Program-made: the position numbers and the translations under genes
NCBI RefSeq assembly: GCF_015482775.1
Contig: NZ_CP058214.1
Coordinates: 682,001 to 746,000, forward strand
Reading direction: 5' to 3'
DNA: 64,000 bases
Source of the DNA: Kaustia mangrovi
Lineage (GTDB): Bacteria; Pseudomonadota; Alphaproteobacteria; Rhizobiales; Im1
Part shown: one piece after another, positions 1 through 64,000 of the stretch
Position numbering within the stretch: the first letter of the stretch is position 1
How the letters are laid out: each line of letters opens with the position of its first letter
The notes under the pieces: model-generated
The model's database searches: none
What the model saw: only the letters and a program-made list of their open reading frames with translations
Told to the model about the DNA's origin: nothing

Positions 1-663
1 ATCTGGATCGAGAAGAACCGCATCATCACCGTCCAGCGGCGCTCTCTTCGCGCCATTGCGGAGGTGAAGGCAAGCCTGGAGTCCGGCGACGGGCCCAAGA
101 CGCCCGGGGACTTCGTGATCCGGATCGCGGAAGCCCTGACCGACCGGGTCGGCCCGCTGATCGAGACGCTGGACGACCGGCTGGAGGACCTCGAGACCGC
201 CATCACCGAAGACGGCCGGTCCGATCACCGTGCCGAGCTGATCGCCTTGCGCCGCAGCGCCATTCCGCTACGCCGCTATCTGAGCCCGCAGCGCGAGGCC
301 CTCGCCCACCTGATCGCCGCGCCGGTGGCCTGGCTCGACGATCTCCAGCGCGCCCATCTGCGCGAGGTCGCCGACCGCACGATCCGCTTCGTGGAGGATC
401 TCGACGCCGTGCACGAGCGTGCCACACTCCTTCACGGGGAGTTCGCCAACCACCTGTCGGAGCGGATCAACGTCAATATCTACGTGCTCTCCATCGTTGC
501 CGCCGTGATCCTCCCCTTGAGCCTCGTCACCGGGCTGCTCGGCGCCAATGTCGGCGGCATACCGGGCGAGAGCTCGCCCTGGGGCTTTGCGCTTCTCACC
601 CTGGCGCTGGCAGCCATCGCCGCCGCGGAGGTCTGGATTCTCAAGCGCCTCGACTGGATATGA
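1..663 (+). CDS. CorA/ZntB-family divalent metal transporter, C-terminal part
   Basis: The reading frame is open from base 1, so the gene begins upstream; 220 residues are visible. The C-terminus has the two membrane helices of the 2-TM-GxN (CorA/ZntB) superfamily (about residues 160-182 and 193-212). Between them lies GANVGGIPG, which matches the ZntB-type loop better than the CorA GMNFE loop. The upstream part is the charged helical cytoplasmic funnel. Such proteins form inner-membrane homopentamers that move Mg2+, Zn2+ or related ions. The GIPG ending favours a ZntB-like zinc transporter, but the ion cannot be decided from sequence. Confidence 0.88.
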   Translation: MWIEKNRIITVQRRSLRAIAEVKASLESGDGPKTPGDFVIRIAEALTDRVGPLIETLDDRLEDLETAITEDGRSDHRAELIALRRSAIPLRRYLSPQREALAHLIAAPVAWLDDLQRAHLREVADRTIRFVEDLDAVHERATLLHGEFANHLSERINVNIYVLSIVAAVILPLSLVTGLLGANVGGIPGESSPWGFALLTLALAAIAAAEVWILKRLDWI

Positions 664-735
664 TCCCCGCTGGCAACGCCCTGGAATAACAAGAAAACGA
701 TTCGCTATTCCAGTGCGTTACACAGAGTTTCCGAA

Positions 736-1794
736 TCAATGTCCCAACAATGCGGCGATGCGGCCAACGAGCATCGCCGCCTCGTCGGGTACCGGCCGCC
801 AGGCCTTCGGGGCCGGTCCGCCCAGATGGGCCGCATGGCCGCCCGCGACGAGCCGGTCGTGAACCCGCGCCACGTCGCGCGGCGGCGTGAAGAGCCCATG
901 CCGGCACGCCCATGCCACAAGACCGCCCCCAAGCCCGAGCGCCGGCATTGCGCGCGGCAGATCGGCGATCCACACCGGACGGCCCGTGCGGCAGGCTTCC
1001 GCCAGCATGGACACGCTCTCGCCCGTGACGATGAAATCGTCGGCCAGCGCGAGGAAGGCACGATGGGGATTGTCCCCGTCCCGCCCCCACAGATGGATAT
1101 GGGCCGGCACGTCGACCGCCGTCTTCAGGGCCTCCCCGACGGCCGTCCCGGTCCGCGGCGAGGTGGAGACGAGCAACGCGCCCGACCGCTCGCGCACGAA
1201 GGAGGAGGCCCGCCCCGCCAGGTCGCGCGCCACGGCCTCGTCGAGCCGGAAGGGCCAGCGCCCGCCGCCCACGAGCATCGCCGTCCAGGGACGGGGCAGA
1301 CCGTTGAGCCTCTCCTGCCAGCGCGCGACGTCCGCTCCGTCCGCCTCCGCCGCCGGCCCGGTGAAGGGCAGCGTCAGCCGGACCACATTGTCCCCCGGCG
1401 GCAGGCCGTATTGCGGCGTCGTCACGACGAGATCGAACTGCCCGAGCGGCGCGCGCGGCCGTCCGAGCTGGACGAGCCGTGTGCGCCCCCCGGAAGCCTT
1501 GCGGATCCAGAGGGCGACCGGAACGGTGCGCCGGCCCACCGCGATGACGAGATCCGGCCATGGCGGCGCGATCCGCGCACGCGCATCGGCGGACAGCGTG
1601 CGCAGCGACGCTCCGAGCATCAGGTTAGGAACCCGATACAATCCATTGAATTCAAGAGGTATTTCGAGAACCGACCCGCCGAGCTCCCGGCCGACCGCCT
1701 CGCCGAGCGCGCGCGCCTGCGCATTGTCTCCTGCATGCGCGCCCTGAAGCACCCAGATGACCGGGCCGCCCGGCGATGTCCGCTTCATCGTCAT
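736..1794 (-). CDS. Mitochondrial fission ELM1-family protein (DUF1022)
   Basis: A 352-residue soluble protein of the ELM1/DUF1022 family, named for a plant mitochondrial fission factor and common in alphaproteobacteria. It opens with VIWVLQGAHAGDNAQ, the typical family start, and ends with a glycosyltransferase-B-like half (HLWGRDGDNPHRAFLALAD, then VTGESVSMLAEA, resembling a nucleotide-sugar binding region). The bacterial role is not established; a glycosyltransferase-like activity is inference. It lies 68 bp downstream of the LysM lipoprotein gene on the same strand and may be cotranscribed. Two in-frame ATGs six bases apart (1794 and 1788) leave the exact start open. Confidence 0.85.
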   Translation of the reverse strand: MTMKRTSPGGPVIWVLQGAHAGDNAQARALGEAVGRELGGSVLEIPLEFNGLYRVPNLMLGASLRTLSADARARIAPPWPDLVIAVGRRTVPVALWIRKASGGRTRLVQLGRPRAPLGQFDLVVTTPQYGLPPGDNVVRLTLPFTGPAAEADGADVARWQERLNGLPRPWTAMLVGGGRWPFRLDEAVARDLAGRASSFVRERSGALLVSTSPRTGTAVGEALKTAVDVPAHIHLWGRDGDNPHRAFLALADDFIVTGESVSMLAEACRTGRPVWIADLPRAMPALGLGGGLVAWACRHGLFTPPRDVARVHDRLVAGGHAAHLGGPAPKAWRPVPDEAAMLVGRIAALLGH

Positions 1795-1862
1795 GGCCGA
1801 TGGGATAGCCGAGCCCGTGCCCCGAGGAAACCTTCAATCGGGTTTCCGCGTCCCGGAGGGCG

Positions 1863-2210
1863 TCAGGGGCGCGCCGCAGCCGGAACGACGACGGTCGCAT
1901 CGCGCGACGGCAGCGTCAGCGTCTCGCCCGGCGCGATCCGGTAGGGGGCGGCCAGGCCGTTGACGGCGGCCAGCGTGCCGACCGGCACATTGTTGCGCTG
2001 TGCCAGGCCGTAGAGGGTGTCGCCCTCCTGCACCCGGATCGTGTCGTCGGCGGGCGCCGGCGCATCGGGATCGGTCATCATATAGGCCACGGTCTCCGAG
2101 GAGCCGCCATCGCCTGCAAATCCCATATCCTTCAGCTTGACGGTGCAGCCCGACACCGCAAGCGCGACCATCGCAACCACGAGGCCGCGCCTGGCGGACG
2201 CGCTTGTCAT
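1863..2210 (-). CDS. LysM-domain lipoprotein
   Basis: A 115-residue envelope protein. The ATG at 2210 is preferred over an upstream ATG at 2276 because it gives a clean lipoprotein signal: basic n-region, hydrophobic stretch and lipobox AVSGC (Cys at about residue 22). Residues 60-105 form one LysM peptidoglycan-binding module (IRVQEGDTLYGLAQRNNVPV ... GETLTLPS). A lipidated LysM protein would sit in the outer or inner membrane and hold murein. It is much shorter than NlpD-type LysM lipoproteins and has no peptidase domain, so a binding or scaffolding role is the safest reading. Confidence 0.85.
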   Translation of the reverse strand: MTSASARRGLVVAMVALAVSGCTVKLKDMGFAGDGGSSETVAYMMTDPDAPAPADDTIRVQEGDTLYGLAQRNNVPVGTLAAVNGLAAPYRIAPGETLTLPSRDATVVVPAAARP

Positions 2211-2365
2211 GAAACCGGCATGCAGCACCTTGCCCCTTCCTTTCGATCCGGAAATCCCTGTCGCAAGATGAAGCAAGATGCCGCCTCCGGGTTAACAACA
2301 CATTGTCGAAACTGCAGCCAACGCATTGCCGGGATTCGGACTTGTCCGTCTCCCGGCGCATGGCG

Positions 2366-2989
2366 CTATCTGGCGCGCGCGCTTCCCAGATAGTGATATC
2401 CCACGATTCGCGGCATGGGCTTGAGGTAGTAGTTCTCCATGGAGACGACCTCGAACCCGCCCTCCTCGAGCGCGCCCGCAATATTGCGGTTGATGTTGCA
2501 TCCGCCCGCAAGCCGGCTCCACAGAGGGTTCACACGGTCCTGCCAGCGCGCCACGCCCTCGTCGCGCGAGCGTCCGTGCTCGCAGAACAGAAGGCGCCCG
2601 CCGGGCTTCAGCACGCGGCGCATCTCCGCAACGGCGCTGGCCGTGTCGGGAATCGTGCACGCGGTATAGGTCAGGAGCACCGTGTCGACGCTGCCATCGT
2701 CCAGCGGCATGTCCTCCGCCGGCGCCTCGACGACCTCCACGGGCACCGGCGAGCTGGCGAAGCGCCGGGCGCCCAGCGCCGTCATCTCCCTGACCGGGTC
2801 GAGACCGATCACGCGGCTCACGCGCTCGCGGTCGTAGAAGCCGAGATTGTGACCCGGGCCGATACCGACCTCGAGCACCACGCCGTCGGCGGCCGGCACC
2901 ACCTTGGCCCGCTGGGCCGATATCTCCTCCGTTCCGCACAGGCAGCTCACCACCCGCGGCATCACATAGCGATTGTAAAGTCCAGACAT
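2366..2989 (-). CDS. Class I SAM-dependent methyltransferase, METTL7-like
   Basis: A 207-residue protein starting MSGLYNRYVMPR. This start is typical of the small METTL7/phospholipid-methyltransferase-like group and is chosen over an ATG 57 bases upstream. Motif I is VLEVGIGPGHN, followed by VIGLDPV (acidic residue that contacts SAM ribose) and VDTVLLTYTACTI (motif IV region). The C-terminal LKPGGRLLFCEHGRS is the usual post-II motif. It ends with a short hydrophobic/aromatic tail (YYLKPMPRIVGYHYLG). The substrate is unknown; lipids or small thiols are used by relatives. It lies alone between a LysM lipoprotein and the ferredoxin reductase. Confidence 0.87.
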   Translation of the reverse strand: MSGLYNRYVMPRVVSCLCGTEEISAQRAKVVPAADGVVLEVGIGPGHNLGFYDRERVSRVIGLDPVREMTALGARRFASSPVPVEVVEAPAEDMPLDDGSVDTVLLTYTACTIPDTASAVAEMRRVLKPGGRLLFCEHGRSRDEGVARWQDRVNPLWSRLAGGCNINRNIAGALEEGGFEVVSMENYYLKPMPRIVGYHYLGSARAR

Positions 2990-3095
2990 CGAAACCGTCC
3001 TGCCAGTCCATCCCGGCACGGGCCTTGCGACAGACCGGCCGGGCACGCAACATGCGCGAATACCCGCGCCTTCTGGCAGAAAACGGCTGAACGCC

Positions 3096-3116
3096 GCCTG
3101 AACGCCGCGTTCAGGC
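3096..3116 (-). terminator. Possible terminator after the ferredoxin reductase gene
   Basis: A perfect 9-bp inverted repeat (GCCTGAACG / CGTTCAGGC) with a 3-base loop lies about 30 bases past the reductase stop codon. A short T-rich stretch (GTTTTCTG in the transcript sense) follows about ten bases later. The stem is strong but the T tract is weak and displaced. Confidence 0.45.
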
Positions 3117-3144
3117 TCTGTCCGGCTTTGCGGCGCGCGGGCCC

Positions 3145-4690
<1,546 letters not shown>

Positions 4691-4784
4691 CTATACGGGA
4701 TGTGGCAAGCCAACGCAACGCGCGAAAGGTCGCTTTCCCGACAGCGGAACGCCATGCCACGCCACGCGGGGAGCACCGGCAAGC

Positions 4785-5141
4785 CTATGCCTCCTTCGCG
4801 AAACGCTCCGCATAGCTGCAAGCCTCCTCCAGGCGGCGCCCGAGCTCGACTGTCTGCGCATTGCGCTCATCCGGCACAGAGCCATGCAAGAGAACCCGCT
4901 CCAGAGCCTCCGCGGCGTCGGCAAGCTGCCAGGCTCCGACCCCCTTCGCTGAGCCCTTCAGAGCATGGGCGAGCTTTCCGCTCTCCCCCGGATCGTCGGT
5001 GGAGAGCAGCCGGGCGAAGGTCTCGCGCGCATGCCCGGCGAACAGCGCGAGCACCTCGCGCTCAAGCGCTCCGTCGGCCAGCGTATAGGTCTCCAGATGG
5101 TTGAAATCGATCGGATGATCCGGTCTGGCTGTGTCGGCCAT
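4785..5141 (-). CDS. Hpt-domain phosphotransfer protein
   Basis: A 118-residue single-domain histidine phosphotransferase. The phosphorylated residue is His59 in LAHALKGSAKGVGA, the classic Hpt H-x-L-K-G-S/A motif. The rest is predicted helical (four-helix bundle). The start at 5141 has a GGAG seven bases upstream; a nearer-to-promoter ATG at 5165 lacks one. Hpt proteins relay phosphate between a hybrid sensor kinase and a response regulator, or act as c-di-GMP/biofilm relays. No kinase or regulator gene is visible within this window, so partners are elsewhere. Confidence 0.88.
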   Translation of the reverse strand: MADTARPDHPIDFNHLETYTLADGALEREVLALFAGHARETFARLLSTDDPGESGKLAHALKGSAKGVGAWQLADAAEALERVLLHGSVPDERNAQTVELGRRLEEACSYAERFAKEA

Positions 5142-5697
5142 GCCCACTCCGGAAATTATGGGCATTCGCCCGGTCAGGATATCGAAACGCGTCTCACCAA
5201 AAGGTTAACACGGAACGCCGGCACCCCGCGCCCTCTCCGTATCAACGGTCTCGCAGATGCCGCTTTGCCGCCGGAATCCGGCGGTCAGCCATAATTTTAA
5301 CCAAAACAATCGATATGTCCGCAGTGCATCCTCCTTTTGGTTTAAGGGTTGTGGGTTATCGGGTATCTTTGGGTTTATCTGCACCCGAGGGGGCAGAGGA
5401 GGCTAGTTGACAAGAACACTGAACCGACCTTGCGCAGGATGCGGTGACAGGAGCTTGTAAAACGGGCGTTCCAGCCCGGGATCCACTTTCCGTTACGGAT
5501 CCCCGGGCGTTCCGGCTTCTTCGCAGGCAAGCGGTTCGCTGGCTTTGACACATGACCGTGTCGTGGCCCGGTTCGTTTGACACCTCCTCATCATGGCTTC
5601 CCCAAAATCGTGTTCGGGGCGTGGAATGTGGACGATCAGCCCGGTTCTGCAGCGTGTCAGCCGCGAAACCGGCAAGTGAGTGGCGGAGACAGGAGTT
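5142..5697. other. Intergenic region upstream of the giant coiled-coil gene
   Basis: About 550 bases without a convincing gene, between the divergent hpt and giant coiled-coil genes. It holds an AT-richer patch near 5288-5310 and three TTGACA hexamers (5407, 5545, 5577), none with a good -10 at 16-18 bases. A long untranslated leader for the large gene is possible. Confidence 0.4.
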
Positions 5698-8600
5698 ATG
5701 ACGAGCAACCCTAGCGATCAGCGGCGTTCGCCTCAGCGGCGTTTGCTCCGTCGCGCGCAGTCCGAGCCGGAGCGCGGACGCAGCGAGACGAATGGCGGGA
5801 CCAAGCAGCAGCCGGCGCCCGAGCAGCGCCGCCGCGGCGGCGCGCCCCTGTCCGGCCGGCCGGCCAACGAGAACGAGCCGACCACAGCCGCCCTCATAGG
5901 ACGGCTGAAGCAACGTCCCTCGACGGGGCCGTTCTGGGCCGCCTTCGTCATCTCCACATTGTGGGTCGCCGTCGTCGGCGCCTTCCTGTGGGGCTATTAC
6001 GGCGGCAATGCCGGCGTGTCCGCCCTCTCCGAGCCGGAGATCGGCGGCGCGGCGGTGATCGTGCTGCTGCCGGCACTCCTGGTGTGGACCGTCGCCTATC
6101 TCGTCTGGCGCGCCCAGCAGATGCGCCAGGTGTCGGAAACGCTCGTCCACACCGCCATGCGCCTCGTGCGACCGCAGGAATTCGCCACCGACGGGCTGAC
6201 CTCGGTCAGCGAGCAGGTGCGCCGCGAAATCTCGCAGCTCATGGGCAGCGTCGAGCAGGCGGTCGGCCGCGCCGGCGAGCTGGAGACCCTCGTCCACAAG
6301 GAGATCTCCGCACTCGAGCGCGCCTTCGGCGGCAACGAGGAACGCATCCGCACACTGCTCAACGGGCTGGAGAACCAGCGCACCGCGCTCGAGGAGGCAA
6401 GCTACGTTCTGGGCTCGGAGGCAAGCCCCCTGCTCTCCCGGCTCGAGGAGAACACCGGCTCGCTGCAGGGCATCATCTCCAATGCATCGGTGACGCTGCA
6501 GAGCCTCGAGACGGGCCTGAAGTCCTCCACCGACGAGCTGTCCAAGACGATCGGCGAGATCGCCAGCCAGGCGTCCGGCACGGGCGAGAAGATCTCCGAG
6601 CAGACCGAGCGCCTCGAGGGCCTCGCCAACACGGTAATGCGCGAGATCCGCGGCTTCTCCGACGAGCTCTCCTCGCAGGTCAACACCCTGTCGCGCTCCG
6701 CCCAGACGCTCGACCAGACCAACCTGAACCTGACAGGCGATCTGGAGCGGCTGACCGAGCACTTCACCCAGACCATGCGCGAGCGCGCCGAGGAGGTCAG
6801 CCACTCGATCCACAAGGCCGCCCAGGAGATCTTCGACGCCCATGGCGAGGTCGCCAAGCATCTCGGCTCGACCGGCGAGCAGATCAGCCAGAACATGCGC
6901 GAGACCGGCAGCGAGTTCCTGGAGATCCTGCGCACCACCGGCGGCGACATCACCGAGGCCCATGCCGAGGTCACCCGCCATCTCGACCGCGTGAGCTCGA
7001 CCATGAGCGAGCAGCTGCGCGAGACCGGCCACGATCTCACAGAGCTGCTGCAGTCGACGAGCGGCGGTATCCACGAGCAGCTGCAGAACGCGACCTATCG
7101 CGTGTCCCAGCAGATCGAGCAGTCGGGCGGCGAGCTGACCCGCCAGCTTGAGAGCTCCGGCGGCGCGATCACCGAGCGCCTGCTGTCGGCCAGCGGCGAG
7201 TTCGTCCAGAACATCTCGCAGGCCCGCATGGAGCTGTTCGAGTATCTCGACCAGGCCTCCAGCCAGATGACCGAGCGCCTGGACAGCACCAGCACGCGCA
7301 TGGTGGAGCGGTTCAACCACACCAACGACACCATGCTGGACCGTCTGGAGCAGACCGGCGCGCAGATCGCCGAACGCCTGGACAGCACCAGCAGCGGCGT
7401 CGCCGCGACCATCGAGCAGACGGGCCACAACGTCCTGTCGCGCTTCGACGAGAGCACGGGCTCGATTGCCCGCTCTCTGGAGGAGACCGGCGAGCGTGTC
7501 TTCGCCCGCCTCGACGAGACGTCCCGCGACCTCGGCGGGCGCTTCGAGACGGCCGGCAACCAGCTCGACCGCGTCGCCGGCGAGATCTCCCAGCGCATGG
7601 AGCAGACCAGCACCCGGTTCTCCAGCGATCTCACCAGCACCAGCGAGCAGGTGCTCGGCCGCATGGACAAGACGGCGTCGACGGTCGTGGAGACCCTGTC
7701 GCGCTCGACCGGCGAGATCGCGGACCGCCTCGAGACCACGACGGGCGACCTCACCCGCCGGGTCGAGCAGGCGGGCGAGAAGCTCGACGAGACCTCGACC
7801 TCGCTCTCCACGCGCCTCGATACGGCCAGCGAGCGGCTTACCGACACGCTGTCCAAGGCGACGCAGGGCGTGTTCGACCAGGTCGAGGAGGCAGCAACCC
7901 GCGTGTCGGAGCGCCTGGGCGAGACCGGCGCGACCATCACGCAGCGCTTCGAGACCACCAACCAGCAGATCACGGCCCGCCTGGAGGATGCCGTGCGCCT
8001 GCTCGACGGCTCGGGCAGCGAGACCGCCCGTGAGCTGGAGGATGCCGGTGCCAAGTTCGCCCGGCACCTGGCCACCGCCAACACCTACTTCACCGACCAG
8101 CTGGCGGAAGCCGCGGCCAATATGGACGACAAGCTGGAGCGCATCAGCACCGATCTCTCCGGCAGCATCACCCGCGCCACGACCGGGCTCGACGACCGGG
8201 TCAACGAGCTCGGCACCGCCGTGTCCTCCCAGCTGGAGACCACGACGGAGGCCATCATCGGCCGGCTGGAAGGCCATACGAGCACCGTTTCGGGCCGCAT
8301 GCAGTCGGTCGCCGACCAGCTCTTCACCCGCCTCGACACGCATGGCTCGGAAGTCTCCGAGCGCATCGAGAAGGCCTCCGACCAGATCGTCGGCCGGCTG
8401 GAGACGGTGTCGACGGGCATGTCGGGCCGCATCGAGACGACCGCGGAGAGCCTCGTCACCCGCCTGGAGGACTATGGCGCCACGGTCGACGGCCGCATCG
8501 AGCGGGCTTCGGAGCGGATCTCGGAGCGTCTGGACGGCTTCGGCACCAGCGTCACCGACCGCATCGAGCAGGCCTCCTCGAAGGTCGTGGAACGCCTGGA

Positions 8601-10383
8601 GGGCCATGGCGGCGCGGTGACCGGCCAGATCGAGCAGGCCGCCGAACGCCTGGTGGAGAAGCTGGAAGCCCACGGCACAGACGTCTCCGGACGCCTGGAG
8701 GGCACGGGCGCCCGGCTCACCTCCGAGCTCACCCAGTTCAACGCCCAGCTCAACCAGCATCTGGAGACCGCCACGGGCCAGATCAACGAGCAGTTCGGCG
8801 AGATGAACGCCCGCCTGTCGAGCGAGATCACCAATATCTCCAGCCGCATGTGGGAAGACGTCTCGGGCCTGTCGTCCAGGCTCTCCGAGACGCTCGAGAC
8901 GAGCAGCAGCGCCTTCGTGGAGCGTCTGGAACAGGTCGGTTCGACCGTTGGCCAGAACATCGCCACGAGCGGCGGCTCGGTCACCGAACGCATCGAGACC
9001 GCCAGCGCCGATCTCTCCAGCCGGCTGGAGAACACCGGCAAGTCGGTCACCGAGCGGCTCGGCGAGGTCGCAAGCCTCGTGGAGAATTCGGTCACCACGC
9101 TGTCGAGCCAGGTCGAGAACACCGCCTCGACCCGTCAGGAGGCCCTCAACGAGCTCATGGAACGTCTCGGTCGGAAGGCGGAGGAAGTCGACGTGCTGAT
9201 GCGCAACTTCACCAGCCTGATCGACGAATCCCTGACCTCCATCGAGCAGCGCTCGCGCGATGCCGGCAAGCTCATGGCCAGCCAGGCGAGCAACACGACG
9301 AGCGCCTTCGAGCAGGAGCTGACAAAGCTCGAGCAGCTCACCGACAAGCAGGTCGCCGAGACGGCCTCGCGGCTCCAGAGCCAGTACGAAGCCATGCTCT
9401 CCTCCATGAACGAGAGCCTGGCCTCCACCAGCACCGACTTCACCCAGACGGCGCAGAGCATGCGGGCCGCCGCCCAGCAGGTCGTCAAGGAGATCGAGGG
9501 CGCCCGCGCCGAACTCAAGCGCGCCGTCGTCGACATGCCGGACGAGACGCGGGCCAACGCCGATGCCATGCGCCATGTGGTCGCCGACCAGATCACCGCG
9601 CTCGGTGCGCTGGCCGATATCGTCAAGCGTCACGGCCGGTCGATCGACCTGTCGGGTCCGGGGGTCTATGTGCCACCGCCGTCCAAGACGGGAGACCTGA
9701 AGCCGGGAAAATCTGAGGGCGCCGCGTCCAATGCTCCGCGGACCGGGACGTCGGGCGCCCAGACCCCTGTGAGCGAGCGGAGCACGCCGGCCGAGGCAGA
9801 CGACGGGGCCGAAAAGAAGGCCCCGGCGGAGACGGCCGGCAAGGCGAAGACGGCGGCCCCCGCCAAGGCGAAGGCCGGCGCGAAAGCGCAGGACGACGCG
9901 GAAGCGGCGAGCCCGGCCGAGCCCGTCCACAAGAAGGCCGCTGAGGCGGCTGCCTCGAAGTCTCCGGAGCCGGAGACCTCGGAAGAGACCGTGCTCGCGG
10001 ATGGCGATGGCGGCCTGTCGGAACGTGCCCGCGAGGCCTTCGACCGGCTCAACGACATCGCCGTCGACCTTGCGCGCACTCTCGACGACACGCCGCCCGC
10101 CGATCTGTGGCGCCGCTTCAAGGCCGGCGAGCGGGATGCCTTCATGCACCGCCTGTGCGCCCTGCGCGGCGATGCGTTCAAGGCGACGGTCGCCAAGCGG
10201 TATGCCGACGACGAGGCGCTCAAGGCCCATATCGACAACTATCTCGGCGAGTTCGAGGGTCTTCTCGACGCCGTGTCGGAGGCCCGCGGCGGCGACGACA
10301 TCGTCGATGCGTGCCTCGCCACCGAGGCCGGCAAGGTCTACCTCCTGCTTGCCGAGGCGGCCGGGCGCATCAAGGGGGCCTGA
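5698..10383 (+). CDS. Giant membrane-anchored coiled-coil/apolipoprotein-like protein, GPR/RgsE-like
   Basis: A 1561-residue protein. The order is a basic disordered head (1-75), two membrane helices (about 79-101 and 116-137), some 1180 residues of helical repeats, a Pro/Ala/Lys-rich linker (about 1315-1438) and a compact helical C-terminal domain (about 1440-1561). The repeats run in 11-residue steps such as DRIEQASSKVV-ERLEGHGGAVT-GQIEQAAERLV, as in apolipoproteins. This matches the layout of the Growth Pole Ring protein of Agrobacterium and RgsE of Sinorhizobium, which form a ring at the growing pole; those are larger (about 2100 residues in Agrobacterium). Identity is inferred from architecture. 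A GTG at 5680 is an alternative start; the ATG has AGGAG only two bases upstream. Confidence 0.75.
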   Translation: MTSNPSDQRRSPQRRLLRRAQSEPERGRSETNGGTKQQPAPEQRRRGGAPLSGRPANENEPTTAALIGRLKQRPSTGPFWAAFVISTLWVAVVGAFLWGYYGGNAGVSALSEPEIGGAAVIVLLPALLVWTVAYLVWRAQQMRQVSETLVHTAMRLVRPQEFATDGLTSVSEQVRREISQLMGSVEQAVGRAGELETLVHKEISALERAFGGNEERIRTLLNGLENQRTALEEASYVLGSEASPLLSRLEENTGSLQGIISNASVTLQSLETGLKSSTDELSKTIGEIASQASGTGEKISEQTERLEGLANTVMREIRGFSDELSSQVNTLSRSAQTLDQTNLNLTGDLERLTEHFTQTMRERAEEVSHSIHKAAQEIFDAHGEVAKHLGSTGEQISQNMRETGSEFLEILRTTGGDITEAHAEVTRHLDRVSSTMSEQLRETGHDLTELLQSTSGGIHEQLQNATYRVSQQIEQSGGELTRQLESSGGAITERLLSASGEFVQNISQARMELFEYLDQASSQMTERLDSTSTRMVERFNHTNDTMLDRLEQTGAQIAERLDSTSSGVAATIEQTGHNVLSRFDESTGSIARSLEETGERVFARLDETSRDLGGRFETAGNQLDRVAGEISQRMEQTSTRFSSDLTSTSEQVLGRMDKTASTVVETLSRSTGEIADRLETTTGDLTRRVEQAGEKLDETSTSLSTRLDTASERLTDTLSKATQGVFDQVEEAATRVSERLGETGATITQRFETTNQQITARLEDAVRLLDGSGSETARELEDAGAKFARHLATANTYFTDQLAEAAANMDDKLERISTDLSGSITRATTGLDDRVNELGTAVSSQLETTTEAIIGRLEGHTSTVSGRMQSVADQLFTRLDTHGSEVSERIEKASDQIVGRLETVSTGMSGRIETTAESLVTRLEDYGATVDGRIERASERISERLDGFGTSVTDRIEQASSKVVERLEGHGGAVTGQIEQAAERLVEKLEAHGTDVSGRLEGTGARLTSELTQFNAQLNQHLETATGQINEQFGEMNARLSSEITNISSRMWEDVSGLSSRLSETLETSSSAFVERLEQVGSTVGQNIATSGGSVTERIETASADLSSRLENTGKSVTERLGEVASLVENSVTTLSSQVENTASTRQEALNELMERLGRKAEEVDVLMRNFTSLIDESLTSIEQRSRDAGKLMASQASNTTSAFEQELTKLEQLTDKQVAETASRLQSQYEAMLSSMNESLASTSTDFTQTAQSMRAAAQQVVKEIEGARAELKRAVVDMPDETRANADAMRHVVADQITALGALADIVKRHGRSIDLSGPGVYVPPPSKTGDLKPGKSEGAASNAPRTGTSGAQTPVSERSTPAEADDGAEKKAPAETAGKAKTAAPAKAKAGAKAQDDAEAASPAEPVHKKAAEAAASKSPEPETSEETVLADGDGGLSERAREAFDRLNDIAVDLARTLDDTPPADLWRRFKAGERDAFMHRLCALRGDAFKATVAKRYADDEALKAHIDNYLGEFEGLLDAVSEARGGDDIVDACLATEAGKVYLLLAEAAGRIKGA

Positions 10384-10416
10384 CCGGCCCCCACCGATTT
10401 CCCCTCTCTTTCACCT

Positions 10417-10454
10417 CCCCCGGCCCCCATTTGGGTGCCGGGGGTTCTTCTTTT
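10417..10454 (+). terminator. Rho-independent terminator after the giant coiled-coil gene
   Basis: CCCCCGGC pairs with GCCGGGGG, with three further C-G pairs inside, followed directly by TTCTTCTTTT. This is the clearest intrinsic terminator on the plus strand here, and it separates the scaffold gene from dgcN. Confidence 0.85.
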
Positions 10455-10591
10455 CCGGCAGCGCGATGCACGGGCCATCTTGCACAAAGGCGCAAGGCAG
10501 TGTTCATATGCGCTCGCCGTCCGGACCGTCGGCATCCCCACCCGCCGCTCCGGCCCCGGCCCACTCCTTATTCATCCCTTGGAGACCGTAC

Positions 10592-11602
10592 ATGGAGATC
10601 CGCAAGCCCTACCTCATGTTCCTCGGCGACGCCCACGACCAGCTCGCGGTGAAGACCGCGCAAGGCGTGGTCGACTGGCGGCGCGACTGGTGCCTCGGCC
10701 AGCTTCGCCTCGAAGGCTGCAAGGCCGACCTCGGTCTTGAGGACATGACCATCGCGGAAGCGGCCGAAGCCGGCGTCAAGACGATGATCGTCGGCACTGT
10801 CAGCCCGGGCGGCGTCCTGCCGGATTACTGGGTCGACACCATCGTCTCGGCCCTCGATGCGGGCCTCGACGTTGCCACCGGCCTGCACAAGCGGCTCGGC
10901 TCGGTCCCCGCAATCGCGGAGGCGGCCAAACGCAACGGCCGCCAGCTCTTCGACGTGCGCTTCTCCGACGAGACCTTCGCCACGGGCAGGGGAACGAAGC
11001 GTCCGGGCCTCAGGCTGCTGACCGTCGGCACGGACTGCTCGGTCGGCAAGAAATACGCCGCCCTCGCGCTCGAGGCCGGCATGCGCGAGCGCGGCCTCAA
11101 GGCCGATTTCTGCGCGACGGGCCAGACGGGTGTGCTCATTTCCGGGCGCGGCGTGGCGCTCGACGCGGTGGTCGCCGATTTCATCTCCGGCGCGGCGGAA
11201 TGGCTGACGCCGGCGAACGCCCCCGACCACTGGGACGTGGTGGAGGGCCAGGGCTCGCTCTTCCATCCCTCCTTCGCCGGCGTGACGCTCGGCCTGCTCC
11301 ATGGCAGCCAGCCCGACGCCTTCGTCGTCTGCCACGAGCCGACGCGCACCAAGATGCGCAATGTCGAGCACCCCATCCCGTCCATCCAGTCGGTGATCGA
11401 CCGCACGATCCTGGAGGGATCGCTCACCAATCCGGACATCCAGTGCGTCGGCATCGCGGTGAACACCCAGGCGCTCGGCGAGGACGAGGCGCAGGCGCTG
11501 CTCAAGTCGATCTCGCAGGAGCACGGCCTGCCGGCGACCGATCCGGTCCGCTTCGGCGTCGGCCCGATCGTCGACGAGATCGTCGCCCGGTTCGGGAGCT
11601 GA
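10592..11602 (+). CDS. dgcN: D-glutamate N-acetyltransferase DgcN (DUF1611)
   Basis: A 336-residue DUF1611-family protein. It has the family nucleotide-binding-like stretch LLTVGTDCSVGKKYAALALE (residues about 145-164), the GQTGVLISGRG motif and VEGQGSLFHPSFAGVTLGLLHG. In the DgcN-DgcA pathway this enzyme acetylates D-glutamate using acetyl-CoA, and DgcA then inverts the product to the L form. The partner dgcA starts six bases after the stop, supporting the assignment. The start at 10592 has GGAG seven bases upstream. DUF1611 members were once annotated as NAD-dependent epimerases, so function rests on the pairing. Confidence 0.88.
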   Translation: MEIRKPYLMFLGDAHDQLAVKTAQGVVDWRRDWCLGQLRLEGCKADLGLEDMTIAEAAEAGVKTMIVGTVSPGGVLPDYWVDTIVSALDAGLDVATGLHKRLGSVPAIAEAAKRNGRQLFDVRFSDETFATGRGTKRPGLRLLTVGTDCSVGKKYAALALEAGMRERGLKADFCATGQTGVLISGRGVALDAVVADFISGAAEWLTPANAPDHWDVVEGQGSLFHPSFAGVTLGLLHGSQPDAFVVCHEPTRTKMRNVEHPIPSIQSVIDRTILEGSLTNPDIQCVGIAVNTQALGEDEAQALLKSISQEHGLPATDPVRFGVGPIVDEIVARFGS

Positions 11603-11608
11603 CCGGCC

Positions 11609-12598
11609 ATGCGCAAGCTCACCATCGCCCATGAGAGCTGGCCGCTCGCCACCACCTTCACCATCTCGCGCGGGTCCAAGACAAGCGCGGAAGTGGTCGT
11701 GGTCGCCATCGAGGAAGATGGCCGGACGGGCCACGGCGAATGCGTGCCCTATCCCCGCTACGGCCAGACCGTGGAAAGCGTGATGGCCGAGATCGAGGCC
11801 CTGCGCGGCGAGATCGAATCCGGCCTCGACCGCGCCGCCCTCCAGACCCGCATGGAAGCGGGCGCGGCGCGCAACGGCATCGACTGCGCATTGTGGGATC
11901 TCGAGGCCAAGCGCTCCGGCCGCCCGGCCTGGGCGCTGGCCGGTCTCGACGGTCTCGACGCGGTCACCACGGTCTACACGCTGAGCCTCGAGGCCCCGGA
12001 GGCCATGGCCGCGGCCGCGGCGAAGGCGGAAGCGGCGGGGCGCCCTCTCCTCAAGCTCAAGCTCGGGACGGAGGGCGGCGATGCCGAGCGCGTCGCCGCC
12101 GTGCACGAGGCCGCGCCCACATGCCGCCTCGTGGTCGACGCCAATGAGGGCTGGAAGGCCGATCAGCTTCCCGATCTCTTCGCCGCCTGCGCCAGCGCCG
12201 GCGTGGAGCTCATCGAGCAGCCCCTGCCCGCCGGCGACGACGAGGCGCTGCGCGCCATCGAGCACCCCATCGCGGTGTGCGCAGACGAGGCCGCCCACGA
12301 CCTTTCCACGCTCGATGCGCTCGTCGGCAAGTACGACGCGATCAACATCAAGCTCGACAAGACGGGCGGCCTCACCGAGGCCCTCGCGCTGGCCGATGCG
12401 GCACAAGAGCGCGGGTTGATCCTCATGATCGGCTGCATGACCAGCACCTCGCTTTCCATGGCGCCGGGGCAGATCATCGCCCAGCGCTGCAAGGTGGTCG
12501 ACCTCGACGGCCCCCTGCTGCTCGCCCGCGACCGCGAGAACGGCATCCGCTATGACGGAGGCACCATGCACCCCGCCCCGGCGGCCCTCTGGGGATAG
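11609..12598 (+). CDS. dgcA: N-acetyl-D-glutamate racemase DgcA (enolase superfamily)
   Basis: A 329-residue enolase-superfamily protein of the dipeptide-epimerase/muconate-lactonizing branch. It has an N-terminal capping domain, then a barrel with the lysine motif LLKLKLG (about residues 148-154), metal ligands in VVDANEGW, LIEQPL and CADEA, and the second lysine in INIKLDKTGG. Two catalytic lysines on opposite barrel faces fit racemase/epimerase chemistry. A lone sequence would be called dipeptide epimerase; the tight linkage to dgcN indicates N-acetyl-D-glutamate racemase instead. Its product, N-acetyl-L-glutamate, would need deacetylation, and no deacetylase is adjacent. Confidence 0.87.
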   Translation: MRKLTIAHESWPLATTFTISRGSKTSAEVVVVAIEEDGRTGHGECVPYPRYGQTVESVMAEIEALRGEIESGLDRAALQTRMEAGAARNGIDCALWDLEAKRSGRPAWALAGLDGLDAVTTVYTLSLEAPEAMAAAAAKAEAAGRPLLKLKLGTEGGDAERVAAVHEAAPTCRLVVDANEGWKADQLPDLFAACASAGVELIEQPLPAGDDEALRAIEHPIAVCADEAAHDLSTLDALVGKYDAINIKLDKTGGLTEALALADAAQERGLILMIGCMTSTSLSMAPGQIIAQRCKVVDLDGPLLLARDRENGIRYDGGTMHPAPAALWG

Positions 12599-12641
12599 GC
12601 GGAGCCGAATCCGGTCCGCGCCGAACAGGGAACGTGCGGAG

Positions 12642-13346
12642 ATGACACGGCGCGCGAGACACCGCGAAACCCATCTGGTGAACCGCATCGGCTGGCTGCG
12701 CGCGGCGGTTCTCGGCGCCAATGACGGGATCGTGTCGACCGCGAGCCTCGTCGTCGGCGTCGCGGCGGCCTCCAGCGGCCGCGGCGACGTGCTGCTGGCC
12801 GGGCTTGCGGGCCTCGTGGCGGGCGCGATGTCCATGGCCGCCGGCGAATACGTCTCGGTAAGCTCGCAGGCCGACACCGAGAAGGCCGATCTCGCACGCG
12901 AGCGTACCGAACTGGCGACCATGCCGGACGCCGAGCTCGAGGAACTCGCCGGCATCTATGTCGAGCGGGGCGTGGACCCGGAACTCGCCCGCGAGGTGGC
13001 CTGCCAGATGATGGACCGCGACGCCCTCGCCGCCCATGCCCGCGACGAGCTGGGCATCACCCCGTCCATGGCCGCACGGCCCGTCCAGGCGGCCTTCACC
13101 TCCGCGGCGACCTTCTCCGCAGGTGCCGCCCTGCCGCTGCTCGCCGCCGCGGCGAGCCCCGAAGGCGCGATCCTGCCGACCGTCACGGTGGCGACCCTCG
13201 TCTCCCTCGCCATTCTCGGCGCGCTTGGCGCAAGGACCGGCGGCGCAGGCCTCGTGAAACCCGCCCTGCGCGTCACCTTCTGGGGTGCAGCCGCCCTCGC
13301 CCTCACCGCCGGCGTCGGCGCCCTGGTCGGCCAGACGGGGCTCTAA
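12642..13346 (+). CDS. VIT1/CCC1-family iron/manganese transporter
   Basis: A 234-residue inner-membrane protein with five predicted helices. It shows the family signatures near the N-terminus (RAAVLGANDGIVSTASLVVG) and the second-helix motif LVAGAMSMAAGEYVSVSSQ, followed by the acidic cytoplasmic region typical of VIT proteins (EKADLARERTEL ... ELAGIYVERG). VIT1/CCC1 proteins move Fe2+ or Mn2+ out of the cytoplasm. It starts 43 bases after dgcA on the same strand, but no functional link is evident. The start at 12642 is chosen because the family begins close to a RETHLVNRIGWLRA-type stretch. Confidence 0.9.
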   Translation: MTRRARHRETHLVNRIGWLRAAVLGANDGIVSTASLVVGVAAASSGRGDVLLAGLAGLVAGAMSMAAGEYVSVSSQADTEKADLARERTELATMPDAELEELAGIYVERGVDPELAREVACQMMDRDALAAHARDELGITPSMAARPVQAAFTSAATFSAGAALPLLAAAASPEGAILPTVTVATLVSLAILGALGARTGGAGLVKPALRVTFWGAAALALTAGVGALVGQTGL

Positions 13347-13370
13347 GATCGAAGCGGCATTCGCACGACC

Positions 13371-13406
13371 GGGGACCGCCGGCTGACGATACCGCCGGCA
13401 GTCCCC
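13371..13406. terminator. Possible bidirectional terminator between converging genes
   Basis: GGGGAC-C-GCCGG pairs with CCGGC-A-GTCCCC (one C-A mismatch). It lies between the converging VIT1-family and gluconolactonase-like genes. The T tract on either side is poor. Confidence 0.5.
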
Positions 13407-13425
13407 TCGTCTCGTTCACCTCCCC

Positions 13426-14559
13426 TCAGGCACCGAGCACATGGGCGCCATGGGTGAGCACATAGACGGCATAGAGCGATTGGCTGCCGGTCATGAACAG
13501 CCGGTTGCCCTTGGAGCCGCCGAAGCACAGGTTGGAGCAGATCTCAGGCAGCCTGATCTGGCCGATGCGGTCGCCATTCGGCGCGAAGATGTGCACGCCG
13601 TCATAGCCGTCGCCGACCCAGCCGGCGCTCGACCAGACATTGCCGTCCTCGTCGCAGTCGATGCCGTCGGCCAGCCCCGCCTTTCCGTCGAGCGTCATGT
13701 CGGCGAAGGTGCGCGGGTTCTTCAGCGTGTTGCCGTCGACGTCATAGGCCCAGATGATCTTCTCCGCGTCCGGATAATGGGTCGCGCCCGTATCGGCGAC
13801 ATAGAGCACCGAATAGTCGGGCGAGAAGGTCAGCCCGTTCGGCTTGAACGGCTCGTCGGCAACCTTGGTCACCTCGCCCGACTGCCCGTCGATCCGGTAG
13901 ACGGCTTCCTTCTGGTAGGGCTGCGGAGAATCGGTGTCGGCCTCGTTCCCCTCATAGTCGAGCAGGCTGCCATAGCCCGGATCGGTAAACCAGATCGAGC
14001 CGTCGTCCGGGCGCACCACGGCGTCGTTCGGCGCGTTGAGCTCCTGGCCGTTCTCCGGTCCCGCGAGGATCGTGGCCGCACCGTTGTACTCGTAGCGCAC
14101 CACGCGGCGCGTGCCGTGCTCGCAGGCGATCTGGCGGCCCGCAAAGTCGAAGGTGTTGCCGTTCGAGTTGCCGGACGGATAGCGGAACTGCCGTGAGACG
14201 TGGCCGTCCTCCTCCAGCCAGCGCAACTGCTCGTCATTCGGAATGTCGCTCCAGACCAGATAGCGGCCGACGCCGTTCCAGGCCGGCCCTTCCGCCCACA
14301 GCGTCCCGCGATAGAGCCGCATGATGGGCGTGTTGCCGATCTTGGCCTTGAAGCGCGGATCGAGCTGGATGACGTCGGGCTCGGGATAGCGCACAGGCTC
14401 CGCATCCGAGCCGAAATTGCGCGCCAGGGCGGCCGGCGCCATGGCCGTCGTCGCCGCGACCGCGGCCGCCGCCTTGAAGACGGAGCGCCGGGAAAGCCCC
14501 GGCCCGCCATCGCCCGAACCGTCCGGTCCGGCCACCTGGCCTTCGTCGATCTTCCTCAT
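13426..14559 (-). CDS. Tat-exported SMP-30/gluconolactonase-like protein
   Basis: A 377-residue periplasmic protein. The N-terminus has a twin-arginine signal (LSRRSVFKAAAAVAATTAMA, residues 22-41) with cleavage expected after AALA. The mature part is a six-bladed SGL propeller: early metal-site Glu in WAEGPAWN, then NAPNDAVVRPDDGSIWFTDP, KPNGLTFSPD and ADGIDCDEDGNVW, the usual metal-binding Glu/Asn/Asp positions. Relatives hydrolyse gluconolactone or other sugar and aromatic lactones. The substrate is not predictable here. It stands alone between a terminator and a divergently regulated permease. Confidence 0.9.
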   Translation of the reverse strand: MRKIDEGQVAGPDGSGDGGPGLSRRSVFKAAAAVAATTAMAPAALARNFGSDAEPVRYPEPDVIQLDPRFKAKIGNTPIMRLYRGTLWAEGPAWNGVGRYLVWSDIPNDEQLRWLEEDGHVSRQFRYPSGNSNGNTFDFAGRQIACEHGTRRVVRYEYNGAATILAGPENGQELNAPNDAVVRPDDGSIWFTDPGYGSLLDYEGNEADTDSPQPYQKEAVYRIDGQSGEVTKVADEPFKPNGLTFSPDYSVLYVADTGATHYPDAEKIIWAYDVDGNTLKNPRTFADMTLDGKAGLADGIDCDEDGNVWSSAGWVGDGYDGVHIFAPNGDRIGQIRLPEICSNLCFGGSKGNRLFMTGSQSLYAVYVLTHGAHVLGA

Positions 14560-14739
14560 GGGTGTTTCCTCCGATGCCGGCCCCCGCCTCTTCCGGACCG
14601 GGGCCCTTCTGCCTCCCCGGCTGGCATCCCGCGCACAAGGCGGGGCCGCGCGGCCGGGTTTCCGCCGGGCAGCGAAAGCTTACCGCCGCAAACGGGCCCT
14701 ATGCGTCCCGTGTCCCGGATCGTGGAATGGTCGGCGCCT

Positions 14740-15945
14740 TCAGGCCCCGCCGCGCGTCTCGGGCGGCTCGGCCACATGGCCGCCGCGCCATGTCGCGACC
14801 AGCAGGAGGGCCAGCACGAGCGACATCGCACCGAGCGCGGCCGCGCCCAGATAGGCAAGCCCGCCCCAGCTCCGGTAGAGCGGGCCGGACGCCCAGGTGA
14901 CGAGGCTCATCATCACGCCGCCCGACACGGTCGCATAGAGGCCCTGGGCGGTGTTGTGCATGGGCTGGGGCACGGCGCGCAGCAGGAAGTGCATCGTGCC
15001 GAGATGCGTCGCACCGAAGGTGAAGGCATGCAGCACCTGCAGTCCGACGAGTGGCCACAGGCCCGGGTCGAAGGCCATGCCCGTCCATCGCACCATGGCC
15101 ATGCCCGCGCCGAGCGCGATCAGCCCGGCCGCCCCGACATGACCCATGATCCGGCCCGACATGGCAAACAACGCCACCTCCGCCCACACGCCGAGCGCCC
15201 ACAGCGCGCCGATCATCCCGCCGGAATATCCGAGCTCCTGCCAGTGGAGCGACCCGAAGGCGTAGAACACGCCGTGGCTCGCCTGGGTCAGGCTGGCCGC
15301 GCCGAGGAAGACCAGGAAGAGCGGCGCGCGTACCAGCCGGCCCACATCGTGCGGCGACAGGCGGACCCCTGCCGTCCGGCGCAGGGTCTCGCCGCCCACG
15401 GCGCGCGTCGGCAGGCTGAGGGCGACGAGCAGGAAGGCGATCTGGGCCGCGACGAGCACGAAGATGACATGCGCGGTCTCGATACGGTCGAGCATCATTC
15501 CCGTTCCGGCACTCGCCGCGATAAAGCTCAGAGACCCCCACAGGCGCAACCGCCCGTAGTCGAGCCGGAACCGTTCCGCGCCCGATATGGCGAAGGCCTC
15601 CGCGAGCGGCAGGACGGGCGTCCATGCCCCCGCCATTACGACGGTCAGGAGGAGGATCGGCCAGAACCCCTCCACCACGGAGAGCCCGGCAAGGCAGAGG
15701 ATCGAGAGCGCCGCCAGCGTCACCATCATCCGGCGCGGACGGCCTGTCCGGTCGGCGAGGAAGGCGCAGAACGGGCCCGTGACCAGGCGCACCGCGACCT
15801 GTGCGGCAAGGATCGCGGCGATTTCGCGGGTGTCCATGCCCTTCGCCCCGAGCCAGAGCGGCAGATAGGGCAGATAGATCCCGACACACGCAAACAGCGC
15901 TGCATAGAGCATGGAGACGCGACGGGCGAAGGCGCTGGCGGGCAT
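14740..15945 (-). CDS. MFS transporter, PPP/HcaT-like
   Basis: A 401-residue permease with twelve predicted helices and a short tail. The N-terminal helix pattern (LYAALFACVGIYLPYLPLWL) and the loop FLADRTGRPRRMM place it with the phenylpropionate permease (PPP/HcaT, MFS_1-like) group, which also includes sugar:H+ symporters of the LacY type. RLRLWGSLSFIAAS is the characteristic helix-5 opening of this group. The substrate is unknown. Neighbours on either side do not suggest a pathway. Confidence 0.86.
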   Translation of the reverse strand: MPASAFARRVSMLYAALFACVGIYLPYLPLWLGAKGMDTREIAAILAAQVAVRLVTGPFCAFLADRTGRPRRMMVTLAALSILCLAGLSVVEGFWPILLLTVVMAGAWTPVLPLAEAFAISGAERFRLDYGRLRLWGSLSFIAASAGTGMMLDRIETAHVIFVLVAAQIAFLLVALSLPTRAVGGETLRRTAGVRLSPHDVGRLVRAPLFLVFLGAASLTQASHGVFYAFGSLHWQELGYSGGMIGALWALGVWAEVALFAMSGRIMGHVGAAGLIALGAGMAMVRWTGMAFDPGLWPLVGLQVLHAFTFGATHLGTMHFLLRAVPQPMHNTAQGLYATVSGGVMMSLVTWASGPLYRSWGGLAYLGAAALGAMSLVLALLLVATWRGGHVAEPPETRGGA

Positions 15946-16075
15946 GCGGGACGGGGTTTCCTACATCGGACGGCTGTCGGAGACTTGCAGCTTAAACCAT
16001 TCCATAACCAAAAATCCCCATAGTGCCGAAACGCTTCACGCTCAAGATCCACCGGCAAGGCAGCTCCGATCCGAA

Positions 16076-16807
16076 ATGACGACGGCCGAAGACAAGACGA
16101 CGCTCCCCGACGCGCGGCTCCACGAGCAGGATTACCGCCGGATCGAGGAGACCTTGTGCGAAAGCGCGCTGGGGCGGCAGTTCCTCGACGAATATGTCCG
16201 CCGCCATGCCGCACCCGACACCGATACGCTGCTCAGGGCCATCGGACGGCTGGAGACGACCCTCGCGACGCAGGCCAGCGCCCTCGTCAGGCCGGTCGGC
16301 ACCCTGCGTGCCTCGGGCGAGCTTCGCACCGTCGCGGCGTCCGTGCGCAACGAGATGCGCCGGGCGGCAGAGACGCTCGGCACCGGCGAAGCGGATGGCG
16401 ACCCGGCCCTTGCGCCGCTGAAGACGGCAGTCGTCGGCGAGGGCGTCGCCCTGCGCGAAGCCATTCGCCGGCTCAAGGTCCTGCGGCTGCGGCTCGGGAC
16501 GGAAGGCGTGGAAAGCCCTGAGCTCGACGGTGCGCTGGACGAGATCGCCAGGCTGAGCGAACGCCATGTGGGCATCACCCACACGGTCGACATCGCACTC
16601 GACGGCCTCGGACGCCTTCTCGACACCATCGGCGAGGAGGGAGACACCGGACAGCCCTCCATCACCCCCTCTCCCGGAGACAGCCCGGCCAAGGACGAGC
16701 CGGACGACGAGGGCGGCATCGTGATCGTGCGCACGAAGACCGGCGCGTGCCCGCCCGAATTCGATGAAGTCGGCGAAGCGCCCGAGACCGGCAAGGCCTC
16801 CGGCTGA
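16076..16807 (+). CDS. Conserved alphaproteobacterial helical protein of unknown function
   Basis: A 243-residue soluble, mostly helical protein. Its N-terminal segment (DYRRIEETLCESALGRQFLDEY then RHAAPDTDTLLRAIGRLE) is a module I recognise from several alphaproteobacterial proteins of no proven function. The centre (residues 70-190) is amphipathic helix without membrane segments, and the tail is acidic and probably disordered (from about residue 195). The start at 16076 is an ATG without a strong ribosome-binding site; the frame is open further upstream but that part looks non-coding. No function is assigned. Confidence 0.65.
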   Translation: MTTAEDKTTLPDARLHEQDYRRIEETLCESALGRQFLDEYVRRHAAPDTDTLLRAIGRLETTLATQASALVRPVGTLRASGELRTVAASVRNEMRRAAETLGTGEADGDPALAPLKTAVVGEGVALREAIRRLKVLRLRLGTEGVESPELDGALDEIARLSERHVGITHTVDIALDGLGRLLDTIGEEGDTGQPSITPSPGDSPAKDEPDDEGGIVIVRTKTGACPPEFDEVGEAPETGKASG

Positions 16808-16837
16808 ACTCTGCCGGAAGTCTCCCGCCCGGCCCTC

Positions 16838-17827
16838 CTAGCCGATCATCGCGCAGAAGCTTTCCCGGTCCACATTGCCGCCGGACAGCACCACGCCGAC
16901 CGTGGCACCAGATTCGATCTCGAGCCGGCCGGACAGGAGGGCCGCAAGCCCCACCGCGCCGCCGGGCTCCACCACGAGCTTGAGCGTGGAGAAGGCATAA
17001 GCCATCGCCGCGCGCACCTCGTCGTCGCTCGCGACCAGCCCGCCGGCAAGCCTGCGGGAATTGATGGCGAAGGTGATCTCGCCCGGCGTGCGCGCGAGAA
17101 GCGCATCGCAGATCGAGCCGGTCGCCGCCTCGTTCGCCTCCCGCCGGCCCGATGCGAGCGAGCGCGCATGGTCGTCGAACCCCCGAGGCTCCGCCACCCA
17201 CACCCGGGTCGCCGGCGACAATTCCGCGAAGGCCAGAGAGATTCCGGCGATCAGTCCGCCGCCGCTCGCATTGGAGACGACATGGTCGAGGGTCACGCCG
17301 CGCGCGGCGGCATCCTCCGCCATCTCCAGCCCGACAGTGCCCTGCCCCGCCACGATGTCGGGATCGTCATAGGGCGGCACGATCACCGCCCCCCTCTCCT
17401 CAGCGATGGCGCGCGCGATCTCTTCGCGGTCTTCGCTCGCCCGGTCGTAGGTCACGACCTCCGCGCCATAACCTTGCGTGTTGTCGCGCTTCATGCGCGG
17501 CGTATCCTCCGGCATGACGATCACGGCGGGAAGTCCGGCGAGCGCCGCCGCGGCCGCGACGCCCTGGGCGTGGTTGCCGGAGGAATAGGCGACCACGCCG
17601 CCCGGGCACGCGGCCGGGTCGAGCTGCGCAATGCGGTTATAGGCGCCGCGGAACTTGAACGAGCCCGTGCGCTGCAAGGTCTCCGGCTTCACAAGCACGC
17701 GCGCGCCGACGCGTTCGTTGAGCGCTGCCCATTCCACGAGCGGCGTGCGCGTCGCATAGGGCGCGATCCGGCGCGCGGCGTCGCGGATATCGGCAAAGGT
17801 CGGCAATCGGTCGAGAGGCGGCGTCAT
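16838..17827 (-). CDS. Threonine/serine dehydratase, PLP-dependent
   Basis: A 329-residue fold-type II PLP enzyme. The Schiff-base lysine lies in TGSFKFRGA (about residue 56), the substrate loop is SSGNHAQG, and the phosphate-binding loop is SGGGLIAG (about residue 182). It has a single catalytic domain without the ACT regulatory tail of biosynthetic IlvA, so it resembles catabolic threonine dehydratase, serine racemase-like or EutB-type enzymes. It would deaminate L-threonine or L-serine (or a hydroxy-amino acid) to a 2-oxo acid. GGGAG six bases before the ATG at 17827 supports this start over an upstream ATG at 17854. Confidence 0.9.
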   Translation of the reverse strand: MTPPLDRLPTFADIRDAARRIAPYATRTPLVEWAALNERVGARVLVKPETLQRTGSFKFRGAYNRIAQLDPAACPGGVVAYSSGNHAQGVAAAAALAGLPAVIVMPEDTPRMKRDNTQGYGAEVVTYDRASEDREEIARAIAEERGAVIVPPYDDPDIVAGQGTVGLEMAEDAAARGVTLDHVVSNASGGGLIAGISLAFAELSPATRVWVAEPRGFDDHARSLASGRREANEAATGSICDALLARTPGEITFAINSRRLAGGLVASDDEVRAAMAYAFSTLKLVVEPGGAVGLAALLSGRLEIESGATVGVVLSGGNVDRESFCAMIG

Positions 17828-17958
17828 GATGGGCTCCCTGTCCGCAGGATGCACGGCTTACCCCTCCTCTAGCGCATTTTGCGCCGGCCGGCACCCCGCC
17901 TTGAACCCGTCCCGACCGGCCCCATATGAGGAAAATCGTCAAGATTGGAGGAGTTTCG

Positions 17959-18285
17959 ATGGCACAGTCATGCTCAAGGTCGCGCTGGACGCCGCTTTCC
18001 ATCGCGGCCATCGTGCTCGGCTTCGTGGTGTGGTGGCCGATCGGTATCGCCGTCCTGGCCTATATCCTGTGGGGCGGCAGCGTCGACGGTGCCGTCAATG
18101 ACGCATGGAACAGGGTGCGCACGCCGCGCAGTTCCGGCAACCGCGCATTCGACGACTACAAGGAACAGACGCTCAAGCGGCTCGAGGAGGAGCAGGACGC
18201 GTTCGCCGACTTCGTGGAGAAGCTCCGCGCGGCGCGCGACCGCGAGGAGTTCGAGCGTTTCATGGCCGAGCGCGGCAAGGCCTGA
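17959..18285 (+). CDS. DUF2852 membrane protein
   Basis: A 108-residue protein with one strong membrane segment (about residues 14-38, rich in Trp/Ile/Val), followed by a charged helical tail. The tail matches DUF2852: FDDYKEQTLKRLEEEQDAF, then LRAARDREEFERFMAERG. The family is largely confined to alphaproteobacteria and has no known role. The start at 17959 has a near-perfect ribosome-binding site (GGAGGAG six bases upstream), indicating strong translation. It is likely a small envelope protein with its coiled tail in the cytoplasm. Confidence 0.87.
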   Translation: MAQSCSRSRWTPLSIAAIVLGFVVWWPIGIAVLAYILWGGSVDGAVNDAWNRVRTPRSSGNRAFDDYKEQTLKRLEEEQDAFADFVEKLRAARDREEFERFMAERGKA

Positions 18286-18388
18286 CGGGGCAAGCGCCAG
18301 CCCTTTTCATACCGGAATGACGAAAGCCCGGATCGACTGGCGGTCCGGGCTCTTTGGCGCAAGGGACCGCACAAGCCGCCCGACCAAC

Positions 18389-19240
18389 ATGAGCAAGGCT
18401 GTCGAACAGGCTCTTGGATGCCGCGCGACGTCCCTGCAGCCCCTGTCGCGAAGCTGGGGGCTCAAGGTCATGCGCGCCGGGCTCGACGACGGCCGGACCG
18501 TCCTCGTCAAGCAGGGGCCGGGCGACCTTCCCGGCCATGCAGGGCTGGAAGGCTGGATGCTCGACGAACTTGCCCGCGAGACCGCCCTGCCCGTGCCGGA
18601 CGTGCTCCACGCCTCCCCCGACCTCCTGGTCACCGACTGGATCGACAATGAGGGCGGCCCGTCCTCTCCCGCCCATGAGCGCCATGCCGCGGAGCTCCTC
18701 GCGGCGCTCCACACCATGCGGCAGCCCTCATTCGGTTATTCGCGCGACACCGCGATCGGCGGGCTTGCCCAGCCCAATCCCGAAACCACCTCGTGGGTCG
18801 CCTTCTTCCGCGATCACAGGCTCGTCCACATGGCCGACATCGCCCATGGCCGCGGGCGGCTGCCGGGGCCGGTGCGCACGCGCATCGACAGGCTCGCCGA
18901 CCGCCTTGCGGACTATATCGACGAGCCCGCCCATCCAAGCCTTCTCCACGGCGATCTCTGGGGCGGAAACGTGCTGGTGCGCGGCGAGCGCATCGCCGCC
19001 GTGATCGACCCCGCGATCTCGTGCGGCCATCCCGAGATCGAGCTCGCCTTCACCACGCTGTTCGCCACATTCGGGCGCCCCTTCTTCGACGCCTATGGGG
19101 CGCTCGCCCCGCTCGACAAGGAGTTCTTTACGCTCCGCCTCCACATTTACAATCTCTATCCGCTCCTCGTTCACGTCGCGCTGTTCGGCGGCTCCTACGT
19201 TCCGCCGGTCGAGGCGACGCTCGAGCGGGCGGGATGCTGA
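18389..19240 (+). CDS. Fructosamine/ketosamine kinase family protein
   Basis: A 283-residue protein with an aminoglycoside-phosphotransferase-like fold. The N-lobe has VLVKQGPG (ATP-binding Lys). The catalytic loop is LLHGDLWGGNVLV (about residues 188-200) and the metal aspartate follows in AAVIDPAISCGHPEIELAF, both hallmark sequences of fructosamine-3-kinase-related proteins. These phosphorylate ketosamines formed by protein or amine glycation, in the cytosol. The start MSKAVEQALG at 18389 agrees with family length; an ATG at 18317 would add 24 residues. The following SDR gene begins 15 bases downstream, so the two may be cotranscribed. Confidence 0.9.
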   Translation: MSKAVEQALGCRATSLQPLSRSWGLKVMRAGLDDGRTVLVKQGPGDLPGHAGLEGWMLDELARETALPVPDVLHASPDLLVTDWIDNEGGPSSPAHERHAAELLAALHTMRQPSFGYSRDTAIGGLAQPNPETTSWVAFFRDHRLVHMADIAHGRGRLPGPVRTRIDRLADRLADYIDEPAHPSLLHGDLWGGNVLVRGERIAAVIDPAISCGHPEIELAFTTLFATFGRPFFDAYGALAPLDKEFFTLRLHIYNLYPLLVHVALFGGSYVPPVEATLERAGC

Positions 19241-19255
19241 AAACGGGAGACGTCC

Positions 19256-20035
19256 ATGGATCTGGGACTCAAGGGCCGCAAGGCCATTGTATGCGCATCG
19301 AGCCGGGGCCTCGGCCGGGCTTGCGCACTCGCACTCGGGCAGGCCGGCGTGGATGTGGTGATCAACGGCCTGGATGCCGACCGCCTCGCCCGCACCGCCG
19401 ACGACATCGCCGAGAAGACGGATGTTGCCGTCACGCCGGTCGCAGCCGACCTCGACACGCATGAGGGTCAGGCCGCCCTGCTCGCCGCCTGCCCCGAGCC
19501 CGACATCCTGATCAACAACAATGGCGGGCCGCCCTTGCGCGATTTCCGCGAGCTCGACCGCGAGGCCATGCTGTCCGGCGTCGTTCAGAACATGGTCACG
19601 CCCATCGAGCTCATCCAGAAGGTCGCCGACAACATGGCCGAGCGGCGCTTCGGGCGGATCGTCAACATCACCTCGATCACGGTGCGCATGCCGCTCCAGG
19701 GGTTGGACCTGTCGAGCGCGGCACGCGCCGGCCTCACCGCCTTCCTCGCCGGCGCGGCACGGCCACTGGCGGAACACAATGTCACCGTCAACCACATCCT
19801 GCCCGGCATGTTCGCCACCGACCGGCTGAGCGGAACGACGGAAAAGATCGCCCGCGAACGCGGCATCTCGTTCGAGGAGGCCCAGCGCGAGCGCGCAAGC
19901 GCGATCCCCGCGCGCCGTTTCGGCGATCCCGACGAGATCGGCCGCCTGTGCGCTTATCTGTGCAGCGCCCATGCCGGCTACATCACCGGCCAGAGCATCC
20001 TGATCGACGGCGGGCTGTTCAACACGACGGTCTAG
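19256..20035 (+). CDS. SDR-family oxidoreductase with altered catalytic Tyr/Lys
   Basis: A 259-residue short-chain dehydrogenase/reductase-like protein. Residues 12-21 (CASSRGLGRA) replace the usual TGxxxGxG turn, NNNGG is the NNAG motif, and Ser140 in NITSIT is the expected catalytic serine. Thirteen residues later, where Tyr should be, there is Ser153, and the lysine position holds Arg157 (SSAARAGL). The C-terminus (ITGQSILIDGGL) is normal. A subset of FabG-like SDRs shows such Y/K replacement and may bind cofactor without the standard proton relay. The gene follows the fructosamine kinase by 15 bases, with GGAG upstream. Confidence 0.88.
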   Translation: MDLGLKGRKAIVCASSRGLGRACALALGQAGVDVVINGLDADRLARTADDIAEKTDVAVTPVAADLDTHEGQAALLAACPEPDILINNNGGPPLRDFRELDREAMLSGVVQNMVTPIELIQKVADNMAERRFGRIVNITSITVRMPLQGLDLSSAARAGLTAFLAGAARPLAEHNVTVNHILPGMFATDRLSGTTEKIARERGISFEEAQRERASAIPARRFGDPDEIGRLCAYLCSAHAGYITGQSILIDGGLFNTTV

Positions 20036-20068
20036 ACGAGAGGGGCAATCGCTACTTGCTCGACGCTC

Positions 20069-20088
20069 ATGCCCGCAGAGGCGGGCAT
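20069..20088. repeat. REP-like palindrome
   Basis: ATGCCCGC and GCGGGCAT form a perfect 8-bp stem with loop AGAG, followed by CCAGAG. This resembles the short extragenic palindromes (CATGCCCGC...GCGGGCATCCAG) scattered through many alphaproteobacterial genomes. It lies between the converging SDR and ppk2 genes, where it could also stop transcription. Confidence 0.5.
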
Positions 20089-20140
20089 CCAGAGCTCCCG
20101 GGGCCCAGGGCGCACCGGTCCGTATCCGGTTCCGCTCCCG

Positions 20141-21004
20141 TCATTCCATCTCGTCGACGCCCGTGCCGACGATCTTGGGATCGATGAGGCCTATCGCGTC
20201 GGCGTCCTTCTGCGCATAGGGGAAGGCCGACAGCACGACACGGATGGCGTTGAGGCGGGTGCGGCGCTTGTCGTTCGCCTTGATGACGGTCCACGGCGCG
20301 ATGGGCGTGTGGGTACGCTGGAACATCTCGCGCTTGGCCTCGGTATAGTCGTGCCAGCGGTCGACCGCCATGAGGTCGATATCGGAGAGCTTCCAGCGCT
20401 TCAGCGGATCGAGCTTGCGCTTGTAGAAGCGGTCGATCTGCTCCTCGCGGCCGATGGTGAGCCAGACCTTGAAGAGGTGCACGCCGTCGCGCACGAGAAG
20501 GTCTTCATACTCGTTGACCTGATTGTAGAAGGTCTCCAGCTCCTCCTTCGAGCAGAACCCCATGACGCGCTCCACGCCGGCCCGGTTGTACCAGGAGCGG
20601 TCGAACAGCGCGATGTCGCCGGCGGTGGGAAGCCTTGCGGCATAGCGCTGGAAATACCACTGGCCGCGCTCCGTCTCCGTCGGCTTGGCAAGCGCGACGA
20701 CATGGGCATGGCGCGGATTGAGATGCTCGGTGAACCGCTTGATCGTGCCGCCCTTGCCTGCCGCATCGCGCCCCTCGAACAGCACCACGACGCGCTCGCC
20801 GGTCTTGCGGATCCAATCCTGGAGCTTCACGAGCTCGATCTGGAGCGCCTGCAGGTCCTTCTTGTAGTGCTTGGACTTGAGCTTGTCCTCGTAAGGGTAG
20901 TCTCCGCTCGTGAAGGCGCGCTCCGCGATCTTTTCCGGCAGCTCGTCATGCTTCAGCGAATAGAGCTTCTCCGGAAGGGCGTCTTCCGTCTCCTTGGCGG
21001 CCAT
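20141..21004 (-). CDS. ppk2: Polyphosphate kinase 2
   Basis: A 287-residue cytosolic kinase. The Walker A motif is FEGRDAAGKGGTIKR (about residues 76-90) and the lid/Walker B region is IALFDRSWYNRAGVERVMGFC, both diagnostic of PPK2. It transfers phosphate between polyphosphate and nucleoside di- or monophosphates. The one-domain length of just under 300 residues fits class I enzymes (NDP to NTP), but class cannot be fixed by eye. The start at 21004 has GGGGAG eight bases upstream. No ppk1 or ppx is nearby. Confidence 0.94.
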   Translation of the reverse strand: MAAKETEDALPEKLYSLKHDELPEKIAERAFTSGDYPYEDKLKSKHYKKDLQALQIELVKLQDWIRKTGERVVVLFEGRDAAGKGGTIKRFTEHLNPRHAHVVALAKPTETERGQWYFQRYAARLPTAGDIALFDRSWYNRAGVERVMGFCSKEELETFYNQVNEYEDLLVRDGVHLFKVWLTIGREEQIDRFYKRKLDPLKRWKLSDIDLMAVDRWHDYTEAKREMFQRTHTPIAPWTVIKANDKRRTRLNAIRVVLSAFPYAQKDADAIGLIDPKIVGTGVDEME

Positions 21005-21109
21005 GGGCAGAACTCCCCGCAAACGGTTTCCTGGGCGAAACGATTGCGCGATCCTACCCCGCCATATCCGGCTTGGCGATGGCCGGGACAAAGCCCCGAA
21101 GCGCCTCGC

Positions 21110-22336
21110 CTACTGGCCGAATGTCAGCCCCGTGCGCGCCAGGAAGATGCTCTGGCTGAGCGGACCGAGAATCTTGCTCCATTCGTGCACCGGAGCATTG
21201 GTGACGAAGACCACGTCGCCGGAGCGCATGGCGAAGCGCTTGGCGTAGAAGAAGCCGCGCGTGTCCATGAGATTGAGCTGGTAGACGGTCGGCACGCCCG
21301 ACCGCGTCTTCAGCACCGGCTCGCCGCGGTGCCGGCGGATGGCGTTGACGATGCCGGGATCCTCGAAGCGCAACAGGAAGACGCCGGTGCGCTGGGCCTG
21401 CTTGTCCTTCAGCCCGCCCGCCGCGGACAGGGCGTCGATCAGGTGGAAATCGCTCTTCGTGAAGGGATACTCGCCCTTGTTCTCCACCGCGCCGAGCATG
21501 GAGAAGGTCGCGGGCACGTCGGCCACCACCACCTTGTCGCCGGGCTCGAGTCCGATGTCGTAGTCCGGATTCTCGTAGAGGGTTTCCAGATTGATACTGC
21601 CACGCCGGGTGCCGCGTACCACGGTGACCTCGGTGCGATAAGGCGGCTGGGCCGAACCGCCGGCCGCCGTCAGCGTCTCCATGAGCGTGCCCGCCCCGTC
21701 CGCGAGACCGAGATCGTAGAGGCCGGGCTTGGCGACGGCACCCGCCACCATTGCCCGCGCGCCGCGCCCTGTGGCGATCCTCAGCTCCACCTGCGGGCGC
21801 ACCGTCTCGCGCTCCAGGCGGGTCTGGATGATCCGCCGGGCCTCCTCCACGGTCTTGCCCGCGATCCGGACGCGGCCCGCATAGGGAATGAACACCGCAC
21901 CGTCGCTGTCGATGACGAGACGGTCGATGGTCGTGCTCCGGCCCGTCGCACTGGTATAGAGGCCCGCATCGAGCGATTCCCAGATCGTCGCCTGCACGGT
22001 ATCGCCCACCTCCAGCTTCGGGGAGCGGGTTCCGCCGCCCCTGCCGAGCGCGGAGACGAGCGACGGTTCCGTGCGGCGTGTGGCCGTGTCGGCGACGAAC
22101 GGGTCGATGGTGATCAGCTCGAACCGGTTGTCGGCTGCCTGGGCGGATACCGAGCTCGCCATGGGGGTCTCGCCGGGAACGAGCGTGCAGCCCGCAAGCC
22201 CCGCCGCGGCGACAAGGACGACCGCGAGAGCGCACAGACGCCTGCCCAGTGCGTATGCCGGTCTCCGACCGCACGCGACCTGGCCGCCGCCGCGCTTCGT
22301 CACCGCCAGGCAATCCTCATCAGCCATCCGTCGCAT
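21110..22336 (-). CDS. Polysaccharide export outer-membrane lipoprotein (Wza/KpsD-like)
   Basis: A 408-residue exported protein. A long basic N-region leads to a lipoprotein signal with lipobox GLAGC (Cys at about residue 48). The poly-export domain follows (LEVGDTVQATIWESLDAGLY ... DGAVFIPYAGRVRIAGKTVEEA), then SLBB-type beta-grasp repeats (VAGAVAKPGLYDL, MLGAVENKGEYPF). Family members form the octameric outer-membrane channel for capsule or exopolysaccharide. The next gene downstream on the genome map, upstream in transcription, encodes a KpsS-type protein, so the pair likely serves one capsule. No Wzc or KpsMT homologue is present here. Confidence 0.92.
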   Translation of the reverse strand: MRRMADEDCLAVTKRGGGQVACGRRPAYALGRRLCALAVVLVAAAGLAGCTLVPGETPMASSVSAQAADNRFELITIDPFVADTATRRTEPSLVSALGRGGGTRSPKLEVGDTVQATIWESLDAGLYTSATGRSTTIDRLVIDSDGAVFIPYAGRVRIAGKTVEEARRIIQTRLERETVRPQVELRIATGRGARAMVAGAVAKPGLYDLGLADGAGTLMETLTAAGGSAQPPYRTEVTVVRGTRRGSINLETLYENPDYDIGLEPGDKVVVADVPATFSMLGAVENKGEYPFTKSDFHLIDALSAAGGLKDKQAQRTGVFLLRFEDPGIVNAIRRHRGEPVLKTRSGVPTVYQLNLMDTRGFFYAKRFAMRSGDVVFVTNAPVHEWSKILGPLSQSIFLARTGLTFGQ

Positions 22337-22446
22337 TGCCCCTTCCCGACCCAAGCACGACACACCTTTCACGACATAATCGTGATTCACAATACTTAAA
22401 GTTGCATAAACGGCCCAACACACCCCGACACCGCCATGCCGCACCC

Positions 22447-23865
22447 CTATTGCGCGGCGTCGAGCGCCTCTTCGGCCATATCCGCGCCCTCGAGCCTGTA
22501 GAAGCTCTCCGTCTCGGCCGTGGAGGCCATGCTCTGGACGAGCGGGCCGATCAGCATCTCGATACCCCGGCCGGTGTAGAAGCATCCGTTGAACTGGCAG
22601 GTCCGCAAAAGGAAGACGCGGAACCGCCGATACGCTCTCTCGTCCGGCGGCTGGGGTTTCGCGAAGAAGCGCTCGAGCGGCAGCTCGCTGACATAGGGTG
22701 GATGGCGATAGATCGCACGCCCGAGCACCCTGGTGGGAATACCCCGCATCATCGCCTGGTGGCAGGCGGTCGAATTGACGGAGACCACCGACCTTGCGCG
22801 GTCGAGCAACGGGGCGAGTTTTCCCCCGTCGACGAAATGGCAGCGGTCCGCGACGTCGTGGCGCCTGGCCGCCCCGGCGACAGCGGCGGCAACGGCGCCC
22901 ACATCCGGATCGAGCGGATGGCTCTTGAAGACGAGCGGGCCGCCTGGCGCCCCGGCGCGCGCATAGGCGCAGACGCACTCCTCGATCACGGCATCGAGCG
23001 AGACATAGTCGCTGTGGACGGCAAGCTGGGAATCGCCCCCGAGCTGCAGGAGGATCATGTGGAACCGCTCGCCAGCCATGACCCTTGCGACCGTTCGGCG
23101 CGAGCGCGCCTTGCTCGGTCCCATCAGGGCAAGCCGGCGCGTCCATGCGAGAAGTTCGCGGCCAAGGCCGGGCTCGCGATGGGAACGGTAGCAGGGAAAC
23201 AGCCACGAGCCGGCGAGATTGCAGCCGTAATAACGCATGCCGTAGGCCACATAGCGCCACAGGGCGTTGCCCACCCCTTGGGCCGCCGGTTCCGTCAACG
23301 GATCGGCCATGGTATCGGCGAGACGCCCGCAATCCATCCGCATGAGTGGGGAAAAGCCGTTCACGCCATCGCGCTCATAGGTGATCCAGTCGGGCCGCAA
23401 ATAGCCCTCCTCGAAGACATGGACCCGGATGCCGAGCGCCCTCAGGGTCGCGACCGCGGCACGGTGGTAGAACCGGCAATCGCCGTAGAGCACCACATCC
23501 GTCACCCCGTCCTGAACCGCCGCCTGCCGGACCCAGACCGGCCAGTCGGTCCGCGTTCCACGGAAATAGCGGCGCCGCAATCCGATCGAGTCCAGGGCAT
23601 CGCCGGGATTGAAAACGACCTTGACCGTGCTCGCGCCGGCACGGCCGAGTGCGCGCGCCAGATGCCGGAAGAACGGCCCCGGCGGCCCCTGCAGGAACAG
23701 GAAGACGCGGCCTGCGAGATCGGGCCGGCCGGACGCCGGAAATGCCGCACCGGCGCGCTCCTCGGGCCACAAGGCCGACAGGCCGATGACTGCTGCAGCA
23801 CGTGTCTCCTCCTCCCTCATCAGCCGTCCGGCAGGGCGCAACTGGGCAGGCTGGGCAGGCATCAT
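22447..23865 (-). CDS. Capsule polysaccharide biosynthesis protein, KpsS/LipB-like
   Basis: A 472-residue cytosolic or peripheral-membrane protein of the capsule biosynthesis (Capsule_synth/KpsS-LipB) family. It has VFLFLQGPPGPFFRHLARAL (N-terminal signature), VHVFEEGYLRPDWITYE (middle Glu-Glu-Gly motif), VFKSHPLD and VVSVNSTACHQAMMRGIPTRVLG at the C-terminal active site. In ABC-transported capsules KpsS and KpsC add the beta-Kdo linker to the lipid terminus. GAAGG eight bases before the ATG supports the start. It ends 110 bp before the export lipoprotein gene on the same strand. Confidence 0.87.
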   Translation of the reverse strand: MMPAQPAQLRPAGRLMREEETRAAAVIGLSALWPEERAGAAFPASGRPDLAGRVFLFLQGPPGPFFRHLARALGRAGASTVKVVFNPGDALDSIGLRRRYFRGTRTDWPVWVRQAAVQDGVTDVVLYGDCRFYHRAAVATLRALGIRVHVFEEGYLRPDWITYERDGVNGFSPLMRMDCGRLADTMADPLTEPAAQGVGNALWRYVAYGMRYYGCNLAGSWLFPCYRSHREPGLGRELLAWTRRLALMGPSKARSRRTVARVMAGERFHMILLQLGGDSQLAVHSDYVSLDAVIEECVCAYARAGAPGGPLVFKSHPLDPDVGAVAAAVAGAARRHDVADRCHFVDGGKLAPLLDRARSVVSVNSTACHQAMMRGIPTRVLGRAIYRHPPYVSELPLERFFAKPQPPDERAYRRFRVFLLRTCQFNGCFYTGRGIEMLIGPLVQSMASTAETESFYRLEGADMAEEALDAAQ

Positions 23866-24241
23866 CCGGGAAACCTTCGATCATGGAGGCCTGTGCCGCC
23901 GACCGTCGCTCGTCGGTCTGAGGCAGACAGGCACGTTGGCGCCGAGGCCCCGACGATGGGGCCGCAACTCGTTGGAACACGCCTGCCCAACCGGCCTGCA
24001 GGTCGGCAGGACATTCGCCGGACCGCGTGGACTCATACCTTATAATAGAAAATTCGTTTAATAAAACTCATGATTGCATATCGGAATAGCGAGAACCCGG
24101 CGAGCTGTTGCGCCCACGCCACAGAATGGTGGTATGGCGGGAAAACTTTCACGCAACGGGACGTGCCGCCCGCCTCCCTTGCCGTGCTATGACAGGAGCC
24201 GGATTGGGGGGCCTCGACCCAGCCCATGACGGAGGCGGTTC
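23866..24241. other. Intergenic region with an AT-rich patch
   Basis: About 375 bases with no convincing gene, between the diverging kpsS-like gene and a small-protein gene. Bases 24036-24075 are strikingly AT-rich for this genome and include TATAAT at 24041, but no matching -35 is visible at the right distance. It probably holds promoters for one or both genes. Confidence 0.4.
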
Positions 24242-24688
24242 ATGGCCCATGCGGACACACCGCGCTTTTTCGACGAGGACACCATTCCCGTCGACGTGAT
24301 GCTGGTTCTCAAGGCGGCATCGCTTCTGGAGACCGGCGAGTTCAGGGTCTTCGAGATCGCCTACCGGCGCTGGTTCGGGCATGCGGGCGAGGAGAAGACC
24401 ATCGAGCGCTATTTCGTCCCCTACATGTTCAACGACGTCGTGCCGCAATGGGTGCGCCATTTCGCCAGGCACGTTCTTGAACTCGACCGCCGCCACGCGC
24501 TCGATCCGCGCGCCTTCGGGCTGCATCCTCGCCCGCCGAACCGCGACGCGCGCCGCCGCGGCGCGCTCTATGCGGCCTGGATCGTCCTGTTCCTGGCCGT
24601 GCTGATCGCCGCGGCGCGCCTTGGCGCGGGAACCTTCGGAGACTACGACACCTGCATGCTCCCGCCATGCTATACTCAGAACCGGTGA
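24242..24688 (+). CDS. Small protein with C-terminal membrane anchor, unknown function
   Basis: A 148-residue protein. Residues 1-95 are soluble and mixed charged/aromatic (VDVMLVLKAASLLETGEF, VFEIAYRRWFGHAGEEKTIER, FVPYMFNDVVPQWVRHFAR). A basic stretch RDARRRG precedes one membrane helix (about residues 108-128), and a short Cys-containing tail follows (TCMLPPCYTQ). Positive-inside placement suggests a cytoplasmic domain tethered by its C-terminus. GGAGG five bases upstream supports the start. I do not recognise the family. Confidence 0.75.
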   Translation: MAHADTPRFFDEDTIPVDVMLVLKAASLLETGEFRVFEIAYRRWFGHAGEEKTIERYFVPYMFNDVVPQWVRHFARHVLELDRRHALDPRAFGLHPRPPNRDARRRGALYAAWIVLFLAVLIAAARLGAGTFGDYDTCMLPPCYTQNR

Positions 24689-24766
24689 GGAGGGCAGAGA
24701 TGGCGGGCGCTTGCCGCCGGTCCGGGAAACATGCCGGCGCAGTCTCGCGGAGGGGAAGAGCGACCC

Positions 24767-24943
24767 ATGGGCGGAGACCTCGTCGACTGGATTGCCGTTA
24801 TCGTCCTGGCCGGCATCGCCTGGCACGGGCTGACCTATCGCGACGAGGATGGCGAGCGCCCCTGGGTTCACCTGTTGTTCGGCTGCATCGCGCTGCTGTT
24901 CTGCCTGCGCTTCCTCTTCTTCGACATTCTGGATGTGATGTGA
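24767..24943 (+). CDS. Small two-helix membrane protein, unknown function
   Basis: A 58-residue protein with two predicted membrane helices (about residues 5-22 and 35-55) and a charged turn between them (YRDEDGERPW). The start at 24767 has GGAGGGGAAG upstream; an earlier in-frame ATG at 24731 adds a basic head without support. It lies 78 bp after another small membrane protein gene on the same strand. No family recognised. Confidence 0.6.
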   Translation: MGGDLVDWIAVIVLAGIAWHGLTYRDEDGERPWVHLLFGCIALLFCLRFLFFDILDVM

Positions 24944-25014
24944 CGCGGGGATCGCAGTAGCCGACAGATCTCCGATCCGTGCATTGAGACAGCCCCGGTC
25001 AGGCGCGGTGCGCG

Positions 25015-25629
25015 CTATTGCTCATAGGGCCGCTGGGCATCGTCGATCTCGGGAATGGAGAGTACCCTCTCCTCCTCCGGCAGCGCCATTTGCCGCTCCA
25101 GATAGCGCAGCCTGTCGGCGATGGTCGGCGGCGGTTCCTGGATGTTGTAGAGGAACCGGTCGAGCCAGTGCATCCCGTCGGCAAGTTCCGGGTCGCGCTC
25201 GAGCGCCGTCTCGTAATCCGCCATCGCGCGCTCGTAGCGCCCCGTCCGGTCGTAGATGATACCGCGCGTGGCATAGTGGCCGGCGAAGGCGGGATCGAGC
25301 GCCATGGCCTGTTCGACGGTCTTGAGCGCCTCGCCATACCGCTTGAGCTGAATGTCGCTATTGGCAAGACCACGCAATGCCGGCAGATGCCCCGGGTTCT
25401 TCGCCAGCGCGGCACGATAGCCCTCAGCCGCGTCCTCATACCGGCCGTCCTCGAACGCGTTGTTCGCCGACAGATACGCCATGTCGCCCGGCGCCCGTTC
25501 GGCGAAATGGTCGTAACCCTCATAGCCGAGCCACAGGGCGACGCCGGCGATGGCGATCCATTTCAGAACCCGGTAGACGGGATCGGCATGCGCCTCGCGC
25601 CATGTGATGCCGCTCTTCCCGTCGCTCAT
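25015..25629 (-). CDS. Membrane-anchored tetratricopeptide-repeat protein
   Basis: A 204-residue protein with a short cytoplasmic head, one membrane helix (about residues 24-40) and three to four TPR units on the far side (residues 55-165: YLSANNAFEDGRYEDAAEGY, LKTVEQAMALDPAFAGHYA, AMADYETALERDPELADG). The start at 25629 overlaps the stop of the upstream small membrane protein as ATGA, so the two are translationally coupled. TPR domains bind partner proteins; the partner may be the coupled membrane protein. Confidence 0.82.
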   Translation of the reverse strand: MSDGKSGITWREAHADPVYRVLKWIAIAGVALWLGYEGYDHFAERAPGDMAYLSANNAFEDGRYEDAAEGYRAALAKNPGHLPALRGLANSDIQLKRYGEALKTVEQAMALDPAFAGHYATRGIIYDRTGRYERAMADYETALERDPELADGMHWLDRFLYNIQEPPPTIADRLRYLERQMALPEEERVLSIPEIDDAQRPYEQ

Positions 25630-25877
25630 GCCTGCCCCGGTGCCGAGCTGCCAAAGACCAGATGGTAGTTGAAGAGCGCCGCGAGCGCGACGGCCAGAAA
25701 GGCGGCGATGAACCGCGCCCGGCGAAGCTGCCCCTGCCGCTCGCGCTCGTCGAGCCGCACGCCGCCGCGCCGCTCCAGGCGGCGCACGCTCAAGACCCAA
25801 ATGATCCGGGCCGTCGGGAAGAACAGGGCGACGGCGAGGATCGCCGTCGTGACGAGATAGTAGGTCTGCGCCGTCAT
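25626..25877 (-). CDS. Small membrane protein coupled to the TPR protein
   Basis: An 83-residue protein with an N-terminal membrane helix (about residues 6-28), a basic/acidic loop (SVRRLERRGGVRLDERERQG) and a second helix (about residues 54-72). Its TGA stop overlaps the ATG of the TPR-protein gene (ATGA at 25626-25629). No family recognised. Confidence 0.75.
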   Translation of the reverse strand: MTAQTYYLVTTAILAVALFFPTARIIWVLSVRRLERRGGVRLDERERQGQLRRARFIAAFLAVALAALFNYHLVFGSSAPGQA

Positions 25878-25926
25878 GGTCCCGAAATCCTCGCTTCTCC
25901 CGTCGTCATGGCCGGAAGAGACAGAA

Positions 25927-25955
25927 CCGCCCCGGGCATCGATGGCCCGGGGCGG
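25927..25955 (-). terminator. Hairpin after the sodium:solute symporter gene
   Basis: A perfect 11-bp stem (CCGCCCCGGGC / GCCCGGGGCGG) with a 7-base loop lies 29 bases past the symporter stop. The downstream tract on the minus strand (TTCTGTCTCTTC) is only moderately T-rich. Confidence 0.65.
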
Positions 25956-25983
25956 CTTCCGCGCGGAGCCCCCTTAAGGCCCG

Positions 25984-27957
25984 TCAAGCGCGTCCTGTCG
26001 CACTCGCAGACACGTCGCCGATATCCTCCACGAGTGCCTCGACCTCCTTGCGCGGCACGGTCGACATCTCCATGCGATAGGCCAGGAACCACATCATGAC
26101 GACGCCGAGCGCCCACCACAGGATCTGCCATGTCCAGATGGACGGCATGCCGAACAGCCAGGTCTCCGGCGCGTTCGGATTGCCGAAGATCGTGTTGCCG
26201 ATCACGCAGCCGGGCCCGATGGCGAAGAAGAACCACACCAGCGCGGCGATCCAGGCCGCCGGCACGAGCCTCTGCTTCTCCGGAGAGACGGCGGAATGCT
26301 CGCGCAGGAAGTCGTGATAGGTCATGCGGTGCCGGAACTCGTCCGCATTCTGGGTGACCGCGGAAATGAGCATCGCCGCGCCCAGATTGAGGAACAGGCC
26401 CCAGAAGGCGGAATGCAGCGTCCATGGCCAGCGGCCCCAGGGAAGCTCGACACCGAACCACCCGGCGACCGACTGCCCGATGCTCTCGGTGAAGATCACG
26501 CCGAGAATGCCGAGGAACAGGCCAACGGTGATGCCCGCCCGGGTGAACCACGGCGCATAGCACACCGCGATCAGGGCCGGCCACATCTGGAAGCCGAAGG
26601 CGACCGCCAGGCCGCCCAGCAACACCAGGGCGTCCTGCGAGGTCGTGGCGACGATGAGCGCCGCGATCACGATGACCGCCACGCCGATCCGCCCCCACAG
26701 CTTCTGCGTCCTGTGATCGGCGTCCGGCAGCACGAAGTGCTTCAGGAGATCGCGCGTGAGCATTCCGCCCGCCGTCGACATGTAGGCCGCGCCCGTCGAC
26801 TGCATGGCCGCGAGCGCGCAGACGGCGAGGAAACCCACGAGGACCGGCGCCGTCGTGCCCAGAAGGTCGATCAGCGCGGGCACGATATAGCCCTGCTTGC
26901 CCGGCATATCCATGATGTCGCGATTGCCGAGGATCGGTCCGAACACGTCGTTCACGAGCTCCGGATGCGCCTCCATGAAGGCCCTGTCGGCCCCGAGGAA
27001 ATGGCCGCCGAGGCCCTGCATCGCCGTGAACACCATGAGGATCAGGCCGATGCCGAAGGACGACGCCCAGACCTGCTGCGGTGCGAAGGGCGCGGGGTCC
27101 TTGTTGGAGAACGCCCACATGGAGAAGGCTGGCGCGGACTGGATGCCCATGAGCGCGAACATGTAGGTCAACACCATCATGCCGGTCCACGCGCCGCCCT
27201 CCGCACTCGGTCCGTTGGAGACGAACTGGATCACGCCCGGCACGGCGATATAGTGGCTGTAGCCGGCCGGTGTCCGGACCGGGTCCCATTGGGCGAGTGC
27301 CGCGATCCCCTCGGTGAGGCGGTCCCAGCCGCCGACATAGGACACCGCGATGATGCCGATCGCCACGATACCGACGGCCAGCAGGACGCATTGCAGCGTG
27401 TCCACATAGGCCACCGCGCGCAAGCCGCCGGAGGCCACATAGATCAGCACCACGGCCGACAGGAGCCACATGCCCACATCGACGGAGAACAGCCCCTGGG
27501 TGAGGACGTTGAACAGGAAACCCGACGCCCTGAGCTGCACGCCGAGATAGGGCACCGAGAAACACAGCGCGATGACGACCGTCAGAAGCCTGATCGTATC
27601 GCCGCGGAAATAGGTCGCCAGCATCTCGCCCGGCGTGACGAAGCCGAACCGCTTGCCGAGCATCCATTGACGCTTGAGGAACATCACCCCCGTGAAGGGG
27701 ATGGTGATCGCGTAGAACGACGCATAGGCATACTGGAACCCGTCACGATAGATGAGCCCCGGATGCCCCATGAAGGTCCAGCCGGAGAACGATGTCGCCG
27801 TCGCGGCCAGCACGAACACCCACAGCGACAGGCCGCGGCCCGCAATGAAGTAATCGCTCGCCGTGTGCGACAGCCGGGCGCCCCGCACGCCCCAGTAGAT
27901 ACAGTAAGACCAGTACAGAATGACGAAGATGAAAAGCCATACGACTTGTGCAGACAT
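25984..27957 (-). CDS. Sodium:solute symporter (SSS) family transporter
   Basis: A 657-residue inner-membrane protein with about thirteen helices. The opening WSYCIYWGVRGARLSHTASDYFIAGRGLS, with LAATATSFSGWTFMGHPGLIY after it, is typical of SSS members. GGLRAVAYVDTLQ is the conserved Na+-site region, and ALAAMQSTGAAYMSTAGGML resembles the helix-8 sodium site. Such proteins import organic acids, amino acids or similar solutes with Na+. It is longer than the usual 500-550 residues, with an extended C-terminal part holding extra helices. No sensor kinase is fused or adjacent, so the substrate stays open. Confidence 0.9.
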   Translation of the reverse strand: MSAQVVWLFIFVILYWSYCIYWGVRGARLSHTASDYFIAGRGLSLWVFVLAATATSFSGWTFMGHPGLIYRDGFQYAYASFYAITIPFTGVMFLKRQWMLGKRFGFVTPGEMLATYFRGDTIRLLTVVIALCFSVPYLGVQLRASGFLFNVLTQGLFSVDVGMWLLSAVVLIYVASGGLRAVAYVDTLQCVLLAVGIVAIGIIAVSYVGGWDRLTEGIAALAQWDPVRTPAGYSHYIAVPGVIQFVSNGPSAEGGAWTGMMVLTYMFALMGIQSAPAFSMWAFSNKDPAPFAPQQVWASSFGIGLILMVFTAMQGLGGHFLGADRAFMEAHPELVNDVFGPILGNRDIMDMPGKQGYIVPALIDLLGTTAPVLVGFLAVCALAAMQSTGAAYMSTAGGMLTRDLLKHFVLPDADHRTQKLWGRIGVAVIVIAALIVATTSQDALVLLGGLAVAFGFQMWPALIAVCYAPWFTRAGITVGLFLGILGVIFTESIGQSVAGWFGVELPWGRWPWTLHSAFWGLFLNLGAAMLISAVTQNADEFRHRMTYHDFLREHSAVSPEKQRLVPAAWIAALVWFFFAIGPGCVIGNTIFGNPNAPETWLFGMPSIWTWQILWWALGVVMMWFLAYRMEMSTVPRKEVEALVEDIGDVSASATGRA

Positions 27958-28222
27958 CGGCTCCCCCTTTGCGTCGAGCCCGAAATGTCATGGGCCGGGG
28001 GCATCTCTTCTATGTCGGAGCCACAACCCGGCGTCCGCCCGGCCGTCCGGCCGCGCATCATGTCAAGACGAGTCGCGTCTCGCCATGTCATCGCATCATG
28101 AAGACTCGGAAACACTCAAGTCAATAAGCCTAACGTCTTATACCCAACAAGATAAAATCGGCCAATTTCCTCTTGCACTTGCTCACAAACGCTTCGCATC
28201 CGCACAACAACCGGGGACAACG
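27958..28222. other. Intergenic region upstream of the symporter gene
   Basis: About 265 bases with no gene. Bases 28100-28160 are AT-rich for this genome and probably carry the symporter promoter. No clear operator was seen. Confidence 0.4.
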
Positions 28223-28260
28223 CAAAAGAAAAGGCGCCCCGGACCACCGTCCGGGGCGCC
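28223..28260 (-). terminator. Rho-independent terminator at the end of the haem-receptor/TonB operon
   Basis: A perfect 11-bp stem (GGCGCCCCGGA / TCCGGGGCGCC) with a 6-base loop. It is followed on the minus strand by TTTTCTTTTGCG, a proper T tract. It lies 26 bases past the haem monooxygenase stop and closes the minus-strand operon. Confidence 0.9.
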
Positions 28261-28286
28261 TCGACGACTGTAGCGAATGGCCGCGG

Positions 28287-28601
28287 TCACGGCTTGACGG
28301 TCTGCACCACCGTGAAGCCCTCGAAGACGGGATGGGCGAGATAGAGCGTCTTGCGCTCGCCCGCGCCGCTATGGGCCCGACGGAAGGCGTCGGACTTCGT
28401 CCACGCCTCGAAGGCCGCTTCGTTCTCCCACAGCGTATGGGAGGAATAGAGCGTGTGGTCGTCGTGCTCGGGACCACGGAGCAGATGGAACTCGATAAAG
28501 CCCGGCACCTCGTGGAGCCGGCTGTCGCGACTCTTCCAGACCTCCTCGAAATCGGCCTCCGAGCCCTTGGCGACCTTGAACCGGTTCATGGCGATATACA
28601 T
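28287..28601 (-). CDS. Haem-degrading ABM-type monooxygenase (HmuQ/IsdG-like)
   Basis: A 104-residue antibiotic-biosynthesis-monooxygenase-fold protein (MYIAMNRFKVAKGSEADFEEVW, then VPGFIEFHLLRGPE). HTLYSSHTLWENEAAFEAWTKSD supplies the Trp typical of IsdG-like haem oxygenases, and SDAFRRAHSGA carries the candidate haem-ligand His. It is the last gene of the haem receptor/TonB operon, 30 bp after tonB, which supports haem cleavage to release iron. HmuQ/HmuD of Bradyrhizobium are functional precedents; which of these it matches is not decided. Confidence 0.87.
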   Translation of the reverse strand: MYIAMNRFKVAKGSEADFEEVWKSRDSRLHEVPGFIEFHLLRGPEHDDHTLYSSHTLWENEAAFEAWTKSDAFRRAHSGAGERKTLYLAHPVFEGFTVVQTVKP

Positions 28602-28631
28602 CGGATCGTTCTCCTGTGTGTTGCACTCTTG

Positions 28632-29720
28632 TTATCTGGGTCTGAACCTGACCGGAACGGTGAAGCTCATCGCGTTGCGGCCGAGCCCGCCCGGAATCCG
28701 CGGAAACGGGTTCGCCCGGCGGACCATGGCGAGCGCCGCCTTGTCGAGCACCTGCTCGCCGGAACTGCCGCGCAGGCTGACGCCGCGCAGGCGGCCCGAC
28801 GCATCGATCGAGAACCGGATCGTGACCACGCCCGACAGGCGCCGGCGCGCCGCGCTCGAGGGATAGCGCTTGTGGCGCTGGAGATGGGCGAGCACCCGCC
28901 CGGCATAGTTGGAGGCATCGGCTTGCCCGCCATCGGCCTCGCGGCGCCCGCCGGAGCCCTTGGCCTGCCCGGCCGTGGCATTGACGGCCGCGCTGCGCTT
29001 CTGGTTGCGGGCCTTGCGGGCTTCCTCTGCCCTCCGGCGCGCGGCGGCCTCGCGGCGTTCCTTGTCCTTGCGGCGCTTGAGTGCTTCGCTCGCCAGATCC
29101 TGCGGCTTGGCCCTGGGAACGGCAAGCGGGTCCGACTGCGACGGTTCAAGCGCCTCCCGCTTAGCGGGGTCGGCGGCGCGCGCGACCTCGACGTGCTCGG
29201 CCTCGCTGCGCTGCGCAGGGTCGGCGGCAGCCTCGGCCTGCACCGGCTCGGCCGCGTCCTCCATCGCCTCGTCGGCGACGGGCCGGTCCGTCGTGTCGCC
29301 CTGTGCAGCGGTCGCCTCGGCGACCTCCTCGGCCGGCCGGGTCTCGGCCGGCTCGGCAGCGGCCTGCCGCTCCGCCGTCTCCTCCGCCTCCGCGACCGCG
29401 TCGGCCTCTGCGGCCGTCTCGACCTCCCGGGGCTCCTCGGTCGGCTCGACCTCGGCATCCTCCGCCTCGACGGTCGTCGTGGCGTCGACGGGCTCGGCCA
29501 CGGTCTCCGCGACTGTCTCCTCCGCCTCGTCGTCGGACACCACCGTCTCCTCCGCGGAGACCGTCATCGGCGAGCCCCAGACGACGCTCTGCTCGCCCGC
29601 AGAGCGCTCGCGCCGGGGCTCGTCGCTCGCCCAGCCGACCATGACAGCCAGAACGCCACCGTGCACCGCAAGGGCCACGGCGAGCGCAAGCGCCCATTCT
29701 GCGAACCGCCTCGGCATCAC
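28632..29720 (-). CDS. tonB: TonB energy transducer with acidic spacer
   Basis: A 362-residue protein. It has one N-terminal membrane helix (about residues 9-29), a long periplasmic spacer and a C-terminal TonB domain (about 270-362: YAGRVLAHLQRHKRYPSSA, GVVTIRFSIDASGRLRGVSL). Most TonBs have a Pro-rich EP/KP spacer; here residues 55-190 are rich in Glu, Ala, Val and Thr instead, followed by an Arg/Lys/Glu helical stretch (about 205-240). It couples the inner-membrane proton gradient to the haem receptor. Its start overlaps the upstream exbD stop (ATGA). Confidence 0.92.
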   Translation of the reverse strand: MMPRRFAEWALALAVALAVHGGVLAVMVGWASDEPRRERSAGEQSVVWGSPMTVSAEETVVSDDEAEETVAETVAEPVDATTTVEAEDAEVEPTEEPREVETAAEADAVAEAEETAERQAAAEPAETRPAEEVAEATAAQGDTTDRPVADEAMEDAAEPVQAEAAADPAQRSEAEHVEVARAADPAKREALEPSQSDPLAVPRAKPQDLASEALKRRKDKERREAAARRRAEEARKARNQKRSAAVNATAGQAKGSGGRREADGGQADASNYAGRVLAHLQRHKRYPSSAARRRLSGVVTIRFSIDASGRLRGVSLRGSSGEQVLDKAALAMVRRANPFPRIPGGLGRNAMSFTVPVRFRPR

Positions 29721-30121
29721 GACCTTCCGTTGAGCGTGACGATCCGGAACCTGGCGAGCCCTGAGCGCTTCAGCCCGTCGGAGATCGGCTTCAGCGCCGA
29801 CATGGTCACCGCACGGTCGACGATCACCGGAAACGGCGCCTCGCGGTCAAGCGTCTCATCGGCGGCGAGCACACTCTCCAGCGCCTCCGGCACCACCGGG
29901 CTTCCCTCGTAATAGGCGGTGCCGTCGGCAGTCACGATCAGCGTGTCCTGCGGCGGCTGTGTCGCCGGGCTGACCGTCGTCTCCACGAACGCGACCTCCA
30001 CCGACGGGCGATGGGACAGCGTGCCCGCGATCATGAAGAAGATCAGCAGGAGGAAGATCACGTTGATCAGGGGGATCAGGTCGTCGCGCTCATGCTGGCG
30101 GCGACCGCTCGACAACTTCAT
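29717..30121 (-). CDS. exbD: ExbD-type protein with Asn in place of the essential Asp
   Basis: A 134-residue ExbD/TolR protein. It has a basic head, one membrane helix (about 14-36) and a periplasmic domain (TLIVTADGTAYYEGSPVVP, VIVDRAVTMSALKPISDGLKRSG). In the helix the usual PLIDV is PLINV: Asn20 replaces the aspartate held to carry protons in ExbB-ExbD motors. The neighbouring second ExbD keeps Asp20. It lies 25 bp after the other exbD and overlaps tonB by four bases. It may form a mixed dimer with the second ExbD. Confidence 0.9.
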   Translation of the reverse strand: MKLSSGRRQHERDDLIPLINVIFLLLIFFMIAGTLSHRPSVEVAFVETTVSPATQPPQDTLIVTADGTAYYEGSPVVPEALESVLAADETLDREAPFPVIVDRAVTMSALKPISDGLKRSGLARFRIVTLNGRS

Positions 30122-30146
30122 CTCGACGCTGTCCTCGACGCTCGCA

Positions 30147-30533
30147 TCAATTGATCAGAACCACCGGCCCCACCGCCGCGGCCTTGGCCCGCTCCACGGC
30201 CTGCAGGACGTCCTGTGCGCGGGCGCTGGCCGACGGCTTGACGATGATGCGCACCTCCTCTTCGGCGGCCGCATCCGCAAGCGCCTGCGCAAGGGCTGCA
30301 AGCTCCACCGCCGTACCGTTCACCGCATAGCCGCCCTCCTGCGTCACCGAGACGAGGACCGCCGGCCGGTCCGACGGCGCCCCGCCCCCCTCCTGCCCGA
30401 TGGCGATGTCGACCGACGCGAAACGCGCGAAGGTCGAGGCCAGCATGAAGAACAGGAGCAGCAGGAACACCACGTCGATCAGAGGCGTGAGGCTCGGCGC
30501 GGCCCTGCGGCGCGTTTGGGCCTCAATACGCAC
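30147..30533 (-). CDS. exbD: ExbD-type protein, canonical
   Basis: A 128-residue ExbD/TolR protein. The membrane helix (about residues 14-36) carries LTPLIDVVFLLLLFFM, with Asp20 as the proton-relay residue. The periplasmic domain includes VLVSVTQEGGYAVNGTAVEL and VRIIVKPSASARAQDVLQAVERAK. It begins inside the end of exbB (overlap of 11 bases), so the two are tightly coupled. Together with ExbB it forms the proton-driven motor for TonB. Confidence 0.93.
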   Translation of the reverse strand: MRIEAQTRRRAAPSLTPLIDVVFLLLLFFMLASTFARFASVDIAIGQEGGGAPSDRPAVLVSVTQEGGYAVNGTAVELAALAQALADAAAEEEVRIIVKPSASARAQDVLQAVERAKAAAVGPVVLIN

Positions 30534-31299
30534 GGGCCGTCTCCGTCACCGGCCGGATATAGTGCGCCGGCTGCTCGTCATGGCCGTTGCCCGCCGCGGG
30601 CCGGGCGAACGGCGGGTGGGTGAGCACGCGGGTCGTCAGCGTCTCGATGGCCGTCTGGGTTCGCGCGATCCGGCTCTCGCACCAATGCAGCGCGAACACG
30701 GCCGGAATGGCGATCGCCAGGCCGACGGCAGTGGTCAGCAATGCGACCCAGATGCCGCCGGCAAGCGCTGCCGGATCGACCTGGGCGCCCGCCTCCTGAA
30801 GCACGCGGAACGCCTCGATCATACCGAGAATGGTGCCGAACAGGCCGATCAGCGGGGCGACCTGCGCGACCGCCTCGAGCACGCGCAGATAGCGCCGGAG
30901 CTCCGTCATGACCTCCTGGCCCAGGCGTTCGGCGTCCTCGCGCACCAGGGCGTCGGCGCGCTGCTCGAGCGCGCCGTTCATGGTCTCGCGGACCACATGG
31001 GCGACCGGTCCCTTGCCGGTCTTGAGCATGGTGGCCGCCTCGCCCGGCCGGCCCGCCATCCACACCCTGGTCGCCTCCGCGACCGTGCGGTTGCGGGCCT
31101 CCGTCAAAGGCAGGAGGTCCTTGAGCTTCAGCACAAGGACGGCAAGGGCGAGCACCGACAGGAACAGGAGGAACACGACCACCGGCCCGCCCATCTCCAG
31201 GAAGCCGCCGGCCTGGCTGGCGAGGCTGTCCCACCAGGAGGCCGGCTGTGCGGCCTGCACGGGCCCGATCGCTGCGTCCGACAGGGTTTCTTCCATCAC
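30523..31299 (-). CDS. exbB: ExbB-type MotA/TolQ/ExbB proton channel protein
   Basis: A 258-residue protein with three membrane helices (about 38-60, 145-170 and 180-205). The MotA_ExbB signature is VAQVAPLIGLFGTILGMIEAF followed by LAGGIWVALLTTAVGLAIAIPAV, which includes the conserved Thr lining the channel. It carries a cytoplasmic loop between helices 1 and 2 and a short cytoplasmic tail. It forms the pentamer around the ExbD helices. Its start overlaps the stop of the upstream periplasmic-protein gene (ATGA). Confidence 0.94.
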   Translation of the reverse strand: MMEETLSDAAIGPVQAAQPASWWDSLASQAGGFLEMGGPVVVFLLFLSVLALAVLVLKLKDLLPLTEARNRTVAEATRVWMAGRPGEAATMLKTGKGPVAHVVRETMNGALEQRADALVREDAERLGQEVMTELRRYLRVLEAVAQVAPLIGLFGTILGMIEAFRVLQEAGAQVDPAALAGGIWVALLTTAVGLAIAIPAVFALHWCESRIARTQTAIETLTTRVLTHPPFARPAAGNGHDEQPAHYIRPVTETARAY

Positions 31300-31802
31300 T
31301 CCGTCTCCGGATTGCCACTATCGGCCGATGCGCTGTCATCGGCGGAAATGACGAGGGGTACGTCGCCGCGCGTACTCGGCGCGATGCGGGCGAGACAGCC
31401 GGCGGCATCGAGGTCGCCAGCCTTGCAGGCCGTCACGTCGTTGACCAGCACGGATCCGACACCGTCGCAGCGCAAACCGGTAAGATCGAACTGCTGGGCG
31501 CGGATCTTGCCGGGCTTGAGCGGACGCGACTTGAACACCACGAAGCGTTCCACACGCTTCTCGCGGTCGAACAGGACCGTCTCGATCTCCAGCGTGTCGA
31601 CCGCACTGTCGAGGCGATTGGTGAACAGGAGAGTGAGGCGGCAGGTGTCGTCGCGCTGCTCCAGGCGGTTGAGCTCGAGCGCAATGGTCCCGTCACCTGC
31701 CGCCCCGGCCGCCGGGGCCAGCCCGGCCATCGCAATGGCCGCCAGCCCCATCGCCCCGACGGACCGCAGAGTTGCGCACATCCGCCCACACATCGTCGCC
31801 AT
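31296..31802 (-). CDS. Secreted protein of the haem/TonB operon, unknown function
   Basis: A 168-residue protein with a signal peptide (cleavage expected near AGAAG, about residue 35). The mature part is beta-rich (IALELNRLEQRDDTCRLTLL, LEIETVLFDREKRVERFVVF, SRPLKPGKIRAQQFDLTGL) and has four cysteines, suggesting two disulphides. It sits between the receptor and exbB with a 15-bp gap and a 4-base overlap, so it is part of the TonB system in this operon. Its role is not known; an accessory to ExbBD-TonB or receptor is inference. Confidence 0.8.
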   Translation of the reverse strand: MATMCGRMCATLRSVGAMGLAAIAMAGLAPAAGAAGDGTIALELNRLEQRDDTCRLTLLFTNRLDSAVDTLEIETVLFDREKRVERFVVFKSRPLKPGKIRAQQFDLTGLRCDGVGSVLVNDVTACKAGDLDAAGCLARIAPSTRGDVPLVISADDSASADSGNPETE

Positions 31803-31817
31803 AAGCCCTCCTTCGCG

Positions 31818-33869
31818 TCAGAAGCGAACCGTCATCGACATCTTGGTGTTGAACCCGGGCATGTTCTGCAGGTCGAGGAACGGCCTGTAGGTCTTGTCCA
31901 GGATGTTGTTGAAACGCAGATCGAAGCTCAGCTGCTCGTTGTACTGATATCCCGCGAACAGGTCGACAAGGGTGAACGCGCCCGTCTCCAGATCCGGATC
32001 GGAGACCCGGTCCTGCTTGGCGACCGCGGTGATCTCGGTGCCGACCTCAAGAGCCCGGTTAAGGAACCGGAAGCCGAGAAGACCGCTAATCTGATCCGGC
32101 GGGATGGAGTTCAGCCACTCGCGGGTATCGCGGTCCTTTCCCCTGAGGATCTGGCCCGAAAGCCCCGCGAACATGAAGCCCGCATCGTACATGCTCTCGA
32201 ACTCGAAGCCCTTGATCCGGACCTTCGCGACATTCTGGTACTGGTAGGCCGGCAAGCAGCCGAACGGCCCCGGCGTGCAGGGCACGGAAGGGTCCTCCAC
32301 CAGATCGATGAAGTTGGTCACATCGTTCTGGAAGATCGCCGTCTTGATGCGCAGCCCGTCGCCCGGCGTGAACAGGTTGTCGACCCTGTAGTTGATGCCG
32401 ACCTCGTAGGTATGCCCGATCTCCGGCTTCAGCTTGGGATTGGGCACGAAGGGGAATTGCGGGAACGGATGCATGCCGGAGATCAGCGTCTCCGTCACGC
32501 TCGGCGCCCGGTAGCCCTCCGCATAGGTGGCATAGAGCTCGAAACCGTCGAGGAGGTCGGTCTCCTCGAACGGCGTCAGCGAGACGGTCACCTTCGGCGA
32601 GAGCCGGTCGCCGGAGGAGGAGACCTTGTCGCCGTCATCCTCCCTGCCCTTCAGCCGGTAGCCGTCATAGCGCAGCCCGCCGATGATCCCCAGCCAGCTC
32701 GTGACCGCCACCTGGTCCTGCAGGAAGGCGCCATAGGCCTCGCGCTTGCCGCCCGGCGTGAAGAGGTCGGCGGTGCCGAACTCGTCCGTCGTGGTCACGT
32801 CGTCGTGGAAGTAGTCGAACCCGTAGGTCACCGTATGGCCGAGGCTGCCGGTGTCGAAGCGCGAGGTGTTGAAGACGTCGGTGCCGATGGTGACGATCTC
32901 GAAGGAGCGCTTCATGCTGGAATCCTCGACCTCCGTCTGGTCGAGATCCGTCCGGGTGATGTAGCCCGTGGCCGACAGGTCCCAGAGATCGCTCGTCGGG
33001 TCCTTGTAGGTGTAGCGCAGCGTCCCGGTGTTCTGCGTCATCCGGCTGTCCTGTGCCGTGCCGCCGTCCACCACGTCGGTCCACTTGGTCTCGTCGCCCA
33101 CATAGCCGAGCTTGATCTCGTGGCCGTCCGCCGGCCGCCATGTCGTCTTGGCGTATCCGGCCAGCACGTCGAAGCCGGTATCGTCCACCCTGTCGCCGCT
33201 GCCGTCCTTGTAGTCCCCCCGGTCGCGGTAGACCAGATTGGCGATCATGTCGAAATCGTCGCCATAGCTCATGGCGCCGGTGCCGCTCAGGAACCAGCCG
33301 TCGCCATTGGTCTCGTAGCCGGACTTGACGATGCCCGCCGCCGACTCGCCCGGCAGCAGGATGTCGCGGGCGTCCTTCGTCTCGAACACCACCACGCCGC
33401 CGATCGCGCCCGATCCGTAGACATTGGCCACAGGGCCGCGCACCACGGTCACCGCCTCCAGCAGCTCCGGCTCGATGAACAGCCTGTTGTCGGTCGCGTG
33501 GGTGGACATCTGGAAGTTGTTGCGCGCCCCGTCGAGGATGACCGCCACGCGACCGAAATTCTCGAGCCCGCGGATATTGATGCCGCCGCCTGGCATGTCG
33601 CCGTTCTGGGAGACCGTCACGCCCGGCATGGCCTCAAACATGTCGGCAAGCGTATCCGGCTGGAGACGGTCGATCTCCCGGGAATCGATCACGCTAACGG
33701 AGGCCGGCGTGTCGATGGGCGCCTGCTCGACCTTGTTGGGTACAACCGTCACCTCGTCGAGGACGAGATTGTCCTGACGCGGACTGTCGGCGAAGGCCGC
33801 CGCCGACAAGGCTGTTAATGCCACACCACTCATGAGCATCCGTCCGAAGGATGCGGTGAAACGAGACAT
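31818..33869 (-). CDS. TonB-dependent haem/haemoglobin receptor
   Basis: A 683-residue outer-membrane receptor. It has a signal peptide (residues 1-28, ending SAAAFA), a TonB box region (LVLDEVTVVPNK), a plug domain (NIRGLENFGRVAVILDGAR, GPVANVYGSGAIGGVV) and a 22-strand barrel ending in Phe (MSMTVRF). The haem-receptor hallmark pair is present: YRAP (FRAP-box variant) in EGYRAPSVTE and NPKLKPE. A candidate haem His follows the YRAP box (GMHPFPQFPF). It is the first gene of the seven-gene minus-strand operon and diverges from hemP across the IRO operator. The specific ligand (haem or haemoglobin) is not fixed. Confidence 0.93.
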   Translation of the reverse strand: MSRFTASFGRMLMSGVALTALSAAAFADSPRQDNLVLDEVTVVPNKVEQAPIDTPASVSVIDSREIDRLQPDTLADMFEAMPGVTVSQNGDMPGGGINIRGLENFGRVAVILDGARNNFQMSTHATDNRLFIEPELLEAVTVVRGPVANVYGSGAIGGVVVFETKDARDILLPGESAAGIVKSGYETNGDGWFLSGTGAMSYGDDFDMIANLVYRDRGDYKDGSGDRVDDTGFDVLAGYAKTTWRPADGHEIKLGYVGDETKWTDVVDGGTAQDSRMTQNTGTLRYTYKDPTSDLWDLSATGYITRTDLDQTEVEDSSMKRSFEIVTIGTDVFNTSRFDTGSLGHTVTYGFDYFHDDVTTTDEFGTADLFTPGGKREAYGAFLQDQVAVTSWLGIIGGLRYDGYRLKGREDDGDKVSSSGDRLSPKVTVSLTPFEETDLLDGFELYATYAEGYRAPSVTETLISGMHPFPQFPFVPNPKLKPEIGHTYEVGINYRVDNLFTPGDGLRIKTAIFQNDVTNFIDLVEDPSVPCTPGPFGCLPAYQYQNVAKVRIKGFEFESMYDAGFMFAGLSGQILRGKDRDTREWLNSIPPDQISGLLGFRFLNRALEVGTEITAVAKQDRVSDPDLETGAFTLVDLFAGYQYNEQLSFDLRFNNILDKTYRPFLDLQNMPGFNTKMSMTVRF

Positions 33870-34016
33870 GTCGCCTCCCGATCGAATGAGAAACCAAGCC
33901 CCCTGAACGCGCTGGCTACTCGACCGGGAAGGGTCTTTTGCTTGCTCCGACCGGACCGCCCTGCCCCCTTGCGACGCGCATGCGCACCGCCCGAGACCGG
34001 CTGTCCGAAAAGCTGA

Positions 34017-34044
34017 TTGCCTTGTATGGTATCTTGACTATAGA
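34017..34044 (+). promoter_or_regulatory. Probable promoter of the hemP-hmuTUV operon
   Basis: TTGCCT (34017-34022) and TATAGA (34039-34044) are 16 bases apart, each matching sigma-70 consensus at four of six positions. The -10 lies inside the IRO-type palindrome, the expected layout for iron repression. Confidence 0.6.
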
Positions 34045-34050
34045 AGTCAA
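34034..34050. promoter_or_regulatory. IRO-box-type iron operator
   Basis: TTGACT-ATAGA-AGTCAA is a perfect 6-bp inverted repeat with a 5-base centre. It contains exactly TGA-N9-TCA, the IRO consensus bound by RirA in rhizobia. It lies between the divergent receptor operon and hemP and covers the -10 of the hemP promoter. In the other orientation TTGACT could serve as a -35 for the receptor operon, so one site could control both. Confidence 0.75.
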
Positions 34051-34097
34051 CAATTGAACAAATGACCGCGAGCCAGCAACCGGATCCCTCAGGAGCC

Positions 34098-34283
34098 ATG
34101 ACCGACAAGACACCAGACCGCCCGGCGGACGCGGCTTCCGCCACCGCCGGAACCGCATCGGACAAGCCCGTTCTCGCCTCGCAGGACATTCTCGGCGGCA
34201 GCCGGTCCGCGATCATCCTGCACGAGGGGGAGAGCTACATCCTCCGTGTCACGCGCCAGGGCAAGCTCGTGCTCAACAAATGA
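34098..34283 (+). CDS. hemP: Hemin uptake protein HemP
   Basis: A 61-residue protein with the HemP family core: LASQDILGGSRSAIILHEGE then SYILRVTRQGKLVLNK at the C-terminus. HemP/HmuP proteins are small and found at the head of haem uptake operons; in rhizobia HmuP is a coactivator of haem-receptor expression. The ATG at 34098 has AGGAG only two bases away; an earlier ATG at 34062 lies just 11 bases from the operator and would leave almost no leader, so 34098 is preferred but not certain. Confidence 0.88.
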   Translation: MTDKTPDRPADAASATAGTASDKPVLASQDILGGSRSAIILHEGESYILRVTRQGKLVLNK

Positions 34284-34370
34284 CGTCGCGGCCCCCGCGC
34301 CGGACGCCACCTGGACCTATTCGGGCCAGACCCATCAGGTATGGCCCGCCCCGCAAGGACCGACCCCGCC

Positions 34371-35312
34371 ATGAAGACACTACTCCGCCTCCCAGGGCTC
34401 GCGCCGCTTCTCGCCGCAGCCTTCATTGCCGCCGTCCCGGCCGCCGCGGCCAAGGACACGACCGCCGACACGCTGACCGAGAAGGACCGCGCACGGGTCG
34501 TCTCCATCGGCGGCTCCATCACGGAGATCCTCTACGCCCTCGGGCTTCAGGACCGGATCGTCGCCGTGGACACGACGAGCCTCTATCCCCCGGAAGCGCT
34601 CGAGGAGAACCCGAATGTCGGCTATATGCGCGCCCTCTCCGCGGAGGGCGTGCTCGCGACCGAGCCCGGACTGATTGTCGCGGAGCCCGATTCGGGCCCG
34701 GCGGAGGCCATCGACCAGCTCAAGGCCGCCTCCGTGCCCTTCCTCACCGTGCCCGACACGCCGAGCCCCGAGGGCGTGCTCGAGAAGATCGCCGCGGTCG
34801 GCGAGATCATGGACCGGGAGGACGACGCCGGCGACCTCGCCGCGAAGGTGAAGGCCGACTTCGCGGCCCTCGACAAGGAGACCGGCAAGATCGACGCGCC
34901 GCGCAAGGTGCTGTTCATCCTCTCCGCCCAGGGCGGCCGCCTCCTCGTCGCCGGCAAGCAGACCGGCGCGGACGCGATCATCCGGCTTGCCGGCGGGCAT
35001 AACGCCGTCGGCGACATCTCCGGCTACAAGCCGATCAGCAACGAGGCGCTCATCGCGGCCGCGCCCGACGCCATCGTCATGATGTCGCGCGGCGATCATT
35101 CGGCATCCGCCGACGGCATCCTCTCCCACCCCGCCGTCGCCCAGACGCCGGCAGGCAAGGAAAAGCGGCTGGTCGTCATGGACGGGCTGTTCCTGCTGGG
35201 CTTCGGTCCGCGCACGCCGCAGGCCGCCGACGCGCTCGCCCGCGCGCTCTATCCCGAAAGCGGCATCGCGCCCCTGCCCGAACGGCCATGGGCCGCCGCC
35301 GAGACGCAATGA
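34371..35312 (+). CDS. hmuT: Periplasmic haem-binding protein HmuT
   Basis: A 313-residue substrate-binding protein with a signal peptide (residues 1-27, ending PAAAA). The class III periplasmic-binding fold is shown by RVVSIGGSITEILYALGLQD at the start and the long connecting helix (about residues 145-175). Tyr85 in NVGYMRALSAEG is in the conserved HmuT motif that supplies the haem-iron ligand. The ATG at 34371 gives a compact signal peptide, preferred to an upstream ATG at 34341. Its stop overlaps the hmuU start. It passes haem to HmuUV. Confidence 0.94.
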   Translation: MKTLLRLPGLAPLLAAAFIAAVPAAAAKDTTADTLTEKDRARVVSIGGSITEILYALGLQDRIVAVDTTSLYPPEALEENPNVGYMRALSAEGVLATEPGLIVAEPDSGPAEAIDQLKAASVPFLTVPDTPSPEGVLEKIAAVGEIMDREDDAGDLAAKVKADFAALDKETGKIDAPRKVLFILSAQGGRLLVAGKQTGADAIIRLAGGHNAVGDISGYKPISNEALIAAAPDAIVMMSRGDHSASADGILSHPAVAQTPAGKEKRLVVMDGLFLLGFGPRTPQAADALARALYPESGIAPLPERPWAAAETQ

Positions 35313-36406
35313 CGACCGCAGACGCCACACTTCCCGCCGACGTCCGAAGCGCCCGCTCCGGCGACCGGCGCGCACGGGCCCGGCTCGTCGTCGCGGCGCT
35401 CGCCGTGCTGGTCGCCGTCACGGGGTTTCTCTCGCTCGCTGTCGGCGCCACGGGCTTCACGCCCGGCACCGCGGCTCGCGCGCTGATGGCCAGCCTGTCG
35501 GGCGCGGACACGGCCGGGACGCTCGCCAATGTCATCGTCATGGAGATCCGCCTGCCGCGCACCCTGCTGGGGCTTCTCGTCGGGGCGGGGCTGGCCATGT
35601 CCGGCGTCGTGATGCAGGGGCTGTTCCGCAACCCCCTCGCCGACCCGGCCCTTGTGGGCGTGTCGTCGGGCGCGGCACTCGCCGCCGTCATGATCATCGT
35701 GGCGGGCGGCCTCCTGCCCTCCGCCTTTGCCGTGCTGCCCCAGCCCTTCATGCTGCCGGCGGCGGCCTTCGCCGGCGGGCTTGCCACCACCATCGCGCTC
35801 TACCGGATCGCGACGCGCAACGGGCGCACCTCGGTGGCGACGATGCTGCTCGCCGGCATCGCGCTCGGCGCCCTGTCGGGCGCGCTCACCGGGCTCGCGA
35901 TCTATGCCAGCGACGACCAGCAACTACGCGACTTCACCTTCTGGAGCCTCGGCAGCCTCGCCGGCGGCACGCTGCAGAAGGCCGTCCTCACCGCACCCTT
36001 CATCCTGGCCGCGCTGCTCGCCATTCCCTATCTCGGCGACCGGCTCGACGGACTGCTGCTCGGCGAGGCGGAGGCCGGGCATCTGGGCGTGGAGGTTCAG
36101 ATCCTGAAGCGCGTGGCCATCGGACTCGTGGCGCTGGCGGTCGGCGGCGCGGTCGCCGCCGCCGGCCCCATCGGCTTCATCGGGATCGTGGTGCCGCATC
36201 TCCTCCGGCTGGTCATCGGCCCGCGCCACCGCAACCTGCTGCTTGCGAGCGCATTGCTCGGCGCAGCGCTCCTGGTCGGGGCCGACATGGTCGCGCGCAC
36301 CGTGGTCGCGCCCGCCGAGCTGCCCATCGGCATCGTCACGGCGATTCTCGGCGCGCCGTTCTTCCTCTGGCTGCTCCTGCGCCAGCGTGCCCTTCTGGAT
36401 GTGTGA
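35309..36406 (+). CDS. hmuU: Haem ABC transporter permease HmuU
   Basis: A 365-residue FecCD-family permease with about ten helices. Signatures are EIRLPRTLLGLLVGAGLAMSG, then MQGLFRNPLADPALVGVSSGA, and the C-terminal ABC-coupling region GPIGFIGIVVPHLLRLVIGP. Its ATG overlaps the hmuT stop (ATGA), indicating coupled translation. It forms the homodimeric membrane channel of the haem importer with HmuV as ATPase. Confidence 0.95.
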   Translation: MTTADATLPADVRSARSGDRRARARLVVAALAVLVAVTGFLSLAVGATGFTPGTAARALMASLSGADTAGTLANVIVMEIRLPRTLLGLLVGAGLAMSGVVMQGLFRNPLADPALVGVSSGAALAAVMIIVAGGLLPSAFAVLPQPFMLPAAAFAGGLATTIALYRIATRNGRTSVATMLLAGIALGALSGALTGLAIYASDDQQLRDFTFWSLGSLAGGTLQKAVLTAPFILAALLAIPYLGDRLDGLLLGEAEAGHLGVEVQILKRVAIGLVALAVGGAVAAAGPIGFIGIVVPHLLRLVIGPRHRNLLLASALLGAALLVGADMVARTVVAPAELPIGIVTAILGAPFFLWLLLRQRALLDV

Positions 36407-36410
36407 CCCG

Positions 36411-37211
36411 ATGCTGGATGCCCGCGACATTTCCGTAACGCTCGGAGGCCGGCAGGTCCTCTCGCCCATGACGCTCTCGCTCGGGCCCGGCACCTTTACC
36501 GTCGTGGTCGGCCCGAACGGCGCCGGCAAGTCGACGCTCTTCAAGGTGCTCACCGGCGAGATCGCGCCCGATTGCGGCACCGTGCAACTCGATGGCACGC
36601 CCCTTGACGAGTGGCCGCGCGACAGGCTCGCCAGACGCCGCGCCGTGCTGCCGCAGGCAAGCCATCTGGCCTTTCCGTTCACCGTCTACGAGGTGGCCGC
36701 GCTCGGGCTCATGGCGGGGGGCTCGTCGCTGCCGCCGGCCCTGCGCGACAGGCTGCCCATGGAGGCGCTCCGGCGCGTCGGCCTCGACACCCATGCCGGC
36801 CGCTTCTACCAGCATCTCTCCGGCGGCGAGCAACAGCGCGTGCAGATCGCCCGCGTCTTCTGCCAGCTCGATGCCGGGCGAAGCGACGGGACACAACAGT
36901 ACCTGTTCCTCGACGAGCCGATCTCGAGCCTCGACCTCAATCACCAGATGGCGACGCTCGATCTCGCCCGCGAGGCCGCGCGCGGCGGGCTCGGCGCCGT
37001 CGCGATCCTGCACGACATCAACCTCGCGAGCCTCTATGCGGATCGGCTGATCGTGATGGCGGACGGCCGGATCGTCGCCGATGGGCCGCCGGCGGACGTG
37101 CTGACGACCGAGATCGTGCGGTCCGTGTTCAAGGTGGGGCTGACGCTCAACCACGTGCCTGAAGGCACGCGCCCCTTCGCCCTGCCCCATTCGGTGGGCG
37201 CCGCTCCCTGA
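36411..37211 (+). CDS. hmuV: Haem ABC transporter ATP-binding protein HmuV
   Basis: A 266-residue ABC ATPase. Walker A is GPNGAGKST (residues 34-42), Q-loop LPQASH, signature LSGGEQQRVQIARVF, Walker B YLFLDEPISSLD, and switch His in AILHDINLAS. It begins four bases after hmuU and completes the hmuTUV set. It converges with the Rrf2 regulator gene, with only 36 bases between the stop codons. Confidence 0.95.
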   Translation: MLDARDISVTLGGRQVLSPMTLSLGPGTFTVVVGPNGAGKSTLFKVLTGEIAPDCGTVQLDGTPLDEWPRDRLARRRAVLPQASHLAFPFTVYEVAALGLMAGGSSLPPALRDRLPMEALRRVGLDTHAGRFYQHLSGGEQQRVQIARVFCQLDAGRSDGTQQYLFLDEPISSLDLNHQMATLDLAREAARGGLGAVAILHDINLASLYADRLIVMADGRIVADGPPADVLTTEIVRSVFKVGLTLNHVPEGTRPFALPHSVGAAP

Positions 37212-37247
37212 CGCATGGTCGCGAGGGCCGGCGCAGCACCCGTCGAC

Positions 37248-37739
37248 TCAGGAGTCGCGGGCCAGCCAGTCGTCGCTGCCGCCGGCGCGGACGAAGGGGA
37301 ATCCGCTGCCGCCGGCCTCACGCTTTAGGAGGCCCGGCCGGGCGTCGATGAAGTCCTGCAGCGTATGCCTGTCGAGCACCTCGATGAAGGCATCGAAGGC
37401 GTGGTCGAACATCTGGTTGATCGGCGTCGCCGTCTGGATCGGGCAGTCCGTCTCCACCTTGCCGAAGCACTCCGCGCGGATATGGGCATCCTCGGTGATG
37501 CGCACGAGATCGCCGATCCGGATCTCGGAGGCAGGCCGCGCGAGCCGCAGGCCCCCGGCGGGTCCGCGCACCGTCTCCAGCATGCCGCCGCGCACGAGGA
37601 TCTGAACCGCCTTGAAGACGTTCGCCTCGGTGATCTGGTAGGTCTTGGCGATCTCCGCCGCCTTGATGTTGCCGTCCGGATGCATCGCGCAATGCATCAG
37701 GATCCGTAAAGCATAGCTTGTCTGCTTGGTCAGGCGCAT
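37248..37739 (-). CDS. Rrf2-family iron regulator, RirA-like with two of three cluster cysteines
   Basis: A 163-residue winged-helix regulator starting MRLTKQTSYALRILMHCA, very close to RirA/NsrR starts. The DNA-binding part is residues 1-70 (ITEANVFKAVQILVRGGMLE, VRGPAGGLRLARP). In RirA the Fe-S cluster is held by Cys91, Cys99 and Cys105. Here Cys91 (AECFGK) and Cys99 (TDCPIQ) are present but position 105 is Thr; an extra Cys17 lies in helix 1. Placement next to the hmu operon and the IRO box makes it the likely local regulator. The ATG at 37739 is used because the upstream frame extension has no family match. Confidence 0.88.
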   Translation of the reverse strand: MRLTKQTSYALRILMHCAMHPDGNIKAAEIAKTYQITEANVFKAVQILVRGGMLETVRGPAGGLRLARPASEIRIGDLVRITEDAHIRAECFGKVETDCPIQTATPINQMFDHAFDAFIEVLDRHTLQDFIDARPGLLKREAGGSGFPFVRAGGSDDWLARDS

Positions 37740-38079
37740 GCGCGCTGGTTCCCTTGAGCTGGAGCGTCCCTTGCGCATTCTATTGCGAATGGCGCGCGGA
37801 TGAAAGCGCCGGCGGCCACCAAAAAAGAGCGCGTGGTCGCTCGGGGCCGCAATACACCCACATCGATCCACGCGCCAAGTGACCGCGGATGGACCCTCTC
37901 GATACAAGGCCATCCGCCCGGCGTAGGCTTGTTATGATCCGTTGTCGCCATGGAGACCGCGCGGAGACGTGTCTGCGATCGCCGGAACAAGTCCGGGTCA
38001 CCGTCACCTCTCACGATCCCCGGCGCCTTCGCCGTGTCGTCCTCCAGTCCGCCCCCTTCGCCGCGGTCGGCGGCAGACC
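37740..38079. other. Intergenic region upstream of the Rrf2 regulator gene
   Basis: About 340 bases with no convincing gene. Near the regulator start are TTGCGCATTC (37771) and TTGCGAAT (37783), a partial direct repeat that also forms ATTC-N6-GAAT; it could be an autoregulatory site, but this is weak. Confidence 0.35.
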
Positions 38080-39492
38080 CTAATGCATGCGTCGCTCATC
38101 GCGCCTGCCGCCCATCTCCGCACCGGCGGATGAGTCGGGAACCGTCAGAGGAACGCGGTATGGCGGCGTGGGCAGGCCGACCGCCCGCTTCATGCGGGCG
38201 ATGACGCCGTGCTGGGCGATCCACGCCGCATACTCCCGGTAGACCGGATCGCGCGAGAGATGCCGCTCCTCCGTCTTCGCCCGGTAGTAGAAGATGACGT
38301 TGAAGCCCGCCAGCATGAGGCAGTGGCGGATGGCATCCTCCGGTGTCCCGATGGTGATGAACGGTACCGATATCAGCCACCAGGCAATGTTCTTCGACAC
38401 ATATTGCGGATGCTTGGTGAAGCGGAACGGTCCGTTGGTGATGATCCCGCGATGGGTCAGGTTCGAGAACCGGATGCCGAACTGCACCGTGCCGAGCGCA
38501 TAGGTCGTGAGCAGCACGATGATGGGAATGGCCCACAGCGCCTTCAGGACCGGTGTGGCGGCCAGCCAGTGGCCCCAATAGACCCCGTCCTCATAGGGCA
38601 GGAAACTCTCCGACAGCATCCCGTAGAACGTGCCGTAGCAAATGAGGCAGACGAGCCAGCCAAGCACCGTCGGGTCGGTCGAGCGGATGTGGGAATCGAA
38701 CAGCCTCAGGGTGAGGAAATATCCGGTGCAGGAAAAGGCCACATCCACGAACCAGACCGTATCGATGAACAGGTTCATGAAGCCAAAGGGCTCGGCCGAG
38801 ACGGTTGCCACCGGATCGTAGCTGACGATGCCCGTCAGATGCGCGACCGCGACCGACAATATGTACTGGTAGAAGAAGATCTTCATGAAGCTGGCGCGCA
38901 AATGATTGCCGAGCTTCGCACGCTCCCCGTCGGGCAGGATGCCGAGCACGAACATGCCGGCGGCATGATAGTCGTCCTCCGGATCGTCCATGAGCCCGTC
39001 GACATACCAGAAATAGGCCGGCGCAAGCACGACGATGGGAACCCAGACACGCCCCAGGAGGTCGTAGACCAGATAGGACGAGCCGTTGGCGAAATAGGGA
39101 AACACCCAGTAGGTGGCCACCATCAGGCCGAATGTGGCCGCCAGCCCGATGAGCTTGACGACGACCCTCTTGAGTCTGGTGGAGAAGGCATCGCGCCGAT
39201 AGGCCATGCCAGCGAAACGCTTGAAGTAGAGCCCCTCCAGAACGATGACGGGAACGGCGATCGCCGCCATGACGATCAGCGTCCGGTCGACCGGGTCGGA
39301 GATCTCGAAGCGGCGCAGGGCGACGACGGTGGCGAACAGACTCGCAAGCGCCGTCCAGTTGATCCAGGTCACGGTCGCCGATTGCGGCCTTCGAACCTCG
39401 ATGTCGGCCTGTCGGGCCTGTGCCCCGGGCGGATTGCTGTCGGCGTGCGCACCCAGCGCGACGCCCCTCTCAACGGAAGCGGTCGGTTTCAT
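38080..39492 (-). CDS. Polytopic membrane protein with ICMT/PEMT-like methyltransferase domain
   Basis: A 470-residue inner-membrane protein with about ten predicted helices. The C-terminal 150 residues resemble isoprenylcysteine/phospholipid methyltransferases: ITNGPFRFTKHPQYVSKNIA gives the RHPxY-type SAM motif (here KHPQY), followed by AWWLISVPF and a terminal amphipathic part with AKTEERHLSRDPVYREYAAW, the usual E-E-R-x-L motif. The N-terminal 300 residues are extra helices not found in standard 150-250-residue ICMT proteins. GGAG eight bases before 39492 fixes the start. The substrate is unknown. It lies 129 bp past the Asn/Gly repeat gene on the same strand. Confidence 0.78.
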   Translation of the reverse strand: MKPTASVERGVALGAHADSNPPGAQARQADIEVRRPQSATVTWINWTALASLFATVVALRRFEISDPVDRTLIVMAAIAVPVIVLEGLYFKRFAGMAYRRDAFSTRLKRVVVKLIGLAATFGLMVATYWVFPYFANGSSYLVYDLLGRVWVPIVVLAPAYFWYVDGLMDDPEDDYHAAGMFVLGILPDGERAKLGNHLRASFMKIFFYQYILSVAVAHLTGIVSYDPVATVSAEPFGFMNLFIDTVWFVDVAFSCTGYFLTLRLFDSHIRSTDPTVLGWLVCLICYGTFYGMLSESFLPYEDGVYWGHWLAATPVLKALWAIPIIVLLTTYALGTVQFGIRFSNLTHRGIITNGPFRFTKHPQYVSKNIAWWLISVPFITIGTPEDAIRHCLMLAGFNVIFYYRAKTEERHLSRDPVYREYAAWIAQHGVIARMKRAVGLPTPPYRVPLTVPDSSAGAEMGGRRDERRMH

Positions 39493-39621
39493 CTTTACGG
39501 CTCCAGAAACGGCTGAAGAGATCGATCTGTCCGGAAACGACCCGCCTGCGGGAGACGGCCATCGAGCCACCTCCCGCAGGCGTCCGCTCCCCCGGGAATT
39601 CAGGGCCGAGGCCACGCGGCC

Positions 39622-40581
39622 TCAGTCGCTGTTGTTCCCGTTGCCGTTATTGCCGTTGTTGCCGTTTCCGTTGTTGCCGTTGTTTCCGGTCCCGTTGTTG
39701 CCGTTGTTGCCGGTCCCGTTGTTCCCGTTATTGCCGGTCCCGTTGTTGCCGTTATTGCCGGTTCCGTTGTTGCCGTTGTTTCCGGTCCCGTTGTTGCCGT
39801 TGTTGCCGGTTCCGTTGTTGCCGTTGTTTCCGGTCCCGTTGTTGCCGTTGTTGCCGGTTCCGTTGTTGCCGTTATTGCCGGTCCCGTTGTTCCCGTTATT
39901 GCCGGTCCCGTTGTTCCCGTTATTGCCGTTTCCGTTGTTGCCGTTGTTACCGTTTCCGTTGTTGCCGTTGTTGCCGTTTCCGTTGTTGCCGTTGTTGCCG
40001 TTTCCGTTGTTGCCGTTGTTGCCGTTTCCGTTGTTGCCGTTGTTGCCGTTTCCGTTGTTGCCGTTGCCGTTGTTCCCGTTCGTGCCGTTTCCGTTGTTGC
40101 CGCTATTGCCGTTGTTTCCGTCGGAACGGCCGGACGAGGCCTCACGGTTCACTTCGGGGCCATTGAATCTCAACGCGCCGCCACACCGCCACTCATAGTC
40201 GCGATACTGGCGCATCGAGAACTCCGCCAGCTGCGACAGCTGCTCGCGGGTCAGGAGACACCGCTCGAGACTGTAATCGCTGGCCACACCGGCGGTCTCA
40301 TCGACCGACCCGGTCGTCAGGACCCCGAATATCGTCGTCCATCCGCCTGATCTGCTTTTTGTATTTGAAGATTTTTCGCCGGTTTTGGATCTGTTGCGGT
40401 AATCGTTTCGGCCGCCATTATTATTGAAATTGGTTTCCGTTTGTCCGGAAAACCGTGACGTGCTGTCTAAACGATCAGATCCCAGTAATGGTCCTGTGGC
40501 CAAATAGGCAACAGAAACCCCTGCCACCACCGCGCCGAGCATCACTCGGGCGGTGGAGCCTTTCAGCTTCCACCGATGCAT
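39622..40581 (-). CDS. Membrane-anchored protein with Asn/Gly tandem-repeat tail
   Basis: A 319-residue protein. A basic head and a hydrophobic segment (about residues 12-33) suggest a signal anchor. Residues 35-150 are Ser/Asn/Arg-rich and include two cysteines (SLERCLLTREQLSQLAEF, YEWRCGG). From about residue 155 to the end the chain is almost only Gly and Asn, in 8-residue units GNNGNNGN and GNNGNNGT (ten of the latter). Asn-Gly pairs deamidate easily. No family is recognised; the tail may be a flexible or sheet-forming surface segment. Its neighbour downstream is an ICMT-like protein. Confidence 0.72.
   Translation of the reverse strand: MHRWKLKGSTARVMLGAVVAGVSVAYLATGPLLGSDRLDSTSRFSGQTETNFNNNGGRNDYRNRSKTGEKSSNTKSRSGGWTTIFGVLTTGSVDETAGVASDYSLERCLLTREQLSQLAEFSMRQYRDYEWRCGGALRFNGPEVNREASSGRSDGNNGNSGNNGNGTNGNNGNGNNGNGNNGNNGNGNNGNNGNGNNGNNGNGNNGNNGNGNNGNNGNGNNGNNGTGNNGNNGTGNNGNNGTGNNGNNGTGNNGNNGTGNNGNNGTGNNGNNGTGNNGNNGTGNNGNNGTGNNGNNGTGNNGNNGNGNNGNNGNGNNSD
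39633..40119. repeat. 24-bp tandem repeat array inside the Asn/Gly repeat gene
   Basis: About 20 copies of a 24-base unit (plus-strand form CCGTTGTTGCCGTTGTTGCC plus four bases), near-perfect. The last codon alternates between Asn (TTT/GTT side) and Thr (GGT side), and synonymous changes are scattered (TTG/TTA, GCC/TCC/CCC). Copy number changes keep the frame, so the array could vary in length between strains. Confidence 0.9.
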
Positions 40582-40850
40582 TTTACCTTACCGATCTATA
40601 GTCGGGTCCGGACCTGGCGCATCTTTTTACGGGGAATACCCGGGCGCTCTGTGGCCGTCTTGTTAGACTCGACTAGCGCCCTCGGTAAATTTCATATTAA
40701 CACTTTGGAAACCGGAGTGCACTCATAAATTGCGACAAATTCGTGCCTTATTTGATCGACCGGAAAAAATCATTTGGGTTTCAAAAGCCTACCAGAAATC
40801 GTGAACAGGCGACTGCAAGTCCCGCCGGATCTTGAGAACAGGGCTGCCGG
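40582..40850. other. Intergenic region, AT-rich
   Basis: About 270 bases with no gene, between the repeat-protein gene and the end of the sulfotransferase operon. Bases 40665-40790 are notably AT-rich and probably include the promoter of the repeat-protein gene. No defined hairpin was seen. Confidence 0.35.
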
Positions 40851-42011
40851 TCAACCGGCCGCAAGATGCCCCTCATACGCACCGTACCCGAAACGCCGCG
40901 CGGCCCCCCCGGTCTCCTCCGCGATCATGGCGAGAGCCGCCTCGTCGAAGCGGGGTTTGTAATAGCCGGGGAACCGGATCGGACGAGCCGCGGCCTCGAG
41001 CCAGCCGTCGTCCGCCTCGAGACCGCAATGCGCCAGCACCGATGCGATGGTCTCCCGCGGCTCCTCGCACAACGTCTCGTAGCGCACCACACGCGTCGCC
41101 TCGCGCAAATCCCCGTCGGCCTCCAGGACATCGGCGAGATGATTGTGGACCAGCGCCCAGTAGCGCGCCCATCCCCTCACCTCCTCGCCCTTGTTCCAGA
41201 GCCGGGCGACATCGGCGACAGCGGCCTCGTCACCGGTATCGATCGCGCGCCGGTCAAGGCCGAACTCGAAATGGCCCACGCGTGCGAGATGGCGCCGGGC
41301 CTTCTCGTTGCCGCGCTGGCCGGTGACGAACAGTTCGTGCTGCTTCATGAGCGAGGCGATGTGCCAGACGGGATCGCGCACCGGCACGATAAAGCGGGCA
41401 TCGGGCGCGATGGTCTTCAGATAGCCGAGCCGGGTGACGTTGTAGTTGCCCTTGGCCACATAGCGGCGCCGGCCGCGCACCGCGAGGAGCTTCCTGAGAT
41501 GGTCGCGATAGAAGGTCTCGAAGGCCGGATTGCGCACGGTCCGGTCGAGCACGGCACTGTGCCCCGGCTCGTGCAGCCCGGGAAAGAACGCCATCCACAG
41601 CATCTCCTCGAACGCCTCCGGGCTGTCGGAGGTCACCGCGATGCCGTCGCCATGGGTGCGCTCGGCGGGCTCCTCCGTCCGTGTCGGGACATGATCGAGC
41701 CACCTGTTCCAGAGATAGGGCGTGAACAGCATCGGATAGTCGCGGTAGCGGTGGGTCGCCACATCGCCATGGCGCGCCAGCGTCTCCAGCAGGATCGTGC
41801 TGCCCGAGCGCGCAAGCCCCGCAATGTAGATCGGCCGGTCGATCCCGATATCGGCAATCGCCTCGCCGACAAGCCTGGTCTCCATGGTGCCGAGCCGGAT
41901 CCACAAACCGGGATGGCGCGAGACGAACCCGCCGAGCCGGTCGACCCAGCCGGCGACCTCGAAGCCGTCGGCGGCCGCGCCACTGGTCTTCTTGCCGGTC
42001 TGTTCGCTCAT
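40851..42011 (-). CDS. Sulfotransferase family protein
   Basis: A 386-residue protein of the PAPS-dependent sulfotransferase fold. IYIAGLARSGSTILLETLA (residues 61-79) is the 5'-phosphosulfate-binding loop, and FIVPVRDPVWHIASLMKQH gives the 3'-phosphate-binding Arg/Ser region. The C-terminal VVRYETLCEEPRETI and YYKPRFDEAAL are usual late motifs. It would move sulfate from PAPS to a sugar or other hydroxyl in the cytosol. It is the last gene of the operon led by an arylsulfotransferase-like gene, 11 bases after the preceding one. The acceptor is unknown. Confidence 0.85.
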   Translation of the reverse strand: MSEQTGKKTSGAAADGFEVAGWVDRLGGFVSRHPGLWIRLGTMETRLVGEAIADIGIDRPIYIAGLARSGSTILLETLARHGDVATHRYRDYPMLFTPYLWNRWLDHVPTRTEEPAERTHGDGIAVTSDSPEAFEEMLWMAFFPGLHEPGHSAVLDRTVRNPAFETFYRDHLRKLLAVRGRRRYVAKGNYNVTRLGYLKTIAPDARFIVPVRDPVWHIASLMKQHELFVTGQRGNEKARRHLARVGHFEFGLDRRAIDTGDEAAVADVARLWNKGEEVRGWARYWALVHNHLADVLEADGDLREATRVVRYETLCEEPRETIASVLAHCGLEADDGWLEAAARPIRFPGYYKPRFDEAALAMIAEETGGAARRFGYGAYEGHLAAG

Positions 42012-42022
42012 GGGGCGTGCCC

Positions 42023-42730
42023 TCACGCGATCCGGGCGACCTTGAAGATCGCGAACGATGCCGCCATGAGAACCGGCAGGAAGAGTGCCAGCCACGTACG
42101 CGCCCATCCGGGCCCCACGGGCAGATAGCTCTTCTGCGGCAGCGCGACCGATACCGCCTCCACCGGCCCGGCATCGGGGAGATAGCCGGCCGGATTGCCG
42201 ATCAGCGCGTTCCACCAATGACGCTTCTCGACGCGCGGCACAGGTGCTTTCAGGGCGACTGTCTGGACGGCATCGCCCGATGGCGAGCGGATCTCGATCC
42301 CCCCGTCGCGCCAGGTTCCGGTGAAGGTCGCAGGCGTGACCGTGACGGCGGGCGCGCTGCCCGGGCCGGGCAGGTCGTGGGCATAGGAGGTGTCGAGCCA
42401 GACCAGCAGGGTCAGCATCGGGAGCGAGGCGGCAAGGGTCGCCGGCAGGACAAGGCCGATATGCCGGAACGACGTCCGGAACAGATTCGCGATCAGCGGA
42501 CCCGCATCGTCGAAATCGCCATCATGCTCGTTGAGCGCGCGCCGGGCGGCCTGTGCCTCGGTCTTGGCGGCCGCGATTCTCGATTGCGGCGACAGCGCCC
42601 AGTAGAGCAGCATGGACGCCCCCGCGCCGAGAAACGCCCACACGATGACCCGCCCGACCGGCGGAATGACACCGGCAAGCACGCCGTCCAGGGCCTCATA
42701 GAGCGGTGCCGGCAAGTCCAGAAAGCCCAT
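42023..42730 (-). CDS. Membrane protein of the sulfotransferase operon
   Basis: A 235-residue protein. One helix near the N-terminus (about residues 25-46) is followed by a cytoplasmic charged helical stretch (AAAKTEAQAARRALNEHDGD), an amphipathic region (LIANLFRTSFRHIGLVLPAT), a second helix (about 90-112), a periplasmic beta-rich domain with PRVEKRHWWNALIGNP, and a last helix (about 212-230). The helix-coil-helix order recalls YidC/EMC3-type insertases, but no family motif confirms this. It lies between the small PGPG protein and a sulfotransferase and is probably a part of one membrane system. Confidence 0.75.
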   Translation of the reverse strand: MGFLDLPAPLYEALDGVLAGVIPPVGRVIVWAFLGAGASMLLYWALSPQSRIAAAKTEAQAARRALNEHDGDFDDAGPLIANLFRTSFRHIGLVLPATLAASLPMLTLLVWLDTSYAHDLPGPGSAPAVTVTPATFTGTWRDGGIEIRSPSGDAVQTVALKAPVPRVEKRHWWNALIGNPAGYLPDAGPVEAVSVALPQKSYLPVGPGWARTWLALFLPVLMAASFAIFKVARIA

Positions 42731-42754
42731 GATATGCGCATTGCCTCCCGCGGA

Positions 42755-43024
42755 TCAGGACGGCCCGGTGCCGGACGTCCGGGGCGCTTCGCCCTCGGCC
42801 GTCTGGGCGCTGGGGCCGCCGGTCCGGGCCTTCTTCCGGCGCAGCATCTTCCGCACGGGCCAGAACAGGACGAAACCCACCGCCATGGCGATGGCGACCA
42901 CAAGCCCCCAGAGCGCGCCGAGCAGGCTGATGCCCGCACCGGGGCCGACATAGGCGGCGGCCGGGGCCGCCATCGCCATCAGGGCCGCAAGGGCTGTGAG
43001 CACGCAAGGGATCTGTCGTCTCAT
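42755..43024 (-). CDS. Small exported/membrane protein with YVGPGAG motif
   Basis: An 89-residue protein. A signal peptide (residues 1-24, ending AAAA) is followed by YVGPGAGISLLGALWGL and a second membrane helix, then WPVRKMLRRKK. This short YxGPGxG-helix-WPxR layout recurs in bacterial small membrane proteins of unknown role, often beside sulfotransferase genes. Its start overlaps the arylsulfotransferase-like stop (ATGA), so production is coupled. Confidence 0.8.
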   Translation of the reverse strand: MRRQIPCVLTALAALMAMAAPAAAYVGPGAGISLLGALWGLVVAIAMAVGFVLFWPVRKMLRRKKARTGGPSAQTAEGEAPRTSGTGPS

Positions 43025-44412
43025 CGGGATGCCTCCTTTTCGTGAGTGAGCGTGGCACGGAAATCGGGAGAGAGCGTGGCCGGATCGATGCGCCGCCCCC
43101 AGGAGACGACCGGGGCGTAGGCACCGCCCTCCCCGTCCCTGACGGGATTGATGTATTCCCAGACGATGTTCCCGTCGCCGGTCACCTCGAGAAGCCGGCT
43201 GCCATTCGATTCCGTCACCAGCGTATTGCCGTTGGGCAGACGCTGGGCGCCCGACCGTATGGCACTGTCGAGGGGCTTGTCCGCGCTCCCCTTATAGGTC
43301 CAGCGGACCGCCATCGTTTCGGGGTCGAACTCGATGACCCGCGAGCTGTTGCCCTGCTCGAAGTTACCCAGATTGTCGAACATCAGGATGTGACCGTCCG
43401 GGAGAATGGTCGGGCTGTGCTGGCCGACCCAGGGCCCCCGCGTCGCCCAGGTCACCTTGCCCTCGTCCATGTCGACCACGGCGATGACGCCCATGTCGCG
43501 AAACGACACGAGCACGTCGCCCTCCTTGCCGAAGGGGAAGACCCGCGCCTTGTCCGCGTCGATATATTCGACCGTGTTGGTGTGCAGCGGATCGCCGAGC
43601 GAGAAGCTCGGAATGGCGTATAAGAAGGCCGCATAGGGCGAGGACAGCAGCGCATCGGTCAGCGAGACCTTGCGCGTCTCGCGCCCGTCGCCATCGAGCA
43701 CCACGACGAAATCGTCGAGCCGCGGCTTGCCCAGCGCGTCGAACCCCTTGACCGGCTCGGAGGTGAAAGCATGGGTCAGCGCGAAGACCCGCCCATCGGG
43801 CGCCACGTCGAAATCGTGATGGGTCTGGCCGAAATAGCGCCAGACGACGTTGGAGTCCTTGTCGAGGCGGACCATGCCGTAGCCCCATGGCGTCTCGCCC
43901 GCGGCGATGTAGATCGCCAGCAGGTCGCCATTGGGCATGAGCCGGGCCTTGCGCATATAGGTCAGTTCGTCGCGCTGGGGCGAGGAGACCGGCGAGCTCT
44001 CGTCCCAGACCTCCGAGAAGGACTTGCGCCATTCGTGCACGACCTCTCCGGTCATGGAGACGAGCCGTGCGGCGGGCGCGTCGCCGGAGGTGTAGAGCGT
44101 ATAGCCGCCAAAGGCGCGCTGCCGGTCGAAGGCGGTCACGCCGCTCGCATTGCCGCGCGCCTTTGTCCAGAGGTCGGTCCCGAACTTGTCCGCCGTCATC
44201 TCGCGCTGGGCAATCAGCGCCTGGCCCGCCGCATAGGCGTCATGCAGGACCTGGTAGGGAAACACCTTGCCGAGCACCACCAGAGCGCCGCCCACAAAGG
44301 CGAGAAAGACGATCATGGCGATGAAGATCGCCTGTCCGATCCGTTCGCCCGCGGATCCGCCCGCTGTCTCCTTGTCGTCTTGCGACACCGCAATGCCCGG
44401 CGAACCCGCCAT
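43021..44412 (-). CDS. Arylsulfotransferase (ASST) family protein
   Basis: A 463-residue protein anchored by one N-terminal helix (about residues 28-50), with a periplasmic propeller. ASST-type histidine motifs are seen: FGQTHHDFDVAPDG, PLHTNTVEYID, VGQHSPTILPDGHILMFDNLGN and RLPNGNTLVTESNGSRL. True ASSTs move sulfate between phenolic esters without PAPS through a histidine intermediate; whether all needed residues are here is not settled. It is the first gene of a four-gene operon ending in a PAPS-type sulfotransferase. Confidence 0.85.
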   Translation of the reverse strand: MAGSPGIAVSQDDKETAGGSAGERIGQAIFIAMIVFLAFVGGALVVLGKVFPYQVLHDAYAAGQALIAQREMTADKFGTDLWTKARGNASGVTAFDRQRAFGGYTLYTSGDAPAARLVSMTGEVVHEWRKSFSEVWDESSPVSSPQRDELTYMRKARLMPNGDLLAIYIAAGETPWGYGMVRLDKDSNVVWRYFGQTHHDFDVAPDGRVFALTHAFTSEPVKGFDALGKPRLDDFVVVLDGDGRETRKVSLTDALLSSPYAAFLYAIPSFSLGDPLHTNTVEYIDADKARVFPFGKEGDVLVSFRDMGVIAVVDMDEGKVTWATRGPWVGQHSPTILPDGHILMFDNLGNFEQGNSSRVIEFDPETMAVRWTYKGSADKPLDSAIRSGAQRLPNGNTLVTESNGSRLLEVTGDGNIVWEYINPVRDGEGGAYAPVVSWGRRIDPATLSPDFRATLTHEKEASR

Positions 44413-44913
44413 ATCCGGCTCCCTAGATCCCTGGACAAAAAAGTAATGTCGCGGCCGGCCTGCGTTTCATCTGAGGCATCCGCCTCGCGACCGTCATGGC
44501 GCCCCGGCTGCGCGAAGAAAAAGAGAGTTCGATCTTGCCGGAATACGCATGACGACACGGGAGTCGCCGCCAGATGCAAGGACCAATCCGCTTTTACTTA
44601 CGGAAACACCCAATTGGGGCGAAATTCGTGCAGAGTACGGAAGATTTGATGACGCCCCGCCGCCGGACGCGAGAGCGGCCCGCCGACCGCCCGTCCCGAT
44701 GGTGCCGCCCCGCAGGAAAGGCCTTGCCCGTCCTACCCATGAGGCGCAAAAGACGATATCATCCGCGCACGACGATAGTGTGCCGGTCCCATGCGGCCCG
44801 GCGACCGGGATGGCCGTGGCGGTATCCTTTGCGATGCCGGCCCTCCGCCGGTCTCGAACAGGTGCATGGACGGCACCGCACTGCTGACCCGAACCCGAGG
44901 GGACGTTTCGAGA
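44413..44913. other. Intergenic region between divergent genes
   Basis: About 500 bases between the arylsulfotransferase-like and glycosyltransferase-like genes, which diverge. Some open frames exist but lack ribosome-binding sites and convincing composition. An AT-rich patch near 44585-44650 may hold promoters. Confidence 0.4.
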
Positions 44914-45837
44914 ATGACTGTCAGACCTTGCGTATTCATCCACACCAACGAGAAGCAGATCGTTGGCGCCCTGGTGTCCGCCTACTCGATGCGCCGCAGC
45001 TCCGCGAACGCCGACAGGTTCGACGTCAAGATCATCCACACCAAGGACCACTCGTTCCTTCACGAGCGCGAGGGCCAGTCCTTCCTGCGCGACGGAGGCC
45101 AGCGGGTCTGGAGCATGAGCGATCTCCAGTCCTTCACCCCGCTGCGCTTCATGCCGCCTGAGCTGATGGGCTATGAGGGCCGCGCCGTCGTCGTCGATCC
45201 GGATGTCTTCGCCGTTCATGGCGATGTCTACGAACTCCTGACCCGCGACATGCAGGGCAAGGCCATCGTCTGCCGCGACTATGACGGCAAGAAGGGTTTC
45301 GAGGACCGGTTCGCGAGCTCCGTCATGCTGCTCGATTGCGCCAAACTCACCCATTGGCGCACCGCCGAGCAGTTCGGCGAGCTGTTCGAGGGCAAGCGCG
45401 ACTATCTCGACTGGGTGTTCCTCAAGCTGGAGCCGCGCGAGACCATCGGGCTTCTGGAGCATGAATGGAACGACTTCGACAACCTGACCGAGACGACGAA
45501 GTTCCTGCACAATACCGACCGCACGACCCAGCCCTGGAAGACGGGTCTGCCCATCGACTTCATCCGCCGCCGCTCGCAGACCAAGTTCAAGCCGCTGAAG
45601 CTGAAGAGCTGGGCGCGGCTCATCAGGCACGGAATGCTCGGCGAGAAGAACGCGCCCGACACCTATGACCGTCACCCCGACAGCCGCCAGGAGCTCTTCT
45701 TCTTCGAGCTTTTGGGCGAATGCCTCGATGAGGGCATCGTCACCGAGGACATGCTGCGCGAGGAGATCGGGCGCAACCATGTGCGCCCGGACGCCTTCGA
45801 GTTGCTCGACCGCGCCTCGAAATCGGCTGCCGCCTGA
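44914..45837 (+). CDS. Glycosyltransferase-like protein with DPD motif (GT8-like)
   Basis: A 307-residue soluble protein. It opens VFIHTNEKQIVGALVSAYSM, as in GT8-like enzymes, and has GYEGRAVVVDPDVFAVHGDVYELL (about residues 90-113), where DPD takes the place of the usual DxD metal-binding motif. Later parts include ASSVMLLDCAKL and the NTDRTTQPWKTG stretch near the C-terminal acceptor side, both seen in GT8-type family members. It probably adds a sugar to a surface or secondary product. GAGGGGA lies about ten bases before the ATG. The next gene on the other strand is TylF-like. Confidence 0.75.
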   Translation: MTVRPCVFIHTNEKQIVGALVSAYSMRRSSANADRFDVKIIHTKDHSFLHEREGQSFLRDGGQRVWSMSDLQSFTPLRFMPPELMGYEGRAVVVDPDVFAVHGDVYELLTRDMQGKAIVCRDYDGKKGFEDRFASSVMLLDCAKLTHWRTAEQFGELFEGKRDYLDWVFLKLEPRETIGLLEHEWNDFDNLTETTKFLHNTDRTTQPWKTGLPIDFIRRRSQTKFKPLKLKSWARLIRHGMLGEKNAPDTYDRHPDSRQELFFFELLGECLDEGIVTEDMLREEIGRNHVRPDAFELLDRASKSAAA

Positions 45838-45892
45838 GCGGACCCGGAGCCCGGAAAAGCCGGCATGGCCGACGGTCCGGGGTCCGTCGCGA

Positions 45893-46663
45893 TCAGACGA
45901 GCAGGACCGCGCTCTGCAGGTGCCCCTCGAGGAACAGGGTCGGCGTCACGCTGCCCAGGAACTCGTCGGTCGCGGTCCGGCTGCCCGGAAAGGTCGTCGA
46001 GCCGTAATCGTCGAGCACGATGAGACCGCCCTTGACCATGCGCGGATAGAAGAAGCGCAGGCTGTCGAGCGTCGGCTGATAGAGATCGACGTCGAGATGC
46101 ACGAGCGAGAATCGCGCATCCGACGGAAGCGCGCCGTCGAACACCTCCGGTATCCACCCCTTGTGCAGGGCAACGAACGGATAGGGCGCGAGCACCTGCT
46201 GCACGGCGTCGAAGTCGGACGCGAATTTCTGCTTCTGCCGCTCCGTCTCGGTGGGATCGGTGTCGCCCCGAAGGCGGCGATCCTCCGCCGTCTTGTCCGA
46301 CAGGCCCCCCTCGAAGGAATCGAAGACGCGAAGCGTGCCCGTCCAGTCGGCCTCCTTCAGGAGGCCCGCCATGAGATAGGTGGAATGCCCTTTCCAGCAG
46401 CCGCACTCGACAATATCGCCCGGCAATCCCTTCTTGAGAACGTGCCCGACCGCCTGGTAGAGGGAGAAAAACCTGTTCTGCTTGAGGAAGTTGTCTGTCG
46501 ACCCCGTCGCCTCGAGCGCCCCGAAATACCGGTCCAGATAGTCATTGCCGCCGGCCATGCGTTCGTAATAGCGCACGATCTCGCGGGTATTCACTAATGC
46601 CTCACCCTCGCCCCGTCGTTTCGTCAAAAATCTACCGAATATGTTCACGTAATTCTCCAACAC
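45893..46663 (-). CDS. TylF/MycF-family O-methyltransferase
   Basis: A 256-residue SAM-dependent enzyme of the macrocin O-methyltransferase (TylF) family. The SAM motif is DIVECGCWKGHSTYLMAGLL (about residues 83-102). LRVFDSFEGG follows, and the catalytic/metal region is LVHLDVDLYQPTLDSL then GGLIVLDDYG. TylF enzymes methylate sugar hydroxyls in macrolides; many bacterial relatives sit in polysaccharide or glycan loci. The acceptor here is likely a sugar, from context. AT-rich DNA upstream (46630-46760) probably carries its promoter. Confidence 0.9.
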   Translation of the reverse strand: MLENYVNIFGRFLTKRRGEGEALVNTREIVRYYERMAGGNDYLDRYFGALEATGSTDNFLKQNRFFSLYQAVGHVLKKGLPGDIVECGCWKGHSTYLMAGLLKEADWTGTLRVFDSFEGGLSDKTAEDRRLRGDTDPTETERQKQKFASDFDAVQQVLAPYPFVALHKGWIPEVFDGALPSDARFSLVHLDVDLYQPTLDSLRFFYPRMVKGGLIVLDDYGSTTFPGSRTATDEFLGSVTPTLFLEGHLQSAVLLV

Positions 46664-46845
46664 ATATTACTTATACCTTGAGAAAAGCAGAGAAACCGAA
46701 TGGCGAAAGCGTGCCTCTCAAGACTTTTTCAACCGACAACCTATATTCACCCTTACGGCCAACTTGGCAAGTCTGATTGCGTCGGAGCAGCGACCAGACT
46801 ACCTTCGCGCTGGAATCCTGTGAAATACCGAGCATTGGGGGGACA

Positions 46846-47688
46846 ATGACCAGCATCGCAGACGGACGCGAGCGTGCCCGGTTCACGCCAGAACCGTTTC
46901 CGGTCTTCGTTATCGACAACGCGCTGGACGAGGATGCCTATCGGGACCTGGCGAACGCCTTTCCGAGCCTCGAGGAGGTGTCGATGGAGGACGGTCCTGT
47001 CGCCAACAACACGAACTATACGCGCTCGGCCCCACATGTGATCGACAATCCGGTGTTCGACGAGCGTTGGCGCCGTTTCTTCCGGCACCATGTCTCGCCC
47101 GATTTCTGGCATGAGATCCTGCCGCTGGTGGGAGACGCGATCCTGTCGGTCCACTCCGATATCGAGGAGCGCGCGGGCCGCCCGCTGTCGCAGATGTCGG
47201 TCGCGATGCGCGGCTCGCCGGACGCCGAAACGAGCGACATCCGGCTCGACTGCCAATTCGCCATGAACTCGCCCGTGACGGAGGCCTCCACGGTCCGGGC
47301 GCCGCATATCGACCATCGCAGCAAGATCTTCAACGCCCTGCTCTATTGCCGGCCGCCGGAGGACGACACGCCGGGCGGCGAGCTGGAGATCTTCCGCTTC
47401 CGGGGCAAACCCGCATACCGGCCGGAGGGGCGCACGGTCCTGTCGACGCGGATCGAGGCCGTCCAGACCGTGCCCTATCGCGCGAACACGCTGGTGCTCT
47501 TCGTCAACTCGCCGCTGAGCGTCCATGGCGTGACGCCACGGCCGGTCACGCCGCATGCCCGGCGTTACATCAACTTCCTGTGCGAGTTCCGGGAACCGCT
47601 CTTCGAGCTTCCGAAGACGCCGCTATGGCGCTGGAAGGGCGAGCTGATGCTCGACCGGCTGCGCCATGCCGGGCGGGCGTCGCCATGA
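46846..47688 (+). CDS. 2-oxoglutarate/Fe(II)-dependent oxygenase-like protein
   Basis: A 280-residue protein of the 2OG-Fe(II) oxygenase fold. The iron motif His-x-Asp is in RAPHIDHRSKIFNALLY (about residue 148), and the distal His is in SVHGVTPRPVTPHARRYINF. GGELEIFRFRG marks the mid-barrel strand. Such enzymes hydroxylate amino acids, sugars or lipids. In this region of sulfotransferases and glycosyltransferases a glycan or lipid substrate is plausible. The start at 46846 has GGGGGGAC upstream. Confidence 0.83.
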   Translation: MTSIADGRERARFTPEPFPVFVIDNALDEDAYRDLANAFPSLEEVSMEDGPVANNTNYTRSAPHVIDNPVFDERWRRFFRHHVSPDFWHEILPLVGDAILSVHSDIEERAGRPLSQMSVAMRGSPDAETSDIRLDCQFAMNSPVTEASTVRAPHIDHRSKIFNALLYCRPPEDDTPGGELEIFRFRGKPAYRPEGRTVLSTRIEAVQTVPYRANTLVLFVNSPLSVHGVTPRPVTPHARRYINFLCEFREPLFELPKTPLWRWKGELMLDRLRHAGRASP

Positions 47689-47719
47689 CGCAGGGCGCGC
47701 GGACGGACGGGGGCCCGGA

Positions 47720-48550
47720 TCAGGCCCTCTCTGCCTGCGGCTGTGGCTGCAGGGTCGTGCCGTTTCCGGGCGCATAGAGCCACGGGCTCTGGCGTGGGCT
47801 GGCCGATGCCTCCCTGAGACAGGCATTCAGGGTCTCGAAATAGTCGAGACGCTCCATCAGCCCGTCGCAGAACGCGATATCCTCTGCACTCATCTCGGTG
47901 CGGTAGCCGCCAGCCTTGCCCTGACGGACCTTGAAGCTGTTGGGATCCTTCGGATCGCCAGGCGTCAGGATATCCCCGTAGCGCTCGCTGTACTCGCCGC
48001 GCGCCTCGCGCTCGCGCATCCGCTCCAGCCGGCACTCCTCGACGGCCTTGCCGACCGCAGCGCTGGAGCGCTGAGCCCCGAAGAACGCCGCGATTCCGGC
48101 CAGCGCGTCTTCCGTGTCGGCGCGCAGATGCTCGTAGGTCGCGATCCCCATGAACGGCTCGGCGCGCGCCTGCTGCGCCCAGAAGAGATTGTAGCGGATG
48201 ATGGTCTCGATCCCCATGGCGGGATCGCGCACGAGGTCGCCGAGACTGTCGAGCTGGCGACCTTCCCGCTTGAGGTGGGAATGATAGGCGGAGACGACCA
48301 CGTCGCGCGGGTCGCGCACCAGCACTAGAACATGGCGGTAGCGCCGCGGCACGCGGCGGTCGCGCTCGGTGAGGACGGTCGGCTGCTTGTAGTTGGCGTG
48401 GAAATAGCGCGCCGGGATATCGAGTTCGTCGAGCATGACCCGGAGCCAGGTCCGCCCGGATTTCGGAAAGGACAGCACGAGATTGTCACGCAGGAACAGG
48501 CGCTGCTCGACCTGCAGCCAGTCCTTCACAGAGGCAATCGGATTACGCAT
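47720..48550 (-). CDS. Sulfotransferase domain protein
   Basis: A 276-residue PAPS-dependent sulfotransferase. The 5'-phosphosulfate loop is LSFPKSGRTWLRVML (residues 26-40), and the 3'-phosphate motif is VLVRDPRDVVVSAYHSH (about 77-91). The late RxGKAGGY motif appears as VRQGKAGGYRTEM, a core sulfotransferase signature that the other sulfotransferase here lacks. This one is therefore closer to the cytosolic alcohol-sulfotransferase type. An upstream ATG at 48601 could extend it by 17 residues. The acceptor is unknown. Confidence 0.9.
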   Translation of the reverse strand: MRNPIASVKDWLQVEQRLFLRDNLVLSFPKSGRTWLRVMLDELDIPARYFHANYKQPTVLTERDRRVPRRYRHVLVLVRDPRDVVVSAYHSHLKREGRQLDSLGDLVRDPAMGIETIIRYNLFWAQQARAEPFMGIATYEHLRADTEDALAGIAAFFGAQRSSAAVGKAVEECRLERMREREARGEYSERYGDILTPGDPKDPNSFKVRQGKAGGYRTEMSAEDIAFCDGLMERLDYFETLNACLREASASPRQSPWLYAPGNGTTLQPQPQAERA

Positions 48551-48762
48551 ATGAATGTCCCGGATCGAGTCCTTGGCGGTTTCGGATCTGGGCTCCAACA
48601 TACTGTTTGGTTTATGCGGGCGTAACCCGTCCACGAGGAATTTTTGGAAAACGGTGCGTGGGCGGACAATCCAGAGAGCCCGATACTCCTTTACGCCCGG
48701 GACCCGTACGACTAAACCTCAAGAGACATTGTCCTTGCCGGCCACGCGACGGGAGAGGCCAT

Positions 48763-49458
48763 TTGAGCCCTTCGATCTCCGCTATCGTGCGCACACGCAT
48801 TGCGCATACCGATATCGATGCCGCACCGATTGCCGGGCCCTGCTTCGTCCTGGGCTCGGCTCCCGGCGCCGCCGGACTGCCGAGCTCCGGCGGCCCCTGG
48901 ACGCTCATTACCGTGAACGCCTCCCAGGTCATCGCCGAGGCATGGGGTCGGTCCACACCCGACATCGCGGTCATGAGCGACCAGATGCTCGGCACCTCGC
49001 CCGCAAATCTCGCCGCCAAGGAGGCCCTTCAGGGCCGCGGCTGCGGCACGCTCGTCCTTATCACCCGGAAATACACCCTGGACGACAGCGTCCAGCGCCT
49101 GCGCGACATCGGCTATGGCTGGAAGAGGCTCGCCCCCATCGATCACTGGCAGCGCTCCAAGATCGTCTGGCGCGTGACGGGCGAATATCTCGCCGCCGGC
49201 AGCGGGGGCGAGAAGGTCTCCACCGGGTTCTTCGCCATCTTCCTCGCCCGCCATCTCGGCGGCGCGCCCATCGTGGCGGACGGTTTCTCGCTGTCGAAGC
49301 ACGGCCATGGCTACAATCAGTTCGCCCATCACCGCGAACACATCGAAACGGACACATCCGCGCTCGCCGCGATGCACCGGCTCTCCGGCATCTATGCGTG
49401 CGGTCCCGATTTCGCTGAGGAATCCGGCCTCCCGGCCTACGGATCGGCGGGCCGCTAG
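48763..49458 (+). CDS. GT29-like putative glycosyltransferase
   Basis: A 231-residue protein read from a TTG at 48763, which has GGGAGAGG just upstream; no ATG fits. It has three blocks that resemble sialyltransferase motifs: PCFVLGSAPGA then TLITVNAS (L-motif-like), KVSTGFFAIFLARHLGG (S-motif-like STG), and GHGYNQFAHHREHIETD (terminal His/Glu motif-like). Members in alphaproteobacteria are usually called membrane-anchored or hypothetical. A CMP-sugar transferase role is inference. It lies between a sulfotransferase and a GT4 glycosyltransferase. Confidence 0.65.
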   Translation: MSPSISAIVRTRIAHTDIDAAPIAGPCFVLGSAPGAAGLPSSGGPWTLITVNASQVIAEAWGRSTPDIAVMSDQMLGTSPANLAAKEALQGRGCGTLVLITRKYTLDDSVQRLRDIGYGWKRLAPIDHWQRSKIVWRVTGEYLAAGSGGEKVSTGFFAIFLARHLGGAPIVADGFSLSKHGHGYNQFAHHREHIETDTSALAAMHRLSGIYACGPDFAEESGLPAYGSAGR

Positions 49459-49483
49459 GGTCTGGCGGGCCACGAAGGCGCCC

Positions 49484-50617
49484 CTACGCCCCGACCTCCA
49501 GACCCTCGAGCACCGCCCGTGCACGCTGGGACCAGCTATGTTCGGCGGTGAAGGCAGAACGTGCGCGCCCGCCCAGCCGTGCACGCAGGCCGGCATCGTC
49601 GCGCAGGCGCACAAGCGCCTCCACCCAGGCCTCCGCATGGTCGGGATCGCGCAGGAGCGCCGTCTCCCCGTCGTCGAGGATCTCGCGCAGCGCCGGCAGG
49701 TCGGAGCTGACGATCGCCTTGCCGTGCGCCATGTACTCGAAGATCTTCAGGGGCGACATCCAGCGTGCGATATCGGCTCCGTTGCCCGCGCACACGGAGC
49801 GCAGATAGGGAGCCAGCACCACATCGAAGGCCTGGATGAACCGGACCGCCTCCGCATGCGGCCTGTGGCCGTGAAAGGTAACGTTGCCGCATGACGACAA
49901 CGTCCGGCGCCAGCGCTCCACATCCTCCGCCAGCCCGCCGACGATATGGAAATCGGCCCATGGGCACAGCGGCGCAATGGCCGCGATGATCTCCATGCCC
50001 TTGCCGGGATAGAGATGCCCCACATATCCCACCGACAGGCGACCGTCCCCGGCTGCCGGCAGCGCGACCGGATCCGGGCCGTCCGCCCCCTCCCCGGGAT
50101 CGTCCGCACCGTCATGGGCGACGACAATCGCATCCTCCAGCGCGGGGAAGCGTTCGAGAAACGCCGCCCGCAGGGCATGGGAGATCACCACGAGACGGCG
50201 GAAACAGGGCTCCTCGACAAGCGCGAGAAAGGCCTCTCGGCGGGCTGCCGTGACGTCGTCGAGCGAGACATGCGCCTCGAACACCGTCGGCAGACCGCGG
50301 CGGGCGGCCGCAAGGCTGCTATACACATACCGGCTGTAGACGAGATCGGCACCGCTGCCAGCGGCATGGCGCAAGGCGAACCGGGAGAACAGTTTCGCGC
50401 CGACAATCTTGGGCACATGGCGCAACCGCACCTGGGACGACATGCCGTAATAGCGCCTGATCCGTCCCTCGCGGATCGGATCGACCGGCAACAGGCCCGG
50501 CGTGACGAGCGTCACCTCCTCGCCATTGCCGGCGAAGGCCTCGCACATCCTGGCGACATGGACGGTATTCGCGCCCGGACCGGGCATTGCAATGTCGTGA
50601 ACATAGGTCAGGCGCAT
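49484..50617 (-). CDS. Glycosyltransferase family 4 protein
   Basis: A 377-residue GT-B enzyme. The N-terminal domain binds the acceptor (GPGANTVHVARMCEAFAGNG, an early Gly-rich loop). The C-terminal nucleotide-sugar domain has VGYVGHLYPGKGMEII, LAPYLRS and the E-x7-E region SPLKIFEYMAHGKAIVSSDLPALREIL. Donor and acceptor are not predictable. It converges with the GT29-like gene, 25 bases apart, and is likely part of the same surface-glycan set. Confidence 0.92.
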   Translation of the reverse strand: MRLTYVHDIAMPGPGANTVHVARMCEAFAGNGEEVTLVTPGLLPVDPIREGRIRRYYGMSSQVRLRHVPKIVGAKLFSRFALRHAAGSGADLVYSRYVYSSLAAARRGLPTVFEAHVSLDDVTAARREAFLALVEEPCFRRLVVISHALRAAFLERFPALEDAIVVAHDGADDPGEGADGPDPVALPAAGDGRLSVGYVGHLYPGKGMEIIAAIAPLCPWADFHIVGGLAEDVERWRRTLSSCGNVTFHGHRPHAEAVRFIQAFDVVLAPYLRSVCAGNGADIARWMSPLKIFEYMAHGKAIVSSDLPALREILDDGETALLRDPDHAEAWVEALVRLRDDAGLRARLGGRARSAFTAEHSWSQRARAVLEGLEVGA

Positions 50618-50880
50618 GCCGGCTGCCCCACCCCCTTCGCCCAGGCCGGCCCCCTCGGGCGAAGGCAGCGATGATCGCGAGGCCCGACGCCGCGCGAAAC
50701 GGCCGACACGCGCTGGCCCGACGCCCGCGCCCGCTGATTGAGAAGCCTATCCATGTCCCTGCTTTTACAGTACCGCGTTCCTCGCGGCCACGGCTCAGGC
50801 GGCATTTTCGACCGGACCGTGCGCGCAAGGGCGGGAACGGGTCCGAGGGGGCGCCCCGGACCCGGCCAGCACGGCTCAGC

Positions 50881-51276
50881 TCAGCCGGCGTACTCCGCGT
50901 CGCTGACCTTCTCCAGCCATGTGACGGTCGAGCCGTCCTGGCTCTCCTGGATGGCGATGTGGGTCATGGCGACATCCGGGGCGGCGCCGTGCCAGTGCTT
51001 TTCACCGGCCGGGAACCAGACGACGTCGCCGGGGCGGATCTCCTCCACCGGCCCGCCTTCGCGCTGGACGCGCCCCACGCCCTGGGTGACGATCAGGGTC
51101 TGGCCGAGGGGATGTGTGTGCCATGCCGTGCGCGCGCCCGGCTCGAAGGTGACGGTGGCACCGACGACGCGGCCGGGCTCTTCGGCCGAGAAGAGCGGAT
51201 CTATGCGGACGCGGCCGGTGAAATACTCCTCCGGCCCCGGTGCCGATGGTTGGGTGCCAGCTCGTGTGATTTTCAT
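50881..51276 (-). CDS. Cupin-domain protein
   Basis: A 131-residue single cupin. Metal-site motifs are [15 protein letters not shown] (two His, Gln in place of Glu) and [16 protein letters not shown] (third His). The N-terminal [17 protein letters not shown] resembles the (R)-mandelonitrile-lyase-like or carboxymuconolactone-decarboxylase-linked cupins. The function is not fixed. The start at 51276 has GGAGAGG upstream. Confidence 0.83.
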
Positions 51277-51419
51277 GGGACAGGCCTCTCCGTGCTCGCT
51301 TGGGTGCGTGATCTTCGTCGAAAGGTAATGCAATCGGGCGCCTCGTTAACAGGGCGCTCCGTCCTGGTTCATATGAGCGACGGTCGCCGGCACGCCGCCA
51401 TCCGCATCCCGCGCGGGCG

Positions 51420-52378
51420 TCACCCCGCCCACAGGGCGAGAGTCGCCTCGGCGAGGCAATCGGGATCGTCCGTGCCGTCGCCGGGGGCGAGCCGTGGCCA
51501 GTCCGCCATCTGGTGGCGGAACCATGTTTCCTGGCGCTTGGCATAGCGACGCGTGCGGGTCTGGGCCTCGCGGATGGCCTCGTCGAGGGAGAGCGCGCCG
51601 GCGAGATGGCGCGCCAGCTCCGGCACGCCGATGGCCTTCATGACCGGCCGGTCCTCGGGCAATCCCCGCGCCATGAGCGCCCGCACTTCCGCGAGCGCGC
51701 CCTCCTCCACCATATGCGAAAAGCGGGCCTCGATCCGACGGTGAAGCCGGGCACGCTCGGGCGCCAGCACCACGCGGCGGACCGCGACACCGGCCAGGAG
51801 CCCGCCCCGCGCCGGCGCGTCGTGCCAGTCCGCGAGCGGCCGCCCCGTCGCCTCCAGCACCTCCAGCGCGCGCACGATGCGCTGGGCATCGGAGGGACGC
51901 AGCATGGCCGCGGACCGGTCGTCGCGCGCGGCAAGCTCGTCGTGGAGCCGCTCAGCCCCCCGCTCGGCAAGCGCGGAACGCCACCGGGCGCGGACTTCAT
52001 CCGGAATGTCGGGAATGGCCGACAAGCCCTCCTCGAGACTCCTGAAATAGAGCCCGGTGCCGCCGACCAGCACCGGCGTGGCCTCAGCCGTCCACAGCTC
52101 GTCGAGAACCGCCCCGGCCTCCTCCAGCCACCGCCCCGCCGAATAGGTCTCCTCGCCCCCACATGGCCGTAGAGACGGTGCGGCACGCGCGCCTCATCGG
52201 CCCTGGAGGGGCGCGACGTCACGATGCGCAGATCGCGGTAGACCTGCATGGAATCCGCGTTGACGACAGTGCCGCCCTCCCGTTCGGCAAGGCGCATCGC
52301 CAGCGCCGACTTGCCGCTCGCCGTCGGCCCTGCGATAAGGATGGCCTGCCGAATTGTCTTGTGCGCCTGCCTACCCAT
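51420..52378 (-). pseudogene. miaA: miaA, tRNA dimethylallyltransferase, with a single-base frameshift
   Basis: The gene begins at 52378 ([21 protein letters not shown]-loop GPTASGKS) and reads correctly to PHRLYGHV, then leaves frame. The other frame continues exactly with [32 protein letters not shown] and on to the C-terminus. One base is missing at the C5 run 52156-52160 (plus strand); six Cs would give a full-length protein with the expected VGGEETYS. MiaA adds the isopentenyl group to A37 of tRNAs. Either this is a real inactivation or a homopolymer sequencing error; the rest of the gene shows no decay, which favours error or a very recent change. Confidence 0.88.
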
Positions 52379-52436
52379 ATGTCCTGCGTGTTGCCTGCGC
52401 TGGTGCGCACACCCCTTATGCCGGATCGTGAGAGTA

Positions 52437-53330
52437 ATGGATACCGACCTGATTCTGATTGCCAAGCCGTCGAGCCAAGCCCTTGAAAAGACTCTCGTCG
52501 AGGAGGTCTCCACCGCCATCGGCGCGCACCAGCCCAACTGGCTCGCCGAGGGCGAGGCATGCGAGTGGCCCCTGCCCGGCCTCGCGCCCGGCGACCATGG
52601 CGAGCTGGAGACAATCGCGCGCGGGATCGTCGGCGACCGCCCGGTCGATGTCGCGGTTGTGCCGACGCCCAAGCGGCGCAAGCGCCTGCTGATCGCCGAC
52701 ATGGATTCCACCATTATCGGCCAGGAATGCATCGACGAGCTGGCGGCCGCCGGCGGCGTGGGCGACGAGGTCAAGGCGGTCACCGAGCGCGCCATGCGGG
52801 GCGAGCTGGAGTTCGAGGATGCGCTGCGCGGCCGCGTGGCGAAGCTCGCGGGGCTGCCCGCCGGCATCATCGACGAGCTGATCGCAAACGCCATCACCGT
52901 CAATGACGGCGCGGCCTGCCTTGTGGAGACCATGAAGAGCTTCGGCGCCATGACGGCGCTCGTCTCCGGCGGCTTCGTGCAGTTCGCCCGCCATGTCGCC
53001 GGCCAGACGGGCTTCGAGCACGTGCAGGCCAACAGCCTGGTGATCGAAAACGAGACACTCAAGGGCACGGTTGAGGAGCCCATTCTGGGACGCGACGCCA
53101 AGCTCAAGGCCCTGCGGTCGCTGTGCGAGACGCACGGGCTGGAACTCGACGAGGCCATCGCCGTCGGCGACGGCGCCAACGACCTCGCCATGATCGAGGC
53201 GGCCGGCATCGGCGTCGCCTATCACGCCAAGCCCGCCCTGCGCGAGGCGGCCGACGTCCGCATCGACCACGGCGACCTCACGGCCCTGCTCTATATCCAG
53301 GGCTACCCGCGGCGCGATTTCCGGCGCTGA
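52437..53330 (+). CDS. serB: Phosphoserine phosphatase SerB
   Basis: A 297-residue HAD phosphatase. Motif I is [18 protein letters not shown] (catalytic Asp pair), motif II is ALVSGGF, and the C-terminal motif IV is [25 protein letters not shown]. The N-terminal 80 residues form the ACT-like regulatory part usual in SerB. It hydrolyses phosphoserine, the last step of serine synthesis. It diverges from miaA with 58 bases between the start codons, an arrangement seen in many alphaproteobacteria. Confidence 0.95.
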
Positions 53331-53363
53331 CCGACGGCCCTTCGGGCGCTCTGAAAACGCGGC

Positions 53364-54158
53364 CTATACCGCGACGGGGGCGGCGATGTGGGGATGGGCC
53401 TCGTAGCCGGCAATCTCGATATCGTCGAAGCGGAAGTCCTCGATCACGCGCACATCGCGCCTGAGGACGAGGCGCGGCAACGGCAGCGGCTCGCGGGAGA
53501 GCTGCTCGCGCGCCTGCTCGACGTGATTGAGATAGAGATGGGCATCGCCGAATGTGTGCACGAACTCGCCCGGCTTCAGCCCCGTCACATGGGCGACCAT
53601 ATGGGTGAGCAGCGCATAGGAGGCGATGTTGAACGGCACGCCGAGGAAGATGTCTGCGGAGCGCTGATAGAGCTGGCAGGAGAGCCGGCCATCGGCGACA
53701 TAGAACTGGAACAGGCAATGGCATGGCGGCAGCGCCATCCGGTCGACATCGGCCGGGTTCCAGGCCGACACGATCAGCCGGCGCGAATCGGGTGTCGAGC
53801 GGATCGCCGCGATGACATCGGCGATCTGGTCGATGGTCCGCCCGTCGGGCGCGGCCCACGAGCGCCACTGCCGGCCATAGACGGGCCCGAGATCGCCGGT
53901 CTCATCGGCCCATTCGTCCCAGATGCTGACACCGTTCTCCTTCAGATAGGCGATATTGGTATCGCCCCGAATGAACCAGAGAAGCTCGTGGATGATCGAG
54001 CGCAGGTGCAGCCGCTTCGTCGTCACCACGGGGAAGCCCGCGGCGAGATCGAAGCGCATCTGGTGGCCGAAAACCGACAATGTGCCCGTTCCTGTGCGGT
54101 CATCCTTGCGGATGCCGGTCTCCAGGCAGCGGCCGAGCAGGTCGAGATACTGTCTCAT
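53364..54158 (-). CDS. thyA: Thymidylate synthase ThyA
   Basis: A 264-residue enzyme, the same length as Escherichia coli ThyA. The catalytic Cys146 is in [12 protein letters not shown], with [20 protein letters not shown] and [10 protein letters not shown]-type ([12 protein letters not shown]) motifs. It makes dTMP from dUMP with methylene-tetrahydrofolate. The ATG at 54158 gives the standard MRQYLDLL start. The usual partner folA is not adjacent. Confidence 0.97.
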
Positions 54159-54363
54159 GGGTTTCAGGATAGACGATTCTGACCCGCCCTGGCGAACGGC
54201 GCGCATGCGATTTCAACGCCTCTCGCAGCAAAGCGGGTGCGCGCCGACCTTGCCCTATGGCCTCAAGCTTGCATTTTGCCGACGCAGGCCACGATACTCG
54301 GATCGCCCACCGGCACGGACCGCCCGGACCGTGCCCTCCAATCAAACGGGGAAAACGCCTACC

Positions 54364-54756
54364 ATGTCCGTCATCAGCCACATCACGCTCGGAACCAACG
54401 ACAAGGACCGCTCGGCGAAGTTCTACGATGCCGTTCTCGGCGCCATAGGCTTCTCCAGGCTGCCCAAGCCGCCGGAGAAGCCCCTGGCCTACGAGCGCGA
54501 CGGAGGGATGCCGACCATCTATATCTACACGCCCGCCGACGGCCGGCCCGCGACCTGGGGAAACGGCACGCATGTCGCCTTCGTCGCGGAGACGAGGGCC
54601 GCCGTCCATGCCTTCCACGAACAGGCCCTGAAATTCGGCGGGATGAGCGAGGGTGAACCCGGACCGCGCGCCCATTACGGCGAGAACTATTACGCCGCCT
54701 ATGTCCGCGATCCCGATGGGAACAAGCTGCAGGCCGTCTGCTATTCCAGCGAGTAG
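54364..54756 (+). CDS. VOC (glyoxalase/bleomycin resistance fold) family protein
   Basis: A 130-residue protein of the vicinal oxygen chelate fold. HITLGTNDKDRSAKFYDAVL opens the first beta-alpha unit, and YYAAYVRDPDGNKLQAVCY is the usual end with a metal-site Glu replaced by Gln in the last strand. Substrate unknown; such proteins cover glyoxalases, dioxygenases and drug-binding proteins. The ssrA gene follows on the same strand. Confidence 0.88.
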   Translation: MSVISHITLGTNDKDRSAKFYDAVLGAIGFSRLPKPPEKPLAYERDGGMPTIYIYTPADGRPATWGNGTHVAFVAETRAAVHAFHEQALKFGGMSEGEPGPRAHYGENYYAAYVRDPDGNKLQAVCYSSE

Positions 54757-54809
54757 TGTCGCGCGGACGCCCGACGCAGCACATCGGCGCCGCCAATGGC
54801 AAAGGGGGC

Positions 54810-54838
54810 TTTAAACCGCGACGGGATCCGCCTATATT
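54810..54838 (+). promoter_or_regulatory. Probable ssrA promoter
   Basis: TTTAAA (54810-54815) and TATATT (54833-54838) are 17 bases apart, a good sigma-70-type match just upstream of the mature acceptor part of the tmRNA gene. The start of transcription would be near 54845. Confidence 0.65.
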
Positions 54839-54844
54839 GCAGAT

Positions 54845-55165
54845 GTCAGCCGACGGGCTGGCTATGGCGATAAATGGACGTTGGAATAAGCCCATCGGAC
54901 CCGGGGGCAGTACCCGGCACCTCCACCAAATGCCACCGGCCGCAGCCGGGCCAGAGGCATCTGATGGGGGTGAAACAGGATCGACGAGGGTGTAAAGAGC
55001 GGTCCTTCGCCCGGTGGGACTCGCCGTTATCGGGTCACAACAATAGTTGCCAACGACAACTATGCTCCGGTGGCCCAGGCTGCGTAATGCAGCTTAGGTA
55101 CCGAAATTCAAGTCCCAGGCTGTAGCAGGTCTGGGCGGGGTTCGGCGGGCACCTGGCAACAGAAG
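54845..55165 (+). ncRNA. ssrA: Transfer-messenger RNA, circularly permuted two-piece form
   Basis: The gene order is permuted, as in alphaproteobacteria. The acceptor piece comes first: T-arm 54901-54917 (stem CCGGG/CCCGG, loop GGCAGTA), acceptor strand CACCTCC at 54918-54924 and CCA ending at 54928. A short spacer (54929-54965) follows, then the coding piece starting GGGGGTG at 54966, whose seven bases pair with CACCTCC (one G-U). The tag frame at 55049-55087 reads ANDNYAPVAQAA-stop, so with the charged alanine the tag is AANDNYAPVAQAA. It rescues stalled ribosomes. The outer ends are approximate. SspB, the adaptor for tagged proteins, is encoded next. Confidence 0.95.
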
Positions 55166-55346
55166 CCCCCATTTTATCTCCGGGCCGCCATGTCGCGGCC
55201 CCGATTCATTCCCATATGTGCAAAAAGCACGGAAAGCCGGTTATTTCAGCCGTCTCGACGTGTAGAATGGGCGACAAGGCGATTCTGGATCGTGCCGGCC
55301 GCCGCTGAAGGGCCGGCCTGAACCCCAAGGAGTTCGAGGGCCTGAG

Positions 55347-55901
55347 ATGTCTGAGGATCTGATGCGCTACGACCTGCTCGCCCAGGATGCCCTGCGCGGC
55401 GTCGTACGGGCAGCGCTCAGGCGTGTCAGCCGGGTCGGCCTGCCGGGCGAGCACCATTTCTACATCGCCTTCGATACCAACCACCCCGGGGCCCGCCTCT
55501 CCGACCGCCTGCGCAAGAAATACCCCAAGGAGATGACCGTCGTCCTCCAGCATCAGTTCTGGAACCTGCAGGTGACGGAAGAGCGGTTCGAGGTGGAGCT
55601 CTCCTTCGACAACATCCCGGAAAAGCTCGTCGTTCCCTTCGCCTCCGTGAAGGGGTTCTTCGACCCGTCGGTGCAGTTCGGGCTGCAGTTCGAGGTCCTG
55701 GAAGCCAACGAGAATGCCGAGGGCGAGGCTGGCGAGACCGCCGGCAAGGACGAGACCGCGCCCGGCCAGCCCGCGGCGGCGACCGCACCCAAGCCTCCCG
55801 CCGCGCCCTCCGATGCGTCCGGCACGCCGGACAACGATACCGAGGAGCAGCCGGACAGCCCCGCAAAGATCGTCCAGCTCGACGCCTTCAGGAAAAAGTG
55901 A
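55347..55901 (+). CDS. sspB: SspB-type ClpXP adaptor
   Basis: A 184-residue protein of the alphaproteobacterial SspB family. The substrate-binding domain is residues 1-125 (LRRVSRVGLPGEHHFYIAFD, KYPKEMTVVLQHQFWNLQV, FEVELSFDNIPEKLVVPF). A flexible Pro/Ala/Glu linker leads to the ClpX-binding tail IVQLDAFRKK. It hands ssrA-tagged proteins to ClpXP. The tmRNA gene lies less than 200 bases upstream on the same strand, so tag and adaptor are encoded side by side. Confidence 0.94.
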   Translation: MSEDLMRYDLLAQDALRGVVRAALRRVSRVGLPGEHHFYIAFDTNHPGARLSDRLRKKYPKEMTVVLQHQFWNLQVTEERFEVELSFDNIPEKLVVPFASVKGFFDPSVQFGLQFEVLEANENAEGEAGETAGKDETAPGQPAAATAPKPPAAPSDASGTPDNDTEEQPDSPAKIVQLDAFRKK

Positions 55902-56057
55902 TCCCGATCGCCCCCCGCGCTTTGTGACTTGCCGCAAGGCGGTGCCGGGGAGTACGCTTGCAGCTTACGGGCAAAAGGGCGGCTGGAGCGTTTCCCGCAT
56001 CTCCTCGGAGGCGGAAGATGGCGCTCCGTACCGCTATCTGGCTTTATGGGGATCCTC

Positions 56058-57068
56058 ATGACGGTCGGGGTTGAACGCATCGCTCCCATGTCACGGACCG
56101 CACGCTGCACAGGGCGGGCAAGGCTTTGCGGATCGGCGCTTCTCGCGGCCCTTGCCCTGGTCTTGTGCACGCCGCCGGCCGAGGCCGGGGACCGCACGCC
56201 GGGCAGCGCCACCGTGCTCCCCCGCGCAAAGCCCGAGACGGCGGCGCTCGAAAGCAGTACTCCGACGATCTCCCCCGACGCCCCCGCCAAGGAACTCTTC
56301 GGCGCGGCGGACGGCCCGGCTCAGCTCAAGCCCAGCGCCATCGGCAGCTATGCGCGCGGCTGCCTCGCCGGCGGCGAGGCCCTGCCGACCGACGGGCCGG
56401 GCTGGCAGGCCATGCGCCTGTCGCGCAACCGAAACTGGGGCCACCCCGCCCTCATCGCCTATATGGAGCGCTTCGCTCGCGACGCGCGTGCCGACGGCTG
56501 GCCGGGCCTGCTCGTCGGCGACATTGCCCAGCCGCGCGGCGGGCCCATGCTGTCCGGCCATGCGAGCCACCAGATCGGCCTCGATGTCGATATCTGGCTG
56601 CGCCCCTCCCCCGGCCGGACCCTGACGCGGGCGGAACGCGAGAAGATCAGCTCCACATCGGTGATCGCCAGCCGCACCGAGATCAATCCGGACGCCTGGA
56701 CGACCGACCATGCGCGCCTCATCAAGCGCGCCGCCTCCTACGACGAGGTCGCGCGGATCTTCGTCCACCCGACCATCAAGAAAACCTTGTGCGACTGGGC
56801 GACCGGCGACCGCTCCTGGCTCAACAAGATCAGGCCGTGGTACGGCCATCACTACCATTTCCACGTCCGGCTCAAATGCCCGCCCGGCAGCACGGGCTGC
56901 AAGGACCAGGCACCGCCCCCGCCGGGGGACGGGTGCGACGCGAGCCTCGCCTGGTGGCTGTCGGACAAGCCCTATGCGCCGGACGACCAGAAGCCGGCCC
57001 CGCCGCCGCCTCCGATGAAGCTCTCCAAGCTGCCATCGGCCTGCCGCACGGTCCTGGTCGCCGAGTAA
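56058..57068 (+). CDS. mepA: Penicillin-insensitive murein endopeptidase MepA
   Basis: A 336-residue exported protein. The signal peptide (about residues 11-40) ends PPAEAG. The M74/LAS peptidase domain has SHQIGLDVDIWL (zinc site H-x6-D), and HHYHFHVRLKC (final zinc His in HxH). NWGHPALIAYMERFARDA precedes it, as in MepA. It cuts D-Ala-mDAP cross-links in periplasmic murein. A later ATG at 56088 is a possible start. Two ATP-grasp genes follow; no link to them is proved. Confidence 0.92.
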   Translation: MTVGVERIAPMSRTARCTGRARLCGSALLAALALVLCTPPAEAGDRTPGSATVLPRAKPETAALESSTPTISPDAPAKELFGAADGPAQLKPSAIGSYARGCLAGGEALPTDGPGWQAMRLSRNRNWGHPALIAYMERFARDARADGWPGLLVGDIAQPRGGPMLSGHASHQIGLDVDIWLRPSPGRTLTRAEREKISSTSVIASRTEINPDAWTTDHARLIKRAASYDEVARIFVHPTIKKTLCDWATGDRSWLNKIRPWYGHHYHFHVRLKCPPGSTGCKDQAPPPPGDGCDASLAWWLSDKPYAPDDQKPAPPPPPMKLSKLPSACRTVLVAE

Positions 57069-57199
57069 GCCGGCACGGGCTGCGTATTGCACGATTCTTG
57101 CATCGCAACGTGAACGACATCACCGCCGCTCGGCCCACCGGTGGGCGCCTGCCCGCCTGTGACCGACGCATTCGAGGCTCCGCACCGCCGGCGACAGCA

Positions 57200-58462
57200 A
57201 TGACCAAGCCCCCTTCCCCGACCTCGCAGAACGATACGGTGCTCCTGCTCGGCAATTACCGGCCGAGCCTCGCCGCCATCCGGGCTCTCGCCGCAGACGG
57301 ACGCCGCCTGGTCCTCGGCCTCGGCGCGAACGAGCCGGGCATCGAGTGGTCACGCCATGTGAAGGACATCTGGCAGCACCCCCGGCTCGACGAGGGGGAC
57401 GGCGCCGCCTTTCTCGCCGCCCTGAAGGCGTTCCTCGCGCAACGAAACGACATCGGCACGCTCCTGCCCGTCTCCGACGAGATGGTGCTCTTTGTCGCCC
57501 GGCATCGCGGCGAGATCGCCCCGCTCGCCAGGATCGCCTCGCCGGCGGCCGACATCGTGCTGGCCTGCGCCGACAAGGTGGAGAGCCTCACCCTGGCCCG
57601 CACGCATGGCGTGGCGACCCACCCCTTCGCCGTGGTCCACGACCGCGAGGAGCTGTTTTACGACGCCGAGCGCATCGGCTATCCCCTCGCCCTGCGCCCG
57701 CTCACGCCCGGCCTCAAGCTGTTCGGGCAGAAGGCCCTCATCCTCGAGGACCGGGCGGCGCTGGAGACGGCCTTTACCGCATGGCCGGCAGAGCATGCCT
57801 GCCTCCTCCTGCAGCGCTTTGCGGACGGCCAGCGGCACAATCTCTATTTCGCCGCCCGCAAGGGCGAGCTCGTCGCCTGCGTGGAAAGCCTCATCCTGCG
57901 CACCAACGCGCCGGATGGCACGGGCACGTCCGTTCTGGAGCGTACGGTCGAGCCGACGCCAGCGCTGGTGGAGGAAACACGCCGACTGACCGCCGCGCTC
58001 GACTATACGGGGGTGGGCTTCACCCAGTTCATCGTGGCGCGCGACGGCCGGAGCTCGTGCTTCCTGGAGATCGACGCGCGCATGTCGGCCAATCTCGCCG
58101 TGCCCGAACAGTCCGGCGTGCCGCTGACGAGGCTCGCGCTCGCCCTCGCCGACGGCGGGACCGCCCCCGAGGCAGGCGAGGCATTCGCCTATCGCCGGGA
58201 CCGCCTCTATGCCTGGACCTTCGGCGATCTCTCGGGGCTCAAGCGGGCCATGCTCGACCGCAAGGTCTCGCTTGCCGGCGCCCTCGGCCTGTCCGCGCGC
58301 ATCGCGGCGGCCGCCATCCGCGCCGACGGGCACCTCACATGGTCCCTCCGCGACCCCATGCCCACCGTGGCCATGTTCGCCTACGGCCTGTTCGGCATCA
58401 CGATCCCCGCCCAGATCCTCCAGGGCTCCCACCTCATCGACACCACGGCCGGCACGCTGTGA
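57200..58462 (+). CDS. ATP-grasp protein, first of a tandem pair
   Basis: A 420-residue protein of the ATP-grasp superfamily (carboxylate-amine ligase type). The N-terminal Rossmann-like part has VLLLGNYRPSLAAIRALA, then PVSDEMVLFVARHR. The ATP-grasp part has YPLALRPLTPGLKLFGQKA and the metal-binding stretch SCFLEIDARMSANLAVPE (Glu and Arg, with Asp in place of the usual Asn). The pathway is unknown. The next gene starts two bases after the stop and encodes a paralogue of similar length, so this is a tandem duplication with both copies kept. Confidence 0.83.
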   Translation: MTKPPSPTSQNDTVLLLGNYRPSLAAIRALAADGRRLVLGLGANEPGIEWSRHVKDIWQHPRLDEGDGAAFLAALKAFLAQRNDIGTLLPVSDEMVLFVARHRGEIAPLARIASPAADIVLACADKVESLTLARTHGVATHPFAVVHDREELFYDAERIGYPLALRPLTPGLKLFGQKALILEDRAALETAFTAWPAEHACLLLQRFADGQRHNLYFAARKGELVACVESLILRTNAPDGTGTSVLERTVEPTPALVEETRRLTAALDYTGVGFTQFIVARDGRSSCFLEIDARMSANLAVPEQSGVPLTRLALALADGGTAPEAGEAFAYRRDRLYAWTFGDLSGLKRAMLDRKVSLAGALGLSARIAAAAIRADGHLTWSLRDPMPTVAMFAYGLFGITIPAQILQGSHLIDTTAGTL

Positions 58463-58464
58463 CG

Positions 58465-59753
58465 ATGCTGAAGGACCACGCCGCCGCATCCTCGCCGGCA
58501 CGCAGGGACACGCCGCCCGCCCGGGGCGCAGTGTCCTTCTGCTCGGCAACTACCGGCCGAGCCTTGTCATTGCCCGCGCACTCGCCGCCGAGGACCGGCC
58601 CGTCGTGATGGGGCTCGGCATGGGCGAGCCGGGCAGCGAGCTCTCCCGCCATGTCCGCGAGGTCTGGCACCATCCCCATCCCCGCCTCGACGGCGGCGCG
58701 CCCTTTTTACGCGCGCTGCGTACGCTTGTGGACAAGCGCGGCGACATCAGCGCCCTGTTCCCCGTATCGGAGGAGATGGTCGTCTTTCTCGCCCGTCACC
58801 GTGCTGCGCTCGACGATCGGGTCGCCGTCGTCTCCCCCTCGCCGGAGGTGGTCGAGACCTTCACCGACAAGACGCAGAGCCTGGAGCTCGCCCGTTCCGC
58901 AGGGATCGCCACGGATCCCTTCGCCATCGTCCACGGCATGGATGCGCTGCGCACCGCGGCGGCGGAGATCGGCTATCCGCTGACCGTGCGCCCCCTCGCG
59001 CCGGGCCTCAGGCTCCTGGACCGCAAGGCGGTGATCCTTCAGAGCGCTGAGGCGTTCGAGACAACGTTCGGCGGCTGGCCGGAGGGCCATGACCGGCTTC
59101 TCGTGCAGCGCTTCGCGACGGGGCCGCGCCACAACCAGTATTTCGCCGCCCGCAACGGCAGGCTCGTCGCCTGCGTCGAGACCCGCATCCTGCGCACCAA
59201 TGCCCATGACGATACCGGCCTTGCCGTGCTCGGCGAAACGGTGGAGCACACGCCGGCGCTCCTTGCCGATACCGCCCGGCTCGTCGGCGCGCTCGACTAT
59301 ACGGGTGTCGGCGTCACGCAGTTCATCGTCTCCCCGGACGGCCGCCATCACTGCTTCCTGGAGCTCAATCCGCGCATCGGCGGCGCCCATGCCGCACCGG
59401 AGGCGGCCGGCCTGCGCCTGAGCCGGCTGGCGCTCGCCCTGGCAGACGGCGCGGACCCGACGGAGGACTGGCGCAGCTTCGCCTATCCGGCCGGCCTCAC
59501 CTATGTGTGGACCTTCGGCGACATTTCGGGGCTGAAGCGCTCGCTCGCCGACCGCGCCATCGGACCCGTCGCGGCGCTTGGCCGGCTCTGCCGGATCCTC
59601 GCCGACGCGATCCGCGCCGACGCCCATCTCACATGGTCGCTGCGCGATCCGCTGCCGACGGTGGCCATGTTCGTGAACGGCCTCTTCCGCGTCGCCCTGC
59701 CGCCCTGGGGCCGCCGCGAGGCCGGGGCGGACCGGTCTCCGGCAGATCCCTAG
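58465..59753 (+). pseudogene. ATP-grasp protein, second of the tandem pair, with an apparent frameshift near its start
   Basis: From residue 24 on, it matches the first copy closely: VLLLGNYRPSLVIARALA, PVSEEMVVFLARHR, HHCFLELNPRIGGAHAAPE (canonical Glu-x-Asn here). The only good start, ATG 58465, reads MLKDHAAASSPARRDTPPAR and is then one base out of frame. Adding one G to the G4 run at 58523-58526 joins it to RSVLLLG. No ATG, GTG or TTG in the correct frame precedes the first strand. Either a sequencing indel, a recent mutation or an unusual start. Its stop overlaps the converging TauE/SafE stop in CTAG. Confidence 0.78.
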
Positions 59754-60490
59754 ATCAGGCTTCTCAGGACGAGCACGAGGCCGAGCACGCCGAGGACAGT
59801 GAGCACGAAGCGCCGGAACTGGTCCGGGCTCAGTCGCCCACGCATGCGGCCGCCGATCCAGATGCCGGCATAGCTCGGCACGAGGCCCGCGACCGATACG
59901 GCGAGCTCGTGCTCCCCGAACAGCCCGATCCGCGACAACCCCACGGCCATGACGAGGCTCGACAGGGTGAAGGACAGGTTGACCGCCTGCACGAAGCGCT
60001 TCGGATCGAGCCGGAGCGCCAGCATATAGGGAACGACGGGCATCACCTGGGACCCGGTCAGCCCGTTGATGACGGCGGTCGCGAAGCCGACGGGGGCGCG
60101 CAGCAACCGTTCTGGCCCCGGCGCCAGTCGAAACTCCGGCTGGGCGAGCGCGACCGCCGCATAGGCGCCGAGCACGAGCCCCAGCACCACCGTCGCGACC
60201 GCCCCGTCGATCCAGGCGAGCAGGGCCAGCCCCGCGACAATGCCCGGGATCTGCGCGGCATAGAGCGGCCAGAACCGCCTTGCCGTCTCCTTGAGGTGAC
60301 CGGACGACAGGATGAGGAAGATATTGGCGACGACAGACGGGATGATGACCAGCGCCAGCGCGTCCTTGAGGCCGAGGGCGAGAACGAGGATCGGCAGGCA
60401 GGTCGTGGAGAAGCCGAGGCCGCTCGCCCCCTTCACGAAGCCGGCGGCGAGATAGGCCAGCGCGACAACGATGATCTGGCCTGCCTCCAA
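59750..60490 (-). CDS. TauE/SafE-family (sulfite exporter-like) permease
   Basis: A 246-residue inner-membrane protein with about eight helices. The internal duplicated motif is seen as YLAAGFVKGASGLGFSTTCLP in the first half and VGFATAVINGLTGSQVMPVV in the second, both G-x-x-x-G-rich TauE signatures. Members export sulfite, sulfoacetate or organosulfonates. With sulfotransferases elsewhere in the window a sulfur link is tempting but unsupported at this distance. Confidence 0.9.
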   Translation of the reverse strand: MEAGQIIVVALAYLAAGFVKGASGLGFSTTCLPILVLALGLKDALALVIIPSVVANIFLILSSGHLKETARRFWPLYAAQIPGIVAGLALLAWIDGAVATVVLGLVLGAYAAVALAQPEFRLAPGPERLLRAPVGFATAVINGLTGSQVMPVVPYMLALRLDPKRFVQAVNLSFTLSSLVMAVGLSRIGLFGEHELAVSVAGLVPSYAGIWIGGRMRGRLSPDQFRRFVLTVLGVLGLVLVLRSLI

Positions 60491-60511
60491 CGCCCCCGCT
60501 CCGTCATGCTG

Positions 60512-60757
60512 CTATCGGCGCCCTACCTCCCGGTCGGTGTCCCAGAAGGGCCTGTAGGCTTCCTTTAACGCCTCGTCGCGGGAAATGCCAATATCCTGAA
60601 GCTGCTCTTCGGTCATATCGAGCAGGGCGCGGCGGCTGCGGCGCCGCGCGCGCACCGTCTCGAGCCGCGCAAAGACCCCGGACATGGCAGCCTTCGGCCG
60701 GGGCGCCCAGGATGAGGTTTCGCGAATATATCCCCATATTGTATCGATTGAACCCAT
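60512..60757 (-). CDS. DUF1127 protein
   Basis: An 81-residue basic protein. The C-terminal half carries the DUF1127 motif: RRRSRRALLDMTEEQLQDIG then ISRDEALKEAYRPFW. DUF1127 proteins are small and Arg-rich; some alphaproteobacterial members bind RNA and affect phosphate, stress or growth-phase responses. The start at 60757 has GGAG six bases upstream. It diverges from the MocR-type regulator gene and shares its control region. Confidence 0.9.
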   Translation of the reverse strand: MGSIDTIWGYIRETSSWAPRPKAAMSGVFARLETVRARRRSRRALLDMTEEQLQDIGISRDEALKEAYRPFWDTDREVGRR

Positions 60758-60844
60758 TTCAGTCTCCAATTCAGGAAGCAATCATGGCAAATTGTCCCCG
60801 CATGATGTGATGCATTGACTCATCCCGATTGGCAACATAGAGAA

Positions 60845-60859
60845 TTGTCACTATGACAA
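60845..60859. promoter_or_regulatory. Palindrome covering the start codon of the MocR-type gene
   Basis: TTGTCA-CTA-TGACAA is a perfect inverted repeat and includes the ATG at 60853. Part of it, ATGACAAATTG (60853-60863), recurs as ATGGCAAATTG at 60784-60794, on the DUF1127 side. The two boxes are 69 bases apart and could be regulator binding sites for both genes. TTGACT at 60815 with TAGAGA or ATAGAG near 60838 may be the promoter, implying a very short leader. Confidence 0.5.
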
Positions 60860-62268
60860 ATTGGCTTCCAGACCTGACGCACGGCACGGGCCCCCTCTAT
60901 CTCCGGCTCGCCGACCGGATCGAGAAGGACATCGAGGCGGGCGTCCTGGCCGCGGGCGCGAAGCTACCGCCGCAGCGCAATCTCGCCTTCGACATCAATG
61001 TCACGGTCGGCACGGTGAGCCGCGCCTATGCGCTGGCCCGCGAGCGCGGCCTCGTCGCCGGCGAGGTCGGGCGCGGAACCTATGTGCTCCAGCACGACGA
61101 GGCGTCGCCCGGCACGGCCGCGCCCCTGCCGCCGTTCCTTGCCGGCACGCGCGGCCCCGCACCGGTGCCCGGCAAGCTGCGCATGGACTCCACCGCCGCG
61201 CCCGAGGTCGGCCAGACGGAGACCATCGCCCGGCTGACCGGCGAGATCGCCCGCCAGCACCCGGAGGAAAGCCTCGACTATGTGCGCGCGCCCGAGCGCG
61301 ACTGGCTCAAGGCCGGCAGCCGATGGCTGGCAGGCGACGGCTGGACGCCGGACGAGGACACGGTCGTGCCGACGCTCGGCGGACATGCGGCAATCCTCGC
61401 CGTGATCGCCGCGATGACGGTGCCCGGCGACAAGGTCGTCTTCGAACAGCTCACCTTCTCCTCCGTCGCCCGCAGCGCGAACCTTATCGGCCGACGCCCG
61501 ATGGCCATCGACACCGACACGGACGGCGCGGATCCGGAGGACTTCGAGCGGATCTGCGCGCAGCAGCATCCCAAGATCGCCTTCCTCATGCCCTGCCTGC
61601 AGAACCCCACGCTGACCGCCCTGCCGGAAGCCAGGCGCCGCGACATTGTTGCCATTGCCCGCAAATACAATGTCTGGCTGATCGAGGACGGCGTCTATAC
61701 GGCTCTCCTGGAGAACCAGCCCGTGCCAATCGCCGCGCTCGCGCCGGAGCGGACCTTCTATATTGGCAGCCTGTCCAAGGCGGTCGCTGCCGGCATCCGC
61801 GGCGGCTGGGCGGCCTGCCCGCCCCATTTCGCGCCCCGCGTACAGACCGCCTACAAGATGCTGACGGGCGGCAAACCGTTCCTGCTGGCCGAACTCGCGG
61901 CACGGCTTGTCCTGTCGGGCGAGGCCGACGACATCCGCAGCCGGGTGCGCGCGGAGATCGCAGCACGCGAGACCATGGCGCGCGAGGCCTTTGCGGGGCT
62001 CGACTTCTCCTCCCATCCAAGCGCCCCGTTCCTGTGGATGAAGCTTCCCGAACCGTGGCTCTCCGGCACCTTCAAGAACGCAGCGGCGAACGAGGGCGTG
62101 CTGATCGACGACGAGGACGAGTTCAAGTGCGGGCGCACCGACCGCACCTTCCACCGCGCCCGCATCGCCTTTTCCGCCCCCGCATCGCGCGACGGCGTCG
62201 CAAAAGGCTTCGCGAAGCTCCGTGCCCTGCTCGACAGCGGCATAGCGGGCTATGACAGCTTCGGGTAA
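60853..62268 (+). CDS. MocR-type GntR regulator with aminotransferase domain
   Basis: A 471-residue PLP-binding transcription regulator. The winged helix is residues 10-78 (GPLYLRLADRIEKDIEAGVL, LPPQRNLAFDINVTVGTVSR). A linker leads to a fold-type I aminotransferase-like domain with the PLP lysine K309 in YIGSLSKAVAAGIRGGW and the Asp motif in VWLIEDGVY. Such regulators sense PLP-amino-acid adducts and usually act on a neighbouring gene. The nearest are the divergent DUF1127 gene and fumC downstream. A palindrome over its own start suggests autoregulation. Confidence 0.92.
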   Translation: MTNWLPDLTHGTGPLYLRLADRIEKDIEAGVLAAGAKLPPQRNLAFDINVTVGTVSRAYALARERGLVAGEVGRGTYVLQHDEASPGTAAPLPPFLAGTRGPAPVPGKLRMDSTAAPEVGQTETIARLTGEIARQHPEESLDYVRAPERDWLKAGSRWLAGDGWTPDEDTVVPTLGGHAAILAVIAAMTVPGDKVVFEQLTFSSVARSANLIGRRPMAIDTDTDGADPEDFERICAQQHPKIAFLMPCLQNPTLTALPEARRRDIVAIARKYNVWLIEDGVYTALLENQPVPIAALAPERTFYIGSLSKAVAAGIRGGWAACPPHFAPRVQTAYKMLTGGKPFLLAELAARLVLSGEADDIRSRVRAEIAARETMAREAFAGLDFSSHPSAPFLWMKLPEPWLSGTFKNAAANEGVLIDDEDEFKCGRTDRTFHRARIAFSAPASRDGVAKGFAKLRALLDSGIAGYDSFG

Positions 62269-62416
62269 CGGGCCGCGCCATCGCACCACACCCGCGGGAC
62301 ACTGCGACACCTGCCCCCCTGACAAGCCGGGGTAGGCGTGCTAAGCCCATGGTCTCGCTCCCGTCCTCAGGGCGGGATCGACCCACCAGACCAGCCAGAC
62401 AGGTGACCCCCGAGCA

Positions 62417-63811
62417 ATGACCACGACGCGGACCGAGACCGATTCCTTTGGGCCCCTCGAGGTGCCGTCCGACAAGTACTGGGGCGCGCAGACCCAGCGT
62501 TCGCTGAAAAACTTCAAGATCGGCGGCGAGACCATGCCGACGCCGCTCATCCGCGCGCTCGGCGTCATCAAGCGCTCCGCCGCGCTCGCCAATATCGCTC
62601 TGGACAATATCGACCCCAAGGTCGGCGAGACCATCGCGGCCGCCGCGCTCGAGGTCGCGGAGAACAAGCTCGACGACAATTTCCCGCTGGTCGTGTGGCA
62701 GACGGGCTCGGGCACCCAGTCGAACATGAACGCCAACGAGGTGATCGCCAACCGGGCGATCGAGATGCTCGGCGGCGAGATCGGCTCCAAGGACCCGGTG
62801 CACCCGAACGATCACGTCAACCGCAGCCAGTCCTCCAACGACACCTTTCCGACCGCCATGCACATCGCGGCGGCCGAGGAGGTCGTCCACCGACTCGTCC
62901 CGGCGCTGCAGACGCTGCGCAACGCGCTCAACGACAAGGCGGAGAGCTTCAAGGACATCATCAAGATCGGCCGCACCCATCTCCAGGACGCGACGCCGCT
63001 GACCCTCGGCCAGGAATTCTCCGGCTATGTCGCCCAGCTCGACAACGGCCTGCGCCGCGTCGACAACGCGCTCCAGGCGCTCTACCCGCTGGCCCAGGGC
63101 GGTACCGCCGTCGGCACCGGTCTCAATGCGAAGCCGGGCTTTGCGGAGCGCTTCGCCGAGGAGGTCGCCTCCTTCACCAAGCTGCCCTTCGTGACCGCGC
63201 CCAACAAGTTCGAGGCACTCGCCGCCCACGATGCCATGGTGGAGATCTCCGGCGCGCTCAACACGCTCGCCGCGAGCCTCTTCAAGATCGCCAACGATAT
63301 CAGGCTCTTAGGGTCAGGCCCCCGCTCCGGCCTCGGCGAGATCTCGCTGCCGGAGAACGAGCCCGGCTCCTCCATCATGCCCGGCAAGGTGAACCCGACC
63401 CAGTGCGAGGCCATGACCATGGTGTGCACACAGGTCATGGGCAACCACGTGACCGTGACGGTCGCCGGCAGCCAGGGACATTTCGAGCTCAACGTCTTCA
63501 AGCCGGTGATGATCTACAATGTGCTCCAGTCGATCCGCATCGTCGCGGATGCCTGCGTGAGCTTCACCGACAATTGCGTCGTCGGCATCGAGCCGAACCG
63601 CGAGAATATCGCCGGGCTCATGGAGCGCTCGCTCATGCTGGTCACCGCTCTTGCCCCCCATATCGGCTATGACAAGGCGACCGAGATCGCCAAGTCCGCG
63701 CATAAGAACGGCACCACGCTGCGCGAGGAGGCCCTGCGGCTCGGCTATGTATCCGCGGAGGACTTCGACCGGATCGTGAAGCCGGAAGACATGGTCGGGC
63801 CGAAGGCGTAG
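62417..63811 (+). CDS. fumC: Class II fumarate hydratase FumC
   Basis: A 464-residue fumarase/aspartase-superfamily enzyme. The signature [16 protein letters not shown] (loop with the catalytic Ser) is at about residue 318. The other active-site regions are [31 protein letters not shown] and [11 protein letters not shown]. It interconverts fumarate and malate in the TCA cycle as a cytosolic tetramer. The class II enzyme has no Fe-S cluster. It is followed by a ribbon-helix-helix gene, a common alphaproteobacterial neighbour. Confidence 0.97.
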
Positions 63812-63820
63812 ATCGAAACA

Positions 63821-64000
63821 ATGCGAGACATCATGTCAGGGGGTACTGGCACCGGCTCGCGCCGGCCGCTCAAGCGGTCCGTCGTGGTCGCCGGTCATTC
63901 GACGAGCATTTCGCTCGAACCGGAATTCTGGGATGCGTTGCGCGAGATCGCCGACGAGACCGACAAGACGCTCAACGAGCTCATCACGGATATCGACGCC
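63821..64000 (+). CDS. Ribbon-helix-helix domain protein, N-terminal part
   Basis: Sixty codons are visible to the window end. The sequence has a basic head, then RPLKRSVVVAGHSTSISLEP, EFWDALREIADETDKTLNEL, the RHH_4-type ribbon-helix-helix motif (strand VAGHSTSISLE, helix EFWDALREIA). Such proteins follow fumC in many alphaproteobacteria and are presumed DNA-binding. The start may be 63821 or the ATG at 63833; neither has a strong ribosome-binding site. The gene runs beyond the window. Confidence 0.8.
   Translation, partial: MRDIMSGGTGTGSRRPLKRSVVVAGHSTSISLEPEFWDALREIADETDKTLNELITDIDA

Follow-up and report, generated by a model that had tools for sequence, protein, structure and literature searches.

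For most bacterial ASSTs, natural substrates and physiological roles have yet to be established, according to a 2026 review (PMC13426309). Two described systems frame the locus studied here. The caprazamycin/liposidomycin pathway of Streptomyces encodes a PAPS-dependent sulfotransferase and an ASST together, and its description sets out a two-step reaction for caprazamycin, with the PAPS sulfotransferase Cpz8 yielding a phenolic sulfate that is then used by the ASST Cpz4 (PMC4257720). This relay has already been described, and its chemistry is therefore not new. In uropathogenic E. coli, the AssT-DsbL-DsbI operon (PF05935) encodes a β-propeller ASST. The window, that is, the whole 64,000-nucleotide stretch of Kaustia mangrovi DNA that was analysed, carries an ASST-like gene and a PAPS-type sulfotransferase gene together with genes for two membrane proteins.

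Gene layout and active sites

The features of the cassette are as follows, with the third protein referred to as P3mem and the PAPS-type enzyme as ST.

43021..44412, minus strand: ASST-like sulfotransferase, 463 aa; PF14269 at 8.5e-25, PF05935 at 4e-10
43417..43419, minus strand: codon of ASST H332, which HMM and hhalign alignments to 3ELQ/AssT equate with His436 of E. coli AssT, the catalytic residue that becomes sulfated; kept in 58/58 relatives
42755..43024, minus strand: YVG protein, 89 aa; one hydrophobic helix on either side of an AYVGPGAG loop; orphan family
42950..42952, minus strand: codon of YVG Tyr25, directly after A-x-A; invariant in 27/27 aligned relatives
42023..42730, minus strand: P3mem, 235 aa; orphan family; AlphaFold2 pLDDT 91
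40851..42011, minus strand: PAPS-type sulfotransferase (ST), 386 aa from ATG; PF13469 at 1.4e-17

The tight packing reported in the preliminary description is borne out, with all four reading frames on the minus strand, the ASST stop overlapped by the YVG start as ATGA, and gaps of 24 bp between YVG and P3mem and 11 bp between P3mem and ST. Its assignment of an ASST-type and a PAPS-type enzyme to one set also stands, as PF14269/PF05935 and PF13469/PF00685 all score above cut-off.

The ASST comprises an N-terminal transmembrane helix (residues ~29–47) and a β-propeller (~88–449), and has zero cysteine. Its best sequence match to characterised ASSTs is weak (E 1e-6). In comparisons of its AlphaFold2 model (pLDDT 93), the closest structures are Cpz4 (Z 32.7) and then E. 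coli AssT (Z 26.4), with the next fold at Z 22. A local hhalign alignment and MAFFT, for which the whole assT gene was taken from an E. coli record containing a stretch identical to part of 3ELQ, pair AssT H252, H356, N358, R374 and H436 with H199, H277, N279, R305 and H332, respectively. H199, H277, N279 and H332 are kept in 58 of 58 ASST relatives, and R305 in 52 of them. The catalytic histidine, whose absence on alignment would, by the preliminary description, have refuted the proposal, is thus present as H332. AssT T501 is apparently not kept; it pairs with R386 in a region where the alignment is weak. Taken together, the propeller is, as judged from its modelled fold, a genuine ASST in which the Cpz4/AssT active site is predicted to be retained. 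Under the positive-inside rule, the charges flanking its transmembrane helix divide almost evenly between opposite orientations (20 versus 19 of 58 relatives). Cysteine content is 0.18% in the ASST propeller versus 0.89% in the ST, and this low value fits export.

The ST has no transmembrane helix. Its 5′-phosphosulfate loop GLARSGST (R68, G70, T72), K187 and the 3′-phosphate site formed by R212 and S220 are kept in all 24 relatives. A profile search with the ST matched tyrosylprotein sulfotransferases (E 3e-5), which are its nearest solved relatives. A strong APS kinase is found in 29 of the 32 genomes that carry the cassette. Elsewhere in the window, a second PAPS sulfotransferase lies in a glycan-related neighbourhood.

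For the two membrane proteins, Pfam contains no family scoring above any cut-off. The YVG protein has a K/R-rich C terminus, and its loop is expected to be periplasmic from the flanking charges. Its tyrosine is also retained in distant YVG proteins, and YVG domains with the same tyrosine are fused to phosphodiesterases at loci where this ST is absent. P3mem, previously outlined as a helix-coil-helix membrane protein, keeps its membrane assignment, while the AlphaFold2 model (pLDDT 91) refines its layout to TM1, a K/R-rich two-helix hairpin, TM2, a β domain and TM3. Foldseek and Pfam returned no recognisable relative of known function for P3mem. Membership of the Oxa1 superfamily (EMC3/TMCO1/YidC-like) was considered but not adopted; the TM1–cytosolic hairpin–TM2–TM3 layout is similar, but the best Foldseek E was 0.13 and Pfam lent no support. 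YVG and P3mem represent two orphan membrane families, apparently undescribed in the open-access literature searched.

Conservation and linkage of the cassette

The four genes are direct neighbours in about 30 loci, spread over Alphaproteobacteria, Gammaproteobacteria and Desulfobacterota. Six other genomes of the taxonomic order carry P3mem, and each has the identical gene set in the identical order; a scan of 85,000 species recovered the identical set in 27 of 80 loci, with the order altered in two Mesorhizobium loci. Such recurrence of set and order indicates that the arrangement is not due to chance. Sampling 289 genomes evenly across the class finds P3mem in six, each of which (6/6) has an ASST of this family, versus 18/289 overall. 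The flanking genes vary, and the hosts are Gram-negative and mostly free-living. The four-gene set is a real conserved cassette, and the four families, whose rare co-occurrence would have refuted the preliminary proposal, co-occur strongly.

The components differ in copy number. Among 40 ASST-bearing genomes, 32 have P3mem, and all 32 of these have the ST. P3mem occurs once per genome, apart from one genome with two full cassettes, while ASSTs number one to three; the count is 49 ASSTs versus 33 P3mem, and the P3mem count never exceeds the ASST count. In three genomes, YVG, P3mem and ST lie together without an adjoining ASST, and three ASSTs are located elsewhere. YVG is the most constant neighbour of the ST, even at loci with no ASST nearby. 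In one genus, a good ASST (400+ bits) occurs where ST and P3mem are both absent, showing that an ASST can exist apart from the module. The presence of, usually, a single YVG-P3mem-ST unit per genome, sometimes away from any ASST, against one to three ASSTs suggests that this unit is a shared donor-supply module for one to three ASSTs.

The four proteins show correlated pairwise distances (r 0.71–0.85), a pattern that shared species history could also produce. In three further genomes, divergent ASSTs adjoin a YVG protein and a PAPS sulfotransferase; a small membrane protein either lies between these or forms a fusion with the ST. These small proteins resemble P3mem in position and helix layout but have zero sequence similarity to it, and are regarded as positional analogues only, not as homologues.

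Candidate functions of the cassette

The preliminary description had proposed that a carrier sulfated inside the cell passes its sulfate to an acceptor outside. Co-occurrence and the catalytic histidine agree with that proposal, and its best form is now an inner-membrane relay with two sulfation steps, from PAPS to a carrier, to the ASST and to an outer-side acceptor, a reading to which we give an even chance of being correct. The soluble ST, with its conserved PAPS-site residues, would act in the cytosol to transfer sulfate from PAPS to a carrier, probably onto a phenolic group. The activated aryl sulfate may then be held or passed across the membrane by the YVG hairpin and P3mem. The anchored ASST, which has the required active-site residues, would take the sulfuryl group onto H332 and donate it on the outer side, with a surface glycan or lipid as the probable acceptor. 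Where a genome has further ASSTs, these may draw on the single YVG-P3mem-ST module for other acceptors. Type III PKS genes (PF02797) were considered as a carrier source and set aside, being unlinked to the cassettes; they score above cut-off in 15 of the 40 genomes, with none adjoining a cassette and none above cut-off in the genome of the window.

The two enzymes may instead sulfate two positions, or successive intermediates, of one product, with YVG and P3mem as scaffolds or export parts. Co-occurrence and shared history fit such parallel steps as well as they fit a relay, and the second PAPS sulfotransferase of the glycan-related neighbourhood is also in keeping with them. However, ASSTs require a sulfate-ester donor from some source, single STs accompanied by several ASSTs and ST modules lacking a neighbouring ASST are better explained by a shared donor, and the nearest solved relative, Cpz4, acts in a relay; we regard parallel steps as possible but doubtful. 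It is also conceivable, though unlikely, that the carrier is YVG itself. The TPST-like ST would sulfate the invariant tyrosine of AYVGPGAG, the protein-bound sulfotyrosine would serve as the donor for one or several membrane-anchored ASSTs, and P3mem would form a membrane gate. The invariance of this tyrosine, extending to distant relatives, the steady association of YVG with the ST, the kinship of the ST with tyrosylprotein sulfotransferases and the lack of a carrier-synthesis gene in the cassette all point this way, whereas the predicted periplasmic loop lies away from PAPS, conservation of a tyrosine following A-x-A may reflect processing, and the phosphodiesterase fusions retain the same tyrosine where this ST is missing.

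A scavenging role, in which the ASST removes or re-uses sulfate of external aryl sulfates and the ST detoxifies phenols, would accord with the proposed use of host phenolic sulfates by AssT of uropathogenic E. coli and with the genomes in which ASST occurs alone. We consider it improbable, as it leaves unexplained why hosts that are mostly free-living keep a PAPS enzyme and a pair of dedicated membrane proteins so closely linked to the ASST. The propeller might, finally, be non-catalytic or act differently, with a surface molecule sulfated by the PAPS enzyme alone. The weak similarity to characterised ASSTs and the apparent loss of T501 would allow this, but five active-site residues are kept, four of them without exception, and ASSTs lead the structure comparison, making such a reading very improbable.

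If the favoured relay is correct, the donor for a large ASST group would be made by the cell itself, and sulfate esters derived from a cytosolic donor could be attached beyond the inner membrane with no need to export PAPS. Two unnamed membrane-protein families would gain a predictable role, and an ASST with its supply module could find use in enzymatic sulfation. Were YVG the carrier, it would represent a sulfate counterpart of carrier-protein relays.

Comparison with described sulfation systems

The preliminary description knew of no system with this gene set. For this Gram-negative gene set and its pair of membrane families, a search of open-licence PMC papers likewise found no description, nor did it find one of PF14269 operons; the claim fails for the pairing of ASST and PAPS sulfotransferase in a relay, for which caprazamycin is the precedent. 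The ST is a distant match to NoeE (NCBIfam NF052394; 32 bits versus a cut-off of 500), and is not a NoeE. Nodulation sulfotransferases take PAPS directly, without an ASST.

The glycopeptide clusters with teg19 and aba19 place an ASST-family gene alongside further putative sulfotransferases, and serve antibiotic tailoring; the part of the source available mentions neither YVG nor P3mem (PMC11727664). AssT of the AssT-DsbL-DsbI operon shares the propeller and the counterparts of its H436, H252, H356, N358 and R374. In contrast to that operon, the cassette has no Dsb genes, and its cysteine-free ASST lacks an N-terminal β-sandwich in the model, has a PF14269-type sequence and is partnered by a PAPS sulfotransferase. 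Cpz4 (9kf6/9kf4) is the nearest solved fold, at 20% identity and with the active-site arginine and histidine aligned. Whereas the caprazamycin system uses a type III PKS pyrone carrier, the cassette has no type III PKS inside it or nearby; it adds two membrane-protein families, equips its ASST with its own membrane helix, and occurs in Gram-negative hosts amid varied flanking genes.

The four-gene cassette and its conservation

The cassette consists of four closely packed minus-strand genes, at the positions that the preliminary description had given. Pfam upholds its assignment of the first ORF as an arylsulfotransferase (ASST) and of the fourth as a sulfotransferase.

44412-43021, minus strand: ASST-like propeller gene (PF14269, 8.5e-25; PF05935)
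43024-42755, minus strand: gene for YVG, an 89-aa membrane hairpin protein; ATGA overlap with the ASST gene
42730-42023, minus strand: gene for P3mem, a 235-aa membrane protein; preceded by a 24-bp gap
42011-40851, minus strand: gene for ST, a PAPS-type sulfotransferase, with an ATG start (PF13469, 1.4e-17; PF00685); preceded by an 11-bp gap

An ORF at 39622-40581 (minus strand) carries a long NGNNG(N/T)GNN repeat as its C-terminal half and is adjoined by an ICMT-like methyltransferase (38083-39615).

The four families, first grouped from this sequence alone, also occur together elsewhere. Of the order's 249 genomes, 7 encode P3mem, with gene order identical to the window in all six P3mem-bearing relatives. 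Scanning 85,000 species with the ASST alignment yielded 80 loci, 27 of which hold the complete cassette with genes adjacent, in Alphaproteobacteria (Mesorhizobium, Thalassospira, Pelagibius, Lutibaculum, Methyloligella, Parvibaculum), Gammaproteobacteria (Nitrococcus, Thiogranum, Sinimarinibacterium) and Desulfobacterota (Desulfatitalea and another Desulfobacteraceae member). Flanking genes vary by genome, indicating a self-contained unit, and the changed order in Mesorhizobium (YVG-P3mem-ST-ASST; loci L022, L024) indicates that linkage outlasts rearrangement.

Among 289 genomes drawn evenly from the class, P3mem occurs in 6 and the cassette-family ASST in 18, including all 6 with P3mem (hypergeometric chance ~2e-8); YVG proteins occur in 15, 10 of which also have an ASST. 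Of 40 genomes picked for ASST presence, a set that gauges P3mem-ST linkage and not ASST linkage, 32 encode P3mem, all with the specific ST. Pairwise protein distances across 24 cassettes correlate (r 0.71-0.85, permutation p 0.001), with common species history contributing.

The two sulfotransferases

An AlphaFold2 model of the window ASST, built from 58 relatives (pLDDT 93), matches the caprazamycin ASST Cpz4 best in VIA-align (9kf6; Z 32.7, 313 residues, 2.7 A), followed by E. coli AssT (3ets/3elq; Z 26.4), with other propellers at or below 22. In sequence alignment, the AssT active-site residues H252, H356, N358, R374 and H436 (PMC13426309) correspond to H199, H277, N279, R305 and H332; T501 aligns with R386, in a stretch of weak alignment. 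The histidines, the catalytic H332 among them, and N279 are kept in 58/58 relatives and R305 in 52/58. A membrane helix lies at the N terminus, and the charges flanking it do not fix the orientation of the protein. ASST propellers are cysteine-poor (0.18%, versus 0.89% in ST; none in the window protein), in line with export. Two Chelativorans ASSTs (L026:8867-11380, L027:8885-11386) carry an in-frame 346-residue N-terminal extension resembling a multi-TM membrane protein, 90% identical between the two species.

No TM helix was found in ST. Its profile search reaches tyrosylprotein sulfotransferases (TPSTs; E 3e-5), and R68, G70 and T72 of the GLARSG(S/T)T loop, together with K187, R212 and S220, are kept in 24/24 sequences. 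APS kinase is strongly matched (E < 1e-50) in 29/32 cassette genomes, including that of the window.

Membrane proteins and modular organization

P3mem and YVG of the window have no Pfam or NCBIfam match above cut-off, their relatives (30 and 27 scanned, respectively) gave only scattered weak family matches, and for P3mem no relative with known function was found. YVG comprises a hydrophobic helix, an uncharged AYVGPGAG loop, a second helix and a strongly basic tail, a charge pattern that predicts the loop outside; all 27 aligned relatives keep A22, A24, Y25, G27, P28, A48 and P56. The P3mem model (pLDDT 91) shows TM1, a basic two-helix hairpin, TM2, a beta domain and TM3. From its acidic N terminus and basic hairpin and C terminus, the predicted topology is N-out, hairpin-in, beta domain out and C-in. 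This agrees with a fusion in genome G479, where P3mem carries at its N terminus a phosphodiesterase domain that itself starts with a signal-like segment.

Both families seem to be part of a second, phosphodiesterase-based system. YVG domains begin PF01663 phosphodiesterases at L057:10952-16140, L093:2703-7108 and L174:771-5902; L057 and L093 have a second PF01663 protein downstream, and L057 and L174 a P3mem relative close by. At L115:8209-10971, a PF01663 phosphodiesterase is fused directly to P3mem.

Across the 32 genomes, P3mem is single-copy except in one genome with two complete cassettes, whereas ASSTs number one to three (49 ASSTs against 33 P3mem), and P3mem never outnumbers ASST. L050 has three tandem ASSTs before a single YVG-P3mem-ST set, and L033 two ASSTs. 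In G552, G554 and G557, the set lacks a neighbouring ASST and three ASSTs lie elsewhere; for G554, with its short contig, contig ends limit this reading. YVG adjoins ST in G479, with ASSTs at other places. Divergent ASSTs in G300, G453 and G464 (L171-L173) likewise adjoin YVG and a PAPS sulfotransferase; there a small membrane protein of three helices separates YVG from ST or forms the N-terminal part of an ST fusion, and it has no sequence similarity to P3mem. The natural reading is that YVG-P3mem-ST forms a shared donor-supply module for one or more ASSTs. One genus is a counter-example: its three genomes (G510, G414, G287; L141, L142) have an ASST at 400-437 bits and neither ST nor P3mem, and its donor must come from elsewhere.

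Putative relay, carrier and acceptor

ST would charge a carrier with sulfate from PAPS, YVG and P3mem would hold or pass the charged carrier, and ASST would transfer the sulfuryl group via H332 to an outer acceptor. We regard this relay as the best reading, about as likely to be right as wrong. The genes, their conservation and linkage, the predicted fold and the key residues are shown, whereas the relay itself, its carrier, direction and acceptor, and the location of ASST are inferred. The relay has an experimental precedent in caprazamycin biosynthesis, where, according to Tang et al. 2013 as cited by PMC4257720, a PAPS sulfotransferase forms a phenolic sulfate that is the substrate of Cpz4.

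A type III PKS makes the caprazamycin carrier. Here, such enzymes exceed the cut-off in only 15 of the 40 ASST-bearing genomes, the window's genome not being one of them, and none adjoins a cassette. The carrier may therefore be a general compound or a cassette member. YVG itself, sulfated on its tyrosine, is a bold and rather improbable candidate, suggested by the invariance of this residue and by the TPST-like ST and opposed by the predicted outer location of the tyrosine.

The genes near ASSTs make it plausible that the proposed relay ends on a surface glycan or glycolipid, which it would sulfate. The window cassette has in its vicinity a second PAPS-type sulfotransferase (47723-48634, minus strand; PF00685), ~3.3 kb upstream, surrounded by TylF-type methyltransferase, 2OG oxygenase and glycosyltransferase genes. 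In Mesorhizobium, Chelativorans, Nitrococcus and a KSB1 bacterium, ASSTs adjoin SDR and variously UbiA-HAD, a FAD_binding_4 oxidoreductase and other membrane proteins. At L022, L024, L026, L027, L054 and L099, ASST, alone or with the cassette, lies beside SDR and at least one of UbiA-HAD, FAD_binding_4, LPG_synthase_TM and DUF4185. These neighbourhoods are reminiscent of the decaprenylphosphoryl-arabinose pathway and may hint at the acceptor. The cassette is a real, conserved membrane version of known two-step sulfation chemistry, and one that is apparently undescribed.
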